Assembly (NCBI RefSeq): GCF_012034935.1
Contig: NZ_JAATEN010000002.1
Location: 372,001-436,000 of the forward strand
Direction: 5' to 3'
Source: Streptomyces zingiberis
Lineage (GTDB): Bacteria > Actinomycetota > Actinomycetes > Streptomycetales > Streptomycetaceae
Length of the DNA stretch: 64,000 nt
The position numbers and the translations under genes were made by a program. Positions 1-64,000 of the stretch are shown here, in pieces. The stretch's first letter is position 1. Each line of letters opens with the position of its first letter. The notes below the pieces were generated by a model. The model worked only from the letters and a program-made list of their open reading frames with translations, made no database searches and was not told where the DNA came from.

Positions 1-444
1 GACCAGCGCGCGGGCCGGGTCCCGGTGGAGGGCCGCCGAGGACAGCAGCCGGTCGGTGGCGGCGTCGTAGAGCTGGGCGCCCTGCCCGCAGACCGCGAGC
101 CCGCTGTAACCGAGCTCCAGCAGGAACCGGCGGCAGGAGGAGGCGGGCCGGCCGGTGACGACGAGATGCAGCGCCCCGGCGCCGGTGGCCAGCTTGAGCG
201 CCTGCCGGGTGCGCAGGGAGACGGTGAGGTCACCGCGGAGCAGGGTGCCGTCCAGGTCGGTGGCGACCACCTGGTACGGCAGTCCGGCCGGCCGTCCGCC
301 GGCCGCGGCGCTCCGCCCGGACGGGCCGCCGGGGATCGCCGTCGGGCCGGAGCGCGCGGGGTCCGTGGGCCCGGCGGGACGGGGTACGGCCGCCGCGCCC
401 CGCACCTCAGCGGGCTCAGCGGGCTCAGCGGGCTCAGCGGGCAT
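1..444 (-). CDS. HAD-superfamily hydrolase (Cof-like), 3' part cut by window edge
   Basis: This is the N-terminal 148 residues of a HAD phosphatase; the rest lies beyond base 1. HAD motif I is DLDGTL near residues 63-68, with nucleophile Asp63 and acid/base Asp65, followed by motif II VVTGRP with Thr97. The sequence between and after these motifs resembles Cof-type sugar-phosphate phosphatases. An unusual 55-residue low-complexity lead precedes the domain. It begins with four Ala-Glu-Pro triplets encoded by a 9-bp tandem repeat. The ATG chosen overlaps the stop of the upstream PAP2 gene by 11 bp, suggesting translational coupling; a GTG at residue 14 is an alternative start. The exact substrate cannot be told. 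Confidence 0.8.
   Translation of the reverse strand, partial: MPAEPAEPAEPAEVRGAAAVPRPAGPTDPARSGPTAIPGGPSGRSAAAGGRPAGLPYQVVATDLDGTLLRGDLTVSLRTRQALKLATGAGALHLVVTGRPASSCRRFLLELGYSGLAVCGQGAQLYDAATDRLLSSAALHRDPARALV
406..441. repeat. Four tandem copies of a 9-bp unit (ctcagcggg)
   Basis: Four perfect head-to-tail copies span the junction of the HAD and PAP2 genes. In the HAD frame they encode Ala-Glu-Pro repeats at the very N terminus. The tract is likely to vary by slippage. Confidence 0.9.
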
Positions 445-1273
445 CGGCCACGGCGGGATGGCGCGGGAGGCGGTGGGACGGCGCGCGGTACCAGAGGCAG
501 GAGAGGGCGTAACCACCGCCCAGGCAGAGCACCCCGCCCACCGCGTCCAGCCAGAAGTGGTTGGCGGTGGCGACGATCACCAGCAGGGTCACCGCCGGGT
601 AGAGCCAGCCGAGCACTTTGGCCCACAGCGCGGGGGCGAGCAGGGCGACGGTGACGCCGCACCACACCGACCAGCCGATGTGCATGGACGGCATCGCCGC
701 GTACTGGTTGGACATCGACGCCAGATTGCCGGAGGCCATCGACCCCCAGGTGCCGTGCACCACCACGGTGTCGATGAACCCGCCGTCCGGCACCAGCCGG
801 GGCGGGGCGAGCGGGAAGAGGTAGTAGCCGAGGAGCGCGAGGCCCGTGGTGAGGAAGAGCACCAGCCGGGAGGCGGCGTAGCGGCCGGGGTGGCGGCGGT
901 ACAGCCACACCAGCACCCCTATGGTCACCACGAAGTGCAAGGTGGCGTAGTAGTAGTTCATCCCCACGATCAGCCAGGTCACCGAGTTGACGGCGTGGTT
1001 GATCGCGTGTTCCACGGCGATGCCGAGCGCTTCCTCCGCCCGCCATATCCAGTCGGCGTTGCGGAGGGCGGCGGCCTTCTGTTCGGGAACGGCGTTGCGG
1101 ATGAGCGAGTACGTCCAGTAACTGACCGCGATCAGCAGGATCTCGAAACGCAGCCGGGGGCGGCGCGGCAGCCTGAGACGGTCGAACGAAAGGCGCTCCC
1201 CCCGGGGCTGTGCTTCCTCGGGCCGCTCGGCGGCCGGTGATTTCTCCAGAGTCCTCACAGTCGCGTCACCCAC
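434..1273 (-). CDS. PAP2-superfamily membrane phosphatase / inositol phosphotransferase-like
   Basis: This 279-residue polytopic membrane protein belongs to the PAP2 superfamily, closest in look to the Aur1/Ipt1-like branch. Conserved motifs are PSMH (residues 195-198) and a later NHFWLD, giving catalytic His239 and Asp243. The classic first motif KxxxxxxRP is replaced by an APPRL segment, as is usual in this branch. About five to six hydrophobic helices are visible (for example residues 45-60 and 90-130). The family acts on lipid phosphates at the membrane; the substrate is unknown. The GTG at 1273 is chosen because it opens just upstream of conserved sequence; a GTG at 1258 is equally possible. 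It follows the LacI gene on the same strand by about 35 bp and overlaps the HAD gene. Confidence 0.8.
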   Translation of the reverse strand: MGDATVRTLEKSPAAERPEEAQPRGERLSFDRLRLPRRPRLRFEILLIAVSYWTYSLIRNAVPEQKAAALRNADWIWRAEEALGIAVEHAINHAVNSVTWLIVGMNYYYATLHFVVTIGVLVWLYRRHPGRYAASRLVLFLTTGLALLGYYLFPLAPPRLVPDGGFIDTVVVHGTWGSMASGNLASMSNQYAAMPSMHIGWSVWCGVTVALLAPALWAKVLGWLYPAVTLLVIVATANHFWLDAVGGVLCLGGGYALSCLWYRAPSHRLPRHPAVADAR

Positions 1274-1308
1274 GCGCCACAGTGTGCCAGACGGCCGCGT
1301 CCCTCCGA

Positions 1309-2388
1309 TCACCCTCCGGCCCGGACGTCGGCCGCGTGCTGCCCGCCGCCTCGCGGGCCGGGGGCGGGCCCGCGCGGGGGAGCCGCCGCGGTCGAGCCAC
1401 GGACCACCAGTTCCGGCAGGAAGATGAACTCGCTGTGCGGGGCGGGGGTGCCCCCGATCTCCTCCAGGAGTGCCCGCACGGCCGCCTGTCCCATGGCCTG
1501 GACGGGCTGACGGATCGTCGTGAGCGGCGGGTCGGTGAAGGCGATCAGCGGGGAGTCGTCGAAACCGGTGACCGAGACGTCCCGGGGGACGGACAGCCCC
1601 CGCCGCCGGGCGGCGCGGATGGCGCCGAGGGCCATCATGTCGCTCGCGCAGACCACGGCCGTGCAGCCACGCCCCAGGAGCGCGTCGGCCGCGGCCTGCC
1701 CGCCCTCCAGGGTGTACAGGGAGTACTCGATCAGCTCCTCGCACTCCTCCGGGGTGGTGCCCAGCTCCTCCCGCATCCCCTGCCGGAACCCCTCGGTCTT
1801 CCGCAGTACGGGGACGAACCGCCGGGGCCCCAGCGCCAGGCCGATCCGGGTGTGGCCGAGCGCCGCGAGATGGGTCACGGCCAGCCGCATCGCCGCGCGG
1901 TCGTCGGGCGAGACGAACGGGGCACGCACCTTCGGCGAGAAGCCGCCCACCAGGACGAACGGGACCCCCTGGCCGCGGAGCCGGTCGTAGCGCCCCATGT
2001 CCGCGGAGGTGTCCGCGTGCAGCCCGGAGACGAAGATGATGCCGGAGACCCCGCGCTCGACCAGCATCTCGGTGAGCTCGTCCTCGGTGGAGCCGCCGGG
2101 CGTCTGGGTGGCCAGCACGGGCGTGTAACCCTGACGGGTGAGGTTCTGCCCGATGACCTGCGCGAGGGCCGGGAAGATGGGGTTGTCCAGCTCCGGGGTG
2201 ATCAGGCCGACCAGGCCGGCGCTGCGCCGCCGCAGCCGGACCGGGCGGTCGTAGCCGAGGACGTCGAGCGCGGCGAGCACGGATTCGCGGGTGGCCGCGG
2301 CCACTCCGGGCTTGCCGTTGAGCACGCGGCTGACGGTGGCCTCGCTGACCCCCGCCTGGGCTGCGATGTCGGCGAGCCGTGCGGTCAT
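1309..2388 (-). CDS. LacI-family transcriptional regulator (MalR-like, copy 1)
   Basis: This 359-residue LacI/GalR regulator has an N-terminal helix-turn-helix (residues 4-24, with AGVSEATVSRVLNG), a hinge near residues 48-58 and a periplasmic-binding-protein-like sensor domain to about residue 330. It lies 24 bp downstream of an alpha-glucosidase gene on the same strand, so the two are probably co-transcribed. It is a clear paralogue of the LacI gene at 11569; the HTH and the sensor-domain segments are nearly the same. By context it probably represses maltose/maltodextrin genes and responds to a maltose-derived sugar. Which copy is the true MalR orthologue cannot be settled here. The C terminus is a Pro/Gly/Arg-rich tail. 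Confidence 0.9.
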   Translation of the reverse strand: MTARLADIAAQAGVSEATVSRVLNGKPGVAAATRESVLAALDVLGYDRPVRLRRRSAGLVGLITPELDNPIFPALAQVIGQNLTRQGYTPVLATQTPGGSTEDELTEMLVERGVSGIIFVSGLHADTSADMGRYDRLRGQGVPFVLVGGFSPKVRAPFVSPDDRAAMRLAVTHLAALGHTRIGLALGPRRFVPVLRKTEGFRQGMREELGTTPEECEELIEYSLYTLEGGQAAADALLGRGCTAVVCASDMMALGAIRAARRRGLSVPRDVSVTGFDDSPLIAFTDPPLTTIRQPVQAMGQAAVRALLEEIGGTPAPHSEFIFLPELVVRGSTAAAPPRGPAPGPRGGGQHAADVRAGG

Positions 2389-2412
2389 GGGCTGGACTGT
2401 ACCGGTCCCGTG

Positions 2413-4320
2413 TCAGATTGCCCACCACACGCAGGATTCGGCCGGAATGCGGACGCTCCCGGCACGGGCCGGTTCCACGGCGCCGGCGCCGTCAGCGCCG
2501 TCAGGGCCGTCAGGGCCGTCACCGGTGCCGTCGTGGCTCCCGTCTCCGGCCCCGCCGGACGCGGGGGCGGGGGGCGTGGAGCCGAGCAGGGGCCTGCCAC
2601 CGGGGTGGGGGAGGTCAACGGGGTGGCCGAGGGTGTTGAGGACGCAGACCACGGCGTCCCCGGCCCCCGCCTCGCCGTCCCCGCCGTGCCCCGGCCCGTC
2701 TCCGGCCGCTCCCGCCCGCGCGCTTGCCTGCGCGCTTGCCCGCGTACCCGCCCGCGCACCCCCGCCGTCCCGGCGCGGCCCGTCGGCGGAGGTGCGGAGG
2801 AAGGCCAGCACGCCGTCGGGCGCCGCCAGCCAGCGGATCCGCTCCCCGGCGCCGAGCGCGGGGTGCTCCCGGCGCAGGGCCAGCGCGGAGCGGTAGAGCT
2901 CCAGGGTGGAGGCGGGGTCGCCGCTCTGGGCCTCGACGCTGAGCCCCGCCCAGCTCTCCGGCTGCGGGAGCCAGCTCGGGCCGCCCGGCTCGGGCCCGAA
3001 GCCGTACGGGGGCTCGGTGCCGGACCAGGGGAGCGGGACCCGGCAGCCCTCCCGCGCGCCTTCCCGTCCCTTACCCCCCGAGGCGGAATCCCCGCCGCCG
3101 AGCGTGGCCAGGTCGGTGACCTGGGGGAGGCCCAGTTCCTCGCCCTGGTAGAGGTAGGCGGAGCCGGGCAGGGCCAGCATCAGCAGCAGGGCGGCGCGGG
3201 CCCGGCGCAGCCCGCGCTCCGGGTCTCCGCCGGCGTAGCGGGTGGTGTGGCGGACCACGTCGTGGTTGGAGAGCACCCAGGTGGTGGTGGCGCCGACGAC
3301 GGCGGCGGCGGAGAGAGAGGCGTCGATGACGGAGCGCAGCTCCCCGGCGTCCCAGGCGCTGCGCAGGAACTGGAAGTTGAACGCCTGGTGGAGTTCGTCG
3401 GGGCGCAGGTAGAGAGCGGTGCGGTCGACGCTGGGCGTCCAGGCCTCGGCCACCGCGATCCGCGGCCCCGGGTACTCGTCGAGGACCTGGCGCCAGGACC
3501 GGTAGATCTCGTGCACCCCGTCCTGCTCGAAGAACGGCAGGTACTCCGTGCAGAGCAGCCGCGCCTGCTCGCTGGGGGCGATGTCGGGGAGTCCGGGTTC
3601 CTTGACGAGCCCGTGGGCCACGTCGATGCGGAAGCCGTCGGCGCCCAGGTCCAGCCAGCGGCGGAGGATGGAGCGGAACTCGTCGCGGACGGCGGGGTGC
3701 TGCCAGTTGAGATCGGGCTGCCCGGGGGAGAAGAGGTGGAGGTACCACGCGCCGGGGGTGCCGTCCGGGTCCGTGGTGCGGGTCCAGGCGGGGCCACCGA
3801 AGACGGACTCCCAGTCGTTGGGCGGTACCTCGCCGTGCGCGCCCTTGCCGGGCCGGAACCAGTAGCGCCCGCGGAGCGGGGAGCCGGGCCCCTCGCGCAG
3901 CGCCTGGCGGAACCAGGGGTGCTGTTCGGAGGTGTGGTTGGGGACGATGTCCAGGATGATCCGCAGGCCCCGGGCGTGGAGATCGTGGATCAGGGCGCGG
4001 AGCTCGTCCAGGTTCCCGAAGAGGGGGTCGACCTCCCGGTAGTCGGAGACGTCGTAACCGGCGTCGGCCTGCGGGGACCGGTAGACGGGGGTGAGCCAGA
4101 CGGCGTCCACGCCGAGCCGGGCCAGATACGGCAGCCGCTCGCGGACGCCGCGCAGATCGCCGATGCCGTCCCCGTCGGCGTCGGCGAAGGAGCGGACGAA
4201 GATCTGGTAGATCACCGCGCCCCGCCACCAGCGGCCGCCGGGGCGGACGGGGGAGCGCACGGCTGCCGGCGCGGTGCGGGGCCGGTCAGGGCGGGCGGTC
4301 GTGTGCGCGCGGGTCGTCAT
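2413..4320 (-). CDS. aglA: GH13 alpha-glucosidase (AglA-like, copy 1)
   Basis: This 635-residue intracellular GH13 enzyme should release glucose from imported maltodextrins; there is no signal peptide. Catalytic residues are visible: nucleophile Asp233 in DGFRIDVAHG, acid/base Glu292 in VAEAW, and stabiliser Asp354 in SNHDVV. The N terminus carries the typical WWRGAVIYQI start of the barrel. Compared with its paralogue at 9860 it has extra low-complexity Gly/Ala/Asp/Arg-rich insertions in the C-terminal beta-domain (about residues 515-625). This suggests drift of a loop region. It is followed after 24 bp by a LacI gene. A 161-bp tract at 3125-3285 differs from copy 2 at only two silent positions. 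Confidence 0.92.
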   Translation of the reverse strand: MTTRAHTTARPDRPRTAPAAVRSPVRPGGRWWRGAVIYQIFVRSFADADGDGIGDLRGVRERLPYLARLGVDAVWLTPVYRSPQADAGYDVSDYREVDPLFGNLDELRALIHDLHARGLRIILDIVPNHTSEQHPWFRQALREGPGSPLRGRYWFRPGKGAHGEVPPNDWESVFGGPAWTRTTDPDGTPGAWYLHLFSPGQPDLNWQHPAVRDEFRSILRRWLDLGADGFRIDVAHGLVKEPGLPDIAPSEQARLLCTEYLPFFEQDGVHEIYRSWRQVLDEYPGPRIAVAEAWTPSVDRTALYLRPDELHQAFNFQFLRSAWDAGELRSVIDASLSAAAVVGATTTWVLSNHDVVRHTTRYAGGDPERGLRRARAALLLMLALPGSAYLYQGEELGLPQVTDLATLGGGDSASGGKGREGAREGCRVPLPWSGTEPPYGFGPEPGGPSWLPQPESWAGLSVEAQSGDPASTLELYRSALALRREHPALGAGERIRWLAAPDGVLAFLRTSADGPRRDGGGARAGTRASAQASARAGAAGDGPGHGGDGEAGAGDAVVCVLNTLGHPVDLPHPGGRPLLGSTPPAPASGGAGDGSHDGTGDGPDGPDGADGAGAVEPARAGSVRIPAESCVWWAI

Positions 4321-4593
4321 CGTCGTCTCCCCTTCGGTGGGCCGGTGCGGCGCGGGGACGCCGGCAGGGACAACGCGCGGCGGGTCCCCTTGGTGACGGA
4401 GGGACTCGTGGGACGGGGTGGCGTGCCCCGGGCGGTGGTCGGCGGGCCGGCCCCGTCCGGCCGTGGGGGCGCCCGCTCCCGGCCACCGTGGACCGGACGC
4501 TCTCCGGTGTGGCCGGATCGTCGCGGGACCGGTGAGCGGAGGGCGGGCCTCCCGCGGCCCCGGCCGCGGAAGGCCCCGGACGGTGGAGCGGGC

Positions 4594-5502
4594 TCAGATG
4601 AGGACCACGATCTTCCCCCGGGTGTGTCCGCTCTCGGAGTGCGCGTGGGCTTCCCGGATCTGTTCGAGCGGGTAGGTCCGCTCGATGCGGGGGGTGTAGC
4701 GGCCCCGCCGGCCGAGTTCACCCACGTCGGCGAGGAGCGCGGGGTCGTTCCGGGCGTTGGCCACATGGACCCCCAAGCGTTCCGCGTTGGCGTGGTCGGC
4801 GACCGTCGACACCCGGGCGGGGTCGCCGCCCACGATCGCGACGAGGTCGGCCAGGGATCCGGAGGCCGCGGTGTCGAACGCGAGGTCGACCCCGCCCGGG
4901 GCCAGGGTGGCCACGCGCTCCGCGAGGCCCGGGCCGTAGGTGGTGGGGATGGCTCCGAGAGAGGCGAGGAACTCCTGGTTGCGCTCACCGGCCGTCCCGA
5001 TCACGGTGGCGCCCTGAGCCACCGCGATCTCCACCGCGGCGCTTCCCACGCCGCCGGAGGCGCCCTCGACGAGAAGGGTGCGTCCCTCCAGGGGGCCGAG
5101 CACCGTCAGCCCGCTCATCGCGGTCACGGGCGCCAGGCCGGCGCCGGCGGCCTCCTCGTCGGACCAGGCGGTGGGCGCGGGGGCCCAGGCCGAGAGCACG
5201 GCCAGTTCCGCCGTCGCGCCGGTGACCCCGCCCAGCCCGAACACGCGGTCGCCGACGCTCACCCCGTCCACCCCTGCGCCGATCTCGTCGACGACACCGG
5301 TGGCGTCCCGTCCGGGAATCGCCGGCAGGTCCACGGGGATCCGCTCCCGCGCCGCGCCGGAGCGCACCTTCCAGTCGATGGGGTTGACGCCGGCCGCCGC
5401 GACACGGACGCGGATCTCACCGGCCCCGGGATGCGGGTCCGGCACCTCCTCGACCACCAGGGTCTCCACATCGCCGAACTCGTGATACCGTGCTGCGCGC
5501 AT
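4594..5502 (-). CDS. Zinc-independent NADP-dependent quinone oxidoreductase (MDR family)
   Basis: This 302-residue medium-chain dehydrogenase/reductase of the QOR type has an N-terminal GroES-like domain (residues 25-110) and a Rossmann fold with the glycine motif VEGASGGVGSAAVEIA around residues 135-150. The zinc ligands of alcohol dehydrogenases are absent. The C-terminal HTRGKIVV motif is typical of the family. The role is probably NADPH-dependent reduction of quinones or enals in detoxification. The ATG at 5502 starts directly at the conserved MRAARYHEFG; longer upstream starts add no conserved sequence. It stands alone, with a MerR-type promoter about 80-115 bp upstream, which suggests induction by a stress signal. 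It is functionally unrelated to the flanking maltose genes. Confidence 0.88.
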   Translation of the reverse strand: MRAARYHEFGDVETLVVEEVPDPHPGAGEIRVRVAAAGVNPIDWKVRSGAARERIPVDLPAIPGRDATGVVDEIGAGVDGVSVGDRVFGLGGVTGATAELAVLSAWAPAPTAWSDEEAAGAGLAPVTAMSGLTVLGPLEGRTLLVEGASGGVGSAAVEIAVAQGATVIGTAGERNQEFLASLGAIPTTYGPGLAERVATLAPGGVDLAFDTAASGSLADLVAIVGGDPARVSTVADHANAERLGVHVANARNDPALLADVGELGRRGRYTPRIERTYPLEQIREAHAHSESGHTRGKIVVLI

Positions 5503-5583
5503 GACGTTCCGCCTTTCCGCACGGCCCGGTCCGGCCGCGTGTGAGGTCACGGGGTGAATGCCCGGCGGGCGCCGGCACTCTCC

Positions 5584-5615
5584 AAGCTAAAAGCTCACAT
5601 CGGTGTGAGGTGCAA
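5584..5615 (-). promoter_or_regulatory. MerR-type promoter of the quinone oxidoreductase gene
   Basis: On the minus strand a -35 element TTGCAC (5610-5615) and a -10 element TAGCTT (5584-5589) are 20 bp apart. The over-long spacer contains a perfect dyad, CTCACA-N4-TGTGAG (5594-5609). A long spacer filled by a dyad is the hallmark of promoters activated by MerR/SoxR-type regulators. No MerR gene is adjacent; the nearest is at 16803. Confidence 0.6.
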
Positions 5616-5864
5616 GTCGGGCGGGCCGCCCGGGTGACGGAGGGCCGGTGCGCATCGGTGAGGCCGCCCGCGCCCGCGCCCGAGCCCGCGGTGGCGGCGG
5701 CAGGCCGGCGCGAGGGTCCGGCAGCCCCGCGCGGCGTCGGGAACCGCGCACCGCGCGCCGACGGCCCGGCCCGGCGGGGCGCGCTCCGGCCGCGTGCGTC
5801 CCTCGCGGGTGCCGCGGGCCACGGTGGCGGTGTACGGGGCCGCAGGCCGGAAGTCGTATCACCA

Positions 5865-5878
5865 TGCAAAGTCTTGCA
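5865..5878. promoter_or_regulatory. Operator-like dyad 1 upstream of malE
   Basis: TGCAA-N4-TTGCA is a perfect inverted repeat about 250 bp before malE. Its right half continues as CTTGCAGC, the motif that recurs at the second malE site and at the amylase promoter. CTTGCAG-type repeats are known in Streptomyces amylase and mal control regions, where LacI-type MalR/Reg1 acts. Binding by either local LacI protein is inferred. Confidence 0.5.
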
Positions 5879-5978
5879 GCGGCGGCCCGCTCCCGGGGCG
5901 GCGGAGGGAGGCTCGGATCCCGGACGTCAAGAGGGTGGAGGCTACCGTGCAGACACGTGGCCGTAACGATCCGGGCTT

Positions 5979-5999
5979 CTTGCAGAAAGTTGCCGCAAG
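5979..5999. promoter_or_regulatory. MalR-type operator upstream of malE
   Basis: A 21-bp site with arms CTTGC and GCAAG (N11 between) and an internal TTGC lies about 125 bp before the malE start. It matches the amylase-promoter site at 17454-17474 at about two thirds of positions, including both outer arms. This is the best candidate binding site for the LacI-type regulators of this locus. Confidence 0.6.
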
Positions 6000-6123
6000 G
6001 GGTTTCGGCCACCTTGCGTCCCTGTTACGTTCCCCGTACACCCGGCGCCGCGACGGCGCGGCCAGGGCGGGACGCCCCCGCGGGGCCCCGGCCGACTCGG
6101 GCATCTCATGAAGGAGTTACACC

Positions 6124-7416
6124 ATGCGGCGTGGCATAGCGGCCACCGCGCTGGTCGCGACGCTCTCCCTGGCGGCGGCCGGATGCGGCGGGGACGGCGA
6201 CAGCGGCGATGGCGGGAACGGCGGGAAGGGGGGCTCGGGTGAGCTCTCCGGCACCGTGACCTTCTGGGACACCTCCAACGAGGCCGAGAAGGCCTTCTTC
6301 GAGAAGACCGCCGAGGCCTTCGAGAAGGAGCACCCGAAGGTCGACGTCCGTTACGTCAACGTCCCCTTCGGCGAGGCCAACGGCAAGTTCAAGAACGCCG
6401 CGGGCGGCGGCGGCTCCGGCGCGCCCGACGTGATGCGCACCGAGGTCGCCTGGGTCGCCGACTTCGCCAAGATCGGCTACCTCGCCCCGCTGGACGGCAC
6501 GGGCGCCGTCGAGGACAAGGACGACTTCCTGGAGCAGCCCTGGGGCTCCACCCAGTACGACGGCAAGACCTACGGCGTGCCGCAGGTCACCGACACCCTC
6601 GCGCTCTTCTACAACAAGAAGCTGCTGAAGGAGGCCGGCGTCGAGGTCCCCGAGTCCTTCGCGGACATCAAGGCCTCCGCCGCGAAGTTCGAGAAGGACG
6701 GCGTCACCCCCTTCTACATGCGCGGTGACGACCCCTACTGGTTCCTGCCCTTCCTCTACGGCGAGGGCGGCGACATGGTCGACGACGAGGCGAAGAAGAT
6801 CACCATCGACGACGGCCCCGGCGCCGGCGCCTTCGAGGCGATCAGGGACCTCGTGGACTCCGGAGCCGCGACGACGGACATCACCGACGGCTGGGAGAAC
6901 ATGCAGAAGTCCTTCAAGGACGGCAAGGTCGCGATGATGATCAACGGCCCCTGGGCCATCGAGGACACCCTCGCGGGCAAGGAGTTCAAGGACGAGAAGG
7001 ACAACCTGGGCGTCGCCGCCGTCCCGGCCGGCGGCAAGGCCCAGGGTGCCCCGCAGGGCGGCCACAACCTCTCCGTCTACGCGGGCTCGAAGAATCTGGA
7101 CGCCTCCTACGCGTTCGTGGAGTACATGAGTTCCGCGAAGGTGCAGAAGGCCACCACCGAGGAGCTGAGCCTGCTGCCGACCCGCACCTCGGTCTACGCG
7201 GAGGCGTCCGTCAAGGACAACCAGATGGTCCAGTTCTTCAAGCCGGCCGTGGACAAGGCCGTCCAGCGCCCCTGGATCGCCGAGGGCAACTCCCTCTTCG
7301 AGCCCATCCGCGTCCAGCTCGCCGACGTGCTGACGGGCAAGACGAAGCCGCGGGCCGCCGCGGACAAGGTCGGCGAGGAGTACGCGAAGCTCCTCAAGGA
7401 CGGGGACTGGAAGTAG
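6124..7416 (+). CDS. malE: Maltose/maltodextrin ABC transporter, solute-binding lipoprotein
   Basis: This 430-residue family-1 extracellular solute-binding protein captures maltodextrins at the cell surface. It has a lipoprotein signal peptide with lipobox LAAAGC (acylated Cys21), followed by a Gly/Asp-rich linker (residues 22-40) and the two-lobed binding domain (for example VTFWDTSNEAEKAFFE near residue 45). The ribosome site AAGGAG is about eight bases before the ATG. It heads the malE-malF-malG run (65-bp gap to malF, then overlap). The upstream region carries two dyads suggesting LacI-type control. No ATPase gene is nearby; in Streptomyces the shared MsiK ATPase usually drives such importers. 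Confidence 0.95.
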   Translation: MRRGIAATALVATLSLAAAGCGGDGDSGDGGNGGKGGSGELSGTVTFWDTSNEAEKAFFEKTAEAFEKEHPKVDVRYVNVPFGEANGKFKNAAGGGGSGAPDVMRTEVAWVADFAKIGYLAPLDGTGAVEDKDDFLEQPWGSTQYDGKTYGVPQVTDTLALFYNKKLLKEAGVEVPESFADIKASAAKFEKDGVTPFYMRGDDPYWFLPFLYGEGGDMVDDEAKKITIDDGPGAGAFEAIRDLVDSGAATTDITDGWENMQKSFKDGKVAMMINGPWAIEDTLAGKEFKDEKDNLGVAAVPAGGKAQGAPQGGHNLSVYAGSKNLDASYAFVEYMSSAKVQKATTEELSLLPTRTSVYAEASVKDNQMVQFFKPAVDKAVQRPWIAEGNSLFEPIRVQLADVLTGKTKPRAAADKVGEEYAKLLKDGDWK

Positions 7417-7481
7417 ACGGAGCACGAGCCGCGGGCGCGACGGGCGCCGCGGACGACTCGGGGAGAGGCTGACCGACGACC

Positions 7482-8507
7482 ATGGCTGTCGAGACCGGCC
7501 GGTCGGCGGAACCGGCCGCGGGCGCGCGGAAGAGCGCCCGCGGCCGGGCCCGCGGCACCGGCGAACCATCCGGAGGGGCGCCCGGGCGGCTGCGCCGCGC
7601 CCTGGCCACGCACTGGTACGCCTGGGCCATGGTGGCCCCGGTGGTCATCGTCATCGGCGTGATCATCGGCTATCCGCTCGCCCGCGGTGTGTACCTGTCG
7701 CTGACCGACGCCGACGAGGCCAACGTCGCCCGCACCATCGGCGTCAACGAGATCGAGGCGACCTACGAGTTCACCGGCCTGGAGAACTACCGGGCGGTCC
7801 TCACCGACTCCGTCTTCTGGGACCGGCTCGGCTGGACGGTGGTGTGGACGGTCGGCTGTGTCTCGATCACCTTCCTCATCGGCCTGGTCCTGGCCAACAT
7901 GCTCAACCGCAAGGTCAGCGGCCGGGCCGCCTACCGGATGGCGCTGATCCTGCCCTGGGGCATCCCGGCGTTCGTCTCCGTCTTCGCCTGGCGGATGCTC
8001 TACAACGAGAAGAACGGCATCCTCAACCAGGTCCTGGCCGGCGGCGGCATCGACGGGGTGCCCTGGCTGGCCGACCCGGCCTGGGCCAAGATCTCCGTCA
8101 TCGCGGTCAACGTCTGGCTCGGGGTGCCGTTCATGCTCGTCGCCCTGCTGGGCGCCCTCCAGTCCATACCCGGCGAGCTGCTGGAGGCCGCCGAGATGGA
8201 CGGGGCCGGCGCCTGGCAGCGGTTCCGCAACGTGACGCTGCCCGGCATCCGCTCGGTCAGCTCCACGGTGATCCTGCTCTCCACGATCTGGACCTTCAAC
8301 ATGTTCCCGGTGATCTTCCTGCTCACCCGGGGCGGGCCCGGTGACTCCACGGAGATCCTGGTCACCTACGCCTACCGGCTGTCGTTCCTGAACAGCCCGC
8401 GGGACTTCGCCGGTTCGGCGGCCTGGGGCGTGCTGATCCTGCTGATCCTCATGCTCTTCGCGGTGGTCTACCGCCGCTCGCTCCGCAAGCAGGGAGAGGT
8501 GTGGTGA
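7482..8507 (+). CDS. malF: Maltose ABC transporter permease (MalF-type)
   Basis: This 341-residue inner permease subunit has a positively charged, low-complexity cytoplasmic N terminus of about 45 residues, then a first helix (WYAWAMVAPVVIVIGVIIGY). About six transmembrane helices follow. The EAA loop that contacts the ATPase is present as EAAEMDGAGAWQRFRNVTLP near residue 235. It pairs with MalG to form the channel for maltodextrins delivered by MalE. The stop overlaps the malG start, indicating translational coupling. Confidence 0.95.
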   Translation: MAVETGRSAEPAAGARKSARGRARGTGEPSGGAPGRLRRALATHWYAWAMVAPVVIVIGVIIGYPLARGVYLSLTDADEANVARTIGVNEIEATYEFTGLENYRAVLTDSVFWDRLGWTVVWTVGCVSITFLIGLVLANMLNRKVSGRAAYRMALILPWGIPAFVSVFAWRMLYNEKNGILNQVLAGGGIDGVPWLADPAWAKISVIAVNVWLGVPFMLVALLGALQSIPGELLEAAEMDGAGAWQRFRNVTLPGIRSVSSTVILLSTIWTFNMFPVIFLLTRGGPGDSTEILVTYAYRLSFLNSPRDFAGSAAWGVLILLILMLFAVVYRRSLRKQGEVW

Positions 8508-9493
8508 CGACCGTGAGGACCACCGGAAACCCGGAGCCCGCCGGCCGCCCGGACAGCACATCGGCAGCGCCGCCGGTGGTGACCCCCGGCCCGGCCACCA
8601 CCGCCCCCGCCCCGGCCGGGCGCCCCCCGGGCACCGGCGGCGGATCGTCCCCGGCGCGGGTACGCGGCCGGGGCGAGCGGGGGCCGCTGGCCTCCGCCGC
8701 CCTGCACACGGGGCTGCTGCTGGCCGCCGCGGTCGCCGTCTTCCCGCCGCTGTGGCTGCTGGTGACCTCCTTCAAGCCCGGGAGCGACGCCTTCACCACC
8801 TCGCTGGTGGAGAACTTCACCCTGGACAACTACCACCACGTGCTCACCGAGACGGCGTTCCTGACCTGGTTCGGCAACTCGGTGCTGGTCGTGCTGGTCA
8901 CCACCGTGCTCGGGGTGTTCATCTCGGCCACCACCGGCTACGCCGTCAGCCGCTTCCGCTTCCCCGGGATGCGCCCGCTGATGTGGACCCTGCTGATCAC
9001 GCAGATGTTCCCGATGGCGATCCTGATCGTGCCGCTCTACAACCTCATGGCGCGGTTCGGGCTGCTCAACCAGCCCATCGGCCTGATCATCACGTACCTC
9101 ACCATCGCGGTGCCGTTCTGCGCGTGGATGATGAAGGGCTTCTTCGACACCATCCCCGTCGCCATCGACGAGTCGGGCCGGGTGGACGGGCTCAACCCCT
9201 TCGGCACCTTCTGGCGGCTGATCCTGCCGCTGGCCAAGCCCGGGCTCGCCGTCACCGGCTTCTACAGCTTCGTCACCGCCTGGGCCGAGGTCGCCTACGC
9301 CTCGGCCTTCATGACCGGCGAGGAGAACCTGACGCTCGCCGGGGGCCTCCAGACCTTCGTCAACCAGTACAGCAGCGACTGGGGATCGATGACGGCCGCG
9401 GCCGTCGTCATCGCCGTGCCCGCCGCGATCGTCTTCGGTATCGCCCAGCGCCATCTGGTGTCCGGGCTCACCGCGGGCGCGACCAAGTCATGA
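8501..9493 (+). CDS. malG: Maltose ABC transporter permease (MalG-type)
   Basis: This 330-residue permease has a long Pro/Gly/Ala-rich N-terminal lead (about 55 residues) before the first helix (LLLAAAVAVFPPLWLL). The EAA loop is visible as DESGRVDGLNPFGTFWRLILP near residue 225-245, and the C terminus ends with a last hydrophobic helix. Two GTG codons (8501 and 8504) can start it; the second forms a GTGA overlap with the malF stop, and a GGAGAG ribosome site sits just upstream. It is the last gene of the transporter unit; a 366-bp gap with a strong inverted repeat separates it from aglA copy 2. Confidence 0.95.
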   Translation: MVTTVRTTGNPEPAGRPDSTSAAPPVVTPGPATTAPAPAGRPPGTGGGSSPARVRGRGERGPLASAALHTGLLLAAAVAVFPPLWLLVTSFKPGSDAFTTSLVENFTLDNYHHVLTETAFLTWFGNSVLVVLVTTVLGVFISATTGYAVSRFRFPGMRPLMWTLLITQMFPMAILIVPLYNLMARFGLLNQPIGLIITYLTIAVPFCAWMMKGFFDTIPVAIDESGRVDGLNPFGTFWRLILPLAKPGLAVTGFYSFVTAWAEVAYASAFMTGEENLTLAGGLQTFVNQYSSDWGSMTAAAVVIAVPAAIVFGIAQRHLVSGLTAGATKS

Positions 9494-9859
9494 CCGGCCC
9501 GGAGCGGTCGTGAACGGCCCGCACGACGCGCGGGTGCTCCCCGCCGGAACGCGCCTGGCATCCGGGAGAATTGACGGGCGTCCCGCGACCCACCGAACGC
9601 ACCGAACGCACGGAGCCCACCGACCCCGAGGAGCCCACCGACCCCATGGCGCCCGCCGGCCCACCGGCACCCCGGGAGACCGGCCGGACGCCGTGCCCAT
9701 GAACACAGCGCCCGTGCACACAGCGTTCATGGGCACAGCCACCACCGGATACGGGCAGCGGTAACCGTCCGCACCCCTACCCGCCCCCCACCTGCCGCCC
9801 GGCGGTCTCCGGACATCCGCCCGGACCGGCCGCCGCCCTCCCCGAGACTCAGGGACGAC
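9494..9859. other. Intergenic region between malG and aglA copy 2
   Basis: This 366-bp stretch contains short direct repeats near 9590-9650 (ACCGAACGC and variants, then GAGCCCACCGACCCC twice) and the 12-bp inverted repeat at 9693-9736. An open frame from 9510 runs through it but encodes only His/Arg/Pro/Thr repeats and is not considered a gene. Separate control of aglA from malEFG is plausible. Confidence 0.6.
9693..9736. promoter_or_regulatory. Perfect 12-bp inverted repeat, attenuator or operator
   Basis: GTGCCCATGAAC (9693-9704) and its exact reverse complement (9725-9736) flank a 20-base loop that itself holds GTGCAC and two ACAGC copies. The hairpin lies 200 bp after malG and about 125 bp before aglA. 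It could be a terminator/attenuator that sets the transporter-to-enzyme ratio, or a protein-binding dyad. There is no U-tract, as is usual for Streptomyces terminators. Confidence 0.6.
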
Positions 9860-11566
9860 ATGATCGACGACCGCACCGACGTGACCCGGACCGGCTCCCC
9901 CGCCCCCACCGCGGCTCAGCCCACCGGCTGGTGGCGGGACGCGGTGATCTACCAGGTCTATCCGCGCAGCTTCGCCGACGCCGACGGCGACGGCATGGGC
10001 GACCTGCCCGGGGTGCGCGCCCGCCTGCCGTACCTGCGGGACCTGGGCGTGGACGCCGTCTGGCTCTCCCCCTTCTACGCCTCCCCGCAGGCCGACGCCG
10101 GCTACGACGTGGCGGACTACCGCGCCATCGACCCGATGTTCGGCACCCTCGACGACGCCGCCGCCGTCATCCGCGACGCCCACGCGCTGGGCCTGCGCGT
10201 CATCGTGGACCTGGTGCCCAACCACTGCTCCGACCAGCACGTCTGGTTCCGTCAGGCGCTGCGCGAGGGGCCGGGCTCCCCGCTGCGCGACCGCTTCCAC
10301 TTCCGGCCCGGCAAGGGTGCGGACGGTGAGCTGCCGCCCAACGACTGGGAGTCCATCTTCGGCGGGCCCGCCTGGACCCGCACGACGGACCCGGACGGCA
10401 CCCCCGGCGACTGGTACCTCCACCTCTTCGCCCCGGAGCAGCCGGACTTCAACTGGGACCACCCCGCCGTCCACGACGAGTTCCGCACCATCCTCCGCTT
10501 CTGGCTGGACCTGGGCACCGACGGCTTCCGCATCGACGTCGCCCACGGCCTGGTCAAGGCGGCCGGCCTGCCCGACATGGGCCATGGCGAGCAGCTGAAA
10601 CTGCTCGGCAACCAGAAGCTGCCCTTCTTCGACCAGGACGGCGTCCACGAGATCTACCGCGACTGGCGGAAGGTGCTCGACGAGTACCCGGGCGAGCGCA
10701 TCGGCGTCGCCGAGGCGTGGACCCCCAGCGCCGACCGCACCGCGCTCTACCTCCGCTCCGACGAACTCCACCAGGCGTTCAACTTCCACTATCTGAACAC
10801 CGGCTGGGACGCCGCCCGGATCCGCGCGGCGGTCGACGAGTCCCTGGAGGCCATGCGCCCCGTGGGCGCCCCGACCACCTGGGTGCTCTCCAACCACGAC
10901 GTGGTCCGCCACACCACCCGCTACGCCGGCGGAGACCCGGAACGCGGGCTGCGCCGGGCCCGCGCCGCCCTGCTGCTGATGCTGGCCCTGCCCGGCTCCG
11001 CCTACCTCTACCAGGGCGAGGAGCTGGGCCTCCCGGAGGTCACCGACCTGCCCGACGAGGTCCGCCAGGACCCGTCGTTCTTCAAGACGAACGGGCAGAA
11101 CGGGCTGCGTGACGGCTGCCGGGTGCCGATCCCGTGGTCCGGTTCGGAGCCCCCGTACGGCTTCGGGCCCGAGCCGGGCGGCCCGAGCTGGCTCCCGCAG
11201 CCGGAGAGCTGGGCCAAGCTCAGCGTCGAGGCGCAGACCGGCGACCCGGCCTCGATGCTGGAGCTCTACCGCTCCGCGCTGGCCGCCCGCCGGGACCACC
11301 CGGCGCTCGGCGCCGGGGACGCGGTGGAGTGGCTGGAGGCGCCCGAGGGCGTGCTCGCCTTCCGGCGGGTCCCGGCCGGGGAGCCCGGGACGAGCGGGGA
11401 GAGCGGCGGGAACGGCGGGACGGCGTTCGTCTGCACCGTCAACACCACCGCCGAGCCGGTCCGCCTCCCGGTGCCCGGGCAGGTGCTGCTGGCGGGTTCG
11501 GACGTCACCCTCGAAGGCGGTGAGGCGGTCCTGCCCGCCGACTCCGCCGTGTGGTGGACGGTGTGA
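9860..11566 (+). CDS. aglA: GH13 alpha-glucosidase (AglA-like, copy 2)
   Basis: This 568-residue cytoplasmic GH13 alpha-glucosidase has catalytic nucleophile Asp226 (DGFRIDVAHG), acid/base Glu285 (VAEAW) and transition-state stabiliser Asp347 (SNHDVV). It starts with the barrel strand WWRDAVIYQVY near residue 30. It sits downstream of malEFG in the usual Streptomyces order and should hydrolyse imported maltodextrins to glucose. The stop overlaps or abuts the following LacI gene, so regulator and enzyme are co-expressed. It is a close paralogue of the gene at 2413; it lacks that copy's low-complexity C-terminal insertions and so looks like the more ancestral form. Confidence 0.93.
   Translation: MIDDRTDVTRTGSPAPTAAQPTGWWRDAVIYQVYPRSFADADGDGMGDLPGVRARLPYLRDLGVDAVWLSPFYASPQADAGYDVADYRAIDPMFGTLDDAAAVIRDAHALGLRVIVDLVPNHCSDQHVWFRQALREGPGSPLRDRFHFRPGKGADGELPPNDWESIFGGPAWTRTTDPDGTPGDWYLHLFAPEQPDFNWDHPAVHDEFRTILRFWLDLGTDGFRIDVAHGLVKAAGLPDMGHGEQLKLLGNQKLPFFDQDGVHEIYRDWRKVLDEYPGERIGVAEAWTPSADRTALYLRSDELHQAFNFHYLNTGWDAARIRAAVDESLEAMRPVGAPTTWVLSNHDVVRHTTRYAGGDPERGLRRARAALLLMLALPGSAYLYQGEELGLPEVTDLPDEVRQDPSFFKTNGQNGLRDGCRVPIPWSGSEPPYGFGPEPGGPSWLPQPESWAKLSVEAQTGDPASMLELYRSALAARRDHPALGAGDAVEWLEAPEGVLAFRRVPAGEPGTSGESGGNGGTAFVCTVNTTAEPVRLPVPGQVLLAGSDVTLEGGEAVLPADSAVWWTV
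10874..11034 (+). repeat. 161-bp tract shared with the other aglA copy (inverted, 3125-3285)
   Basis: Base-by-base comparison with the complement of 3125-3285 shows two mismatches in 161 bp, both silent in Glu codons. Neighbouring parts of the two genes are more divergent. This pattern fits recent gene conversion between the inverted copies. Confidence 0.85.
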
Positions 11567-11568
11567 CC

Positions 11569-12624
11569 ATGGCGCCGCCGCGGGGTGGCGACTCCGCCGC
11601 CCCGCGGCTCGCGGACATCGCCGTCCAGGCGGCCGTCAGCGAGGCCACCGTCAGCCGGGTGCTGAACGGCAAGGCGGGGGTGGCCCGGACCACCCGGCAG
11701 AAGGTGCTCGCCGCGCTGGACGTCCTCGGCTACGAGCGTCCCGTGCGGCTGCGGCGGCGCAGCGCCGGGCTGGTCGGGCTGGTGATCCCCGAGCTCACCA
11801 ACCCGATCTTCCCGGCCTTCGCCCAGGTCATCGAGCAGACCCTGGCGGGGCACGGCTACACGCCGGTCCTCTGCACCCAGATGCCCGGCGGCGCCACCGA
11901 GGACGAACTGGTCGAACAGCTTCAGGAGCGGGGCGTCACCGGGATCATCTTCCTCTCCGGGCTGCACGCCGACACCTCCGCCGACCCCGTCCGCTACACC
12001 CGGCTGTCGGCGCACGGGGTGCCGTTCGTCCTGATCAACGGCTACAACGAGCATGTCGCCGCGCCCTTCGTCTCCCCGGACGACCGCGCCGCGGCCCGGA
12101 TGGCCGTCCGGCACCTGGCGGAGCTGGGGCACGAGCGGATCGGCCTGGCCGTCGGCCCGGAACGCTTCGTGCCCTCGCGGCGCAAGGCCGAGGGGTTCAC
12201 TGCCGAACTGCGGGAGTCCTTCGGCCACTCGGCCGAGGAGGCCGGACGGCGCGTGCGGCACACCCTGTTCGGCCTGGAGGGCGGCCAGGCCGCCGCGGGC
12301 GCGCTGCTGGACGAGGGGTGCACCGGAGTGGTGTGCGGCAGCGACCTGATGGCGCTCGGTGTGATCCGCGCCGCCCGGCAGCGGGGGATGGACGTGCCCG
12401 GCGACGTCTCCGTGGTGGGCTTCGACGACACCCCGCTGGTCGCCTTCACCGACCCGCCGCTGACAACCGTGCGGCAGCCGGTGCGGTCCATGGCGACGGC
12501 GGCGGTCGGCGCGCTGCTGGAGGAGATCGAGGGCAGCCGGGGCCAGCGGGCGGAGTTCGTCTTCCAGCCGGACCTGGTGGTGCGCGGTTCCACCGGGCCG
12601 GCCCGGCGGGCGGCGGCAGGCTGA
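11569..12624 (+). CDS. LacI-family transcriptional regulator (MalR-like, copy 2)
   Basis: This 351-residue LacI/GalR repressor has an N-terminal HTH (QAAVSEATVSRVLNG near residues 17-31), the hinge, and a sugar-sensing domain. It is coupled to aglA copy 2: the ATG at 11569 is three bases past the aglA stop, and a GTG at 11563 would overlap it. It is paralogous to the LacI gene at 1309; shared segments include PVRLRRRSAGLVGL. In S. coelicolor the MalR gene lies divergently upstream of malE, so its location downstream of aglA here is a rearranged arrangement. The likely targets are the CTTGC-N11-GCAAG sites before malE and the amylase gene. Confidence 0.9.
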   Translation: MAPPRGGDSAAPRLADIAVQAAVSEATVSRVLNGKAGVARTTRQKVLAALDVLGYERPVRLRRRSAGLVGLVIPELTNPIFPAFAQVIEQTLAGHGYTPVLCTQMPGGATEDELVEQLQERGVTGIIFLSGLHADTSADPVRYTRLSAHGVPFVLINGYNEHVAAPFVSPDDRAAARMAVRHLAELGHERIGLAVGPERFVPSRRKAEGFTAELRESFGHSAEEAGRRVRHTLFGLEGGQAAAGALLDEGCTGVVCGSDLMALGVIRAARQRGMDVPGDVSVVGFDDTPLVAFTDPPLTTVRQPVRSMATAAVGALLEEIEGSRGQRAEFVFQPDLVVRGSTGPARRAAAG

Positions 12625-12625
12625 C

Positions 12626-12659
12626 CGGCGGGCGGCGGGCGGCGGGCGGCGGGCGGCGG
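12626..12659. repeat. Tandem 7-bp repeat (cggcggg, four copies plus a partial)
   Basis: Four perfect 7-bp units and most of a fifth begin immediately after the LacI stop codon. This is a simple-sequence tract prone to slippage; no function is evident. Confidence 0.85.
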
Positions 12660-12842
12660 CGAGGCGGTGACGGGGACCGAGGGGCGGCGGCCCGAGAGGT
12701 GAGATCCGCGAGATGAGCGCCCGTGAGGTGGCGGCCGAGAGGTGGTGGGGGCCGGTCTCCTGACGGTGGGGCCCGCGGCCGATCCCGTCGGCGGCGCAGG
12801 CCCGGGGCGCGGAACACCCCGGCGGGACGGCCGGGTTGCGGC

Positions 12843-12876
12843 GGGCAGTGGGCAGTGGGCAGTGGGCAGTGGGCAG
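12843..12876. repeat. Tandem 7-bp repeat (gggcagt, four copies plus a partial)
   Basis: Four perfect copies and a fifth ending in gggcag. The unit length is not a codon multiple and the tract is in non-coding DNA, so it is a variable-number tandem repeat candidate for strain typing. Confidence 0.9.
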
Positions 12877-13156
12877 GGGCCGGGGGCCGGGGGACGCAGG
12901 CGCGGTCCGGTGACCGTTCGGTGCCCGGCCCGGAGCATGATCTCCCAGGTCCGGACCGGTCGCGGATGCTGTTCTTCCGTTTCCGGGTGCCAACTGGGCG
13001 ATTACCACCGTGGAACCAGTAAGTGAAACGCCCTCCTCCGGGGTGACCTTTCCGTTACTGTGGCGCAATCTCGTGCGTCCCGGGCCCCGGACCCTCCGGT
13101 CCGCAGGCCGCTCAGCTCCCGCTGTGTTCGCCGGACAGGCCTGAGAGGAAACCAAG

Positions 13157-14560
13157 TTGGCCAAAGACCACCGCTTCGACAGTGATCCGGGCCCCGACCC
13201 CACAGGCTTCCCGCCGTACCCGGGCGCGGGCGACGCCCGGCCGGGTGGCCCGTTCCCCACGGGCGAGGACACGGGGTTCCCCCCGCAGGCCGGGGACTAC
13301 CCGTACACCTCGGGCCCGTTCGCCTCCGCGGGGGCCCGCTCCGACCCCTACGCCGGGGCCCGCGCGGCCACGGACCCCTTCGCGGGGCAGGCACCCGCCG
13401 ACCCCTTCGCGGGGGCCCGGGCGCCGGCCGATCCGTTCGCCGGGGCGGAGACGCCCGCGGATCCGTTCGCGGGGGCCCAGGCGCCCGCGGACCCGTTCGC
13501 CGGAGCGCAGGCGCCCGCCGACCCGTTCGCGGGGGCGCAGGCGTCGTCCGCCGATCCGTTCGCGTCCGCGCCCTCCCGGACGGACGCCTTCCCGGCCGAT
13601 CCGTTCCCCTCCGACCCGTTCCCGCCCGATCCCTTCCCCGCGGCCGACCCGTTCTCCTCCATGCCGGCGGCGTCCGGGCCGTTCTCCACCGGGCCGCTGG
13701 TCCCGATGGCGCCGCCCGCACCCGCGCCCGAGGGGCGCCGCCGGAAACCGCCCCGCGAGCGGCGCCCGGGGCGGAGCGCCCGTCGCGGTGGGCAAGCCTC
13801 CCCGCCGTCACCGGCGGAGGCCTTCTTCGCGCAGGCGCCGGAGGAACCCGCCGAACCCTCGTCCCCTCCGCCACCGCCGGAGGACACCGGGGGGACGGGG
13901 AGCCGTCTGCGCCGGTGGCCGCTGAACCCGGTGCTGTTCCTCGCCACCCTGCTGGGCCTGTCCCTGCTGGCCACCATCTGGTTCTTCGGGATGAACGACG
14001 GCAGCCTCCTCCCGGACGGTGACGACGGGGCGGCCCCCCGTCCCACCCCCTCGCTGCCCAACGCGCCCCAGCCGAGCGTGCCCCCGAGCCCGACCGCCCC
14101 CGAGGGCGGCGGGCTGCCGGAGCCCGGCGCCGTGGCGAAACGGTCATTCCAGGCCGTCAACTACCCCGGCCGCTACCTGCGCCACAGCGACGGCCGGATC
14201 CGGCTCAGCAGGATCGACGCGGGGGACGTGCCCGACGACCGGCGGGCCGCCTTCAACGTGCTCCCCGGCCTCTCCGACGACTCCTGCTACTCGTTCAAGA
14301 ACGACGAGGGCCGCTATGTGCGGGTCGACGCCGACTCGCAGGTGGTGCTCTCGGCGCTCGGGGACTCCCAGTCCTTCCGGCGCCAGGCCACCTTCTGCGA
14401 CCGCCCGGGCGCCACGGCCGACTCGGTGTCCTTCGAGTCCCAGTTCCTGCCGGACGTCTTCCTCCGCCACCGCAACTTCGCCCTGAAGGCCGAGACGACC
14501 GACGGGTCGAAGCTGTTCCGCAACGACAGCTCCTTCCGTCTCGTCGCCCCGCTCGGCTGA
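13157..14560 (+). CDS. Membrane-anchored protein with DPF repeats and AbfB (CBM42-like) domain
   Basis: This 467-residue protein has three parts. Residues 1-230 are a disordered, Pro/Ala-rich cytoplasmic region with about a dozen Asp-Pro-Phe motifs, several in near-perfect (A/T)PADPFAGA repeats. One helix follows (NPVLFLATLLGLSLLATIWF, about residues 255-274). The extracytoplasmic C terminus (about 325-465) resembles the AbfB beta-trefoil that binds arabinofuranose side chains: NYPGRYLRHSDG, NDEGRYVRVDAD and PDVFLRHRNF mark its three lobes. A TTG start at 13157 is chosen because GAGGAAAC precedes it and no ATG/GTG upstream fits. The protein likely displays a sugar-binding domain at the cell surface; partners for the DPF tail are unknown. 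Confidence 0.8.
   Translation: MAKDHRFDSDPGPDPTGFPPYPGAGDARPGGPFPTGEDTGFPPQAGDYPYTSGPFASAGARSDPYAGARAATDPFAGQAPADPFAGARAPADPFAGAETPADPFAGAQAPADPFAGAQAPADPFAGAQASSADPFASAPSRTDAFPADPFPSDPFPPDPFPAADPFSSMPAASGPFSTGPLVPMAPPAPAPEGRRRKPPRERRPGRSARRGGQASPPSPAEAFFAQAPEEPAEPSSPPPPPEDTGGTGSRLRRWPLNPVLFLATLLGLSLLATIWFFGMNDGSLLPDGDDGAAPRPTPSLPNAPQPSVPPSPTAPEGGGLPEPGAVAKRSFQAVNYPGRYLRHSDGRIRLSRIDAGDVPDDRRAAFNVLPGLSDDSCYSFKNDEGRYVRVDADSQVVLSALGDSQSFRRQATFCDRPGATADSVSFESQFLPDVFLRHRNFALKAETTDGSKLFRNDSSFRLVAPLG
13367..13640 (+). repeat. Coding repeat array (Asp-Pro-Phe units)
   Basis: About twelve degenerate 24- to 30-bp units encode DPF-containing repeats inside the preceding gene. The central units (about 13395-13545) are nearly identical, pointing to recent expansion. 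Confidence 0.75.
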
Positions 14561-14586
14561 GCGGGGCGAGCCGCCGGCGCCGGGAA

Positions 14587-14630
14587 CGGCCGGACCCCGC
14601 ACCCCGGCGATCGGGTGCGGGGTCCGGCCG
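14587..14630. terminator. Bidirectional terminator, perfect 18-bp stem
   Basis: An exact 18-bp inverted repeat (14587-14604 and 14613-14630) with an 8-base loop lies between the convergent AbfB gene and DUF397 gene. The stem is very GC-rich and lacks a strong U-run, as is common in Streptomyces. It should stop transcription from both sides. Confidence 0.85.
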
Positions 14631-14659
14631 TGCCACGCCGTGCGGCAGCGGCGCGGGAC

Positions 14660-14857
14660 TCAGCCCCGGGCGCGTGCGCCCGCCACGAAGGCGGACCACC
14701 CGGCGGCGGAGAACCGCAGCGCCGGGCCGCGCCGCTCCTTGGAGTCCCGTACGTGAACGGCGTTCCGGTCGACGGCCACCTCCACGCAATCACCGCCGCT
14801 CGTCCCGCTGTAGCTGCTCTTGAACCACGTCATGTGCTCGGGCTGTTCCCTTGACAT
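14660..14857 (-). CDS. DUF397 small protein (partner of HTH regulator)
   Basis: This 65-residue protein has the standard DUF397 pattern: WFKSSYSG near the start, then GGDCVEVA, VHVRDSK and a W-x-x-F segment at the end. Such proteins are encoded next to Scr1/WhiJ-type HTH regulators in Streptomyces, and the pair has been linked to developmental control and toxin-antitoxin-like behaviour. The ATG at 14857 has GGGAG upstream; a second ATG at 14833 would form an ATGA overlap with the HTH stop. The two genes are therefore coupled. Confidence 0.9.
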   Translation of the reverse strand: MSREQPEHMTWFKSSYSGTSGGDCVEVAVDRNAVHVRDSKERRGPALRFSAAGWSAFVAGARARG

Positions 14858-15693
14858 AGGTCTCCCGCCAAGCGCTCGATGAGATGCGCAGACTCCTCCT
14901 CTCCGAGAGCCTGCGAGCGAAGCATCCCATAGCGCATCCAGAACTCACTGACCTCTTCCCGGTCGGATACCACCGTGCCGATGTCCTGCGATTCGATGTA
15001 GACCAAGGGCCTGCGGTCGGAGGTCTCCAGCAGCACCATGGGGCCGTTGAGACCGCTGTGGGCGCAACGGGCCGTCGGCATGACCTGTACCGAGACGTTG
15101 CGCAGACTGCCGCACTCCCGCAGGTATCCCAGTTGTTCCCGCATCACGTCGGACCCCCCGACGTGCCGGTGCAGGACGGCCTCCTCGATGATGAAGACGA
15201 GGACCAGAGGCGGTTGCGTGCGCCTGAGCAGATCCTGACGAGCCAGGCGTGCGGAGAGGCGCTCCTCGATCACCCGGTCGGCCAGTGGCGGGAAATGCGC
15301 GTTGAGCAGCGTGCGGGCGTATGCCTCCGTTTGCAGGAGGCCGGGGACGAGCAGCGGATCATAGGCGAAGCGGCTCACCGCGTTCGCCTCGATCAACGCG
15401 AAGTCCTGGAAGAACGCGGGGAGCCGGGCGAGGTCCACGCTCTCCTGGAGCACGTCCAGCACACCCCCGGCGTTCAGTGTCCGTTCCGCCCCCTGGGTGA
15501 AGTTGAGTTTCGCCGGGCGGCGGCCCTGTTCGACGGAGCCCACCTGCTCGGACGAGTAGCCGATGGCCTCGGCGAACTGTTCCTGCGTCAGCCCGGCGCG
15601 CTCCCGGAACAGCTTGACGATCTTCCCGTAGCCCACCCAGATGGCGGGACGGTCGTCCTTCGGGGCCCTGCTCCGCAGGCGGCTGGTTCCCAT
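14830..15693 (-). CDS. XRE-type HTH regulator with DUF5753 sensor domain (Scr1/WhiJ-like)
   Basis: This 287-residue protein has an N-terminal XRE HTH (about residues 20-75, RAGLTQEQFAEAIGYSSEQV) and a C-terminal DUF5753 domain containing the signature YDPLLVPGLLQTEAYAR and a later VQVMP. The family, abundant in Streptomyces, works with a DUF397 protein encoded directly downstream, as here. The ATG at 15693 begins MGTSRLRSRA. It is transcribed divergently from the membrane protein gene at 15979 across 285 bp. A second pair of the same type lies at 40785-42010. Confidence 0.9.
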   Translation of the reverse strand: MGTSRLRSRAPKDDRPAIWVGYGKIVKLFRERAGLTQEQFAEAIGYSSEQVGSVEQGRRPAKLNFTQGAERTLNAGGVLDVLQESVDLARLPAFFQDFALIEANAVSRFAYDPLLVPGLLQTEAYARTLLNAHFPPLADRVIEERLSARLARQDLLRRTQPPLVLVFIIEEAVLHRHVGGSDVMREQLGYLRECGSLRNVSVQVMPTARCAHSGLNGPMVLLETSDRRPLVYIESQDIGTVVSDREEVSEFWMRYGMLRSQALGEEESAHLIERLAGDLCQGNSPST

Positions 15694-15978
15694 CCTCGTC
15701 GTCCCTTCCCTCCGGATGTGTCCACGGCGACGCCCTGCCAACTCCGGAACGCGGCCGGGGTTCCGGGCGCGGACCCGTACAGAACCCGGACACCACCCGG
15801 ACCCCGTCCGTACGCCGTGGGCGCGCCACCGGTCCCGGGGGAGTCCGGGTGATCCGGCAGCGGCCGCAGGGACGGTCGGCGGTCCGGGGGTGGCCGCGGC
15901 GCCTAAGGTGAACGCCGATCGGGATATTCGTGGCATACCGGTCGTCGTGTCCGTGGGTGCGGCGGGAGGAGAGGTGGC

Positions 15979-16719
15979 ATGGGGGACTGGTGGTACCGGA
16001 ACATCGAGGCGCCGGGGAAGCTGCCGCTGCTGCTCGCCCTGGCCGTCTTCGTGATCGTCTTCCTGGTCACCCGGGGCGTCACCCGGATGATCCGGGCGGG
16101 CGTCGGACCCTTCCGCAACATCGGCGGCGGGCGGGTCCATGTGCACCACATGGTGCCCGGGGTGGTCCTCGCGGCGGTCGGCGGTTTCGGGATGGCCGCC
16201 GCGCCGGGCCAGGGCTGGGGGCGGAACGCCATGGCCATGGTGTTCGGCGCCGGGATGGGCCTGGTCATGGACGAGTTCGCGCTGATGCTCTACCTCACCG
16301 ACGTCTACTGGAGCCCGCAGGGCCGGGCCTCGGTGGAGGCCGTGGTGCTCACGGCCGCGGCGGTCGGCATGGTCCTGCTGGGCGTCTCGCCGCTCGGGGT
16401 GGAGAACATCGGCGTCGACCAGCAGAACGGGCGCACCGTGCTGGTCCTGTCGGTGGTGGCGCACTTCCTGGTCGTGGTGGTCGCCTTCGCCAAGGGCAAG
16501 CTGCGCTCCGGGGTGCTGGGGGTCTTCCTGCCCCCGGTCGCCTGGATCGCCGCGGTGCGGCTGGCCCGGCCCGGCTCGCTCTGGGCGCACCGCCGCTACC
16601 CCGAGGGCTCCCGCCGCCGGCGCCGCGCCGGTGAGCGGGAGCGGCGCCATGACGCCCGCTGGGGCCGCCTCACCTCCTGGGCGTCGGACCTGCTGGCGGG
16701 CCGCCCGGACCGCGGGTGA
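15979..16719 (+). CDS. Conserved actinobacterial integral membrane protein, function unknown
   Basis: This 246-residue protein shows about five transmembrane helices: LPLLLALAVFVIVFLVT (residues 15-31), a helix after VHVHHMVPGV (50-75), one containing FGAGMGLVMDEFALMLY (90-108), one in the SVEAVVLTAAAVGMVLLG stretch, and VLVLSVVAHFLVVVVAFA. The His-rich VHVHHMVPG and the buried MDEF acidic pair stand out as possible metal- or proton-handling sites. The C-terminal 50 residues are Arg-rich and cytoplasmic. I do not recognise a named family. It appears to stand alone, facing a convergent MerR gene. Confidence 0.75.
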   Translation: MGDWWYRNIEAPGKLPLLLALAVFVIVFLVTRGVTRMIRAGVGPFRNIGGGRVHVHHMVPGVVLAAVGGFGMAAAPGQGWGRNAMAMVFGAGMGLVMDEFALMLYLTDVYWSPQGRASVEAVVLTAAAVGMVLLGVSPLGVENIGVDQQNGRTVLVLSVVAHFLVVVVAFAKGKLRSGVLGVFLPPVAWIAAVRLARPGSLWAHRRYPEGSRRRRRAGERERRHDARWGRLTSWASDLLAGRPDRG

Positions 16720-16802
16720 ACCGCCGGCCGGGCGCCCCTACTGTGACGCCGGTCGGTGGCCTCCCGCGGCCGGGAGCGCGGCGCGCGGCGGGCGCGGGAT
16801 CG

Positions 16803-17180
16803 TCACCCGGCGGCGTGCGGTGACGGTTCCTGGTGGATCCCGGCGCGCAGGACGCACTCGATGACCCCGTCGAGCTTGTCGCGTGCCGCGGTGAGTTCGG
16901 CGATGCGCCGCTCGATGGCCGCACGCTCGTGCCGGATCGTGTCGAACATGCCGGCCGTGGCCACCCCCGTCGACACGCAGGGCAGCAGATCGATGATCGT
17001 GCGGCTGGGCAGGCCCGCGGCGAAGAGTTGCTGGATCAGGTGGACCCGCTCGACGGCTCCCTCCTCGTAGACGCGCTGGCCGCCCGCGGTGCGTTCCGGG
17101 TCCAGCAGCCCCTGCTGCTCGTAGTAGCGCAGTGAGCGCACGCTGACCCCGGCCCGCCTCGCCAGTTCCCCGATCCTCAT
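16803..17180 (-). CDS. MerR-family transcriptional regulator
   Basis: This 125-residue short MerR protein has the winged HTH at residues 1-38 (MRIGELARRAGVSVRSLRYYEQQG), the second DNA-binding helix pair, and a coiled-coil dimerisation helix near residues 80-110. There is no large ligand domain. A single Cys (LLPCVSTG, about residue 66) and another near residue 108 could sense thiol or metal stress, but this is inference. No obvious target gene is adjacent on the same strand; a palindrome upstream suggests autoregulation. Confidence 0.88.
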   Translation of the reverse strand: MRIGELARRAGVSVRSLRYYEQQGLLDPERTAGGQRVYEEGAVERVHLIQQLFAAGLPSRTIIDLLPCVSTGVATAGMFDTIRHERAAIERRIAELTAARDKLDGVIECVLRAGIHQEPSPHAAG

Positions 17181-17216
17181 GGTGTCTCCCGTCGCCCCGC
17201 CTCGGCGGATCTGCCT

Positions 17217-17226
17217 CTGACGTCAG
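17217..17226. promoter_or_regulatory. Palindrome CTGACGTCAG upstream of merR
   Basis: A perfect 10-bp palindrome about 37 bp before the merR start, followed by another TGTCAG half. It resembles the dyads of MerR-family operators and may be the autoregulatory site. Confidence 0.45.
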
Positions 17227-17320
17227 TGTCAGCTTTCAGATTTCACCGTAGGCGACGGCTCCGGGGGGTGAAGACCGTCATGCCCCCGCTTCCGGCGCCC
17301 CGGTTCTGGGTGTCCCCTCT

Positions 17321-17350
17321 CATGCAACTGATTGCGTAAGAGATTGCAGG
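17321..17350. promoter_or_regulatory. Distal operator-like TTGC cluster, amylase promoter
   Basis: ATGCAACTGATTGCG and ATTGCAGG lie within 30 bp, about 65 bp upstream of the -35 box. They resemble half-sites of the malE and amylase operators and could allow looping with the proximal site. Confidence 0.4.
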
Positions 17351-17410
17351 TCGTCAGCAGGGTGGTCGCGATGCCGATTTCCCGCCGGTAACGCGGCGAT
17401 GTCCAGGGTA

Positions 17411-17439
17411 TTGACCTCGGAGGGAGGGTCGCATACGTT
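17411..17439 (+). promoter_or_regulatory. Promoter of the secreted alpha-amylase gene
   Basis: TTGACC (17411-17416), a 17-bp spacer and TACGTT (17434-17439) form a good vegetative-type promoter. The predicted transcription start falls just before the operator at 17454. Confidence 0.65.
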
Positions 17440-17453
17440 CCGGGAACCAAGCG

Positions 17454-17474
17454 CTTGACGTTTCTTGCAGCAAG
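17454..17474. promoter_or_regulatory. MalR-type operator at the amylase promoter
   Basis: A 21-bp site begins with CTTG and ends TTGCAGCAAG. It shares the outer arms and internal TTGC with the malE site at 5979-5999. Its position, 15 bp downstream of the -10 box, would let a LacI-type repressor block transcription. Confidence 0.62.
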
Positions 17475-17592
17475 AACCTTCAGCGGTCTCCACGGGCGTG
17501 GCGCGTCGCCGCACGAGGCCGCCTCCACCTTCGGCACCCCCACCTCGCGCCCCCTCTCCCCACCCCTCGATTCCTCACCCCAGGAGGAAGCA

Positions 17593-18990
17593 ATGGCCCG
17601 TTGCGTCAGCGGACGCCGGCCCCTGGCCGCGGTACTCGCCCTGGTGGCGGGCGCCGCCGTCGGGCTGGTCTCGCCAGCGGCCCCCGCGCAGGCGGCACCC
17701 CCGGGAAACAAGCAGGTCACCGCCGTGCTCTTCGAGTGGCGGTTCGACTCCGTCGCCCGCGAGTGCACCCAGACCCTCGGACCGGCCGGTTACGGCTACG
17801 TCCAGGTCTCGCCCCCGCAGGAGCACATCCAGGGCGGCCAGTGGTGGACGTCGTACCAGCCCGTCAGCTACAAGATCGCGAGCCGGCTCGGTGACCGGAA
17901 CGCCTTCAAGAACATGATCGACACCTGTCACGGGGCGGGGGTCAAGGTCGTCGCCGACACCGTCATCAACCACATGTCGGCCGGCTCCGGCACCGGCACC
18001 GGCGGGTCCTCGTACACCAAGTACGACTACCCGGGCCTCTATTCGGGCGCGGACATGGACGACTGCCGGTCCGAGATCAGCAACTACCGCGACCGCTACA
18101 ACGTCCAGCACTGCGAGCTGGTGGGCCTGGCCGACCTGGACACCGGCGAGGAGTACGTCCGCGGCCGCATCGCCGCCTACATGAACGACCTGCTCTCCCT
18201 CGGCGTCGACGGCTTCCGCATCGACGCCGCCAAGCACATGCCGGCCGCCGACCTGGCGAACATCAAGTCCCGGCTCACCAACCCCGGCGCCTACTGGAAG
18301 CAGGAGGCCATCTTCGGCGCCGGCGAGGCCGTCTCGCCGAGCGAGTACCTGGGCAACGGCGACGTCCAGGAGTTCCGCTACGCCCGCGACCTCAAGCGGG
18401 TCTTCCAGCAGGAGAACCTCGCGTACCTCGCGAACTTCGGCGAGGGCTGGGGCCACATGGACAGCGGCCGGTCCGCCGTCTTCGTCGACAACCACGACAC
18501 CGAGCGCGGCGGCGACACCCTCAGCTACAAGAACGGCGCCGACTACACCCTGGCCAACGTGTTCATGCTGGCCTGGCCGTACGGGGCGCCGGACATCCAC
18601 TCCGGCTACGAGTGGTCGGACAAGGACGCGGGTCCCCCGAACGGCGGCACGGTGAACGCCTGCTGGCAGGACGGCTGGAAGTGCCAGCACAAGTGGCCGG
18701 AGATCATGAAGATGGTCGCCTTCCGCAACACCGTGGGCACCTCACCCGTCACCCACTGGTGGGACAACGGGAACGACGCCATCGCCTTCGGCCGCGGCAG
18801 CGCCGGCTACGTCGCCGTCAACCACGAGAGCGGGTCGCTCAACCGCACCTTCCAGACCTCGCTGCCTGGTGGCGCGTACTGCGATGTGCAGAGCGGCCGG
18901 ACGGTGACGGTGGACGGCTCCGGCCGGTTCACCGCCACCCTCGGCCCGAACACCGCGCTCGCCCTGCACACCGGGGCACGCGGCTGCTGA
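17593..18990 (+). CDS. aml: Secreted alpha-amylase (GH13, Streptomyces type)
   Basis: This 465-residue secreted endo-amylase cleaves internal alpha-1,4 bonds of starch. A signal peptide of about 35 residues ends near AQA-APPGN. The GH13 barrel shows [11 protein letters not shown], nucleophile Asp211 (DGFRIDAAK), acid/base Glu245 (FGAGEAVS) and Asp302 (VDNHDTERG). It closes with the C-terminal beta-domain at residue 465 and carries no starch-binding module. An AGGAGG ribosome site lies six bases before the ATG at 17593. The upstream promoter carries a MalR-like operator. The pullulanase gene follows after a terminator. Confidence 0.96.
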
Positions 18991-18997
18991 ACCCCGC

Positions 18998-19043
18998 CCG
19001 GACGGCGCGGCCCCGGCCCCCGGCGGGGCGCCGCGCCGTCCGG
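18998..19043 (+). terminator. Terminator after the amylase gene
   Basis: A perfect 13-bp inverted repeat (18998-19010 and 19031-19043) with a 20-base GC-rich loop that can fold further. It begins eight bases after the amylase stop and would reduce read-through into the pullulanase gene. Confidence 0.75.
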
Positions 19044-19101
19044 ATCGCGTCAGCCGCGCGCTCATGCCCCACACCCCGTGGACCCCGAGGAGTCGTCACC
19101 C

Positions 19102-21864
<2,763 letters not shown>

Positions 21865-21904
21865 ACGGGCCCCGCGCGCGGTGCCCGGCGGGAGGGCGGG
21901 GTGG

Positions 21905-23377
21905 TCAGTCCTGTCCGTAGAGGTCGGCCATGCCGATCAGCCGGATACCGGGATCGGCTGCGGCGGCGGCGCGTGCCGTGTCGTTGAACCCGGCTCCGCT
22001 GAAGCAGAGGAGCCGGGTTCCGGCGGTGTCGTACCGGCCGGACCGGGCGAGGAGGTCGCGGAGGTGCCGCAGTCGGTCGATGTGGGCGGCGCCCATGGTG
22101 TCGTTCCACTTGGCCTCGCCGATGGCCAGGAGTGGCGGTTTGGTGCCGTCCGCGATGCCGATGACCGCCACGTCGATCTCGTGGCCGGTGCGGGCCGCGG
22201 GGTCGTGGACGACACCGTGCCCGACGCGGGCGGGCAGGCCACCGAGGAGTTCGGGATCGGCGTGATGCAGGGCCCAGTCGCGGCAGACCTGCTCGAAGTG
22301 CGGGCCGAGGACGTTTCCGGCGAAGCGGCGGCGGCTGGCCTGCCAGACCCGCTGCGCGCTGCCGGGGCGTTCGAGCTGATGCCAGGCCGGACGCATGATC
22401 GCGTGATAGAAGCCGATCAGGGGTTCGGCGATGCGGTAGGTGGAGCGGTTGTCCCGGAAGGCGTCGGCGTCACGGCGCAGCAGGCCCGCGTCCTCGAGAA
22501 CCGTGATCGGGTGCGCTATGTCGTTCGCCTTCCGCTCCAGGTAGCCGGCCACACCTCCGCGGGTGGCGTTGCCGTCGGCCACGGCGGCAAGAACGGACAG
22601 GTACAGGGCCGTGTCGCGGAAGTCGGGCTCCTCGGCCAGCAGATACCGGGCCTCGCGGAACAGCGGTGTCTCCGGATTGAGGACGGTGCGGACGACCCAG
22701 TCGTCGAAGTCGTCCGGGCCCTCAGGTGTGTCACCCCGTGCGAATTCGCGGCGGTAGGCGGGGGTTCCGCCGACGATCGCGTTCACCTTCAGGGCCAGGT
22801 GGGGGTCGTCGATCTCCCAGAACTCGGCCGCGAGCCGGTGGTCGAGGGGACGGACGAGGAGTTCCAGCCCGGCCCGTCCCCGCAGGGGGGCGCTGCCCGA
22901 CAGCAACCGTCCCATGAAGGAGAGCGCCGAGCCGCACAGCAGCAGCCTCGTACGGGAGCCGGTGCGTTCGGCGCGCAGCGGCCGCAGCGCCTCCTGGATG
23001 ATCGAGGGCAGCTCCCGGTTGGCCTTGGCGAGGTACGGGAACTCGTCGATCACCACCGGTACGGGGCGCGCGGTGCCGAGCGCGAGCAGGGCGTCCACCG
23101 CCTCCGACCAGTTCGCGAAGTGGAACGGACTGGCGGGGCGGGCGTGCGCGGTCAGCGCGTCGCTGATCCGGCGCAGCGACTCGGCGTCGGCGGCTTCGGT
23201 CGCGCCGAAGTAGAAGCCTCCCGCGGCCCGGCAGGCGGCGTCCAGCAGGAAGGTCTTGCCCTGGCGGCGGCGCCCGGAGACCACGCCGAGGGTGGCGCCC
23301 GGCTGTGGGTCGGTGATGAACCGGCTCAGGGCCGACCACTCGTGGTCGCGGTCGAACATCTCGGCAGGCTTGTCCAT
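21905..23377 (-). CDS. AAA ATPase with C-terminal DUF234 nuclease-like domain
   Basis: This 490-residue protein has an N-terminal P-loop ATPase: Walker A GRRRQGKT (about residues 35-42) and Walker B PVVIDEFPYL (about 107-116). A winged-helix segment occupies the middle. The C-terminal DUF234 region (about 340-490) carries a GHEIDVAVIG ... AIGEAKW arrangement, like the D...ExK core of PD-(D/E)XK nucleases. This ATPase class is frequent and mobile in archaea and actinobacteria, with no settled function. A 37-bp dyad just upstream probably controls the gene or is a target of the protein. It starts at ATG 23377 and stands alone. Confidence 0.88.
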   Translation of the reverse strand: MDKPAEMFDRDHEWSALSRFITDPQPGATLGVVSGRRRQGKTFLLDAACRAAGGFYFGATEAADAESLRRISDALTAHARPASPFHFANWSEAVDALLALGTARPVPVVIDEFPYLAKANRELPSIIQEALRPLRAERTGSRTRLLLCGSALSFMGRLLSGSAPLRGRAGLELLVRPLDHRLAAEFWEIDDPHLALKVNAIVGGTPAYRREFARGDTPEGPDDFDDWVVRTVLNPETPLFREARYLLAEEPDFRDTALYLSVLAAVADGNATRGGVAGYLERKANDIAHPITVLEDAGLLRRDADAFRDNRSTYRIAEPLIGFYHAIMRPAWHQLERPGSAQRVWQASRRRFAGNVLGPHFEQVCRDWALHHADPELLGGLPARVGHGVVHDPAARTGHEIDVAVIGIADGTKPPLLAIGEAKWNDTMGAAHIDRLRHLRDLLARSGRYDTAGTRLLCFSGAGFNDTARAAAAADPGIRLIGMADLYGQD

Positions 23378-23406
23378 GGCGTTCCTGGATGGGTCGCGGA
23401 TGCTGT

Positions 23407-23443
23407 TTTGAGGAGTACGGTTCTCATAACTGTACTCCTCAAA
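23407..23443. promoter_or_regulatory. 37-bp dyad upstream of the AAA ATPase gene
   Basis: TTTGAGGAGTAC (23407-23418) pairs perfectly with GTACTCCTCAAA (23432-23443). The 13-base centre is itself nearly symmetric (GTT...AAC). It sits 30 bp before the ATPase start, in a locally AT-rich island inside GC-rich DNA. It may be an autoregulatory operator, or a recognition site of the ATPase-nuclease. Confidence 0.8.
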
Positions 23444-23656
23444 CGCTCCGCCGCTCGTCCCCCCGGGGGGCGGGGTTTCGGCGGGGGCGGCCGGGAGCCT
23501 CGGGCGGCCCGGAGGCGGTTCCGCGGCGGTGCGGGGAGGAGGCTCCGGGGCCCCGGCGGGGTTCGGGTGGCGTGGGCGCCGTCGGGCGCGCCCGGGCGGG
23601 CGGCCGGCCGGTGGGACGCCGGGTGGTGCCGCGCGGTGGGGTCAGGTGCGGCGGGG

Positions 23657-24370
23657 TCAGGGTGCGGCGGGGTCCGCCGTGCGGTGCGGGGGCCGCGGGC
23701 CGGTGAGGAAGGCGGTGAGGGTGGGGCCGTCGGTGCCCTCCTCCGCCGCCATACGGCGCACCAGCCCGGCGGTCTCCTCGTCGTCCGGCGCCGTGGCCGC
23801 CGCCAGGGCCGTGAAGGCGCGGACGAGCTGGTCCTCCAGTTGCCCGCGCGGTATCCCGCAGCCGTCCAGCCGGGCCAGCGCGGCGGTCTCGGCGAGGGCG
23901 AGCCAGGAGCGGAGCAGCAGGGCGAGGCGCGGGCCGGGCTCGTCGAGACCGAGGTGGAGCAGGAGTTCGCGGAGCGCCGCCGCGCGGATCTCGCCGGCGG
24001 GCACGGGGTTCCGTCCGTGGCCCGGGGGGCCGTCGTGGCGGAGCAGGGAGGCGAAGCCGGGGCCGTAGGTGTCGACGAAGTCGAACCAGCGGCGCGTGAC
24101 CCGCGCCAGACGGTCCCGCAGCGGCCCTTCCGGAGGTCCGGAAAAACGATTCTTCAACTCTTCGGCGGCCCGGTTCGCCGCCGCCTCGTAGAGGCCGTTC
24201 CGGCCGGGGAAGTAGTGGTAGAGAAGCGGTCGCGAGATGCCGGCGGCGCTCGCGATGTCGTCCAGGGAGACCTCGTCGGGGGAGCGGCGGCCGAACTGCT
24301 CCAGCGCCACGGCGAGGAGCTGCTCCCGCCGCTCCTCGACCCCCATCCGGCGGCGTGCCACGCTCGTCAT
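23657..24370 (-). CDS. TetR-family transcriptional regulator
   Basis: This 237-residue TetR regulator has its HTH at residues 25-60 (SLDDIASAAGISRPLLYHYFPGRNGLYEAA). The ligand-binding helical domain follows, with WFDFVDTYGPGFASLL near residue 105. The RPLLYHYFPGR recognition helix is standard for the subfamily. The ATG at 24370 begins MTSVARRRMGV. Nothing adjacent on the same strand forms a clear operon; the divergent or regulated target is not evident. Confidence 0.9.
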   Translation of the reverse strand: MTSVARRRMGVEERREQLLAVALEQFGRRSPDEVSLDDIASAAGISRPLLYHYFPGRNGLYEAAANRAAEELKNRFSGPPEGPLRDRLARVTRRWFDFVDTYGPGFASLLRHDGPPGHGRNPVPAGEIRAAALRELLLHLGLDEPGPRLALLLRSWLALAETAALARLDGCGIPRGQLEDQLVRAFTALAAATAPDDEETAGLVRRMAAEEGTDGPTLTAFLTGPRPPHRTADPAAP

Positions 24371-24570
24371 GAGGGCCACCCTAACCACCGGCCGGACCGC
24401 CGTGACCCGGGCGGGGAGCGCCCCGGTCCGGGCGGGCGGGGCCCGGTTCGCGGGCCGGAGCGGCACCGTGAGCCAAGTCCCGCCCTGGCCGCGGAAGTTG
24501 GCGGCGGGCCCGGGCCCGGCGGGCGATCACCGTCCGCCGGGTGGACCGGGCCCCGCCGGGCGCGGGCGGG

Positions 24571-27500
24571 TCAGGAGAGGCGCCAGCCGCTGAACTCCAC
24601 CAGCCCGCGCGCCCCGTCACCCCCGTTGGCCGCGGACATGAACATCCCGGCGTCCTGCGTGGCCCCGGCGCCCCCGGGGACCGTCACCTCCGCCACCGCG
24701 CGCCAGGTGGCGCCGCCGTCCGCCGAGCACTCGCCGCGGTAGGCGCGGGCCCCGGTGCGGGTCAGGCGCAGGGTGACGGGGGCGGCGAGCCCGGTGACAC
24801 GCCGGTAGGTGTCCAGGGTGCCGTCCCCGTCGGCGTCGTAGGAGAGGGCGACGCCGTTCGCCGGGGTGACGGACAGGTTGACGAAGCCGCGCGAGCCGGC
24901 CGTCCCCAGCGCGTCGCGGACGATGATCCCCGCGCGGGCCCAGGGGCCGGTGACCGCCTGGGTGTCCACGCGGAGGGTCACCGCCGCGCCCACGGCCAGG
25001 ACGCCCGGCCGGTACAGGGCGCCGAACTCGGCGGTGGCCTTCCACAGGTCGGCGCCACCGCCCTCGATGGCGTACCGGTCGCCGAGCTGCCCGAAGAGGG
25101 CGCCGTTGCCGTTGGCCGTGCGCCAGCCGGCCGCCGGCGGGGAGGCCACGTACAGGGTGCCCGGGTGCGAGGCGCGCACCGGTTCCTCCCCGCGCGGTCC
25201 GTAACGGGCCGTGAGGTCGTAGGGGAGTGGTTCCAGGGGGCGGCTCGGTGGTCCCTCCGGGGCGGCGACGCGCCAGCGGGCCTCGGCCGTGCCGCCCGCT
25301 TCGACGGCGGGCAGGGTGACGGGCCCGGGCGGCTCGGCACCGGGGCCGGTGAGGGTGAACACGACGCGGCCGGTGGGGGAGAGGCCGTTGGTGTTGCGGA
25401 AGGCGGCGGTCAGCTCCGTGGAGCCGCCGGGCGGCACGGTCGCCGGCTCGGCGGTCACGGTGACGGTGCCCTGGTACGGGGCGCGGGCCAGGACGCGGTG
25501 GACGCGGCGCGCGGTGGTGAAGGCGTCGGTCACCGGCTGCTCGGGGTAGCGCTTGGTCTCCCGGGTCCAGGGCTCCTCGACCGCGTACCAGTCGATGGCG
25601 CCGGGCTCGCGCTCCCCGGCCAGCGCGGCCGACAGCTCGTCCAGGTAGCGCTGCCACTGCGGGAGGTGGAAGTCGCCGATGAGGCCGTTCCAGTCCCGGT
25701 TGGCGTAGTTGGCCAGCCGCCCGCCGTCGGCGGTGGGGCGGTCGGCCCAGGTGGTGACGAGCACCCGCGCGGTGCGCTCCAGCCGGTCGGCCTCCGCCTC
25801 GCCGGAGGCCATCCGGCGGGCGTCGGCCAGCCAGGGGCCGAGCAGGAACCGCCGGTGGGCGCCGGTCATCTCGTCGCTGAGCCGCATCAGCTCCAGCCAG
25901 AGGGCGGAGAGCGCGGCGAAGGTCTCCCGGTCCTCGCGTTCGAAGGCGGTGCGGAGCTGGGGGAGGAGCTGCCACGAGCGGTTGGCCAGGGCCTGCCGCG
26001 CCAGGTCGGTGAGGTCGTGCCGGTAGGCGTCGGAGTCGCGCAGCGGCGCCCGGACGGCGAGCAGGGCGGCGAAGGCGCCGTCGAACGCGGCCGGGTCGAA
26101 GGCGGGGGTGTGGGTGGCGTAATGGGTGCCGGAGCGGGCGGTGAGGCTCGGGCGGGCGGCGAAGATCGAGTCGTGCGGCCGGCCGTCGCGGCTGCTGATC
26201 TCGTACGCGGTGTCGCGGAGGACGGCCGTGGCCTCGCGGGCGGCGCGGTCCCGCCCGCCGTAGCGGAGGTCGGCGTACCCCTCGAACCAGGCGGCGCGGT
26301 CCACGGCCTCCTCCCGCCAGGCCAGCTCGCTGAAGAGTTCGAAAGCGGCGGGGTCGCGCTCGGCGGCCTCGGCCATGTAGGCGGTGCCGGCCAGCGCGGA
26401 GCCGGGCTTGTCCCGCCAGACGGTGAACCGCTCGGTCCACAGGTGGGTCTTGGCGCCGATGGTGGTCCGCCCGCCGAAGTTGGGGATGGTGCCGAAGGCG
26501 TACGGGACACCGCCCCAGTCCGCCTCCCGGTCGGTGACGGTCTCCAGGTCCGACAGCCCGTCGACGATCAGCGTCCGCTCCCGGTCGAGCGCGTCCAGCA
26601 GTTCCCGGCGCGGGTTCGCCTGCCAGCCGAGGATCACCCACACGGCGTCCGGGCGGGCGGCGTGCAGCGCGGACTCCACGGCCCGCGCGGCCTCCGGCAC
26701 CGGCACGTCACCCGGGTCCCCGCCCTCGTGCAGCAGGTCCATCTTGAAGTGGCGGACCGGACCGAAGAGTTCACTCTGATGGCGGTAGAAGGAGCGGGCC
26801 ACCGCGGCGAAGGCGGGGGAGCGCGGGTCCAGCCAGTCGGGGCGCTTCAGCCCGGCCCAGGTGCCCTGGGGGACGGTCCGGGCGCCGGGGTTGCGCCCGG
26901 CGAAACCGTCCGGGACGGTGCCGAAATAACCCGGGACGACCGGCGCCATGCCCAGCTCCCGCAGCCGCCCGCAGATGCGGCGGCCCAGCTCGGTGCGGCG
27001 GGCCAGCAGCTCCGGGCCGACCGGGCCGCCGTAACCGCTCATGTTCTGGAGCAGCCACCACGGCTGGTGGGAGGGGGCGGGGAGCCAGGCGCGGGCCTCG
27101 TCGCCGGAGTAGCCGAAGTCCTGGAGCATCCGGTGGTACACGGCCTCCTGACCGGGGGTGACCAGCACCTCGTTGCAGCCGTGCAGCGCCATGATGTCGA
27201 TCAGGCGTTCCCAGCGGGGCCAGTCGGCGTACGGGGCGGTGTAGCCGTCGTGCGTGTCGTTGAGGGCGAAGCGGTGGGTCACGGTTGCGGACCGGGTCAG
27301 CGGGCGCGCCGGCGCCGGCAGCCGGCCGGGCAGCTCCGCCTGGACGCCGGACCAGCTCAGATGCGCCCGGCACACGTACTTCAGATACCAGTGGACGCCG
27401 GTGAGCAGGGTGCCCGGCCCGGTGCCGGCGACCTCCACCCGCCCGTCCGGCCCGGCGCCGACCCGGAACCGGTCCGGCCCCCCGGCCAGCGGCTCCAGGG

Positions 27501-27714
27501 TGAACTGGTCCGCGTGGCCGGGCAGCAGGCGCTCCAGGGCGGACCGCGCGGGAACGGTGTCGAAGGGCGGCTCGCCGGGCCGGGCGGCACCCGCCCGCGC
27601 GTGCGCCGCCCCGGCGGCGGGGGCGGCGTGGGCGCTGTGAGAGGGGCCGAGCGCGGTGGCCGCGCCCAGCGCCCCGGCGGTGCCCAGCAGTACACGTCGG
27701 GTCAGATCGGTCAC
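24571..27714 (-). CDS. Secreted alpha-N-acetylglucosaminidase (GH89) with C-terminal carbohydrate-binding-like domain
   Basis: This 1047-residue protein resembles NAGLU-type GH89 enzymes, which release terminal alpha-linked N-acetylglucosamine. A Tat-type signal TRRVLLGTAG near the start points to folded export. Family features are HRFALNDTHDGYTAPYADWP, the GCNEVLVTPGQEAVYHRML segment and WWLLQNMSGYGGPV. A carboxylate in DLLHEGGDP (Glu330) aligns with the general-acid position of the family. An NPCBM-like region follows (about 710-830), and the last 190 residues form a beta-sandwich module of DUF1349/LamG type. The GTG at 27714 has GGGGAG upstream. The gene is divergent from a lipoprotein gene across about 180 bp. 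Confidence 0.9.
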   Translation of the reverse strand: MTDLTRRVLLGTAGALGAATALGPSHSAHAAPAAGAAHARAGAARPGEPPFDTVPARSALERLLPGHADQFTLEPLAGGPDRFRVGAGPDGRVEVAGTGPGTLLTGVHWYLKYVCRAHLSWSGVQAELPGRLPAPARPLTRSATVTHRFALNDTHDGYTAPYADWPRWERLIDIMALHGCNEVLVTPGQEAVYHRMLQDFGYSGDEARAWLPAPSHQPWWLLQNMSGYGGPVGPELLARRTELGRRICGRLRELGMAPVVPGYFGTVPDGFAGRNPGARTVPQGTWAGLKRPDWLDPRSPAFAAVARSFYRHQSELFGPVRHFKMDLLHEGGDPGDVPVPEAARAVESALHAARPDAVWVILGWQANPRRELLDALDRERTLIVDGLSDLETVTDREADWGGVPYAFGTIPNFGGRTTIGAKTHLWTERFTVWRDKPGSALAGTAYMAEAAERDPAAFELFSELAWREEAVDRAAWFEGYADLRYGGRDRAAREATAVLRDTAYEISSRDGRPHDSIFAARPSLTARSGTHYATHTPAFDPAAFDGAFAALLAVRAPLRDSDAYRHDLTDLARQALANRSWQLLPQLRTAFEREDRETFAALSALWLELMRLSDEMTGAHRRFLLGPWLADARRMASGEAEADRLERTARVLVTTWADRPTADGGRLANYANRDWNGLIGDFHLPQWQRYLDELSAALAGEREPGAIDWYAVEEPWTRETKRYPEQPVTDAFTTARRVHRVLARAPYQGTVTVTAEPATVPPGGSTELTAAFRNTNGLSPTGRVVFTLTGPGAEPPGPVTLPAVEAGGTAEARWRVAAPEGPPSRPLEPLPYDLTARYGPRGEEPVRASHPGTLYVASPPAAGWRTANGNGALFGQLGDRYAIEGGGADLWKATAEFGALYRPGVLAVGAAVTLRVDTQAVTGPWARAGIIVRDALGTAGSRGFVNLSVTPANGVALSYDADGDGTLDTYRRVTGLAAPVTLRLTRTGARAYRGECSADGGATWRAVAEVTVPGGAGATQDAGMFMSAANGGDGARGLVEFSGWRLS

Positions 27715-27895
27715 GTGCGCTCCCCACTCTGCGTAGTCACAGGACAACAGATGTGCGAAGGGTGCACGCTAACGACCGCGGCGGGGACGGGCAATGAGAC
27801 GCGCGCCGCGCCGGCCCGTACCCGCTGTCAGGAGACCGTTACGGCGCCCTGCGCCCGGGCGGTCCGCCACCCTCGTCGACCCATTCGGAGGAACC

Positions 27896-28480
27896 GTGTC
27901 CGCGAAGCGTCCCGTCCTGTCCCGCCCCGCCCGGAGCGGCGCCCGGGCCACCGGCCCTGCCCCGGCCCGGGGGCCCGTCGGCCCGCTCCGCGCCGCGGTG
28001 ACCGCCGCCGCGATGGCCGGCGCCCTGCTGCTGGCCGGCTGCGGCGACGGCGGTGACAGTGGTGACGGGGACACCGTGCCGAAGGCGGCGACCGGCACGG
28101 TGGAGCAGCTCGCGGGCAAGGCGGGCTGCCCGGAGCCGCACATCCAGATCGACGCGGAGGAGTTGCGCCAGGGGCAGTGCGGCAAGGGGGACGGCCGCTA
28201 TGTCGTGACCACCTTCCTCAGCCACCAGGGGCAGCAGGACTGGCTCTCGGAGGCCGAGGCGTACGGCGGCTCGTATCTGGTGGGCCCCAAGTGGGTGATC
28301 GTCGGGGACGAGGACCTTCTGCGGAACTTCCGCGGGAAGCTCGGCGGCGACCTCGCGGCGGGCGCCTCGCACGGCGGGGACTCCGGTGACGACGGCGGCG
28401 AGCACGACGGCGGTAAGCACGACGGCGGGGACGGCGGGGACGGCGGGCACGGCAAGGGCCACGGCGGCGACCACGGCTGA
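27896..28480 (+). CDS. Lipoprotein with His/Gly/Asp-rich C-terminal tail
   Basis: This 194-residue protein has a long basic lead, a hydrophobic segment and lipobox LLLAGC (Cys49), so it should be anchored to the outer membrane face. The globular part (about 65-155) contains CPEPHIQ and QGQCGKGDGRYVVTTF, with two Cys that may pair, and WLSEAEAYGGSYLVGPKW. The last 35 residues are a His/Gly/Asp/Lys tail with seven His, a likely metal-binding stretch. A GGAG ribosome site precedes the GTG at 27896. I do not recognise a named family; by look it is one of the small secreted lipoproteins common in Streptomyces. Confidence 0.75.
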   Translation: MSAKRPVLSRPARSGARATGPAPARGPVGPLRAAVTAAAMAGALLLAGCGDGGDSGDGDTVPKAATGTVEQLAGKAGCPEPHIQIDAEELRQGQCGKGDGRYVVTTFLSHQGQQDWLSEAEAYGGSYLVGPKWVIVGDEDLLRNFRGKLGGDLAAGASHGGDSGDDGGEHDGGKHDGGDGGDGGHGKGHGGDHG

Positions 28481-28500
28481 CGCGGCCGCGGGGCGCCCCG

Positions 28501-28549
28501 GCCGGGGGAGCGGGCCCGGGGGAGCGGGCCCGGGGGAGCGGGCCCGGGG
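28501..28549. repeat. 15-bp tandem repeat, about three copies
   Basis: Units of gcccgggggagcggg lie head to tail directly after the lipoprotein gene. GC-only content suggests slippage-driven expansion. Confidence 0.75.
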
Positions 28550-28770
28550 CGGTGGCACGGCGGGGGCGCCCCGCGGGCGAGCGGCACCGGTGTCACCGTC
28601 GTGGCGGGCACGCGCGGCCCGGCCCGGCGCCGGAGGCCCGGCGCCGGAACGGTCACGGCGCCCGGGCCGAGCCCCGGCCCGGGTGCCCGGGCCGCGCGCC
28701 GATCTGTCTCCGCCCGTGGGCGGCCTGCCGACGGGGCCGCGGTTTCCGGCGCGGGACTCCGTCCGGCCCC

Positions 28771-28851
28771 CGCCCCGGAAACAGCGGAGCCCTACCCCGC
28801 CCCCGCCCCGGGAACAGCGGGCCCCATCCCGCCCCGCCCCGGAAACAGCGG
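28771..28851. repeat. Three spaced copies of a 17-bp unit
   Basis: Copies of cgccccggaaacagcgg lie at 28771-28787, 28804-28820 (one mismatch) and 28835-28851, spaced by 31-33 bp. The regular spacing (about three helical turns) leads straight into the terminator hairpin. Confidence 0.75.
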
Positions 28852-28884
28852 TGGGGGTGCCGGTGCGAGCACCGGCACCCCCAC
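28851..28884. terminator. Bidirectional terminator, perfect 16-bp stem
   Basis: GTGGGGGTGCCGGTGC and its exact complement are separated by two bases, giving an effective tetraloop CGAG. It lies between the convergent lipoprotein and DUF1996 genes. Confidence 0.88.
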
Positions 28885-28958
28885 CAGGGCGGTCACGCGG
28901 GACCGTCAGGGGATCCGATCGGCGGGTGAGCCGCCCGGGGCCGCCCGGAGGCGCCCCG

Positions 28959-30413
28959 TCAGGTGCACTCCTGGCCGGTGTTGATGCACTCCACGGCCTG
29001 GGCCATCAGCCCCTCGGACATCACGTTGATGAAGTCACCGTGGTCCGTGATGGGCTTGTGGAGCTGCTCCGGGAAGGTGTCCAGCGCGAAGTTGGGGCCG
29101 GTCGGCACGTCGTAGACGATCCGCTGGACCAGCTTCGGGATGGCGACGAACCCGTCGTTGCAGGAGCCGTCCTCACCTGCGAAGGCGACGTGGTCACGGT
29201 GGTTGGCGCTGTCGATGTTCTGGCCGTCCCAGCAGCTCTGGAACTCGAACTTGCGCACCACCTGGCTGCCCTCGGGGCAGAGCGGGTACTTGTCCTCGAT
29301 CTGCCGGTCCTCGAAGCCGGTGCAGCTCCAGGAGGAGTTGACGTTGGCGTTGCCGTTGGTGAACGACTTGGCGTCACCGGTGATGATGCGCAGGAAGCGC
29401 GGCATCTCCACGACCTCGCCGACCGGGCTGCCCACGAAGTCCAGGGTCACCTCGGCAGGCTGGATGATCTTGCCGACGTTGCCGTCCTGGCCGCCGCCCG
29501 GCTCGTTGACGTCGGCCTCGTCCCCGGCGGTGAGGTCACGGATCACCGGCCAGTAGTACGTGGAGAGGTCCTCCTGGTTGGCGCAGGTGGTCGCGCCCTG
29601 CGCGAGGACCTCGTCGCTGGCGAACGCGTCGTTGGCCTGGTTGCCGACGTAGTCGTGCATGTGGTGCGCGCCGTTGCTCACGCCGGGCGCCACGATGACG
29701 TTGTCGGAGTTGAAGATCCGGTTCTCGTTGGTGCCGCAGGCCGTCGTGAACTTCCCGGTGGAGGCGTTGCCCTGGTTCTCCGGGTTCTGGACGTTCGGCT
29801 GGACGTCGTTGATGTCGACGAAGTCCTCGGGCACCGGGCCGCTCGCGGGCGGAGCCTCGCCGCCCTGGTCACCACCGTCCTGGCCACCCTGGCCGCCGCC
29901 CTGGCCGCCCTGGTCACCGCCCTGCTGGCCGTCGTTCGGGGCGATCTGGCCGCCGTTCTTCATCTTGCACTTGGCGAGCTTCTTCAGGCCCGCCTGCTGC
30001 ACACCCTGGCGTTCGAGGGCGATCTGGATGCGCTCGATGGTCGCGCGCCGCTTGTCCACCAGCGGGTTGAGCACCGCGTTGCGGGTCCAGGACGGGTCGC
30101 GCAGCGCCTCGTCCCCGTTGGTGGCCAGGCGCTTGTAGGAGTCGCCGATCTGGCTGTCGAGCTTGGCCAGCTCCTCGGCGACCTCCTGCTTCGACTGCTT
30201 GGGGACGTTGCGCAGGCGGTCCACCACGTTGGGACAGGCGATGGTGGAGACCTGCTGGACCGCCGCTCCTTTCCGGCTTTCGGGCTGGTTGTTCCACTCG
30301 CCGGCGGAGGCGTAGTTCACCGCAGCGAGCCCGCCGCCTCCCAACAGAAGGGCCGCCGCCGCACCGGCCGTTCTGTTCAGCAAAGGGGAACGCTTGTGTG
30401 TCTTGGGCTTCAT
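28959..30413 (-). CDS. Secreted DUF1996-domain protein
   Basis: This 484-residue exported protein has a signal-anchor of Sec type (about residues 14-36, TAGAAAALLLGGGGLAAVNY). It is followed by a helical region (about 50-150) with three Cys, and a Gln/Gly-rich linker (about 160-190, GGDQGGQGGGQGGQ). The DUF1996 domain is at about 200-475, seen in MHDYVGN, FTNGNANVN and NHRDHVAF. The family occurs in fungi and actinobacteria, often with carbohydrate-binding modules, and its chemistry is not established. The ATG at 30413 begins MKPKTHKRSP; an upstream ATG at 30449 adds no conserved sequence. It ends at the shared terminator and follows a two-component system. Confidence 0.85.
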   Translation of the reverse strand: MKPKTHKRSPLLNRTAGAAAALLLGGGGLAAVNYASAGEWNNQPESRKGAAVQQVSTIACPNVVDRLRNVPKQSKQEVAEELAKLDSQIGDSYKRLATNGDEALRDPSWTRNAVLNPLVDKRRATIERIQIALERQGVQQAGLKKLAKCKMKNGGQIAPNDGQQGGDQGGQGGGQGGQDGGDQGGEAPPASGPVPEDFVDINDVQPNVQNPENQGNASTGKFTTACGTNENRIFNSDNVIVAPGVSNGAHHMHDYVGNQANDAFASDEVLAQGATTCANQEDLSTYYWPVIRDLTAGDEADVNEPGGGQDGNVGKIIQPAEVTLDFVGSPVGEVVEMPRFLRIITGDAKSFTNGNANVNSSWSCTGFEDRQIEDKYPLCPEGSQVVRKFEFQSCWDGQNIDSANHRDHVAFAGEDGSCNDGFVAIPKLVQRIVYDVPTGPNFALDTFPEQLHKPITDHGDFINVMSEGLMAQAVECINTGQECT

Positions 30414-30464
30414 GGCCAGCGATACGCAGCGAGGGGCCCCCGTGTTCAAACCCCCGTGCGGACC

Positions 30465-31121
30465 TCATTCCCCGGTGCCCCGGTCCAGATAGGCCAGAAC
30501 CGCGAGAACCCGCCGGTTGTCGTCGTCCGAGGGGGACAGATCGAGCTTGGCGAAGATGTTGGATGTGTGCTTCGCCACAGCCCGTTCGGTGATGAACAGC
30601 TGCCCGGCGATGGCCGTGTTGGAGCGCCCTTGCGCCATCAGCCCCATCACCTCCCGTTCGCGTGGGGTGAGCGCCCCCATCGGGCGGTCCCGGGAGCGCC
30701 GGTCGAGGAGTTGCGAGATCACCTGCGGGTCCATCGCCGTGCCGCCCGCGGCGACCCGCCGCACCGCGTCGATGAACTGGTCGGCGTCGAACACGCGGTC
30801 CTTCAGCAGATAGCCCACCCCGCCCCGGCCGTCCGCCAGCAGTTCCCGCGCGTACAACTGCTCGACGTGCTGGGACAGGACGAGCACCGGCAGCCCGGGG
30901 GTCTCCTGGCGGGCGGCCAGCGCGCACTGGAGCCCCTCGTCGGAGAACGACGGCGGCAGCCGGACGTCGACCACCGCCACGTCCGGCCGCAGCTCGGCCA
31001 GGGCCCGGGTCAGCTCCGGGCCGCTGGCCACGGCTGCCGCGATCTCGAAACCGAACGCCTCCAGCATCCGGACCAGCCCGTCCCTCAGGAGGAAGAGGTC
31101 TTCTGCGAGGACAACACGCAC
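30465..31121 (-). CDS. LuxR/NarL-family response regulator
   Basis: This 218-residue regulator has an N-terminal receiver domain (VRVVLAEDLFLLRDG; phosphoacceptor Asp in VAVVDVRLPP, about residue 51; Lys in LLKDRV) and a C-terminal LuxR HTH (LTPREREVMGLMAQGRSNTAIA, residues 150-190). The GTG at 31121 lies inside the end of the kinase gene, a 37-bp overlap that couples translation. It should act with the adjacent kinase; its targets may include its own promoter region, where direct repeats are found. Confidence 0.93.
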   Translation of the reverse strand: MRVVLAEDLFLLRDGLVRMLEAFGFEIAAAVASGPELTRALAELRPDVAVVDVRLPPSFSDEGLQCALAARQETPGLPVLVLSQHVEQLYARELLADGRGGVGYLLKDRVFDADQFIDAVRRVAAGGTAMDPQVISQLLDRRSRDRPMGALTPREREVMGLMAQGRSNTAIAGQLFITERAVAKHTSNIFAKLDLSPSDDDNRRVLAVLAYLDRGTGE

Positions 31122-32383
31122 GGCAGCTCCATCGTCACCATCGTCGGGCCGCCGGCCGGGCTGCTGACGGCGAGAACGCCGTCGAATGTACCGAGCCTGC
31201 GCTCGACCCCGGACAGGCCCGAGCCCGCGGCCGGGTCGGCCCCGCCGCGGCCGTTGTCCGTGACGGTCATCCGCAGGGCCCGGGCGGGCCCGTCGTAGCG
31301 CACGTCCAGCCACAGATGGTCGGCCCCCGAGTGCTTCACCGCGTTCGTCAGCGCCTCGCTCACCGCGAAGTACGCCGCCGACTCCACCGGCGCCGCCGCC
31401 CGCCCGGGCAGCTCCACCGCCACGTCCACCGGCAGCGGCAGCCGCAGCGCCAGCGCCCGCAGGGCGTCCCCCAGGCCGCGCTCGGCCAGTACCGGCGGAT
31501 GGATGCCCCGCACCAGGTCCCGCAGTTCGGTCAGCGCCTCCGCCGAGGACTGCCGCGCCGCGGCCAGCAGCCGCCGCGCCTGCTCCGGGTCCTTCTCCAG
31601 CAGCGCCTCGACGGTGCCCAGGCTCATCCCCATCGCCACCAGCCGGGCCTGCGCCCCGTCGTGCAGGTCGCGCTCGATGCGCCGGAGCTCGGCGGCGGAG
31701 ACGTCCACCGCGTCGCCGCGGGTCTCCTCCAGCCGCTGCACCCGCCGCGCGAGCACCGCCTTCGGCGGCGACAGCACGGCGGCGCTCACCCGGACGTGCA
31801 GCCGCAGCAGCGGCTGCGCGATCAGCGGCGCGGCGGCCAGGAACGCCAGCCCGAGCGCGCCGGCCAGCAGGGCGCTCGGCTGCCCGGTCACCGGGAGGAA
31901 GAGGAAGGTGACGGTCTCGCCGGTGCGTTCCACCACCCGCCACAGCCCCGCCGCGAGGGCCACCCCCACCACCGGGAGGATCAGCGGGAGTCCGGCCAGG
32001 ATCGCGGTGGTGAACCCCACCACCATGTCGAACCACAGCCACAGCACGTCGCGCCAGGTCGCCGGATCGCTCAGCAGCTGCCCGCAGCGCCGGGCCCGCG
32101 CCCCCAGGAAACCGCCCTCCTCCGGCGGCAGCGGGCGGCGCACCGTCGGCGCCGGCACCCCGGTCCAGGCCCGTCCCGCCTCCCGCCGCCGGTCGGCGTA
32201 GCTCACCACGGCGCCCAGGACCGCCGGGGTGGTCACGACACCGATCCCCAGCGGGATCAGCCCCAGCGACAGCAGGGTCAGCATGAGCAGCGAGGTGGAC
32301 ACCAGCAGGGCCGCCCCCGCCAGCAGCAGTCCCCGTCCCGCCGCGGCCAGCGCCGCGGGGAGGGCCGCAGAGAATTTCGTCAC
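31085..32383 (-). CDS. Sensor histidine kinase (HisKA_3 type)
   Basis: This 432-residue kinase has a four-helix membrane sensor domain in the first 200 residues (for example LLLAGAALLVSTSLLMLTLLSLGLIPLGIGV), matching the 'putative sensor' domain common in Streptomyces. The HisKA_3 motif is ERDLHDGAQARLVAM (His at about residue 222), and the ATPase G-box is TVTDNGRGGAD followed by GSGLSGVERRLG. Two adjacent GTG codons (32383 and 32386) can start it. It forms an overlapping pair with the response regulator. The stimulus is unknown; the divergent membrane protein genes are candidate targets. Confidence 0.93.
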   Translation of the reverse strand: MTKFSAALPAALAAAGRGLLLAGAALLVSTSLLMLTLLSLGLIPLGIGVVTTPAVLGAVVSYADRRREAGRAWTGVPAPTVRRPLPPEEGGFLGARARRCGQLLSDPATWRDVLWLWFDMVVGFTTAILAGLPLILPVVGVALAAGLWRVVERTGETVTFLFLPVTGQPSALLAGALGLAFLAAAPLIAQPLLRLHVRVSAAVLSPPKAVLARRVQRLEETRGDAVDVSAAELRRIERDLHDGAQARLVAMGMSLGTVEALLEKDPEQARRLLAAARQSSAEALTELRDLVRGIHPPVLAERGLGDALRALALRLPLPVDVAVELPGRAAAPVESAAYFAVSEALTNAVKHSGADHLWLDVRYDGPARALRMTVTDNGRGGADPAAGSGLSGVERRLGTFDGVLAVSSPAGGPTMVTMELPCVLSSQKTSSS

Positions 32384-32556
32384 CACGTGGATCCCCGGAT
32401 CTCGTGGGCGTCCCCCTCGGACGCCCGTGTGGCCAGTCTCCCGGCGGCGCGCCCGGGGGGCACGGGGCCCCGGCCCCCCAGGGGGGTGTACCCGGCACCA
32501 CCCCGCGGGGGTGCCCGTGTCCCCCCACGGCCCGCCGGGCGCGCGCGTCGGGCCGC

Positions 32557-32590
32557 GACGCGGGTGAACGGGGGCGGACGCGGGTGAACG
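32557..32590. promoter_or_regulatory. Two 14-bp direct repeats 20 bp apart
   Basis: GACGCGGGTGAACG occurs at 32557-32570 and again at 32577-32590, on the same face of the helix. They lie between the kinase gene and the divergent membrane protein gene. They are a candidate binding site for the response regulator. Confidence 0.5.
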
Positions 32591-32693
32591 CGGCGGGGAG
32601 CGCGTCCGTACCCCCGTGGACATGGCTGAAGTCCGACCGCTCCCCGAGGTGTGGCGTCCCTGGCGCTACCCACGTTCGAACATGCGTGGGACC

Positions 32694-33389
32694 ATGCATC
32701 TCGCCATGGATGCCATGACGGGAGACCGATCGCTCACACGTGCGCTGCGTGCCGCGCTGTTCGCGGCCGTCTCCGTCGTGCTGGCCGCGACCGGCCACGC
32801 GATGACATCCGGCCACGACATCCCGCTCCCCGCGCTCCTGGCCGCCTTCGGCGCCACCGGCGCGGCCGCCTGGCTGGGCGGGGCGGAGGCCCGCGGGCCG
32901 CTCCCCATCGCCGGGGCGCTGCTGGCCGGGCAGGCCGTCCTGCACTGGTTCTTCAGCGGCGCCGGAGGGGCCGGCCACGGCGCCACCGGCACGGCGGGCG
33001 CCGGGCACCTGGCGGGTGCCGCCGGAGGCCCGATGCCGGACGGCGCCGCCGGCCCCGCCACCGCGTCGCTCGCCATGCTCGCCGCGCACGCCGTCGCCGC
33101 GCTCTGCTGCGCCTGCTGGCTGTGGCGCGGCGAGGCCGCGTTCTTCCGGCTGCTGCGCTGCGTGGCCGCCCTCGCGCTGACCCCGCTGCTGCGGGCGCTG
33201 GCCGCGCGCTCCGGGCCGCCGTCCGTCCCGGCCGCCGTCCGGCCCCCGCTGCCCGCCCCGGCGGCGGACGTCCCGCCGCCGGGCCCGCCGCCCTCCTACG
33301 TGCTCTCCCGGCGGGGGCCGCCACCGGCCGCCGTCCCCCGCACCACCACGCCCACCGCCCGTTCCACGGCGGTTCCGGCCGCGGCCTGA
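32694..33389 (+). CDS. Small multi-helix membrane protein, function unknown
   Basis: This protein of about 231 residues has four predicted transmembrane helices: LRAALFAAVSVVLAATGHAM, LPALLAAFGATGAAAWLGG, LPIAGALLAGQAVLHWFF and a Cys-containing helix (AHAVAALCCACWLW). Histidines lie at helix ends and in a Gly/His-containing loop (GAGHGATGTAGAGH), suggesting metal handling. The last 60 residues are Pro-rich and cytoplasmic. The start is uncertain: ATG 32694 has a weak GGGA; ATG 32682, ATG 32622 and GTG 32616 are in frame. It lies upstream of a PepSY-type protein in the same orientation. Confidence 0.7.
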   Translation: MHLAMDAMTGDRSLTRALRAALFAAVSVVLAATGHAMTSGHDIPLPALLAAFGATGAAAWLGGAEARGPLPIAGALLAGQAVLHWFFSGAGGAGHGATGTAGAGHLAGAAGGPMPDGAAGPATASLAMLAAHAVAALCCACWLWRGEAAFFRLLRCVAALALTPLLRALAARSGPPSVPAAVRPPLPAPAADVPPPGPPPSYVLSRRGPPPAAVPRTTTPTARSTAVPAAA

Positions 33390-33717
33390 CCGCCCGCCGG
33401 GTGCCCGGCGGCACCCCGGGCGGACGGCGCCACCGGAACGGACGGGGCGTGACGTTTCCACGGGCCCGCCACCGGCGGCGCCCGCGAGACCTCCGGGCAC
33501 CGCGACGGCGGCCCGGCGGTGGAGAGACCGGACCCCGCCCTGGCAACGCCCCGCCGCCGGGCCGGACCGGCCGCCCGCACCCCGGATCCACCGCCCGCCT
33601 CCGGCCACGGCCCGCCCCACCGCCCCGAGCCGCGCCCGCGCGCCCCGGCACCCGGCAGTACGCCCGGGGTGCCGGCCGCGCCCGCCGCGCGGCCGAACCC
33701 GAAGTGAGGCCACCCCC
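33390..33717. other. Intergenic region with weak hairpin
   Basis: These 328 bp separate the membrane protein and PepSY genes. A short perfect hairpin (CCGCCGGG-tg-CCCGGCGG, 33394-33411) follows the first stop and may be a terminator. No gene is seen in the rest. Confidence 0.5.
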
Positions 33718-35541
33718 ATGTCCATCGACGACCCCGCACGGCCGGAGACCCCCCGGCCCGCCCCGCCGGACGGCCCGTCCGGCCCCGCGGTCCGCGCCGG
33801 CGACCCGGCCCGCGCGGACGGGACGGCCACCGCCCCGGCCGTGCCCGCGGCCCGCGCCCCGGAGCCCGCGCCCGCCACGGCCGCCACCACGGCCGGCACG
33901 GGGGCCGCCACCACGGCTGCGACCACGGTCGGCACGGGGGCCGCCACCACGGCTGCCACCACGGCCACCGCCGCTCCGGCCACCCCCACGGCCCGTCCCG
34001 GCGACGGCAAGGGCGAGGACACAGGCGAGGGCGCGGACGACGGCGGTCCGGCCGTCCCTCCGGCCGCCGACGGCACCCCTGCGGGCCCTCCTCCGTCCCC
34101 TCCCGAGGGTGCGGGCTCCCCGGCGCCCTCGCCCCGGGCCTCCCGGGCCGGTCTGCGCCCCCTCGTGCTGCGGCTGCATTTCTACGCGGGCCTGCTGGTG
34201 GCCCCGTTCCTGCTGGTCGCCGCCGTCACCGGGCTGCTCTACGCCGCCTCGTACCAGATCGAGAAGGTGGTCTACGCCGACGAGCTGACGGCCCCCGTGC
34301 CCGAGGGCGGGAAGCCGCTCCCCCTCGACGAGCAGGTACGGGCCGCCGTCGAGGCGAACCCGGACGGCACCCTCGGCAGCGTCTGGGCGTCCCCCGGCGA
34401 CGGCACCACCACCCGTGTGCTCTTCCCCAACCCCGCCCTCGGCGAGTCCAGGTCGGACGCCGTCTTCGTCGACCCGTACACCGCCGAGGTCCGCGGTGAG
34501 CTGGTCAGCTACGGCGGTTCCGGCGCGCTGCCCGTGCGCGCCTGGATCTCCGAGCTCCACCGCCATCTGCACCTCGGCGAGCCCGGCCGCCTCTACAGCG
34601 AACTGGCCGCGAGCTGGCTGTGGGTGGTGGCGCTCGGCGGGCTGGTGCTGTGGCTGCGCCGCAGGCGCGCCACCCGCGGCGCGCGCGGTGTGCTGCTGCC
34701 GGAGCGCGGGGCGACGGGCCGTCGCCGCACCATGTCCCGGCACGGCGCGATCGGCGTCTGGGCCCTGCCCGGCCTGCTGTTCCTCTCCGCCACCGGGCTC
34801 ACCTGGTCCGCGTACGCGGGCGAGAACATCGGCGTGCTGCGCGAGCAGCTCCGCGGCGCGACCCCGGCGATCACCGCCACCGTGGACCCGTCGGCGGACG
34901 GGGCGGCCGGCGGCCACGAGGGGCACGGCGGCGCGCACGGCGACACCGGCCACCAGCCGGGCGCGGGCGGGGACGTCGGCCTCGACCGGGTCGTGGAGAC
35001 CGCCCGCGCGGAAGGCGTCACCGAGCAGCTGGTGATCACCATGCCGGCCGACGAGAACGGCGCCTACGTCGTCACCGAGAACGACACGCAGTGGCCGGTG
35101 CACTTCGACGCGGTGTCCGTGCACCCGACGACGGGCGAGACCGTGGACACCCTCGCCTTCGCCGACTACCCGGTCCTCGCCCAGCTCACCCAGATCGGTA
35201 TCGACGCCCACATGGGGCAGACCCTGGGCCTGTTCAACCAGATCCTGCTCGCCGCCCTGATGGTGGGGCTCATCGCCCTGATCGTCTACGGCTACCGGAT
35301 GTGGTGGCAGCGCCGCCCCACCCGCGGTGCCGCCTTCGCCTTCGGCCGGCCGATACCGCGCGGCGCCTGGCGCAAGGCCCCGCCCGCCACACTGGCCGTG
35401 CTGCTGGTGGCGGCGGTGCTGGTCGGCTGGTTCGTCCCGCTGTTCGGGCTGGGGCTGCTGCTGTTCCTCGCGGTGGACCTCGTCCTCGGCGCGATCGCCC
35501 GCTCCCGCCGCCGCCGTGCCACGGGGACACCGGCGGGCTGA
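33718..35541 (+). CDS. PepSY-associated transmembrane protein (iron/copper-reductase-like)
   Basis: This 607-residue protein has a 140-residue disordered Ala/Thr/Pro-rich cytoplasmic lead with a Thr-Thr-Ala repeat (about 60-85). A PepSY_TM architecture follows: helix LRLHFYAGLLVAPFLLVAAVTGLLY, a PepSY-type exterior domain, the conserved ELHRHLHLGEPGR before a second helix, and later helices FNQILLAALMVGLIALIVYG and LAVLLVAAVLVGWFVPLFG. A His-rich exterior loop (residues about 398-422, EGHGGAHGDTGH) probably binds metal. Related proteins act with siderophore reduction or copper homeostasis. A GAGG ribosome site precedes the ATG at 33718. Pairing with the preceding His-containing membrane protein is suggested by context. 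Confidence 0.85.
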   Translation: MSIDDPARPETPRPAPPDGPSGPAVRAGDPARADGTATAPAVPAARAPEPAPATAATTAGTGAATTAATTVGTGAATTAATTATAAPATPTARPGDGKGEDTGEGADDGGPAVPPAADGTPAGPPPSPPEGAGSPAPSPRASRAGLRPLVLRLHFYAGLLVAPFLLVAAVTGLLYAASYQIEKVVYADELTAPVPEGGKPLPLDEQVRAAVEANPDGTLGSVWASPGDGTTTRVLFPNPALGESRSDAVFVDPYTAEVRGELVSYGGSGALPVRAWISELHRHLHLGEPGRLYSELAASWLWVVALGGLVLWLRRRRATRGARGVLLPERGATGRRRTMSRHGAIGVWALPGLLFLSATGLTWSAYAGENIGVLREQLRGATPAITATVDPSADGAAGGHEGHGGAHGDTGHQPGAGGDVGLDRVVETARAEGVTEQLVITMPADENGAYVVTENDTQWPVHFDAVSVHPTTGETVDTLAFADYPVLAQLTQIGIDAHMGQTLGLFNQILLAALMVGLIALIVYGYRMWWQRRPTRGAAFAFGRPIPRGAWRKAPPATLAVLLVAAVLVGWFVPLFGLGLLLFLAVDLVLGAIARSRRRRATGTPAG

Positions 35542-35750
35542 CGGTCCCCTCCGCCCTGTGCGGCGCCGGCCCCCGGTGGCGCGCAGGGCGGGGACGCGCA
35601 CGTCCGCCCCGTCCGGGGGTAGAAGCTCCGCACGACGCGCCGGGAACGCCCGGCCGGCGGACCGGTCCCGCCCGTCGCGGGGCCCCGCCGGGAGTCGGCC
35701 CGACGGTGCCCGCGCGGCGCCCGACGGCACGCACGGCGAAAGGTTCCCCC

Positions 35751-36875
35751 ATGCGCATCGGACTCCTCGGTACCGGCCCCTGGGCGCGTCAGGCGCACGC
35801 CCCCGCCCTGGCGGCCCACCCCGACGTGGAATTCACCGGGGTATGGGGCCGCCGCCCCGAGGCGGCCGCGGGACTCGCCGCGGAGTACGGCGTCCGCTCC
35901 TACTGCTCCCCGGAGGACCTCTTCGCCGACGTGGCGGCGGTCGCCGTCGCGCTGCCGCCGGACGTGCAGGCGCCGCTCGCGACCCGCGCCGCCGAGGCGG
36001 GCCGCCATCTGCTGCTCGACAAGCCCGTGGCCACCACCGTCGAGGACGCCCGCCGGGTGGCCGCCGCCGCCGAGCTGACCGGGATCGCCTCGGTCGTCTT
36101 CTTCACCGCCCGCTTCGACCCGGGCACCGCCGACTGGGCGGCCGAGCAGGCCGCCGCGGGCGGCTGGTTCACGGCGGACGCGCGCTGGCTCGCCTCGCTC
36201 TTCGCCGAGGCCGGGCCCGCCGGACCGGCCGCCCCGGCCGGCTCGTCAGGGCCCGCCGGATCGGGCGGTTCCGGCGCCGCGCCGAGCCCGTTCGCCGACT
36301 CCCCGTGGCGCCGTGAGCGCGGCGCCCTGTGGGACGTCGGGCCGCACGCCCTCTCCCTCCTGCTCCCCGTCCTGGGCGACGTGGACGAGACGGACCCGGC
36401 GGCGGTACGGGCCGCCCGCGGCCCCGGCGACACCGTGCACCTGATCCTCCGCCACTCCGGCGGGGCCGGTTCCACCGTCACCCTGAGCCTCACCGCGCCG
36501 CCCGCCGCCTCCGGGGTCGCGCTCGAACTCCGCGGCGAACGGGGCGCCGTCCCGCTCCCCGGCGGCGCCGCCGGGCCCCAGCAGTGCTACGCGCGGGCCG
36601 TGGACGCCCTGCTGACGGCGGCCCGCACCGGCGTGGCGCACGCCTGCGACGCCCCGTTCGGCCTGCGGGTCACGGAGATCCTCGCCGCCGCCGAACGCGA
36701 CCTGGGCACCGTACGCGGAACCGGTGCTCCCGGCACGGGCGCGCCGGAGGCCACCGCGTCCGGGCCCGGCGTGCCCGGGGTGACCGCACCCGGCCCCGGC
36801 CCCGGCCCCGGCCCCGGCGCCGCCGAGGCCGTCACCGGGAGCGGGACCACCGGCGCCTCCGGCCCGGGCGCCTGA
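35751..36875 (+). CDS. Gfo/Idh/MocA-family oxidoreductase
   Basis: This 374-residue NAD(P)-dependent dehydrogenase has a Rossmann motif at the start (MRIGLLGTGPWARQAHAP) and the family's catalytic-region EKP-like motif as DKPVATT (residues about 90-96; the usual Glu is Asp here). The C-terminal alpha/beta domain contains WDVGPHALSLLLPVLG. The substrate is probably a sugar or inositol derivative. The last 60 residues are a Gly/Pro/Ala-rich tail with a (Gly-Pro) run encoded by ggcccc repeats. The ATG at 35751 has GAAAGG upstream. Confidence 0.88.
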   Translation: MRIGLLGTGPWARQAHAPALAAHPDVEFTGVWGRRPEAAAGLAAEYGVRSYCSPEDLFADVAAVAVALPPDVQAPLATRAAEAGRHLLLDKPVATTVEDARRVAAAAELTGIASVVFFTARFDPGTADWAAEQAAAGGWFTADARWLASLFAEAGPAGPAAPAGSSGPAGSGGSGAAPSPFADSPWRRERGALWDVGPHALSLLLPVLGDVDETDPAAVRAARGPGDTVHLILRHSGGAGSTVTLSLTAPPAASGVALELRGERGAVPLPGGAAGPQQCYARAVDALLTAARTGVAHACDAPFGLRVTEILAAAERDLGTVRGTGAPGTGAPEATASGPGVPGVTAPGPGPGPGPGAAEAVTGSGTTGASGPGA

Positions 36876-36914
36876 CGGGGCCGGCGGCCGGAGGCCCGGC
36901 GTGCCGTGACACGC

Positions 36915-36957
36915 CGAAGGGCGCCCGCCGGGTGTCAGGTGCGGCGGGCGCCCTTCG
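36915..36957. terminator. Bidirectional terminator, perfect 16-bp stem
   Basis: CGAAGGGCGCCCGCCG (36915-36930) pairs exactly with 36942-36957 across an 11-base loop. It lies between the convergent oxidoreductase and glnII genes. Confidence 0.88.
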
Positions 36958-37092
36958 TATCCCCGTCCCCACGGGGGAGACAACGGGTGGGGAGCGCCGG
37001 GGAGGCGGCCGGGGCCGGTGGAACCGGGCCCGGCAGTTCCGGTTGCCGGCCGGTTGCCGGCCGGTGGCCGGTCCGGTGGGTGGCCGGTCCGG

Positions 37093-38112
37093 TCAGACCT
37101 GCCCGGCCTTCTCCAGCGCCGTGCAGCAGGTGTCCACGATCAGCCGGGTCACCACGTAGGGGTCGCAGTTGGCGTTGGGGCGGCGGTCCTCGATGTACCC
37201 CTTGCGGTCCACCTCGACCTGCCACGGGATGCGCACCGAGGCGCCCCGGTCGGAGACGCCGTAGCTGTACTCGTTCCACGGCGCCGTCTCGTGCAGGCCG
37301 GTGAGCCGGGACTCGATGCCCGTGCCGTAGTTCTTGACGTGCAGCAGCGGCTTGTCCCCGTCACCCAGCGCCTCGCAGGCGGTGATGATGGGGTCGTAGC
37401 CCTCGCGCATCGCCCGGGTGGAGAAGTTGGTGTGCGCGCCCGCGCCGTTCCAGTCGCCCTTGGCGGGCTTGGCGTCGAGGGTCGCGGAGACGCCGAAGTC
37501 CTCGGCGGTGCGGTAGAGCAGCCAGCGCGCCACCCACATGTGGTCGGCGACCTCCAGCGGGGAGAGCGGGCCCACCTGGAACTCCCACTGGCCGGGCATC
37601 ACCTCGGCGTTGATGCCGGAGATGCCGAGCCCCGCCGCCAGGCAGTTGTCCAGGTGCTTCTCGACGATCTCGCGGCCGAAGATCTCGTCGGCGCCGACCC
37701 CGCAGTAGTAGCCGCCCTGCGGCGCCGGGAAGCCGTTCTCCGGGAAGCCCAGCGGCCGGCTGCCCTCGAAGAAGGTGTACTCCTGCTCGATACCGAAGAG
37801 CGACCCGTGCTCGGCGTACTTCTCCGCGACGGGACGCAGCAGCGCGCGGGTGTTCGACGGGTGCGGGGTGAGGTCGGTGTGCAGCACCTCGCAGAGGACG
37901 AGGATGTTCCCGCCGCCGCGGATCGGGTCCGGGCAGCTGAAGACGGGCTGGAGGACGAGGTCCGAGGAGTGGCCCTCGGCCTGGTTGGTGCTGGACCCGT
38001 CGAAGCCCCAGACGGGCGGCTCCGCCCCGGCGGCCAGGATCTTGGTCTTCGAGCGGAGCTTCGCGGTCGGCTCGGTGCCGTCGATCCAGAGGTACTCGGC
38101 CTTGAAGGTCAC
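37093..38112 (-). CDS. glnII: Glutamine synthetase II (eukaryotic-like)
   Basis: This 339-residue enzyme makes glutamine from glutamate and ammonium using ATP. It is of the short GSII type seen in eukaryotes, rhizobia and Streptomyces, not the 470-residue GSI. Signature segments are WGFDGSSTNQAEG near residue 37, the ammonium/metal-site GIEQEYTFF, and the ATP-binding KPAKGDWNGAGAHTNFST. The absence of the GSI adenylylation loop fits the family. The GTG at 38112 has AAGGAG upstream. A GlnR-like box lies about 185 bp upstream, in line with nitrogen control. Confidence 0.96.
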   Translation of the reverse strand: MTFKAEYLWIDGTEPTAKLRSKTKILAAGAEPPVWGFDGSSTNQAEGHSSDLVLQPVFSCPDPIRGGGNILVLCEVLHTDLTPHPSNTRALLRPVAEKYAEHGSLFGIEQEYTFFEGSRPLGFPENGFPAPQGGYYCGVGADEIFGREIVEKHLDNCLAAGLGISGINAEVMPGQWEFQVGPLSPLEVADHMWVARWLLYRTAEDFGVSATLDAKPAKGDWNGAGAHTNFSTRAMREGYDPIITACEALGDGDKPLLHVKNYGTGIESRLTGLHETAPWNEYSYGVSDRGASVRIPWQVEVDRKGYIEDRRPNANCDPYVVTRLIVDTCCTALEKAGQV

Positions 38113-38480
38113 GGGGTCTCCTTGCGCGGGTGCGGGCGGACGGCTGCGGGTGCGGGTCCCGAAGCGTCCTCCCGCCGACGCAGGCGCCGGCGCTCCGTTG
38201 AGCCGACGCGTACGCCGTGGTGCGGTGCCCGCGCGCGGGTCGCGCGCCGCGGCGCCGCCCCGGTCCCCTTGGCGGCAGCATGGCAACGGGCCGTTTCCCG
38301 TCCGTTGCCCGGAGGTGAACCGGCTGTGTCCGGGACGGCCGGTATGTGACGGCCGCGCTACGGAAGCGGGCAGGGGCCGGGGGCACCCGAAAGGGGCGCC
38401 GATCCACGGGAGTTGACGGACGTGGCCCGCCCGGGCACCACGCCGCGCGGACCCGCCGCGGATCCTTCCGCGCGTCTCCG
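38113..38480. other. glnII upstream region
   Basis: These 368 bp hold the probable glnII promoter and a GlnR-like site at 38293-38308, plus an inverted repeat GGCAACGG/CCGTTGCC (38282-38309) that overlaps it. No gene is seen. Confidence 0.6.
38293..38308 (-). promoter_or_regulatory. GlnR-like box upstream of glnII
   Basis: The minus strand reads GCAAC-N6-GAAAC, close to the actinobacterial GlnR consensus GTnAC-N6-GAAAC. A GTCAC half-site lies further upstream (near 38347-38351). GlnR is the known nitrogen regulator of glnII in S. coelicolor. Confidence 0.6.
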
Positions 38481-39152
38481 TCAGAGCCGTTCGGCGCGGA
38501 CCAGGGTGTCGAGCGCGACGCGCGTCCCGTCCTCCGTCTCCACCGGGCGTTCGGCCCGCTCGGCCTTGACGATCCGGGTATACGGCCGCCAGGCGCCGGC
38601 GACCTGCCGCTCGGTGGAGAGCACCTCGGGGTACCGCGGCCCGCCGTACCCGTGTTCGATGTTGTCGGCGTGGTGCCCGACGAGCAGCAGCGTCCCGCCC
38701 GGCCGCACGGCGGTGGCCGCGCGCCGGAGCACCCCGGTCATCTCCGGCCAGGGCAGGTGCAGATAGACGACGAGGGCCAGGTCGTAACCGCCGTCCGCCC
38801 CCGCCCCGCCCGTTCCGTCAGTCCCGTCGGTTACGGCCGACCCGTCGGTCCCGGCCGTCGCCCTCTCCCAGGCCGCCGGGTCCGTCAGATCCGCGCGCAC
38901 GGTGCGGATCGCCACCCCGCGCTCCGCCGCCAGCCGATCGGCCTTGGCCAGGGCCACCGGGGAGAAGTCCAGGGCGTCCACCTCCCAGCCGCGCTCCGCC
39001 AGCCAGACGGCGTTCCGCCCCTCACCGGCCGCGAGGTCCACGGCCCGCCCGGCGGGCAGCCCGGCCAGCTCCGCCGCGACGAACCGGTTCGGCCCGGCGG
39101 CCCAGACGAGTTCCGTCCCGCGATACCGCTCGTCCCACGCCTCGGCGTCCAT
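38481..39152 (-). CDS. Class I SAM-dependent methyltransferase
   Basis: This 223-residue methyltransferase has motif I AVDLAAGEGRNAVWLAERG (about residues 38-56), motif II VDALDFS with the acidic ribose-binding Asp, and motif IV in YDLALVVYLHLP. A Gly/Thr/Asp-rich insertion (about 103-120, GTDGSAVTDGTDGTGG) interrupts the domain. The DGTRVALDTLVRAER tail resembles TehB-like or thiopurine-type methyltransferases. The substrate cannot be inferred. It lies between glnII and a secreted esterase without clear operon links. Confidence 0.85.
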   Translation of the reverse strand: MDAEAWDERYRGTELVWAAGPNRFVAAELAGLPAGRAVDLAAGEGRNAVWLAERGWEVDALDFSPVALAKADRLAAERGVAIRTVRADLTDPAAWERATAGTDGSAVTDGTDGTGGAGADGGYDLALVVYLHLPWPEMTGVLRRAATAVRPGGTLLLVGHHADNIEHGYGGPRYPEVLSTERQVAGAWRPYTRIVKAERAERPVETEDGTRVALDTLVRAERL

Positions 39153-39460
39153 CCCGGCTGCTCACCCCATCCGCGTTCCGGCCGTGCACGGTGTTCCGCA
39201 CCGGACGGGACCATGCTCGCAGACGCACCCCGCCGCCACCCGTCCGCGCGGGTCCGGGCCGGGCGCGTCCCGGGCGCCCCCTGGACGCTTCCGGGACGCT
39301 TCTGGGACACCGGTGCCCCGGCGGAACACCGCGGTGCCCCGGGGGTGACGGCACGTTCGGGGGAGCGCGGCGTCACCCCGCACACCCGCCCGCCCCCGGT
39401 GCTCGGGGCGGGCGGGCGTCTCGTCCCTACGCCTCTGCCGCCTCCGCGGCTCCCGCCGCG
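39153..39460. other. Intergenic region with terminator
   Basis: This 308-bp stretch carries the hairpin at 39385-39416 downstream of the SGNH gene and the presumed promoter of the methyltransferase. No gene is supported. Confidence 0.55.
39385..39416 (-). terminator. Terminator of the SGNH esterase gene
   Basis: CCCGCCCGCCCC(C)G pairs with CGGGGCGGGCGGG with one bulged base and a short loop. It starts about 45 bp after the esterase stop. Confidence 0.65.
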
Positions 39461-40222
39461 TCAGGCGGCCAGGCCGTGACCGGCGGACGCCGGGACGGCG
39501 GCTGTGCCGAGACTGCCCGGGACGGAGCGCAGCGCCTCGTACCAGCGGGTGGCCATCTTGCTGTAGCCGGTGGCGTTCGGGTGCACCCCGTCGGCCAGGT
39601 CGGAGGCGTTCAGCGCCGAGTACATGTCGACGAGGTGGACCTTCTTGCCGGCGTTGACCTTGTTCTGCACGATGCCCGGGATCTGCGCGTTGAAGGACCG
39701 CACCGTCCCGTCCGCCCACGGGATCGGGATGATCGTCGCGACGAACAGGTGCGCGTTCGGGGCCTGCGCGGTGATGCGGTCGATCAGGGTGTTGAGCCGG
39801 CCGGCGGCGCCGTTCGGGTCAGAGCCGTACATGTCGTTGGTGCCGATGTGCAGCAGGATGGTGTCCGGGGTGTAGGCGCGCAGCCAGTTGGTGATGTTGG
39901 CGTCGATCTGCGCGATCGTCCAGCCCGAGTGACCCTCGTGATTGCGGTCGGGGAGGTTCCCCGGTCCGTTCGACGCGGAGCCGACGAAGTCGACCGAGTG
40001 GCCCCCGGCGACGAATTTCTGCCACAGGTCGATGCGGTAGCCGCCCGGGACGTTGTAGCCGTCGGTGATCGAGTCGCCGAGCGGCATGACCCGCACGGTG
40101 GCGCTGGGCGCGGCGGTTCCGTCCTCGGGCGCGGCCTGCGCGGTACCGGTCGCGGCGGCCGTCGCCGCGATCATCGCGGCTCCGGTGAGCAGGGCGGAGA
40201 ACAGGCGCCTCATTCTGCGCAT
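39461..40222 (-). CDS. Secreted SGNH esterase, CE3-like (acetylxylan esterase candidate)
   Basis: This 253-residue secreted hydrolase has a signal peptide of about 30 residues ending AQA-APED. It carries the SGNH blocks: PLGDSITDG with the nucleophile Ser (about residue 51), a Gly in FVGSASNGPG, HIGTNDM with the Asn, and DGVHPNATGY with the catalytic Asp/His. The HEGHSGWTIAQI segment is characteristic of carbohydrate esterase family 3. Deacetylation of xylan is therefore the best guess. ATG 40222 has GAAAGG upstream. A perfect CebR box lies 282 bp upstream, linking it to cello-oligosaccharide control. Confidence 0.88.
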   Translation of the reverse strand: MRRMRRLFSALLTGAAMIAATAAATGTAQAAPEDGTAAPSATVRVMPLGDSITDGYNVPGGYRIDLWQKFVAGGHSVDFVGSASNGPGNLPDRNHEGHSGWTIAQIDANITNWLRAYTPDTILLHIGTNDMYGSDPNGAAGRLNTLIDRITAQAPNAHLFVATIIPIPWADGTVRSFNAQIPGIVQNKVNAGKKVHLVDMYSALNASDLADGVHPNATGYSKMATRWYEALRSVPGSLGTAAVPASAGHGLAA

Positions 40223-40503
40223 GGTGATTCCTTTCGTGGGGGGTCCGTCGCCGGGCCCGGGATACGGTCGGCGGGCTCCCGCCACCGGAGGACGCCGGTG
40301 GGCGCGTGGCGGGCGGTGGAGTGGCCGCGGCGGGCCGGCCCCGGACGAGCGCCGGCGCGCCCGGTCCGGGGAGCGGACCGGGACGGCGGAACGACCGGGA
40401 CGGTGGCCGTCGCGCCGCCCCGCGGGGCGGAGGGGCGCCGGGCGGGGGCGGACGAGCCGTGCGGGTGTGGGTGGGGGTGTGGGGGATTGAACCGATGCGG
40501 TGA

Positions 40504-40517
40504 TGGGAGCGCTCCCA
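40504..40517. promoter_or_regulatory. CebR box (tgggagcgctccca)
   Basis: A perfect 14-bp palindrome identical to the published Streptomyces CebR operator. CebR is the LacI-type cellobiose/cellotriose-responsive repressor of cellulolysis and of scab-disease onset in some species. It lies in the divergent region of the SGNH esterase and an HTH regulator. Confidence 0.8.
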
Positions 40518-40671
40518 ATGTAGGACTCCCGGCAGGCACCCACAATGCCGCCTCGGGCCCTCCCGCTCCCGCCGCGACGTGGGGAACGTGCGTACGGTGA
40601 CGCCCCCTTATGGGGGTGGCCACCCCGGCCGCCCCGCCGTGACCTGCGACGTTCCCGCCCGGCCAGACCCT

Positions 40672-40702
40672 GTACCGGTACGCGGAGTGCGCGTACCGGT
40701 AC
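40672..40702. promoter_or_regulatory. Twin GTACCGGTAC palindromes upstream of the HTH gene
   Basis: Two perfect 10-bp palindromes (40672-40681 and 40693-40702) are spaced 21 bp start to start, about two helical turns. The flanks also match (GGAGTG / GAGAGTG). They lie about 85-110 bp before the HTH gene and are a candidate autoregulatory operator. Confidence 0.55.
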
Positions 40703-40784
40703 GGAGAGTGGACGGTTCGTGTCGCCGCCGGTGACCATCGCCGAGTTGTTGATGTCCCGGCAGGGAAGCGGGAGGAGGCGCCGG

Positions 40785-41708
40785 ATGACGGACGACGCGG
40801 TGAACGGCGACGACGCGGTGAACGGCAGGGGCGGTGCGGACGGGCCGGAAGGGCCGGACGGTGTGGACGGGCCCGACGCGGCCCGGGACGGCAGCCGCCA
40901 GGAGCCCCGGAGTCAGGACAGCCTCCGGGCGTTCGGGGCGGTGGTCAAGTCCTTCCGCCACCGGGCCGGACTGACCCAGGAAGAACTGGCGCCGCTGGTG
41001 CGGTACTCCGTGCCCACGGTCGCGTCCATCGAACAGGGCCGACGTTTCCCGCCCCTGGACTTCATCGAGGCGGCGGAAGACGCGCTGGACGCCTTCGGAA
41101 CGCTCCGGGGCGCGGCCCGGCACCTGTCCCGCCAGAAGGGCCTGGCGAACTGGTTCCGCCAGTGGGCCCAGCTCGAAGCGGAGGCGATCAGCCTCTCCAC
41201 CTACGAGTGCCGCCTGATCCCGGGCCTGCTCCAGACCGAGGCGTACGCGCGCACGCTGTTCGCCAACCAGCTGCCGCCCCTGGACGACGACCAGATCGAG
41301 GCCCAGTGGGCGGCCCGCTCGGAACGCCAGCGCCTGCTGCGCGAGCGCCCGAACACGGCGTTCAGCTTCATCCTGGAGGAGCACCTGTTCCTGCGGCGCA
41401 TGGGCGGGGCGGAGGTCACGCGGGAACTCATCGGGCACGTGTTGGAACTGGCACAACTGCGCAATGTCGAGATCCAGGTGATGCCCCTGGTTCGAGAGGC
41501 TCATGCTGGGCTCGATGGGCCGATGCGGCTCGTTGAGTCGCCCGACAACCGACGGGTCGCGTACTGCGAAGGCCAAGAGAGCGGTCAGCTCATTTCTGAC
41601 GCAAAGGTGGTCAGCATGTTGCAGATGCGCTATGCCAGGATGCGTTCACAGGCTCTCTCCCTCGAAGACTCCCTGAGCCTGTTGCAGCGGATGCGAGGAG
41701 CCCTATGA
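40785..41708 (+). CDS. XRE-type HTH regulator with DUF5753 domain (second pair)
   Basis: This 307-residue Scr1/WhiJ-like regulator has a 40-residue Gly/Asp-rich lead with an AVNGDD repeat, the HTH (about residues 47-105, RAGLTQEELAPLVRYSVPTV) and DUF5753 (signature ECRLIPGLLQTEAYARTLF, later IQVMPLV). The ATG at 40785 has a very strong GGAGGAGG site; an ATG at 40752 is in frame but lacks one. The stop overlaps the start of a DUF397 gene (ATGA). Twin palindromes upstream may be its operator. Confidence 0.9.
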   Translation: MTDDAVNGDDAVNGRGGADGPEGPDGVDGPDAARDGSRQEPRSQDSLRAFGAVVKSFRHRAGLTQEELAPLVRYSVPTVASIEQGRRFPPLDFIEAAEDALDAFGTLRGAARHLSRQKGLANWFRQWAQLEAEAISLSTYECRLIPGLLQTEAYARTLFANQLPPLDDDQIEAQWAARSERQRLLRERPNTAFSFILEEHLFLRRMGGAEVTRELIGHVLELAQLRNVEIQVMPLVREAHAGLDGPMRLVESPDNRRVAYCEGQESGQLISDAKVVSMLQMRYARMRSQALSLEDSLSLLQRMRGAL

Positions 41709-42010
41709 GCGGCAATGGCCTGGTCTGGTTCAAGAGCAGCTACAGCGGCGGCAGCGGCGACGACTGTGTGGAAGTCGCCTTTCCTTGGCGCAAGTCGAGC
41801 CACAGCAGCAGCGGTGACGGTGACTGCGTCGAGGTCGCCCTCCCCTGGCGCAAGTCGAGCCACAGCAGTGGCGGCGACGGCGACTGCGTAGAAGTCGCCG
41901 CCTGCACCTGCACCGTGCACGTCCGCGACTCCAAGCACGCGAGCGGCCCCCAACTCACCGTGTCCCCCTCCGCGTGGAGCGCGTTCCTCGTTCACGCGGT
42001 GGCGCCCTGA
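41705..42010 (+). CDS. DUF397 protein with internally triplicated module
   Basis: This 101-residue protein is the DUF397 partner of the preceding HTH regulator, coupled by an ATGA overlap. Typical DUF397 proteins have about 60-70 residues and a single core. Here the core W-(F/R)-K-S-S-x-S...GD-x-DCVEVA occurs three times in tandem (about residues 8-25, 27-47, 49-69), followed by a single VHVRDSK and W-x-x-F end. Copies two and three are nearly identical in DNA, so the expansion is recent. The consequence for partner binding is unknown. Confidence 0.9.
   Translation: MSGNGLVWFKSSYSGGSGDDCVEVAFPWRKSSHSSSGDGDCVEVALPWRKSSHSSGGDGDCVEVAACTCTVHVRDSKHASGPQLTVSPSAWSAFLVHAVAP
41758..41904 (+). repeat. 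Coding tandem repeat, about 63 bp, three copies
   Basis: Units starting tggcgcaagtcgagcc and ending with codons for DCVEVA repeat about every 63 bp; the first copy is more diverged. This is the DNA basis of the triplicated DUF397 core. Confidence 0.85.
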
Positions 42011-42067
42011 TCGCTCACGACTCTCCCCGGAGGGGGTCCCGCGCGAGGACCGGGCCCCACCGGGGGT

Positions 42068-42222
42068 GTGATCGAAGGTCTGGCCGGCCGGCTCGAACGG
42101 CACGGAGACGGCGGGCTCCACCGGAGAGGCCCGCCGCCTCCTCCAGATCCTCAAGATCACCGAGGAGGCGGGCGAGGTGGCCGGGGCCGTCATCGGCGCC
42201 ACCGGCCGGAACCCCCGTCGCG
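42068..42222 (+). pseudogene. Remnant of a MazG-like NTP pyrophosphohydrolase
   Basis: The frame around 42110-42222 reads ARRLLQILKITEEAGEVA then GAVIGATGRNPR, the well-conserved N-terminal half of actinobacterial MazG-like nucleotide pyrophosphohydrolases with the E-E-x-x-E metal-binding pattern. The family's first residues (GTG at 42068, IEGLAGRLER) are in another frame, with a deletion near 42100. The C-terminal half is missing: the sequence runs directly into the 3' end of the aldo/keto reductase gene on the other strand. It is therefore frameshifted and truncated, a decayed gene. Confidence 0.8.
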
Positions 42223-42223
42223 A

Positions 42224-43219
42224 TCAGCCGTTCAGCAGTTCCTCGATCTCCTTCATCTGGTCCTCCCGCAGCGGACCGTACGCGACGGCTGCCGCGTTCT
42301 CCTCCGCCTGGGCCACCGAGCGGAACCCGGGAATCGGCAGACTGTGCGGGCTGCGGGCCCACAGCCAGGCCAGGGCGCCCTGCGCCAGCGTGCGTCCGCC
42401 GCTGGTCAGCACCTCCCGGACGGCCGTCACCCGCTCCTCCCAGGCAGGTGCGGGGACCCCTCCCTCGCCGTACCAGGTGAGCCAGGCCGGCGGAACGGCG
42501 CGGATGTCGCCGGCGCCGGCAGGCCCGGACTTCCCCTGGGCGGGCTTGGCCAGCAGTCCCATCGCGAGAGGGCTGCGGTTGATGCTCGTGAGCCCGCGGT
42601 CGTCGCAGAGCGCGAACAGCTCCGGCGCGTCCTGTAGCACGTTGGCCGCGTACTGGACGGCGTAGCAGTGTGGCCCGTCGGCGAACAGGGCGGCCCGCCG
42701 GGGGTCGTCCGTGCTCCAGGCGTAGCCGCGTATCAGCCCCTCCCGCACCAGTTCCTCGCAGGCGTCCCGCAGTTCGAGAGCGCGGTCGAGAGGCGCGTCG
42801 GACAGGTGGAGCTGGTAGAGGTCCAGGTGGTCGGTGCCGAGGCGTTCCAGGGAGGCCGTGAGCGCCCGGCGGACGTACTGGGGCGAGTCGTCGGTCCCGG
42901 TGAGGGTCCGGGTGCGCTCGTCGAACACGTTGCCCCACTTGGAGGCGATGACGACCTCGTCCCGCCGCCCCCGCAGGGCCCGCCCGAGGACGCGTTCACT
43001 GTGGCCGGCGCCGTAGGTGTCGGCCGTGTCGAAGAAGGTGACCCCCAGATCCAGGGCCCGGTGCACCGCGGCCACGGACTCGTCGTCGTCGACCTTGCCC
43101 CAGCCGAGCGGATTGCCGTCGGCGTCCTGCCATTCACCACCGATCGCCCAGCACCCGAATCCCAGTGCTCCGATCTCGATGTCGCTGCGTCCCAGTGTTC
43201 TGCGCTGCAAGGCATTCAT
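42224..43219 (-). CDS. Aldo/keto reductase
   Basis: This 331-residue (alpha/beta)8 oxidoreductase uses NADPH to reduce aldehydes or ketones. Family landmarks are LGFGCWAIGG near residue 17, the catalytic Asp/Tyr in FFDTADTYGAGHSE (about 65-78), Lys in IASKWGN, and His in LYQLHLSD. The C-terminal VYGPLRE-like region ends in EELLNG. The ATG at 43219 begins MNALQRRTLG. Its 3' end abuts the MazG remnant, so an old rearrangement joined them. The substrate is unknown. Confidence 0.92.
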   Translation of the reverse strand: MNALQRRTLGRSDIEIGALGFGCWAIGGEWQDADGNPLGWGKVDDDESVAAVHRALDLGVTFFDTADTYGAGHSERVLGRALRGRRDEVVIASKWGNVFDERTRTLTGTDDSPQYVRRALTASLERLGTDHLDLYQLHLSDAPLDRALELRDACEELVREGLIRGYAWSTDDPRRAALFADGPHCYAVQYAANVLQDAPELFALCDDRGLTSINRSPLAMGLLAKPAQGKSGPAGAGDIRAVPPAWLTWYGEGGVPAPAWEERVTAVREVLTSGGRTLAQGALAWLWARSPHSLPIPGFRSVAQAEENAAAVAYGPLREDQMKEIEELLNG

Positions 43220-43822
43220 ACGCGGGGATGCTAGAGGCCAGGTGGCGCCCGGTGCACGGGAAAATCTCCCCTCACCGGCCACACGCATGCTTTCTGGTCA
43301 CTTCCCGAACGGCCGGCAGGGGGAGGTGGCGTGGCGGCTTCCTTGCCCGCTTCCGCGGCGTCGCCGATGCGACCCCCGGTAAAACGGGGCAATTCCATGG
43401 AATCGCTCCCACATCTCCCGCGGAAGGTCATTCCGTGAGCCTGTTGCCCTCGATCAGGGCGATGCGCGGCATGCCCGCGACCGGGCGCCTCCATGCACGT
43501 GGGGATGGCCATGGTCCGCTCGACGAGCGTGCGGGCTTCGCGTGGGAGCGGTTGACGGCCCACCTGCCCGCGGAAGGGTTCGCCCGGCGGCCTCGGTGCG
43601 TTTCCAGGATTCCCGGAAATGCGCACCAGTCCTGGCATCTGGCCGGCGGGGAGTGGCGATGATGAAGACTCAACAACGAAGCGTGGGTGACATCAAGAAA
43701 GCTCCGCGCTCACCGTCATGGTGGCTCTAGCATCACTGCATGGGGATACGCGGAGTGTTTTCGTTCTGCGCGGAAGCGGCATCATCGAAGATCATGCCTG
43801 GCGGCGTTCCGGGCGGCTCGCG
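43220..43822. other. Long region without a convincing gene, relatively low GC
   Basis: These 603 bp have lower GC and lack normal third-position bias. Short open frames on both strands (for example 43422-43662) match nothing I recognise. The start of the following membrane protein may lie inside (ATG 43718). Decayed coding DNA is likely, in keeping with the MazG remnant next door. Confidence 0.5.
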
Positions 43823-44407
43823 ATGACGATCCCTTCGCCGGACTCGGTTCAGGCGTGGCTGCTCGGGCTGATTTTTGGATCACCCTCCTTCGTCGTCACC
43901 ACCTTCGTTCTGGCGAATGGCCTGTGGGCGTGGTGGAGCTTCGGGAGAAGTGCGGTGGTGACAGCGGCGATAGTGTTCAACCGCTCGCAGGACCGGCTGG
44001 GCCGGCAAACCCTGAAGGTGAGGGCGAGCTGGCGGATCGCCGTGGCGTGGACCGTGTGCTACGCCTCGGCGTCGGTCGTGACGCAGATCTGGGCCGGATC
44101 CCGGTACTCTCCCGGTCAGGGAGGCGGGCTGAAAGAGTTACTGCTGTGGTCCGGGCTTTTCGGCGCGCTCGCGGTGGCGGGCTGTTTCTATCTCACGCCG
44201 TCACAAGGCCCCAAGCATGGCGACCCCTACTGGGCGCCCTACCTCGGAATGGTGGGCGGCTATGCCTTCGGCCTCCTCTGGGCGGTCGTGGCGTTCACCA
44301 GGCGCGGGCCGGAGCCGGGGGATTGGTGGGTCTGTCCCGCGGCGAGCTGTGTCGGCGTGCTCGGGTCCGCACTGCGCATGAGGATCCGGGCCGGCGCGTC
44401 ACGGTAA
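43823..44407 (+). CDS. Hypothetical membrane protein
   Basis: This protein of about 194 residues has five or six predicted helices: WLLGLIFGSPSFVVTTFVLA, ANGLWAWWSFGRSAVVTAAIV, RIAVAWTVCYASASVVTQI, LLLWSGLFGALAVAGCFYL, LGMVGGYAFGLLWAVVAF and a last one near the C terminus. The ATG at 43823 is chosen because a helix starts soon after; an upstream ATG at 43718 would add 35 residues of no clear character. Neither has a strong ribosome site. I do not recognise a family. Codon use is less biased than in neighbours, suggesting acquired DNA. Its stop is five bases from the convergent zinc-ribbon gene. Confidence 0.65.
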   Translation: MTIPSPDSVQAWLLGLIFGSPSFVVTTFVLANGLWAWWSFGRSAVVTAAIVFNRSQDRLGRQTLKVRASWRIAVAWTVCYASASVVTQIWAGSRYSPGQGGGLKELLLWSGLFGALAVAGCFYLTPSQGPKHGDPYWAPYLGMVGGYAFGLLWAVVAFTRRGPEPGDWWVCPAASCVGVLGSALRMRIRAGASR

Positions 44408-44412
44408 TCCCC

Positions 44413-44781
44413 CTACGCGAGTTCCGCGCTGAAGATCGGCTTTCCGTTCCACTTGCTGGTGGTCACGACGATCACCAGACGCCGCCCGGCAGGAACGTCG
44501 AACTCCTGCGCGCCGTCCTTACTGCCTGCCTGCTGCAGTCCGCACTCGACGCGGTGGGTCCCAGGAGTGACGGTGTGCGTAAGGCTTTTCCCCGAGGCGA
44601 GGGTTCCCACGTGGTTGGAGTCGATCCAGACCGCCATGGGCACCGCGGCGCCCATCAGCCGGGAAACCCTTTTGATCTCCAGTTGCGTCACACCGCCCGG
44701 TGACCCGATGCCGCAGCTGGGGCACGTCTCCGCACTGTCCGATACGCGATGCTCGCATTCGCGACACGCCACCATTGCCAT
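44413..44781 (-). CDS. Small zinc-ribbon protein with PEGA-like C-terminal domain
   Basis: This 122-residue protein begins with a zinc ribbon ([19 protein letters not shown], residues 6-24, four Cys), common in actinobacterial proteins with 'zinc-ribbon domain' N termini. The rest (about 40-120) is a small beta-rich domain containing [11 protein letters not shown] and [10 protein letters not shown], reminiscent of PEGA-type surface domains. The function is unknown. The ATG at 44781 has GAGGGGG upstream; ATG 44775 is also possible. It is convergent with the preceding membrane protein, only five bases apart. Confidence 0.75.
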
Positions 44782-45123
44782 GGCTGGTCCCCCTCGAAGA
44801 ATCGGCCCGGCTCGATCCTCACATGGTGGCATAGGGAAATGTCGCTGCACCTGGTTGTCCGCAGGGAGGTTTTCCAGCCCTGACGGGAAGTCGGGCACGC
44901 GGGCCCCGGCGGCGGACACGGAGAACACCCCCGGTGGGCGGATTCACAACCAAGATCGCCAGTCTGGCGGGAGCTTCCGCGTGCTTGCCCGAACCGCCCC
45001 CTGTGGCACCACCCGGATCACCGCCGTCGACCGTGCTGTCGCCGCCTTCGAACTCGCCAGTTGGTCACGGTGGGAAAGGCCGGCTGCCGGCCGGCCGGCG
45101 AGTCGGTGTGGCACGGGAATGCC
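44782..45123. other. Intergenic region, no supported gene
   Basis: These 342 bp carry short overlapping open frames on both strands but none with a ribosome site or recognisable domain. The upstream 150 bp probably contains the zinc-ribbon gene promoter. Confidence 0.45.
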
Positions 45124-45339
45124 TCACCCCTCGCCAGGCGAGACCCGGGAGAAGACACGTAGGGCGACAAACAGAGCAGCGGGGTAGACGCCCGCGGACC
45201 ACGGTTGCGGCACGACCTTCTGCGCGACCACGGTCAGGGTTGCGAGGAGCAACCACATCAGAAGGGCCCAGGGGTGCCTCAGCAGAGCCCTGACCACGAC
45301 GGTTGACCGAACCCTGAAGCCTTCCCCCACCACCCCCAC
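45124..45339 (-). CDS. Possible small two-helix membrane protein
   Basis: About 71 residues: a short basic N terminus (EGFRVRSTVVVRALL), helix WALLMWLLLATLTVVAQKV, and a second helix from AGVYPAALFVALRVF. GTG codons at 45339, 45333 and 45330 can start it, and no strong ribosome site is visible. The hydrophobic pattern is convincing but no family is recognised. It may be a real small protein or a shadow in accessory DNA. Confidence 0.4.
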   Translation of the reverse strand: MGVVGEGFRVRSTVVVRALLRHPWALLMWLLLATLTVVAQKVVPQPWSAGVYPAALFVALRVFSRVSPGEG

Positions 45340-45500
45340 GGTCAGACCGACCCTGACTCCTACCCACGGCGACGACCATGCCAGCAGCCATGATCCGCCG
45401 GGCGGTGCCTGGCTCCCCTGGTGGCGCCAAGGCCGAGGATGCGCTCGACCGGTTCGCCGCCCCCTTCGCCGCACGGGGGCTCTCCGGCGGAGGCCCCCCG

Positions 45501-46418
45501 CTACGGGCGGTCACCGGCGATGTCCTGGGCGCGTTCCAAGGCCGCCGCGCGCAGTTCCGCGGCACGGTTGAGGTCCGTGCGCTGCCGTGAGGTGAGTCCG
45601 CCCGCCTGCTCGCGGCCCACCCTGTCGGCCACCTCGGGCATATCCGCGGCCAGCGCGCATGCGCCGTCGGCCATGGCTATGCGGACCTCGGTCCGCCGCG
45701 CGGTGTCCGCGTCCGCCGCCTCATGGGCCCGGTGGGCGTCGGCGCGGGCCTCCGCCATCGAGCCGTAGGGCTGTCCCCTGTCCTTCATGCAGGATTTCCA
45801 CGCCCGCGTGGCCGCGCGCATGGCGGGACTGCTCCCGATCGGTCCGTTGAGGGCGTTGCGGGCCTCCTGCGGAACGTAGAAGACCCGGGCCGCGTCGACG
45901 GCGTCGCCGTACAGGCCGATCCGGCTCTCGGCGATGCAGCCGGTGGTGCCGAAGGTGAACTCGGGTCCGCTGGACAACCGCAGCACCGCCTGCTTCCCGG
46001 GATCACCGGAGAGGGCACGGGCGTAGGCCTTCCGCTCCGTGGCCGAGAGGCCGGACGGGTACTGGTTCTCCGGTGACGCCGCCGGGCCGGCGAACCCGTA
46101 CCCGTGGCTGCGCCGGTTCTCCAGGTCCGGCTGCCACGAGTCGTCGATGCCGGTGGTACCGCCCTCCCAGGTCGGGTAGTCGAATCCCCGCTCGTCCATG
46201 CAGCGTCTGGTCAGTTCGTACTCGGCCTGCTGGAGGGAGAGTTGCTCCTCCCGGTAGGGCCCGGCACGGACGGCCAGGTCCAGGGCGGCATCGCTGAGCT
46301 CGGCGGTGGCCGGCGCCCGGCCCGAGGCCGCCGGCCGCGCTTGCGCGCAACCGGCGGCACCTGTGACCAGCAGGGCGATGACCGCTCCGACCGCGGTGTG
46401 TCGGCCTATCGGTCGCAT
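45501..46418 (-). CDS. Lipoprotein of unknown function
   Basis: This 305-residue lipoprotein has a signal peptide with lipobox TGAAGC (Cys24). The exported part is helical and charged, with several Cys (CMDERGFDYP, TTGCIAES, SCMKDRG, GACALAAD) that could form disulfides. It resembles a widespread Streptomyces group of lipoproteins without known role, marked by the pattern CMxxRGF early in the domain. It begins 11 bp after the stop of the I36-type inhibitor gene, so the two form an operon. The ATG at 46418 is chosen as the first one with a signal peptide directly following. Confidence 0.75.
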   Translation of the reverse strand: MRPIGRHTAVGAVIALLVTGAAGCAQARPAASGRAPATAELSDAALDLAVRAGPYREEQLSLQQAEYELTRRCMDERGFDYPTWEGGTTGIDDSWQPDLENRRSHGYGFAGPAASPENQYPSGLSATERKAYARALSGDPGKQAVLRLSSGPEFTFGTTGCIAESRIGLYGDAVDAARVFYVPQEARNALNGPIGSSPAMRAATRAWKSCMKDRGQPYGSMAEARADAHRAHEAADADTARRTEVRIAMADGACALAADMPEVADRVGREQAGGLTSRQRTDLNRAAELRAAALERAQDIAGDRP

Positions 46419-46429
46419 GCCGTCACCGC

Positions 46430-46861
46430 CTACCCGCACCACCAGCTGTTGGAGCTGATGGCGTCGTTCCAGTTGCCCCCGCTCGGCTTGCTCCAGTTGA
46501 CCAGGTTCGCCGCGGAGGTGTCGCGGTTGATGACCCAGGAGGAGCCCCCGTAATTGGGGTTCTCGTAGACGACGGCCTCACAGCTCAGTCCCTCGTTGGC
46601 GATGGACGAGGCGCAGTTGTCCCAGGTGCCGGTCTGGCAGCTGCTGTGCGCGAAGGCGGACCAGCGGGTGTTGCTGCCGGACAGCTTGCCCGGGCTGCCC
46701 GCGTAGTTCGCGTCCTTCCAGAAGCAGAGGTACCCGCTCTCCTGGGGGCAGTCGGCGTACGCGGCCTGGGCGGTCGGGGCGGTCACGAAGATTCCCGCGC
46801 CGGCCGTCATGACGACACCGGCGGCTGCCGCGGCGAACCGTCGCGGAACGGTGAAACGCAT
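46430..46861 (-). CDS. Secreted peptidase-inhibitor-family-I36-type protein
   Basis: This 143-residue secreted protein has a signal peptide of about 33 residues ending AQA-AYAD. The mature part resembles the I36 (SMI-type) beta/gamma-crystallin-like inhibitors: CPQESGYLCFWKDANYAG, a middle pair of Cys (SCQTGTWDNC) and YENPNYGGSSWVI. Such proteins inhibit metalloproteases in Streptomyces, but many members are uncharacterised. GGGAGG lies just before the ATG. An inverted repeat overlaps the leader region. It heads an operon with the lipoprotein downstream. Confidence 0.88.
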   Translation of the reverse strand: MRFTVPRRFAAAAAGVVMTAGAGIFVTAPTAQAAYADCPQESGYLCFWKDANYAGSPGKLSGSNTRWSAFAHSSCQTGTWDNCASSIANEGLSCEAVVYENPNYGGSSWVINRDTSAANLVNWSKPSGGNWNDAISSNSWWCG

Positions 46862-46880
46862 ATTTCCTCCCCTGTGCGGA

Positions 46881-46898
46881 GAAGGACGGTCGTCCTTC
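46881..46898. promoter_or_regulatory. Inverted repeat in the I36 gene leader
   Basis: GAAGGACG-gt-CGTCCTTC, arms of 8 bp, lies 20 bp before the I36 start. A related sequence (AAGGACGTTGTTCCTT, minus strand) occurs about 45 bp further up. They may be paired operator sites or an RNA hairpin near the ribosome site. Confidence 0.45.
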
Positions 46899-47026
46899 CG
46901 GATGCCTCACAGCGTGGCCAACGCGGCTTCGAAGGAACAACGTCCTTTTGGCGTGGTCTAAGAACCCAGGCGGGAGACGGCTGCGGCCCTCCGAGCGGCG
47001 CCCGCCCGGAGGGCCAGGGTCCCTCC

Positions 47027-47631
47027 ATGCCGGTGAACCACAACGATCACTATCACCCCCTGCTGCTGCGGCAGGTGCCCCGCGGGGCGCGGGCCGCGCT
47101 GGACGTGGGGTGCGGCGGCGGGCGGTTCGCGCGGCTGCTCGCTGCGCGGGGCTGGACGTGGACGCGGTGGACGCCGACGCGGAGGCCCTCGCGGCGGCGC
47201 GGGCGGCCGGGGGCGGGCCCCGCTACCGCCACGCGGACGTGCGCGACACGGAACTGCCCGGCGGGCACTACGACTTCATCTCCTGCGTCGCCAGCCTGCA
47301 CCACATGGAGTTCGCGACGGTGACGAGGCTGCGGCAGGCACTGGCGCCGGGTGGGGTGCCGGCCGTCCTGGGGCTCTACCCGGTGCGGACGGTGGCCGAC
47401 GCGCTGTGGTCCGTCCCCGCCGTCGCCCTCAACACGGCGCACCGGGCGCTGAGCAGGCGCCGCCCCGGTCCGGCGGACGTCCCCGTCCCGCTGGTGTGGC
47501 CGCCGCCGCTGGGCTACGGCGAGACCCGGGCCGAGGCCGCCCGCCTGCTGCCCGGGGCCACGCTGCGGCGGCTGGTGCTCTGGCGGTATCTGCTGGTGTA
47601 CCGGGAGCCGCCCGTTCCGTCGCGGGGCTGA
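47027..47631 (+). pseudogene. Frameshifted SAM-dependent methyltransferase
   Basis: The frame from ATG 47027 reads MPVNHNDHYHPLLLRQ then motif I ALDVGCGGGRFARLLAARG. The homology then continues in the +1-displaced frame (LDVDAVDADAEALAAARAAG, then DVRDTELPGGHYDFISCVAS) to the stop at 47631. The break is at about 47150, where one C appears to be missing (cggggctggac for expected cggggcctggac). The rest is intact and keeps codon bias, so the change is recent or a sequencing error. The whole product would be about 201 residues, a class I methyltransferase close to UbiE/MenG-like types. Confidence 0.85.
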
Positions 47632-47725
47632 GGTAGGGGTGGTGCGGGACGCGCGGAAGGGGCATGCCCGTCGGGGGGCTGCCGTCCCGGCGGGCGCGTT
47701 CCGCTGCCCGCCGGGAGCGGCCGGT

Positions 47726-48274
47726 TCACTCCCCGGTGACGCCGTCCACGCCCTCGCGGAGGAGGTCGGCGTGGCCGTTGTGGCGGGCGTACTCCTCGAT
47801 GAGGTGGAGGTAGATCCAGCGGAGGCTGACGGGGCCCTGGAGCGGGGACGGGTTCGGCGGCAGCGTGCCGGTGTCGTCCAGCTCCCGGGTGGCGGCGGCC
47901 TTGCGGGAGTTCTCGATCTCCGCCCGCCAGCGGGCGAACACCTCGTCCTTGGTGAGGTCGTCGCGGAGGGTGAAGCCGCCGTCCGCCTCCGCGAGGTCGG
48001 CGCCGGAGCCGCCGGGGTCGCCGAAGACGGTGGGGGCGTCCTCGCTCAGCAGGACGCGGTGGAACCAGTTCCGCTCCACCTCGGCCAGGTGCTGCACCAG
48101 GCCGAGCAGGGTCATCTTCGAGGGTGGGACGGACGCCTCGCGCAACTGGGCGTCCGTCAGCCCCTCGCACTTGAGGGCGAGCGTCTCGCGGTGGAAGTCG
48201 AGCCAGGACTCCAGCCCGGCGCGCTCGCCGGCGGTCAGCGGCGGTTCGATCCGCTCGGGGGTCGACGATGTCAT
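47726..48274 (-). CDS. DinB/DUF664-family protein
   Basis: This 182-residue four-helix-bundle protein belongs to the DUF664 branch of the DinB superfamily. Conserved points are the MTLLGLVQHLAEVERNWF helix with the metal-ligand His, and HLIEEYARHNGHADLLRE near the end with two more His. These three His positions usually bind a divalent metal in thiol-dependent DinB-like enzymes, which in actinobacteria can use mycothiol. The ATG at 48274 starts MTSSTPERIE. It stands alone, facing the broken methyltransferase. Confidence 0.88.
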   Translation of the reverse strand: MTSSTPERIEPPLTAGERAGLESWLDFHRETLALKCEGLTDAQLREASVPPSKMTLLGLVQHLAEVERNWFHRVLLSEDAPTVFGDPGGSGADLAEADGGFTLRDDLTKDEVFARWRAEIENSRKAAATRELDDTGTLPPNPSPLQGPVSLRWIYLHLIEEYARHNGHADLLREGVDGVTGE

Positions 48275-48441
48275 GACGGCATCCTGCCATCGGTGGCTCC
48301 GGCCGGAGCAGCCCCCTCGGGGAGGCATGGTCGAGGGGGCTGCCGTCCGTGGCGTGCCGCCGGGCGTGCCGTGGTCGTGCCGTGGTCGTGCCGTCCCGCC
48401 CGGGCGACGGTCGTTGCCCCGCCGGGCGGCGGGTCGTCGTC

Positions 48442-49461
48442 CTACCGGGCGGCGGCCGTGCTGCCGTCCAGGCCGAAGAAGGTGATCATCCGCTGGGCCA
48501 TGCCGCCCTGCGGCAGGGTGTGGCCGGTGTTGGCGATGCTGATGGCCTCCACGGGCGCCTGGCTGCCCGTGGCGCCGTAGCGGGTCCGGGTCCAGTTCTG
48601 CTGCGGCTGGTCGGTGGAGGACGGGGTCTGGCTCAGGCCGTGGACGTTGGTCCACTGCTTGATCTGCTCCCCGAAGTTGGGGTACGAGAGGGTGGTGTCC
48701 TGGGTGCCGTGCCAGATCTGCACCCGTGGCCGGGGCCCGCTGTAGCCGGGGTAGGCGTTCCGGACGAGGTCGCCCCACTGCTGGGCGCTGCGGATGATCC
48801 GGCCGCCCGAGCACTCGCTGTTCCAGCTGGAGCCGTCGGTGGTGGCGAAGCAGCTGTGCGGCACCCCGCTGAAGGACGTCCCCGCCTGGAAGACGTCCGG
48901 GTAGTTGCCGAGCAGGACGTTGGTCATCATCGCGCCGGAGGAGGCCCCGACCACGAAGACCCGGCCCGGGTCCACGTTGTTCCGCTGTTTCACGTAGTCG
49001 ATCATGGACTTGATGCCCACCGGGTCACTGCCGCCGTCCCGCCGCAGCGCCTGTGGCGAGGAGACGTCGAAGCACTGCCCGCTGCGGGTCGCCGACGGGT
49101 AGACGATGATGAAGCCGTAGCGGTCGGCGAAGGACTTGAACTCCGACCCGTTGTGGAACGCCGGCCCCGAGCCGGTGCAGTAGTGCACGGCGAGCAGCAA
49201 CGCCGGGCGGGCCGCGACGTTGTCCGGCACGTACTGGTGCATGCGCAGGCCCGTCGGGTTGGTGCCGAAGTTGAACACCTCGGTGAGCTGCGCGGTGGGC
49301 GCGGCCGGGGCGGCCGCGGCGGCGGGGGCCGCCGCGCCTCCCAGGCCGAGGGCGGCCAGCAGCGCCAGTACCCCGGCGAGCAGGGCGGCGAGCGGCGGAC
49401 GTGAGCGGCGCGCGGCGGACGGAGCGGTCGCGGCGGTGGAGTCCGCGGGGCTGTCGGGCAT
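48442..49461 (-). CDS. Secreted CE1/PHB-depolymerase-family esterase
   Basis: This 339-residue secreted alpha/beta hydrolase belongs to the esterase PHB-depolymerase family that includes acetylxylan and feruloyl esterases. A long signal peptide (about 50 residues, hydrophobic LAALLAGVLALLAALGLGG, ending near AAAA-PAAPT) precedes the domain. The nucleophile Ser is in GASSGAMM (about residue 184), the oxyanion region is LLLAVHYCTGSG, Asp is in HGTQDTTLSY and His is in NTGHTLPQG. Cys pairs (SGQCFD, SCFATT, SECSGG) suggest disulfides. An AAAGGAG site precedes the ATG. It is divergent, 26 bp away, from a PucR-like regulator that may control it. Confidence 0.9.
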   Translation of the reverse strand: MPDSPADSTAATAPSAARRSRPPLAALLAGVLALLAALGLGGAAAPAAAAAPAAPTAQLTEVFNFGTNPTGLRMHQYVPDNVAARPALLLAVHYCTGSGPAFHNGSEFKSFADRYGFIIVYPSATRSGQCFDVSSPQALRRDGGSDPVGIKSMIDYVKQRNNVDPGRVFVVGASSGAMMTNVLLGNYPDVFQAGTSFSGVPHSCFATTDGSSWNSECSGGRIIRSAQQWGDLVRNAYPGYSGPRPRVQIWHGTQDTTLSYPNFGEQIKQWTNVHGLSQTPSSTDQPQQNWTRTRYGATGSQAPVEAISIANTGHTLPQGGMAQRMITFFGLDGSTAAAR

Positions 49462-49487
49462 GCCGTTCTCCTTTCTAGACTGCGGTT

Positions 49488-50822
49488 GTGAAGGGCTTGT
49501 TGCTGCGGTTGTCGGCACTGGACGCGGACGCGGCCGGCGCGGTGCGGGTGATCGCGCACTTCGAGGCGCTCATGGGCGCCGGTCCCGACGCCGTGGCGCT
49601 GGTGCGCTCGACGGCGGGCCTGGCCCGGTGCCCCGCCGGACTGGAGTCCTCCGACGGCCGGACGGTGCGGTTCGGCCCGGGCGGCGCGGCCCTGCCGGGG
49701 CCGCCCGCGCGGATCTCGGGGAGCGCCCGGTTCGGCGGTGGGGATGCGGGGCCCGCCGGGCGCGTCTGGCTGGAACGCCCCGGGCCGCCCGGTCCGTTCG
49801 ACGATCTCGTGCTGGAGTGGATGGCGCTCGCCGCGCGGACCCTCCACGGTGGCCGGCGGGCCGGGGAGCCCCCGCACGCGGCCGATCCGGCGCTGGTGGA
49901 GCTGGTGCTCTCCGAGCGGGAGGCCGTCGCCGACCGGGCGCGGGCGCTGCGGCTGCTCGGCCTCGTCCCCGAACTGCCGCTCCGCGTCGTCGCGGTGGCC
50001 CTCGCCGTACGCCCCGCGGACGGCCGGGGCGGCGCACCGCCGGGAGGCCGCGCGGTGCTGCCCACCGCCCGAGCGGCGGGAACCGGCCGCCCCGGGCCGG
50101 ATGTCGGCGTGGCGACGGTGGCGCTGCTCGGCCGGAGCGCCCTGCGCTCCGCCGCGCGGATCGCCCGGCTCGGCCCGCTCGGCGCCGTGCTCGTCCAGGA
50201 CCCGGACGGCGGCGCGACCTCCCCCGCCCGCGAGCTGCGGGCGGCGGCCGCGACCCGTGCCGGCGCGCCCGCCCCCTCGGCGGGAGGACCGGCACGGGCG
50301 GCGGGACGAGCGGGAGGAGCGAGAGGAGCGGGAGGGGCGGGACGGGCCGTGGGAGCCGGGGGACCGGGATCGACGGCAGGGACGGGCGGCATCCGCGCGG
50401 GGGTCGGCGGTCGCGTGGACGCACTCGGCGCGGGCGTCTCCTGGCGGCAGGCCCGGGCCGCGCTGCGGTTCACGGTGGCGGGCGCGCCCGAGGAGGCCGT
50501 GGCCGACCACGACGAACTGGGCCCCGCCGCCCTGCTCGCCGAGATCCCCGCCGAACGGCTGCGCGAACGGCCCGAGGTGCGGGCGCTGGCCGCCTTCGCC
50601 GCCACGGAGGGCGGCCGGACGGGGATCGCCGCCCTCGCCGCCGTCTGCCACACCGGCTCGCTGCGGCAGGCCGCCGCGGAACTCCATCTCCACCACAGCT
50701 CGGTGGCGGCGCGGCTGGCGCAGGTCGAGGACGCGCTGGGGTGGCAGCTGCGCGAGCCGGGCCACCGCTTCCACGCGCAGCTGGCGCTGTACGCGTGGCG
50801 GCTGGCGGAGGCGCCGGACTGA
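49488..50822 (+). CDS. PucR/CdaR-type HTH transcriptional regulator
   Basis: This 444-residue regulator has a C-terminal PucR-like HTH (LAAVCHTGSLRQAAAELHLHHSSVAARLAQVEDALG, about residues 380-415) that ends in the typical WQLREPGHRFHAQLALYAWRL. The N-terminal 250 residues are a diffuse sensor region (FEALMGAGPDAVALVRSTAG at the start). A Gly/Ala-rich stretch (about 258-310) interrupts it and probably varies among strains. The GTG at 49488 lies 26 bp from the divergent esterase gene, so both share one small promoter region and local control is likely. Confidence 0.82.
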   Translation: MKGLLLRLSALDADAAGAVRVIAHFEALMGAGPDAVALVRSTAGLARCPAGLESSDGRTVRFGPGGAALPGPPARISGSARFGGGDAGPAGRVWLERPGPPGPFDDLVLEWMALAARTLHGGRRAGEPPHAADPALVELVLSEREAVADRARALRLLGLVPELPLRVVAVALAVRPADGRGGAPPGGRAVLPTARAAGTGRPGPDVGVATVALLGRSALRSAARIARLGPLGAVLVQDPDGGATSPARELRAAAATRAGAPAPSAGGPARAAGRAGGARGAGGAGRAVGAGGPGSTAGTGGIRAGVGGRVDALGAGVSWRQARAALRFTVAGAPEEAVADHDELGPAALLAEIPAERLRERPEVRALAAFAATEGGRTGIAALAAVCHTGSLRQAAAELHLHHSSVAARLAQVEDALGWQLREPGHRFHAQLALYAWRLAEAPD

Positions 50823-51050
50823 GACCCGCACCGGCCCGCGGGACCGCTCCGTGGCGCGGGCCGCCGGGCGGGTTCGCCGGTTCCGGGCCTGATGGGGCTG
50901 CCGTCCGGCCGCTGGTGCCGGACCGCCTCCCCCCGGTACCGGACCGGGCGGCCGGCGGACCCGTGGCGCGACCGCGAAGCCGTCGTCCCGGGCCGCGTCC
51001 GGCGCGCCGCCGTCGCGTTCACCGCCCCGTCATCCCGCGCATCGCGCCGC

Positions 51051-52001
51051 TCACCGGCTCAGGGCCCGGCCGAGCACGGCGGTGACCTCGGCGGTGATCC
51101 GACGGATGACGGAGGCGTGTTCCACCACGCCCGCGCCGTGGAACGTCCCCGGCAGGACGTGCAGTTCGGTGGGGACCCCCGCGTCCAGCAGGGCCCGTGC
51201 GTAGTCGATGCCCTCGTCCCGTAACGGGTCGAACTGCGCCACCGTGACGTGCGCGGGAGGCAGGCCGGCGAGCTCCGCCGTCCCGGCGCGCGCGGGCGCC
51301 GCGTACGGGGAGACGCCCGCCGAGCCCGCGACGCCCGGGCCCAGATAGGCGTCCCAGCTCAGCCGCGCGTTCCGCCGGTTCCACACCGGGGTGTCGGTGA
51401 AGCGGCGCGCGCTCGGGGTGCGCAGCCGGTCGTCGAGCGCGGGGGAGACCAGGCACTGGAAGACGATCCCGGGCCCGCCGCGGTCCCGGGTGAGCAGGGT
51501 GAGCGCGGCGGCCAGGCCGGCTCCCGCGCTGTCGCCCCACACCGCGATCCGGTCGGGGCGCAGGCCGAGGTCACCGGCCCGGTCCGTGAGCCGGCACAGG
51601 CCGGTGTAGCAGTCCTCCAGGGCGGCGGGGAACCGGTGTTCGGGGGCGAGCCGGTAGTCGGGCGAGACGACCAGCGCGCCGAGCTCCCGGCAGAACCGCA
51701 GATTGCTCTCGTGGTCGACATCGGGAGAACCCACGAGGAAGCCCCCGCCGTGCAGCGCGTACAGCACGGGCAGGGGCCCGGGCGCGCCCGCCGGCCGGTA
51801 CAACCGCAACGGCAGGGCGGGCGCGCCGTCGGCGCGGGGAACGGACACGTTCTCCACCGACACCCCGGTGGTGTCGGCCGCCGCGACGACCGGGGCCACC
51901 TGCGCGGCCTGCGCCGCGCGGGCCGCCGCCGGGTCGGAGACATCCACCTCGGACATCAGGGCGACGGCGGCGGCCAGCTCCGGATCGAACGCGTAACGCA
52001 T
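51051..52001 (-). CDS. HSL-family alpha/beta hydrolase (esterase/lipase)
   Basis: This 316-residue cytoplasmic esterase is of the hormone-sensitive-lipase type (family IV). It has the oxyanion motif HGGGFLVG near residue 83, nucleophile motif GDSAGAGL (about residue 155), catalytic Asp in [11 protein letters not shown] and His in GTFHGAG. It should hydrolyse short-chain esters. The ATG at 52001 has GGAGGAG upstream. Its 3' side faces the PucR gene across about 230 bp with a short hairpin (50832-50863). Confidence 0.92.
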
Positions 52002-52226
52002 TCCGCTCCTCCGCTCCGCGCGGGTGTGGGGGGTGGCGTCGCGCGGAACCTCCAGCACGGTGCCACGGCTTCCGGGGCGCGGTCATCCGACAGGTGTCGG
52101 GAGAAACGGCCCGGTCACCCGACATCCGCGCGGGCCGGTCACGCCCGCCGGCGCGGCACCCGCCCTGCTGAGCTGCGCTCCTCCCGCAGGGCTCGGGGGT
52201 GCGCCGTGCGTTCACGTGTTCGGCTC

Positions 52227-52255
52227 TTGACGGGGCAGCCGGGCGTTTCTAGATT
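52227..52255 (+). promoter_or_regulatory. Vegetative-type promoter of the collagen-SGNH gene
   Basis: TTGACG, a 17-bp spacer and TAGATT form one of the clearest promoters of the window. The leader to the ATG at 52500 would be about 240 bases. Confidence 0.7.
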
Positions 52256-52350
52256 CACCACCGCCCGGCAGGAGGACGTCCGCGGACGCCCGGAGCGCGG
52301 CCGGGACGGTCCGCCGGAGCGTCAACGGGCGGCGACACGTACTTCAGTTC

Positions 52351-52374
52351 GTTGCTGTTGCTGTTGCTGTTGCT
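52351..52374. repeat. Hexanucleotide repeat (gttgct)4
   Basis: Four perfect hexamers followed by a variant (gtgctt), in the predicted 5' leader of the SGNH gene. Slippage could alter leader length. Confidence 0.85.
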
Positions 52375-52499
52375 GTGCTTGCGCTCCGTGCGTTCGCCGG
52401 GTTCGCCGCCGGTTTCCCCCGGTGGTTCCGGTTTCCCGTGGGGCGCCCGGACGCTTCCCGGCCGGGCCGCGCCGGCGGAGCCTCAGAGAGGGGCCGAGA

Positions 52500-54320
52500 A
52501 TGACCAGTTCAGCCGAGCGCGACGGATCCACGGGGGCCACCGGGTCCACCGGGTCCACCGGATCCCCCGGATCCCCCGGACCCACCGGGCCCACCGGGCC
52601 CACCGGGCCCACCGGACCCACCGGACCCACCGGACCCACCGGACCCACCGGACCCACCGGACCCACCGGGCCCACCGGATCCCCCGAGGCCACCGCGTCC
52701 GGTGCGGTCCCCGCGACCACGGCGACCGGTGCGGCCACCGCAGCCGGCGCGACCACGGCGGCGGGCGTGGTCGGCGCGGCCGCCGGGACGGCCGGGCCCG
52801 GGGCCCGGCCCGCCGTACGCTCCCGGCGGCGGGGCGGGCCGCGGGACCGGCTCCACCGGCCGGCCGCCCTCCCCGGGCCGGCCGCCTCCTCCGCCCGGGC
52901 GGCGGTGGAGCCCTCCGGCCCGCGCGCGGCGCGGCGCGGCTCCGGCCCGGCGGGTTCCGGACTCCGCCCGCCCCGGTCCGGCCCCCGGTCCGGTCCCCGG
53001 GCCGCCCTGTGGCGCCGGGTCCGTGCCGGTGCCACCGCCGCGCTCGCCACCGTGCTCCTCCTCGGCACCGCGGCCGACACCCCGGCCGCCCCGGGCCCGG
53101 ACACGTCCGCCGGGGCGGGTGGGACCGGCGGCGCCGGGTCCGCCCGCGCGGGCTGGGCCGGGACCTGGGGTGCCGCCCCCACCACCGTGCCCGCGAGCGA
53201 CCGCACCGCTTTCGAGGACCAGACGCTCCGTCAGATCGTCCGCGTCAGCCGGGCCGGTACGCGCCTGCGCGTCCGCTTCACCAACGAGTTCGGCACCGCG
53301 CCCCTCGTCCTCGGGGAGGCCCGGGTCGCCCGCCGCGCCGCCGCGTCCGGTTCCGCCGTCGCGCCGGGCACCGACCGGCCCCTCACCTTCGGCGGGAAGC
53401 GCTCGGTGACCGTGCTGGCGGGCGCCCCCGCTCTCAGCGACCCCGTGTCGCTCCGCGTCCCCGCCGGTTCCGACCTCGTCATCAGCGTGCACCTACCGCG
53501 CCGCACCCCCGCCTCGACGGTGGCCGCCTTCGCCCACCAGACCGGCTACATCGCCGACGGCAACGTCACCGGCCGGGCCCGGCTCGACGGCGCCACCACC
53601 ACCGACCGCTGGTACTTCCTCAGCGGCGTGAGCGTGGCCGCCCGGCAGCCCGCGGCGGTCGTCGCCCTCGGCGACTCCATCACCGCCGGCACCAGCCGCG
53701 ATGCCAACAACCGCTGGTCGGACGTGCTGGCCCGGCGACTCCAGCAGCATCCCGCGCTCCGCCACACCGGTGTCGTCAACAAGGGCATCAGCGGCAACCG
53801 CCTGCTCCACGACCCCAACCCGCCCGCCGGACACGAGGCCGAGAACTACGCGCCCCTCTTCGGCCCCGCCGGGCTGGGCCGCTTCGACCGCGACGTCCTC
53901 GCCCAGCCGGGCGCCCGGCACGTGGTGGTGCTGCTCGGCGTCAACGACCTGGGGCACCCCGGGACCCTCGCCCCCGAGTCCGAGCGCGTCACCGCCGCCG
54001 ACCTCATCGCCGGGCACCGCCAGCTCATCGCCCGTGCCCACGAACACGGCCTGCGGATCCACGGGGCCACCCTCACCCCGTTCAAGGGCGACACCCTCGG
54101 CTTCCACACCGAGGCCAACGCCGCCGCCCGGCGGGAGCTGAACCACTGGATCCGTACCAGCGGCGCGTACGACGGCGTCATCGACTTCGACCGGGCCGTC
54201 CGCGACCCCGAGGACCCCGAACGGCTGCTCCCCGCCTACGACAGCGGCGACGGCCTGCACCCCAACGACGCGGGCCTGGCCGCCATGGGCCGCGCCGTGC
54301 CGCTGCGCCTCTTCCGCTGA
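52500..54320 (+). CDS. SGNH hydrolase with N-terminal collagen-like Gly-X-Y tract
   Basis: This 606-residue protein combines three parts. Residues 11-60 are about 16 Gly-X-Y triplets, mostly Gly-Pro-Thr, encoded by 9-bp units. A Pro/Ala/Arg-rich region follows, with a hydrophobic segment ([15 protein letters not shown], about 181-196) that may anchor or export the rest. The C-terminal SGNH hydrolase (about 225-600) has [10 protein letters not shown] with the nucleophile Ser (about residue 394), Gly in [20 protein letters not shown] with Asn, and DGLHPNDAG with Asp/His. GAGAGGGG precedes the ATG at 52500. A long N terminus before the export helix is odd; a shorter form from an internal start is possible. 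Confidence 0.85.
52530..52683 (+). repeat. Collagen-like coding repeat (9-bp units ggacccacc)
   Basis: About 16 near-perfect 9-bp units encode Gly-Pro-Thr or Gly-Ser-Thr/Pro triplets. Third-position changes (gga/ggg, cac/ccc) show some age, yet the tract is uninterrupted. Confidence 0.92.
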
Positions 54321-54686
54321 GCCCCGCGGCTCGGCCGAGTCGCCCCGGGGCCCCGGCGGGCTTCCGCCGCTGGACCACACCGGGTTCCGCCGGATCGCGC
54401 CGGATCGCGCCGGGTCCCGCCGGGTTCCGCCGCCCCGGTCCGGGCCGGAGGGGCTGGACCGGCCCGGGGCGTGCCGCCCGCCCCCGCTCCGTCCGGCGGG
54501 TGACGGCCCGGCGGGCGGCAGGGACCGGCGGTGTGTACGGATCGCCCATGGATTACCCGTCGCGCACGGATCGCCGGCGCAGACCGCGGGCAGGGCGCCT
54601 TCCCGGTATTGGAGCCATGGGTGCAGCCGTTGGCGCTAACCAGTTGATCACGAGCTCAATTATCACAGCGCTGTTATATTAGCGCT
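54321..54686. other. Intergenic region leading to the marR promoter
   Basis: These 366 bp start with a GC-rich stretch of degenerate CCGGGTTCCG / CCGGATCGCG repeats (about 54377-54440). They end with an AT-richer 80 bp that holds the marR promoter and operator. No gene is seen. Confidence 0.6.
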
Positions 54687-54690
54687 GTGA
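54663..54690. promoter_or_regulatory. MarR operator overlapping the start codon, with -10 box
   Basis: TCACAGCGCT (54663-54672) and AGCGCTGTGA (54681-54690) form a perfect 10-bp inverted repeat. The 8-base spacer contains TATATT (54675-54680), a strong -10 box. The GTG start at 54687 lies inside the right arm, six bases after the -10, so the transcript is predicted to be leaderless. A repressor bound here would block RNA polymerase directly. Confidence 0.75.
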
Positions 54691-55175
54691 CATCTTCGGA
54701 TCCCACAGCACTCCCCGACCCATGGCGCTCCCTGCACGAGCTTCTGGCAGCCATGGATGCCGAGATCGAGCAGGTATACGTCGAGCGTGGCATCGAGGGG
54801 GTGCGGCCGCGGTTCGCCTATCCGCTGATCCGGCTCGCCCACACCGGACCACTGACCATTCGCGAGCTTGCGAAGTCGCTGGACCGCTCGCACTCCGCGA
54901 TCAGCCAGACCATCGCCGCCATGCGCAAGGAGGATCTGGTCACCTCCGAGCCGGGGCCTGACGCCCGCACCCGGCGGATCGACCTGACAGAGCGCGGCCG
55001 GTCGCTGGTGCCGTTCCTGGAGGCGGAGTGGCGCGCCACCCACGAGACGGTCGCCGAGTTGGACAGCGAGATCCCCTACGCGATGACCACCGTCGTCGAA
55101 GAGGTTCGGCGAGCGCTGGAACACCGGTCGATGCGGCAGCGCATCCTCCACCACCTTGTCGAGCCACCGCAATGA
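54687..55175 (+). CDS. MarR-family transcriptional regulator
   Basis: This 162-residue regulator has the MarR winged HTH at about residues 55-100 (LTIRELAKSLDRSHSAISQTIAAM, then the wing with DARTRRIDLT). The start GTG lies at the predicted transcription start, with no room for a ribosome site, so translation should be leaderless. The stop overlaps the MFS gene (ATGA). The operator covers the start codon. The ligand is probably a substrate of the co-encoded exporter. GC content and codon bias are lower than in neighbours. Confidence 0.93.
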   Translation: MTSSDPTALPDPWRSLHELLAAMDAEIEQVYVERGIEGVRPRFAYPLIRLAHTGPLTIRELAKSLDRSHSAISQTIAAMRKEDLVTSEPGPDARTRRIDLTERGRSLVPFLEAEWRATHETVAELDSEIPYAMTTVVEEVRRALEHRSMRQRILHHLVEPPQ

Positions 55176-56473
55176 GGGGGCGTGTCCGTCTCCGGCTCCT
55201 TGACACCCGCCCGCTGCGTCACAGTCAGCCGTTTCGCGACCTGTGGATCGGCACCTCGGTCTCTCAAGCCGGCGGACAGATAGCCAACGTGGCGGTGCTG
55301 GCCCAGGTCTGGGACCTGACCGGCAGCCCGGTAGGCACCGGTGCCATCGGGCTCGCCACCGGCCTGCCGATGGTGTTGTTCGGGCTGCTCGGCGGCACGT
55401 GGGCCGATACCGTTGACCGCCGTGCGGTGGTGCGGGCCACCACCGCAGGCCAACTGCTGGCCGCCGCCGCGCTGTGCGCCCAAGCCCTGGCGGACAACCG
55501 GAACGTGCTGCTGCTGCTCGCCCTGGTCGCCATGGGGACGAGCTGCAGCGCTCTCGGAGCTCCTGCCCGGCGCACCTTCCCGGTCCGGCTGTTGCCGGCC
55601 GACCAGGTCGCAGCCGGTCTTGCGCTGACCAACGTCTCCTTCCAGGCAGCGATGCTGGCCGGGCCCGCGATGGCCGGGCTGATCATCGCCCGATGGGATA
55701 TCCCTGCCGCATACGCAGCCCAGGTCGCTTCCATGGTCGTTTCGATGCTCGCGGTGATCCGCCTGCCTGCCATGCGGCCCGAAGGTGCCGACGCGGCGGG
55801 CGGCAGGCTCCGGCCGGAGCGTGGGGGCTGGCGGCTCGTCCTGCGTCGCCCGACGCTGTGGGGCTCGATGGCCACCGACCTGTCCGCAACGCTGCTCGCC
55901 ATGCCCATCGCGCTCTTCCCGCTGGTCAACGAGATCCGCTTCGGGGGAAACCCGCAGACCCTCGGCTTGTTCCTCTCGGCCGTCGCGGTCGGGGGGATCA
56001 CGGCCGGTCTGCTCTCCGGTACGGTGACGCGCCGGCGACGTGGCGGCCTGGTGCAGCTGTCCGCAGCCGGAGTCTGGGGCCTGGCCCTGGCCTGTTTCGG
56101 TCTGGCGGGGCCGTTGTGGCTGGCCCTCGGATGCCTGGCCGTGGCGGGCGCTGCCGACACCGTGTCTGTCGTCACCCGCAGTGCCCTGGTTCAACTGGAG
56201 ACCCCGGACGCCTACCGGGGACGGGTCTCCTCGGTGGAACACGTCATCGGTGTCGCGGGCCCCGAACTCGGCAACTTCCGTGGTGGCCTGCTGGCGTCGG
56301 CCACCTCCGCCTCCTTCTCCCTGGTCTTCGGCGGACTGTCCGCCATCCTGGCGATCGCCGCCGTGGCCGCGACCAACGCGCCCCTTCGCGCTTACCGCAC
56401 ACCGCCTGCTCACACGAAGCCGACCGTCCCTGATGTGGCCGACGCGGCGGCGGCCGCTGGTCAGGTTTCGTGA
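55172..56473 (+). CDS. MFS transporter, probable drug exporter
   Basis: This 433-residue major facilitator superfamily protein has about 12 helices and the conserved loop GTWADTVDRRAVVRAT after helix 2 (motif A, G-x-x-x-D-x-x-x-R-R). The helix-1 region has FRDLWIGTSVSQAGGQIANVAV, typical of the enterobactin-exporter-like/MFS_3 group. It is translationally coupled to marR by a four-base overlap, a standard self-regulated efflux pair. The substrate is unknown. Base composition is slightly less GC-rich than the flanks. Confidence 0.92.
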   Translation: MRGRVRLRLLDTRPLRHSQPFRDLWIGTSVSQAGGQIANVAVLAQVWDLTGSPVGTGAIGLATGLPMVLFGLLGGTWADTVDRRAVVRATTAGQLLAAAALCAQALADNRNVLLLLALVAMGTSCSALGAPARRTFPVRLLPADQVAAGLALTNVSFQAAMLAGPAMAGLIIARWDIPAAYAAQVASMVVSMLAVIRLPAMRPEGADAAGGRLRPERGGWRLVLRRPTLWGSMATDLSATLLAMPIALFPLVNEIRFGGNPQTLGLFLSAVAVGGITAGLLSGTVTRRRRGGLVQLSAAGVWGLALACFGLAGPLWLALGCLAVAGAADTVSVVTRSALVQLETPDAYRGRVSSVEHVIGVAGPELGNFRGGLLASATSASFSLVFGGLSAILAIAAVAATNAPLRAYRTPPAHTKPTVPDVADAAAAAGQVS

Positions 56474-56807
56474 TTCGCCTCCAGCTTGAGTCCGGGTGAG
56501 AGGCCGTCAGCGTGCCGAACCCCAGGTCAAAGCGCACTCAAGCCCTCCAGAGGCTCGGCGCCGGTTTTCGTTCCGATATTCCTCAACCCCCTCCGCTACC
56601 GTGACGGCGGCTCCTGGCACCTTCGCGCCGGCCGCCCGCGGCGGAACGGCGCCGTCCTTCACCACCCCCGTGGGCCCCATCCGTCAAGGCCCGTACCTAC
56701 TTTTCACCACATGGCGGCCAATGTCTTGGCGTGGCTCGCCGGAACCCCCGACGATCGCGGCGGGAGCGGGTGCGGAACCCCGCCGACGAGCAGGAGGGAC
56801 CACCGGC
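56474..56807. other. Intergenic region between the MFS and lectin-like genes
   Basis: These 334 bp contain a relatively AT-rich patch (56560-56710) that probably holds the promoter of the next gene. An open frame runs through but lacks family features. I could not define -35/-10 boxes. Confidence 0.5.
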
Positions 56808-57842
56808 ATGGCCGTATCCACGACGCCGGGAACGCGCTGGGGCGCCTGGACGAATCTGGGGGGCGCCCTGTTCTCGCCGCCCGCCCCGGTGCTCACCGCC
56901 GACCACCGTGTCCGCGTCTTCGTCCGGGGCGCCGCGAACTCCCTCTGGAGCCGCGCCCAGAACCGCGACACCACCTGGGGGGCCTGGCTCCGCCACGAGG
57001 GCGTGCAGGTCGCCGGGGTGCCCTGCCCGCTCCGGGGCCGGGACGGCCGGCACCGGATCTTCCACCGCACCCCCGGCGGCGGCCTCGCCGTCCTCACCCA
57101 GAGCACACCGCACTCCGCCGTCTACGGCCCGCCCCGCGTCCTGGTGGAGCGGATCGGCGGTGACCCGGCCGCGGTCCTGGGCGCCGACGGCCGGGCGCAG
57201 GTCTTCTTCCGCGGTGCCGACGGCGCTCTCTGGTGGAGCCGCGGCCAGGGACTCGCCGCCGAGGAGTACACGCGCCCGGCCCCGCTCGGCGGCGAACCGG
57301 ACACCACCCCGTCGCCCGTGCTGGACGCCTCGGGGCGGATCACCGTGGCCGTGCGGGACGGCGGCGGCGTCCTCCGCACCCTCACCCAGAAGACGGAGAA
57401 CTCCGGGAGCTGGGAGTCCTGGCGGCGCCACACCGCCGACGTGACCGGCCGTCCCGTGGCGGTGCTCGACGCCGCCGGGCGGGTGTGCGTCTTCCACCGC
57501 GGGGCGGACGGCTCACTCCGGCGGATCGGCCAGACCGACGACCACCAGGGGTTCCACCCCTGCGCGACCCTGCCGGGCGCCGTCCTCGGCGACCCCGCCG
57601 CCGCCCTGGGCCAGGACGGGCGGCTCCAGGTCTTCGCCCAGGGCACCGACGGGGAGCTGTGGCGGTCCGCGCAGACGGACGCGGGTTCCACGGCCTGGAC
57701 GGACTGGACCTCCCTGGCCGGGGCGGCGGTGGACTGCGCGGCCGTCGCCGGGGCCCGGAACCTCATCCACGTCCTCGGCCGGGGCCCGGGCGGAGCGGAG
57801 GGGGACCGGCACCTGCGGTGCCTCGCCGAACGCTGGACGTGA
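56808..57842 (+). CDS. PLL-like beta-propeller lectin-type protein
   Basis: This 344-residue protein is built from about seven repeats of 45-50 residues. Each contains a GWG/WGAW-type start, a PAxVLxxDGRxxVFxRGxDGxLW core and a Gln or Thr link (for example DHRVRVFVRGAANSLW, DGRAQVFFRGADGALWW, AGRVCVFHRGADGSL, DGRLQVFAQGTDGELW). This pattern matches seven-bladed propeller lectins of the PLL group, which bind fucose or other sugars. No signal peptide is visible, so export, if any, is by another route. ATG 56808 has AGGAGGG upstream; longer starts would add unrelated sequence. A terminator follows. Confidence 0.82.
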   Translation: MAVSTTPGTRWGAWTNLGGALFSPPAPVLTADHRVRVFVRGAANSLWSRAQNRDTTWGAWLRHEGVQVAGVPCPLRGRDGRHRIFHRTPGGGLAVLTQSTPHSAVYGPPRVLVERIGGDPAAVLGADGRAQVFFRGADGALWWSRGQGLAAEEYTRPAPLGGEPDTTPSPVLDASGRITVAVRDGGGVLRTLTQKTENSGSWESWRRHTADVTGRPVAVLDAAGRVCVFHRGADGSLRRIGQTDDHQGFHPCATLPGAVLGDPAAALGQDGRLQVFAQGTDGELWRSAQTDAGSTAWTDWTSLAGAAVDCAAVAGARNLIHVLGRGPGGAEGDRHLRCLAERWT

Positions 57843-58162
57843 CGTGACGTGACGGGGCCCACCCGGCTGCGGACCCGCCCCCGGGCCGCGCCGGTGGTTC
57901 CGCGGCCCGGCCCCGGGATGCCCGTCCCGGGTCTCCGGCCCGGCCTCGGGCATCCCGGGGAAGGGCCCCCGGAGCGGGGGTGGAAGTCCCGCACGCCTTC
58001 CGCGCCCGCACGGCGCGCCGGCGGTGGCCCGCACCGCTCCCCGCACGGTCCCGCGCTCACCCGGCACCGGTCCGAGGCGGCCACGCACGCGCGGCGGACA
58101 CAGAGCCTCGCGCCGCCGCGCGCTCGCGTCCACCGACCGGGCGCCGCCGCCGCGGCCGTTCG
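57843..58162. other. Convergent intergenic region with terminator
   Basis: These 320 bp between convergent genes contain the hairpin at 57911-57960 and GC-rich filler. No gene is supported. Confidence 0.6.
57911..57960. terminator. Bidirectional terminator, perfect 14-bp stem
   Basis: CCCCGGGATGCCCG (57911-57924) pairs exactly with 57947-57960 over a 22-base loop. It ends transcription of the lectin-like gene and of the opposite-strand lipid operon. Confidence 0.78.
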
Positions 58163-58936
58163 CTACCGGGTTCCCGGCCCGGTGCCGGGGTTCCCGCCCG
58201 GGCCGGCCGCCCCCGGCTCCTCCGCGCCGGCGTCCCCGGTGGCCAGCAGCGTGACGACGGTCGAGCTCACGAGGCGGTGCCAGTCGCCGCCGCGGCGGAG
58301 CATGGCGTGGTCGCCGCCCGGCATCGGCACGGTGGAGGCCCGGGCGCCCGCGGCCCGGGCCCGGCGGGCGAACGCCGCCGACGCGCCGGGGTCGGTGATC
58401 CGGTCGCGGTCGCCGTGGACCACGACGACGTCCTTGCCCCGGAGATGGTCCACCGGTTCCCCCGGGGGACACCAGGGGGCCAGCGCCAGGACGGCCCGGA
58501 CCGCGGGCGCCGCCGCCGCGCCCAGCGCCGCCCGGCCGCCCATCGAGTGGCCGACCAGCACGACGGGGACGTCCCCGGCAAGGGCGGCGAGTTCCGTCAG
58601 GGCGCGCCGGGCGTCCCGCAGGGCGTCGGCCTCGGTGCCGTTCCAGCCCCGCAGCCGGTAACGCACCTCCGCCAGCAGGACACCGCCACCGCCGGGGACC
58701 CCACGGTCGTCCCCGCCCGCCGTCGCCGCCGCGACGGCCCGCACGAAGGGCCGCATCCGCAGGGCCGCCAGATGCCACGGCCGGGACGGGGCGCGGCTGT
58801 CGGACCGGCCGCCGTGCAGGAACACCACGGCCACCCGGGCCACCCGCGGCGCCCGGCGTATCACCAGGGCGGGCGCCGGCCGCACCGCCGCGGGGGCGGG
58901 TCCCCGTCCGTCACCGGTCACCGTCTCGCTCCTCAT
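58163..58936 (-). CDS. Alpha/beta hydrolase, last gene of the lipid operon
   Basis: This 257-residue hydrolase has the core strand VAVVFLHGGRSDS near residue 37, nucleophile motif GHSMGG (about residue 130), acid in VVHGDRDRITDP and His in GGDHAMLR. It may act as an esterase or thioesterase on lipid substrates, but this is inferred from context only. The ATG at 58936 overlaps the DUF1295 stop by four bases, so it belongs to the operon. Confidence 0.85.
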   Translation of the reverse strand: MRSETVTGDGRGPAPAAVRPAPALVIRRAPRVARVAVVFLHGGRSDSRAPSRPWHLAALRMRPFVRAVAAATAGGDDRGVPGGGGVLLAEVRYRLRGWNGTEADALRDARRALTELAALAGDVPVVLVGHSMGGRAALGAAAAPAVRAVLALAPWCPPGEPVDHLRGKDVVVVHGDRDRITDPGASAAFARRARAAGARASTVPMPGGDHAMLRRGGDWHRLVSSTVVTLLATGDAGAEEPGAAGPGGNPGTGPGTR

Positions 58937-59763
58937 CCGGACCGTGCCCCGTCCCGCCCGGCTGCCCTCCGGGGCGGCAGAGGGACGAAACCACTGGTCC
59001 GCGCCACGTATGCGGCGTAGCCGGGACGATCCGCCAAGTGCCGCTCCAGCAGCCGCTTCCCGCTGCCCTTGATCAGCAGGGCGCTCATCACCAGCGGGGA
59101 GACGAGCGTCAGCGCGGCCACCGCACCGGAGTCACAGGCGATCAGGTACAGACCCCACCACACGAGGAAGTCGCCGAAGTAGTTGGGGTGCCGGGTGTAG
59201 CGCCACAGCCCGCGGTCCATGATCCGGCCCCGGTTGGCCGGATCGGCCGTGAACCGCGCCAGCTGGGCGTCCCCCACGGCCTCGAAGAACAGGCCGAGCG
59301 CCCACAGACCGGCACCGGCCACGGCCACCGCCGACACGGGCCCGGGCACGTACTGCGCGGCCTGCACGGGGAGCGACACCAGCCACACCAGGGCGCCCTG
59401 GAGCAGATACACCGTGCGCAGCGCGTAGAGGTTCCGGTCGCCGGGGGCCCGGGCCAGCATCCGCTCGTAGCGTGGGTCCTCGCCGTGGCCGCGGCCACGG
59501 CGGGCGATGTGAAGGGCCAGCCGCAGCCCCCACACCGCGGTCAGCGCCGTCACCAGGAGGCGCCGCCCGGGGTCGCCGGTGCCCGCGGAGGCCCAGCAGC
59601 TCACCCCGGCGACCGCGGTGAACGCGAGCCCCCACGCGACGTCGACGATCCGGTGCACGCCCTTGCGCACGGCGACGGCGAAGGTGAGCAGCATGACGGC
59701 GAGGGCCGCCGCCCCGGCCCAGGCGAGGTTGACGGCGAAGTCGCCCCAGGGGAAGCCGGTCAC
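58933..59763 (-). CDS. DUF1295 membrane protein (steroid-reductase-like fold)
   Basis: This 276-residue integral membrane protein has about seven helices and the DUF1295 signature near the C terminus: LWRYTRHPNYFGDFLVWWGLYL (residues about 195-216). GKRLLERHLADRPGYAAYVARTSGFVP follows. The fold is shared with 3-oxo-5-alpha-steroid 4-dehydrogenases and isoprenylcysteine methyltransferases, so a reductase acting on a lipid double bond is plausible. The GTG at 59763 overlaps the upstream stop (GTGA). Confidence 0.9.
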   Translation of the reverse strand: MTGFPWGDFAVNLAWAGAAALAVMLLTFAVAVRKGVHRIVDVAWGLAFTAVAGVSCWASAGTGDPGRRLLVTALTAVWGLRLALHIARRGRGHGEDPRYERMLARAPGDRNLYALRTVYLLQGALVWLVSLPVQAAQYVPGPVSAVAVAGAGLWALGLFFEAVGDAQLARFTADPANRGRIMDRGLWRYTRHPNYFGDFLVWWGLYLIACDSGAVAALTLVSPLVMSALLIKGSGKRLLERHLADRPGYAAYVARTSGFVPLPPRRAAGRDGARSG

Positions 59764-61121
59764 CGCGCCACCAGTCCCCGGTACCAGTCCGCCGGCGCCG
59801 TGGGTGTGGCACCGCCGCGCCCCGCGCGCGTGGGCCGCACGCTCAGGATCTGGTCGACGCCCATGCGTCCCTCCTCGAAGGCGAGCGCGGCGCCGGCCAG
59901 GTACAGCCGCCACACCCGGGCCGTCTCCTCACCGACGAGCGCGGTGACGTCGGCCCAGCGGCTCTCCAGGGTGCCGTGCCAGGCGCTGATGGTGCGGACG
60001 TAGTCCTCGCGCAGCGATTCGGTGGAGCGAACCTCCAGCCCGGCCCGCTCCAGCAGCCCCACCGTCTCCCCGAGCGGGCGCATGTGCATGTCCGGCGCGA
60101 TGTACGCCTCGATGAACGCCCCGCCGCCCGGCGCCCGCCGGCCGCGGGACATCTGCTGGACGAGCACCCGGCCGCGCGGGCGTACCAGCCGGTGCAGGGC
60201 CGCGGCGAACGCCGGGTACTCGGCGTCCCCGACGTGCTCACCCATCTCGACGGTCGCCACCGCGTCGTAACCGGTGCGGGCGCCGTGCTCGCCCCGCTCG
60301 CCGGCCGCGAGGTCCCGGTAGTCCCGGCACAGCACCTCGACACGGTCGGTCAGCCCACGTTCCCGGACCTGTTCGCGCACGTACGCCGCCTGCTCCCGGG
60401 CGAGGGTGACGGCCGTGACCCGGGCGCCGTGCCGCTCGGCCGCGTACAGGGTGAGGGAGCCCCAGCCGCAGCCGATGTCCAGGAGGCGGCTGCCGCCGGA
60501 GCTGCCGGAACCTGCCGAGAGGCCCAGCTTGCGGCAGATCAGTTCCAGCTTGGCGTACTGGGCGGCGGCCGGGGTGAGGTCCGGCTCGCCGTCCGGCCAG
60601 TAACCGCAGGAGTAGGCCATGGTCTCGTCGAGCAGCAGCCGGTAGAACGCGTTGGACAGGTCGTAGTGGTGGCTGATGGCGGCCCGGTCACGGGCCTTGC
60701 TGTGCAGGCCGCCGCGGAGCCGTGCCTGGGAGGCCGGCGGCGCCGGGCGCGGTCCGACGGCGCCGAGCCGCACGGCCGTGCGGACCGCCCGGGCCCGGTC
60801 GCCGTAACCGGGGCGGAAGGCGCTCGCGCGCCGCTCCCGCGCGGCGGCCCACAGGGTGCGCAGCCCCTCGCCGAGATCGCCGTCCAGGTCCAGCTCGCCG
60901 GTCACGTACGCCTGGGCCAGGCCGAGTTCGCCGGGCGACCACAGCAGCCGGCGCAGGGCGCGGCGCGAGCGGAGCACCACGACGGGGCCGGAGAGCGGCC
61001 CCGCCTCGCTGCCGTCCCAGGCGCGCAGCCGCAGCGGGAGCGGGCCGCCGAGCGCGGTCTCGACGAGGGAGGCGAGCCGGGACGCGGCACCGGCGGGCCG
61101 GGGGGCGGGAACGGCACTCAT
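59760..61121 (-). CDS. Cyclopropane-fatty-acid-synthase-like methyltransferase 2
   Basis: This 453-residue SAM-dependent enzyme of the CFAS family acts on unsaturated acyl chains of phospholipids. It has an N-terminal lipid-binding region, the family motif AISHHYDLSNAFYRLLLDETMAYSCGYW (about 143-170), SAM motif I RLLDIGCGWGSLTLYAAE, and VEMGEHVG, where the Glu aligns with the bicarbonate-binding carboxylate. The end of the catalytic domain reads RVWRLYLAGAALAFEEGRMGVDQ, typical of the family. ATG 61121 overlaps the preceding gene by four bases. Why two CFAS-like enzymes are needed is a key question of this operon. Confidence 0.92.
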   Translation of the reverse strand: MSAVPAPRPAGAASRLASLVETALGGPLPLRLRAWDGSEAGPLSGPVVVLRSRRALRRLLWSPGELGLAQAYVTGELDLDGDLGEGLRTLWAAARERRASAFRPGYGDRARAVRTAVRLGAVGPRPAPPASQARLRGGLHSKARDRAAISHHYDLSNAFYRLLLDETMAYSCGYWPDGEPDLTPAAAQYAKLELICRKLGLSAGSGSSGGSRLLDIGCGWGSLTLYAAERHGARVTAVTLAREQAAYVREQVRERGLTDRVEVLCRDYRDLAAGERGEHGARTGYDAVATVEMGEHVGDAEYPAFAAALHRLVRPRGRVLVQQMSRGRRAPGGGAFIEAYIAPDMHMRPLGETVGLLERAGLEVRSTESLREDYVRTISAWHGTLESRWADVTALVGEETARVWRLYLAGAALAFEEGRMGVDQILSVRPTRAGRGGATPTAPADWYRGLVAR

Positions 61122-62401
61122 CGGGCGGCCTCCTTGGTGAACGCGTACTGCTGGACGTCGAGGTAGCCCGAGCGGAACCCGGCCTCCGAGTAGGCGAGGT
61201 AGAAGGTCCACATGCGGCGGAAGGTGGCGTCGAAGCCGAGGGCGTCCACCTCGTCCGCCCGCTCGGTGAAGCGTTCGCGCCACAGCCGCAGCGTTTCGGC
61301 GTAGTGCGGGCCGAAGGCGTCCCGGTGGGCGAGGGCCAGCCCGGTGTGCTCGCCCACGGTCCGCTCGATCGCCTCGGTGGAGGGGATCTGGCCGCCGGGG
61401 AAGATGTACTTGGAGATCCAGGTGAAGGTGGACCGGGCGGCCAGCATCCGCGCGTGCGGCATGGTGATGGCTTGCAGGGCCACCCGGCCCCCGGGGGCCA
61501 GCCGCGCGTCGAGGGTACGGAAGTAGGCCGGCCAGAACTCCACGCCCACGGCCTCGATCATCTCCACGCTCACCACGGCGTCGTACCGGCCGCGGACCTC
61601 GCGGTAATCGCGCAGTTCGACGGTGACCCGGTCCGCGAGACCGGCCGCGGCGACGCGCTCCCGGGCGAGGTCGCGCTGCTCGCGGGAGAGGGTGACGGAG
61701 GTGACGCGGGCCCCGCGCGCGGCGGCGCGGATCGCCAGCTCGCCCCAGCCGGTGCCGATCTCCAGCACGGTGCTCCCCTCCCGCACCTCCGCCAGGTCCA
61801 GCAGCCGGTCGATCTTGCGCTGCTGGGCGGCGGCGAGCAGGTCCCGGTGGGCGGGGAACCCCCGGAAGACGGCCGAGGAGTAGCTGAGGGTGGCGTCGAG
61901 GAAGAGCCCGAACAGCTCGTTGGACAGGTCGTAGTGGCGGCTGATGTTGTCCCGGGAGCCACCCGGGGTGTTGCGCTGGGCGTCCGGCCGGCGCGGTGCC
62001 CACAGTCCGCGCAGCCGCTGCATCGGGCCGGGGATCAGCCGGTCCGCGTGGCCGGCCAGCACGGTGAGGACGGCGACCAGGTCGGGGGAGTCCCACTCGC
62101 CGGCCATGTACGACTCGCCGAAACCGACCAGCCCCTGGCTGCCGATCCGGCCGTGGAACGCCGCCGGGTCGCGCACGTCCAGCAGCGGCCCGCCCTTGCC
62201 CGCCGGGGCGCCGCCGGCGAACCGCACCCGCAGCGGCAGCCGGTCCAGGGAGCGGCGGAGGACGGCCGCGGTGAGGGCGGTCCGCGCGGCGGAGGACCGC
62301 GGCGGGGCGGCCACGTCCGGCCAGCGGGCCGCGTCGACGGTGGCGCGGCCCACGGGGACGGCGCGCGGCGGGACGGCGGGCCGGGGACGGGTGGTACTCA
62401 T
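61118..62401 (-). CDS. Cyclopropane-fatty-acid-synthase-like methyltransferase 1
   Basis: This 427-residue CFAS-family enzyme has an N-terminal domain with GESYMAGEWDSPDL (about 95-108), motif NISRHYDLSNELFGLFLDATLSYSSAVF (about 152-179), SAM motif I VLEIGTGWGELAIRAA, and SVEMIEAVG with the conserved Glu. The C terminus ends in YLDVQQYAFTKE. It differs clearly from the second enzyme (30-40% by eye), so they are not recent duplicates. It is translated by four-base overlaps with DUF1365 upstream and CFAS-like 2 downstream. It could methylate or cyclopropanate acyl double bonds. Confidence 0.92.
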   Translation of the reverse strand: MSTTRPRPAVPPRAVPVGRATVDAARWPDVAAPPRSSAARTALTAAVLRRSLDRLPLRVRFAGGAPAGKGGPLLDVRDPAAFHGRIGSQGLVGFGESYMAGEWDSPDLVAVLTVLAGHADRLIPGPMQRLRGLWAPRRPDAQRNTPGGSRDNISRHYDLSNELFGLFLDATLSYSSAVFRGFPAHRDLLAAAQQRKIDRLLDLAEVREGSTVLEIGTGWGELAIRAAARGARVTSVTLSREQRDLARERVAAAGLADRVTVELRDYREVRGRYDAVVSVEMIEAVGVEFWPAYFRTLDARLAPGGRVALQAITMPHARMLAARSTFTWISKYIFPGGQIPSTEAIERTVGEHTGLALAHRDAFGPHYAETLRLWRERFTERADEVDALGFDATFRRMWTFYLAYSEAGFRSGYLDVQQYAFTKEAAR

Positions 62402-63189
62402 GTCACGTTCTCCGGGGTGTGATCGTGGCCGGGGCGTCGCGCGGGGCGGGGGTCACCGGGACCGGGCCGGTCCGGGCGGCTCCGGGCGGGACGGGGCTGT
62501 ACGGGAAGTCCCCGCAGATACAGCCGGATGCCGTGCATCCGGATGGCCGCCGAGACGGCGAGCGTCGACCACGGCCGGCGCAGCGCCAGCCGCAGCAGCG
62601 TGCCCGCGCGGGCCGGGCGGCGCGTGCCGCGCACGGTCGCGGTGAGCGGCCGCCCGCCGTCCCGTTCGAGCTGCACGGTGAGGTCGAGCCGGTCGCCGGG
62701 GACGGGGACGCGCATCCGGTAGCGGCCGTCGACGGGGAAGAACGGCGAGACGTAGAGCTCCTTGCCGGCTTCGGCCCGTCCCGTCGCGTCCGGGCGGAGC
62801 AGGTAGGAGTGGCGCCCGCCGTAGGTGTTGTGCACCTCGGCGACGACACAGCGCGGCTCGCCGCCGGGACCGTGACACCAGTAGAGGGTGAGCGGGTTGA
62901 ACACGTGGCCGAAGACCCGGGCGTGGGTGAGCATCAGCACGGACCCGCCGTCGAGCTCCACGCCGTGGGCGGCGAGGAAGGCGTCGAGCCCCGCGCGGAG
63001 GGACGGCCCCTCGCCGCCGAAGTGGTCCCGGGCGTCGAAGCGCGCCAGCGGGCGCAGCCAGAAGGGCAGCCGGGGCGGGTGGTCGGGGTCGATCAGCCAC
63101 AGGTGGGTGCGGTGCCGCAGGGCGTAGCGGAAGGGTGTCGTCCGCACATGGCCGATGGTGCACGGGTACAGGGCCGGCGCGGTCGTCAC
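62398..63189 (-). CDS. DUF1365-family protein
   Basis: This 263-residue protein has the DUF1365 signatures: TPFRYALRHRTHLWLID near residue 18, the HARVFGHVFNPLTLYWC segment (about 87-103) and VHNTYGGRHSYLL. DUF1365 genes are almost always found between an amine-oxidase-like flavoprotein and a CFA synthase, in proteobacteria and actinobacteria, as here. The molecular role is not established; an acyl-carrying or accessory role has been suggested. GTG 63189 forms a GTGA overlap with the oxidase stop; GTG 63192 is also possible. Confidence 0.92.
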   Translation of the reverse strand: MTTAPALYPCTIGHVRTTPFRYALRHRTHLWLIDPDHPPRLPFWLRPLARFDARDHFGGEGPSLRAGLDAFLAAHGVELDGGSVLMLTHARVFGHVFNPLTLYWCHGPGGEPRCVVAEVHNTYGGRHSYLLRPDATGRAEAGKELYVSPFFPVDGRYRMRVPVPGDRLDLTVQLERDGGRPLTATVRGTRRPARAGTLLRLALRRPWSTLAVSAAIRMHGIRLYLRGLPVQPRPARSRPDRPGPGDPRPARRPGHDHTPENVT

Positions 63190-64000
63190 CACCGCACCCC
63201 CAGCGCCGCGGCGGCCCGCACCCCGGAGCGGCAGCCGTCCTCGTGGAAGCCCCAGCCGTGGTAGGCGCCCGCGAACGCGGTGACGGCCGTGTCCAGCTCG
63301 GGCAGGAACTGCTGCGCGGCGACCGACTCCGGGGTGTAGACCGGGTGTTCGTACTCCATGCGGGCGAGGACCCGCCCCGGGTCCACGCGGTCACCACCGC
63401 CCAGGGTGACGACGTAGGTCTCGGGGGCGTCCAGCCCTTGGAGCCGGTTCATGTCGTAGCTGACCCGGACGCGGTCGGCGCCCGCCCCGCACGAGGGCAT
63501 CAGGTAGTTCCACGAGGCGCGGGCGGCGCGGGAGCGGGGGAGGAGCCCGGTGTCGGTGTGCAGCAGCGTGCTGTTGCGCCCGTACCGGAAGGCGCCCAGC
63601 ACCTCCTTCTCCCGTGGGGTGGCGTCGGCCAGCAGCTCCAGCGCCTGGCCGGGGTGGACGGCCACGACCACCGCGTCGTAGGAGTCGGTGGTGCCGTCGT
63701 CCGCGGTGACCTCCACCCCGTCCGGGTGGCGCCGCACGGCCCGGACGGGCGTCCCGGCGCGCACGGCGTCCAGCCGCTCGGCGACCCGGCCGACGTAGGT
63801 CCCCGAACCGCCCGTCACGGTGCGCCAGAGCGGGGAGCCGCTCACGGACAGCAGCCCGTGGTGCGCCAGGAAACGGAAGAGGTAGGCGGCCGGATAGCGC
63901 CCGGCGGTGGTGGCGTCGCAGGACCACACCGCCGACACCAGCGGGGTCATGAAGTGGGTGCGGAAGTACCGGGAGAAGCCCTCGCGGTCGAGGAACGCGT
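63186..64000 (-). CDS. FAD-dependent amine-oxidase-like protein (5' end outside window)
   Basis: The visible 271 residues are the C-terminal half of a flavin-containing amine-oxidase/desaturase-like protein. Conserved parts are MTPLVSAVWSCDATTAGRYPA, GGSGTYVGRVAERL, the DAVVVAVHPGQALELL segment and the FAD-closing GAYHGWGFHEDGCRSGV near the end. In other bacteria this gene type clusters with DUF1365 and CFA-synthase-like genes, and one member (UfaO-like) helps make furan fatty acids. The ADP-binding N terminus lies beyond 64000. The operon reads from it into DUF1365 with a four-base overlap. Confidence 0.9.
   Translation of the reverse strand, partial: AFLDREGFSRYFRTHFMTPLVSAVWSCDATTAGRYPAAYLFRFLAHHGLLSVSGSPLWRTVTGGSGTYVGRVAERLDAVRAGTPVRAVRRHPDGVEVTADDGTTDSYDAVVVAVHPGQALELLADATPREKEVLGAFRYGRNSTLLHTDTGLLPRSRAARASWNYLMPSCGAGADRVRVSYDMNRLQGLDAPETYVVTLGGGDRVDPGRVLARMEYEHPVYTPESVAAQQFLPELDTAVTAFAGAYHGWGFHEDGCRSGVRAAAALGVRW

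Follow-up and report, generated by a model that had tools for sequence, protein, structure and literature searches.

The stretch of Streptomyces zingiberis DNA analysed here (the window, 64,000 nucleotides) ends in a group of genes that includes two cyclopropane fatty acid synthase (CFAS)-like methyltransferases, and this raises the question of which lipid such a gene set would make and what would switch it on.

Operon architecture and its first three genes

ORF calling placed six open reading frames on the minus strand, and all five junctions between them are four-nucleotide overlaps (GTGA, ATGA, ATGA, GTGA and ATGA in gene order from the oxidase), if the second gene starts at its GTG at 63189 and not at the one at 63192. 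The first gene encodes a FAD oxidase (PF01593, 105 bits) and is cut by the window end, so that only its 3' part is included (63186..64000); its stop lies at 63186 and its start at about 64505 in window numbering, some 505 nucleotides past the end. It is followed by a DUF1365 protein (62398..63192; PF07103, 220 bits), two PF02353 SAM methyltransferases, CFAS1 (61118..62401; 289 bits) and CFAS2 (59760..61121; 236 bits), a DUF1295 membrane protein with a steroid-5-alpha-reductase-like fold (58933..59763; PF06966, 232 bits) and an accessory alpha/beta hydrolase (58163..58936; Hydrolase_4, 41 bits). The true starts of CFAS2 and DUF1295 lie later than the longest ORFs imply. The ORF calls, Pfam matches and fold bear out the original prediction of an overlapping six-gene operon in which a second CFAS-like enzyme is combined with a steroid-reductase-like DUF1295, and the idea of genes that look co-transcribed and modify fatty acids, with relatives among furan systems, also holds.

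The operon type is common in the genus, with DUF1365 found in 55 of 150 genomes. Oxidase and CFAS1 were both present at 58 of the 61 same-genus loci examined for bearing DUF1365, a grouping that exceeds chance, and we refer to these 58 as core loci; a relative of the hydrolase occurs at 14 of them.

The oxidase is 37.8% and 38.5% identical to UfaD of Rhodopseudomonas and Cereibacter johrii, respectively, the DUF1365 protein is 36.9% identical to both the Rhodopseudomonas and the Cereibacter versions of UfaO, and CFAS1 is 42.5% identical to UfaM of C. johrii (268 bits) and 41.3% to that of Rhodopseudomonas (267 bits), compared with 163 bits for E. coli Cfa. The tree places CFAS1 within the UfaM clade (99/97), and it carries the UfaM-type residues E236, A240 and Q266. 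In one further genome (G360), a single frame carries all three domains, UfaD-type, UfaO-type and methyltransferase. With a UfaD-type FAD desaturase and a DUF1365 homologue of UfaO linked to a methyltransferase, the first three genes match, at the level of sequence, the furan fatty acid (FuFA) set of UfaD, UfaO and UfaM, and the operon can be regarded as an expanded variant of this system. Because of this match and the position of CFAS1 in the UfaM clade, the furan option is favoured over the mid-chain methyl branch or plain cyclopropane that had been proposed alongside it. The earlier view that the role of DUF1365 is unknown can also be narrowed, as this is the family of UfaO, which carries out the furan-forming step and, according to PMC7380195, is needed and sufficient for conversion of the methyl-diene to the furan acid, the oxygen coming from O2.

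The second methyltransferase and the DUF1295 protein

CFAS2 proteins form a clade (100/96) nested in the CFA/BfaB-like clade, and CFAS2 shares 46.9% identity with the CFA of the same genome. The FufM clade (100/100) excludes CFAS2, and FufM is absent among the genome's seven PF02353 matches, which reach at most 98 bits compared with at least 434 bits for FufM-clade rows. CFAS2 is thus neither UfaM nor FufM and descends from an actinobacterial cyclopropane synthase. In E. coli numbering it has C139, E236, E239, H240, Q266, M268 and Y317, and it departs at three positions from the CFA active-site set of C139, G236, E239, H240, H266, I268 and Y317, of which C139, E239, H266, I268 and Y317 are bicarbonate ligands in cyclopropane fatty acid synthase. 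All 37 CFAS2 rows of the alignment have E236, Q266 and M268 in place of G, H and I, whereas 26 of the 27 sampled CFAs keep all three, the remaining one having Gln at 266, and the five solved family members compared all have G236 and H266. C139 is retained in 35 of the 37 rows, and E239 and H240 in every one.

The retained residues and the descent of CFAS2 would fit a cyclopropane synthase of the usual kind carried as a passenger in the operon, with furan and cyclopropane acids made from different chains and DUF1295 an unrelated housekeeping gene. We consider this unlikely, as the genome already has a separate standard CFA gene (G000:C9), and CFAS2 adjoins CFAS1 in the fetched loci except L290 (= L273), where it adjoins DUF1295; most of these loci were picked for DUF1365, so lone CFAS2 copies elsewhere would escape notice. 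Since positions 236, 266 and 268 are changed, a plain cyclopropane product of CFAS2 is not favoured.

The DUF1295 protein is related in fold and sequence to the steroid 5-alpha-reductase/sterol reductase superfamily, and in all 4 of the Rhodopseudomonas genomes compared, a gene of its family immediately precedes fufM. In strain CGA009 the candidate for this gene is RPA0923, for which a deletion strain exists. Its co-occurrence with DUF1365 is 58/70 versus 94/326 genomes (raw counts, uncorrected for kinship). We predict that DUF1295 reduces C=C bonds with NADPH, its substrate being either an intermediate of the pathway or oxidised furan. A family that Pfam lists as of unknown function would thereby be assigned to a pathway and to a probable type of reaction.

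The reductase-like fold of DUF1295 and the fact that it accompanies CFAS2 in every one of 33 same-genus core loci could also be read as a mid-chain methyl-branch pathway to 10-methyl acids, in the manner of BfaB and a reductase, with the ufa genes as a separate furan branch. In the BfaAB pathway to 10-methyl stearic acid, a PF02353 methyltransferase works on oleoyl chains; this family is common to that pathway and the operon, and BfaB-like proteins fall within the same larger clade as CFAS2. However, DUF1295 is still present in 21 of the 23 same-genus core loci that lack CFAS2, its neighbour in Rhodopseudomonas, fufM, is a furan methylase, and the BfaB-like proteins form a clade of their own with unchanged CFA residues and BfaA-like PF01565 neighbours (2 of 8 by Pfam, 5 more by eye). 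This pathway seems to us quite unlikely. A tuberculostearic-type branch is not favoured because the oxidase here is PF01593, with no PF01565 partner found in the operon by Pfam, visual inspection of the genes around the genome's CFA revealed no BfaA-like (PF01565-type) partner, and CFAS2 lies outside the BfaB-like clade.

A SigK-type motif and the control of the operon

The motif CCAATCC-N16-CGRAT precedes the oxidase gene (64543-64570) and is a candidate SigK-type promoter. Its strict form has three matches genome-wide, before ufaD, near the SigK/RskA-fasciclin locus and at an NRPS gene; about 0.7 matches per genome would be expected by chance, as estimated from base composition. The strict copy 3.1 kb from sigK points away from it, and a copy with 17-nt spacing points toward the sigK side. 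The motif before ufaD is missing in 29 of the 58 same-genus core loci. Upstream of the operon, the same strand encodes a large NRPS together with an ABC transporter and a cation exporter, and the motif at the NRPS gene would suit a gene set that has drifted to another substrate, for instance an acyl chain for the neighbouring NRPS product and not a membrane phospholipid. We find this improbable, given that a separate copy of the motif precedes the operon itself and that chance matches are to be expected at the rate given above.

A sigma/anti-sigma pair had been suggested beyond position 64000, but none turned up in the window or within the 11 kb that follow it. The pair is on another contig, where the genome encodes a SigK-like sigma factor at C1:177104-177643 with 80% identity over 180 amino acids to the one encoded close to the operon of a relative, an RskA-like anti-sigma factor (RskA_C, 108 bits) and a fasciclin lipoprotein together. 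A SigK-like gene lies within the fetched stretch at 35 of the 58 same-genus core loci, and in relatives such as locus L199, inferred to be Mycobacterium-like, an oxidase-DUF1365-CFAS1-DUF1295 series runs into a SigK-like gene. No SigK-like ORF was found in the window or in locus L008, nor any ChrR-like or sigma ORF in L008. ECF11-ChrR control is a feature of the alphaproteobacterial version and not of furan chemistry. Control of the operon is probably of the SigK type, and the common promoter-like motif suggests a SigK-type stress switch. With this motif and the SigK-fasciclin locus tied to a furan operon, what the SigK regulon does and which signal it answers can be tested, and cheaply.

Proposed pathway and comparison with known systems

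Taken together, we think it fairly probable that the operon makes methylated furan fatty acids. CFAS1 would methylate an unsaturated chain of a membrane phospholipid, the oxidase would desaturate the methylated chain to a methyl-diene and ring closure to the furan, with O2, would fall to the DUF1365 protein. CFAS2 is predicted to add a second methyl group, the job of FufM in Rhodopseudomonas, DUF1295 would act as the reductase, the hydrolase would trim damaged chains, and a SigK/RskA-type pair encoded elsewhere in the genome would turn on expression. Gene content, overlaps, clades, residues, motif and co-occurrence are the observations from which we infer these chemical steps and the regulation. 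These methylated furan lipids would likely protect the membrane against light-driven oxidation. More speculatively, and we hold this to be doubtful, SigK/RskA of actinobacteria could be a singlet-oxygen (light) response with a rechargeable furan lipid shield as its main output; CFAS2 would dimethylate furans, making them more reactive with singlet oxygen, DUF1295 would reduce the ene-dione of a spent furan to a 1,4-diketone that can be re-closed to furan, and the module (UfaM/UfaD, UfaO, FufM or CFAS2, DUF1295, fasciclin) would be common to actinobacteria, alphaproteobacteria and green algae.

The operon shares its three core enzyme families with the UfaM-UfaD-UfaO pathway of Cereibacter (Rhodobacter) sphaeroides and Rhodopseudomonas palustris, and the D-O-M gene order with the Rhodopseudomonas set, but it belongs to another phylum, adds CFAS2, DUF1295 and the hydrolase, and is predicted to be under SigK/RskA-type in place of ECF11/ChrR control. 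Like CFAS2, FufM (RPA0924 family), the methylase leading to dimethyl furan acid, is a second PF02353 SAM methyltransferase added to the furan set, has Glu236 and is linked with a DUF1295 gene, although the two belong to different clades; with CFAS2 standing in for FufM, dimethyl furan acids may have a second route that arose independently. The mycobacterial SigK regulon, as described in PMC7509140, comprises the mpt83-sigK-rskA cassette and the Rv0449c promoter; its SigK-like sigma, RskA-like anti-sigma and fasciclin lipoprotein recur in this genome, whereas here the sigK locus is on a different contig from the operon, and the operon has CFAS2.

Operon architecture and a probable furan fatty acid core

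Reading of the open reading frames in the window, together with Pfam matches, places six genes on the minus strand in the order FAD oxidase, DUF1365, CFAS1, CFAS2, DUF1295 and alpha/beta hydrolase, and the predicted four-base overlap is seen at every junction; the oxidase gene starts at about 64505 in window numbering, outside the window. Beyond it, same-strand genes for a CDF cation exporter, an ABC transporter and a large NRPS run toward the operon at about 64670-78640 (two fetched loci, L008 and L299). A plus-strand ORF of 448 residues (56496-57842) lies past the 3' end of the operon and converges with it; it lacks a Pfam match, and internal repeats can be seen in it by eye.

Published work describes how in R. 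sphaeroides vaccenate is methylated by UfaM, the product is desaturated by the FAD protein UfaD (RSP1091) and the DUF1365 protein UfaO (RSP1090) forms the furan with O2, and the same three enzymes of R. palustris, RPA2571-2570-2569, are sufficient (PMC7380195). A Halomonas UfaM is reported to yield 11-methyloctadec-12-enoate in E. coli (PMC12089945). Comparison proteins were taken from the equivalent loci of named relatives of the R. sphaeroides and R. palustris strains. The oxidase is 37.8% and 38.5% identical to UfaD of Rhodopseudomonas and C. johrii, respectively, DUF1365 is 36.9% identical to both UfaO proteins, and CFAS1 is 41.3% (267 bits) and 42.5% (268 bits) identical to UfaM. CFAS1 matches E. 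coli Cfa with 33% identity (163 bits) and a Rhodopseudomonas CFA with 40.8% over 284 residues (179 bits). In a carefully built tree of 44 selected proteins, in which E. coli Cfa and a single UfaM-type row drew long-branch warnings, CFAS1 groups with UfaM (support 99/97), the dimethyl-furan methylase FufM forms a separate clade (100/100), and CFAS2 forms one clade (100/96) inside a group of actinobacterial CFAs and BfaB-like methyltransferases of the 10-methyl stearic acid pathway (100/100); a quick 148-row tree is consistent with this. These identities and the UfaM placement uphold the proposed kinship to furan fatty acid sets, and on this basis the core likely functions as a furan fatty acid system. 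In genome G360 the oxidase, DUF1365 and CMAS domains lie within a single 1350-codon stop-to-stop frame (L198:5217-9266), which resembles the plant UfaM/UfaD fusion in being a fusion but has DUF1365 in addition.

Active-site residues of CFAS2

The best named relatives of CFAS2 are Streptomyces proteins of up to 80% identity, from which the genus is taken to be Streptomyces. CFAS2 was compared at positions 139, 236, 239, 240, 266, 268 and 317 (E. coli Cfa numbering). After exclusion of three fragments and nine duplicate loci, E236, H240, Q266 and M268 were present in all 37 rows and C139 in 35. The 98 UfaM-type rows all carry E236 and Q266, and 96 carry A240; all seven FufM-type rows carry E236 and H266. 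The 30 best-matching relatives of the genome's own CFA include 27 CFAs, which have G236 and I268 without exception and H266 in 26 cases; the remaining three, which carry E-Q-M, have CFAS1 or DUF1295 as a neighbour. CGEHHIY is the reading at the seven positions in eight BfaB-like proteins, two Rhodopseudomonas CFAs and E. coli Cfa, and Gly236 and His266 occur in the five solved family members shown of 42 matched. Thus, by these counts, Glu236 is common to the three groups of methyltransferase associated with furan genes; CFAS2 has it although its nearest relatives lack it. A CFA at L263 has Gln at 266 and Gly at 236, possibly an intermediate of the active-site change.

BfaB-like enzymes make a methylene acid. 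Since they nevertheless retain the CFA residues, we read the changed CFAS2 residues as a sign of a new substrate and no proof against ring formation. The simplest such substrate would be the furan or the diene, as for FufM; this genome has seven PF02353 matches, and FufM is not one of them. The original prediction of a second, distinct CFAS-like enzyme is borne out by its clade, with the altered E236, Q266 and M268 now read as a sign of a new substrate; we tentatively assign CFAS2 as a second furan methylase, and DUF1295 is rather likely to be a reductase.

Distribution among actinobacteria

DUF1365 is present in 55 of 150 sampled same-genus genomes and 70 of 396 from the phylum. The same-genus set comprised 61 loci, the window locus and 60 fetched for DUF1365, with four rows excluded (a contig-edge copy in G439 and fragments in G483, twice, and G532:C5). 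The core, expected to be widespread, is complete in 58 of the 61 and in 11 of 19 other same-class loci, where CFAS2 occurs in three and DUF1295 in seven. Among the 58, CFAS2 is found in 33 (a fragment in two more), a hydrolase relative in 14 and DUF1295 in 55, two with a broken frame (L153, L190); DUF1295 accompanies 33/33 core loci with CFAS2 and 21/23 without it. Six loci from four other families, selected for paired CFAS genes (L284-L289), have oxidase-DUF1365-CFAS1-CFAS2-DUF1295. Hence the operon is no freak, being a recurrent actinomycete set plus a hydrolase. As judged by these comparisons, it is an actinobacterial form of the furan fatty acid system, both real and widespread, and one that would have recruited a second methyltransferase and a reductase-like partner.

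Variants were also observed. At L283:6437-9396 a CFAS1-CFAS2 pair lies beside a SigK-like gene, with no oxidase or DUF1365 in the fetched stretch, and the same genome holds a separate oxidase-DUF1365-CFAS1-DUF1295 operon (L155). Seven loci (L204-L207, L209-L211) are possibly operon remnants: their DUF1365 gene has a SigK-like gene nearby, and neither oxidase nor CFAS1 gave a match there. Within ufa operons of other Actinomycetota, FufM-clade genes occur at L217, L222, L224 and L229, four of the 21 such loci retrieved, and FufM thus extends beyond alphaproteobacteria.

Probable SigK-type control and possible relation to light and singlet-oxygen systems

In 35 of the 58 core loci the retrieved sequence includes a SigK-like ECF sigma gene, followed at L156 by an RskA-like anti-sigma ORF (by eye). 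The sigma/anti-sigma pair sought beyond position 64000 is found in the genome, but on contig C1, where a SigK ortholog (308 bits at 80% identity, against 80 bits for the second-best match) neighbours an RskA_C protein (108 bits), a fasciclin lipoprotein and a molybdopterin oxidoreductase. The latter two lie upstream of sigK-rskA (L295:10093-12826), preceded by a divergent SigK-type motif pair.

CCAATCC and CGAAT/CGGAT blocks recur in the upstream sequences of 32 sigma-bearing loci, a set that does not include the window locus. A scan of the 6.5 Mb assembly for the strict motif CCAATCC-N16-CGRAT gives three matches, and for the reversed pattern none. One match is about 40 nt before ufaD; another, 3.1 kb from sigK, faces away from it toward the end of a restriction-endonuclease-like gene, beside a copy with 17-nt spacing that faces the molybdopterin, fasciclin and sigK genes; the third is about 110 nt before the NRPS start. 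With about 0.7 matches per genome expected by chance, as estimated from base composition, the NRPS match may be fortuitous, or the NRPS cluster may share the operon's control. A relaxed form of the motif was counted 76 times in 90 loci, against 2.0 expected from shuffles, a comparison that is not independent; the 42 loci that have it are all of the same genus. In 29 of 58 core loci it is correctly oriented and no more than 400 nt from the oxidase (in 27 of these it precedes the Rossmann motif by 98-152 nt), and 12 of the 58 have it on the other strand. SigK-type control of the actinobacterial version is probable; for this operon we favour SigK control with some reserve, our confidence being slightly lowered because the strict motif near sigK faces away from it.

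Light induces two fasciclin genes of the mycobacterial SigK regulon in M. kansasii, 6- and 3-fold, and does not induce dipZ; SigK control of this response was suggested by the study's authors, and no ufa-like gene is among the rows examined (PMC9861118). Six plasmid loci from alphaproteobacteria carry both oxidase and DUF1365; all stand beside a sigma/anti-sigma pair, with a fasciclin gene in two and a DUF2177 gene in four. Arabidopsis relatives of UfaM/UfaD, UfaO and FufM are located on lipid droplets (PMC10940516). The Chlamydomonas list of 104 SAK1-dependent singlet-oxygen genes contains CFA1, CFA2, the fasciclin FAS2, DUF1365, DUF2177 and DUF1295, the algal genes being putative counterparts.
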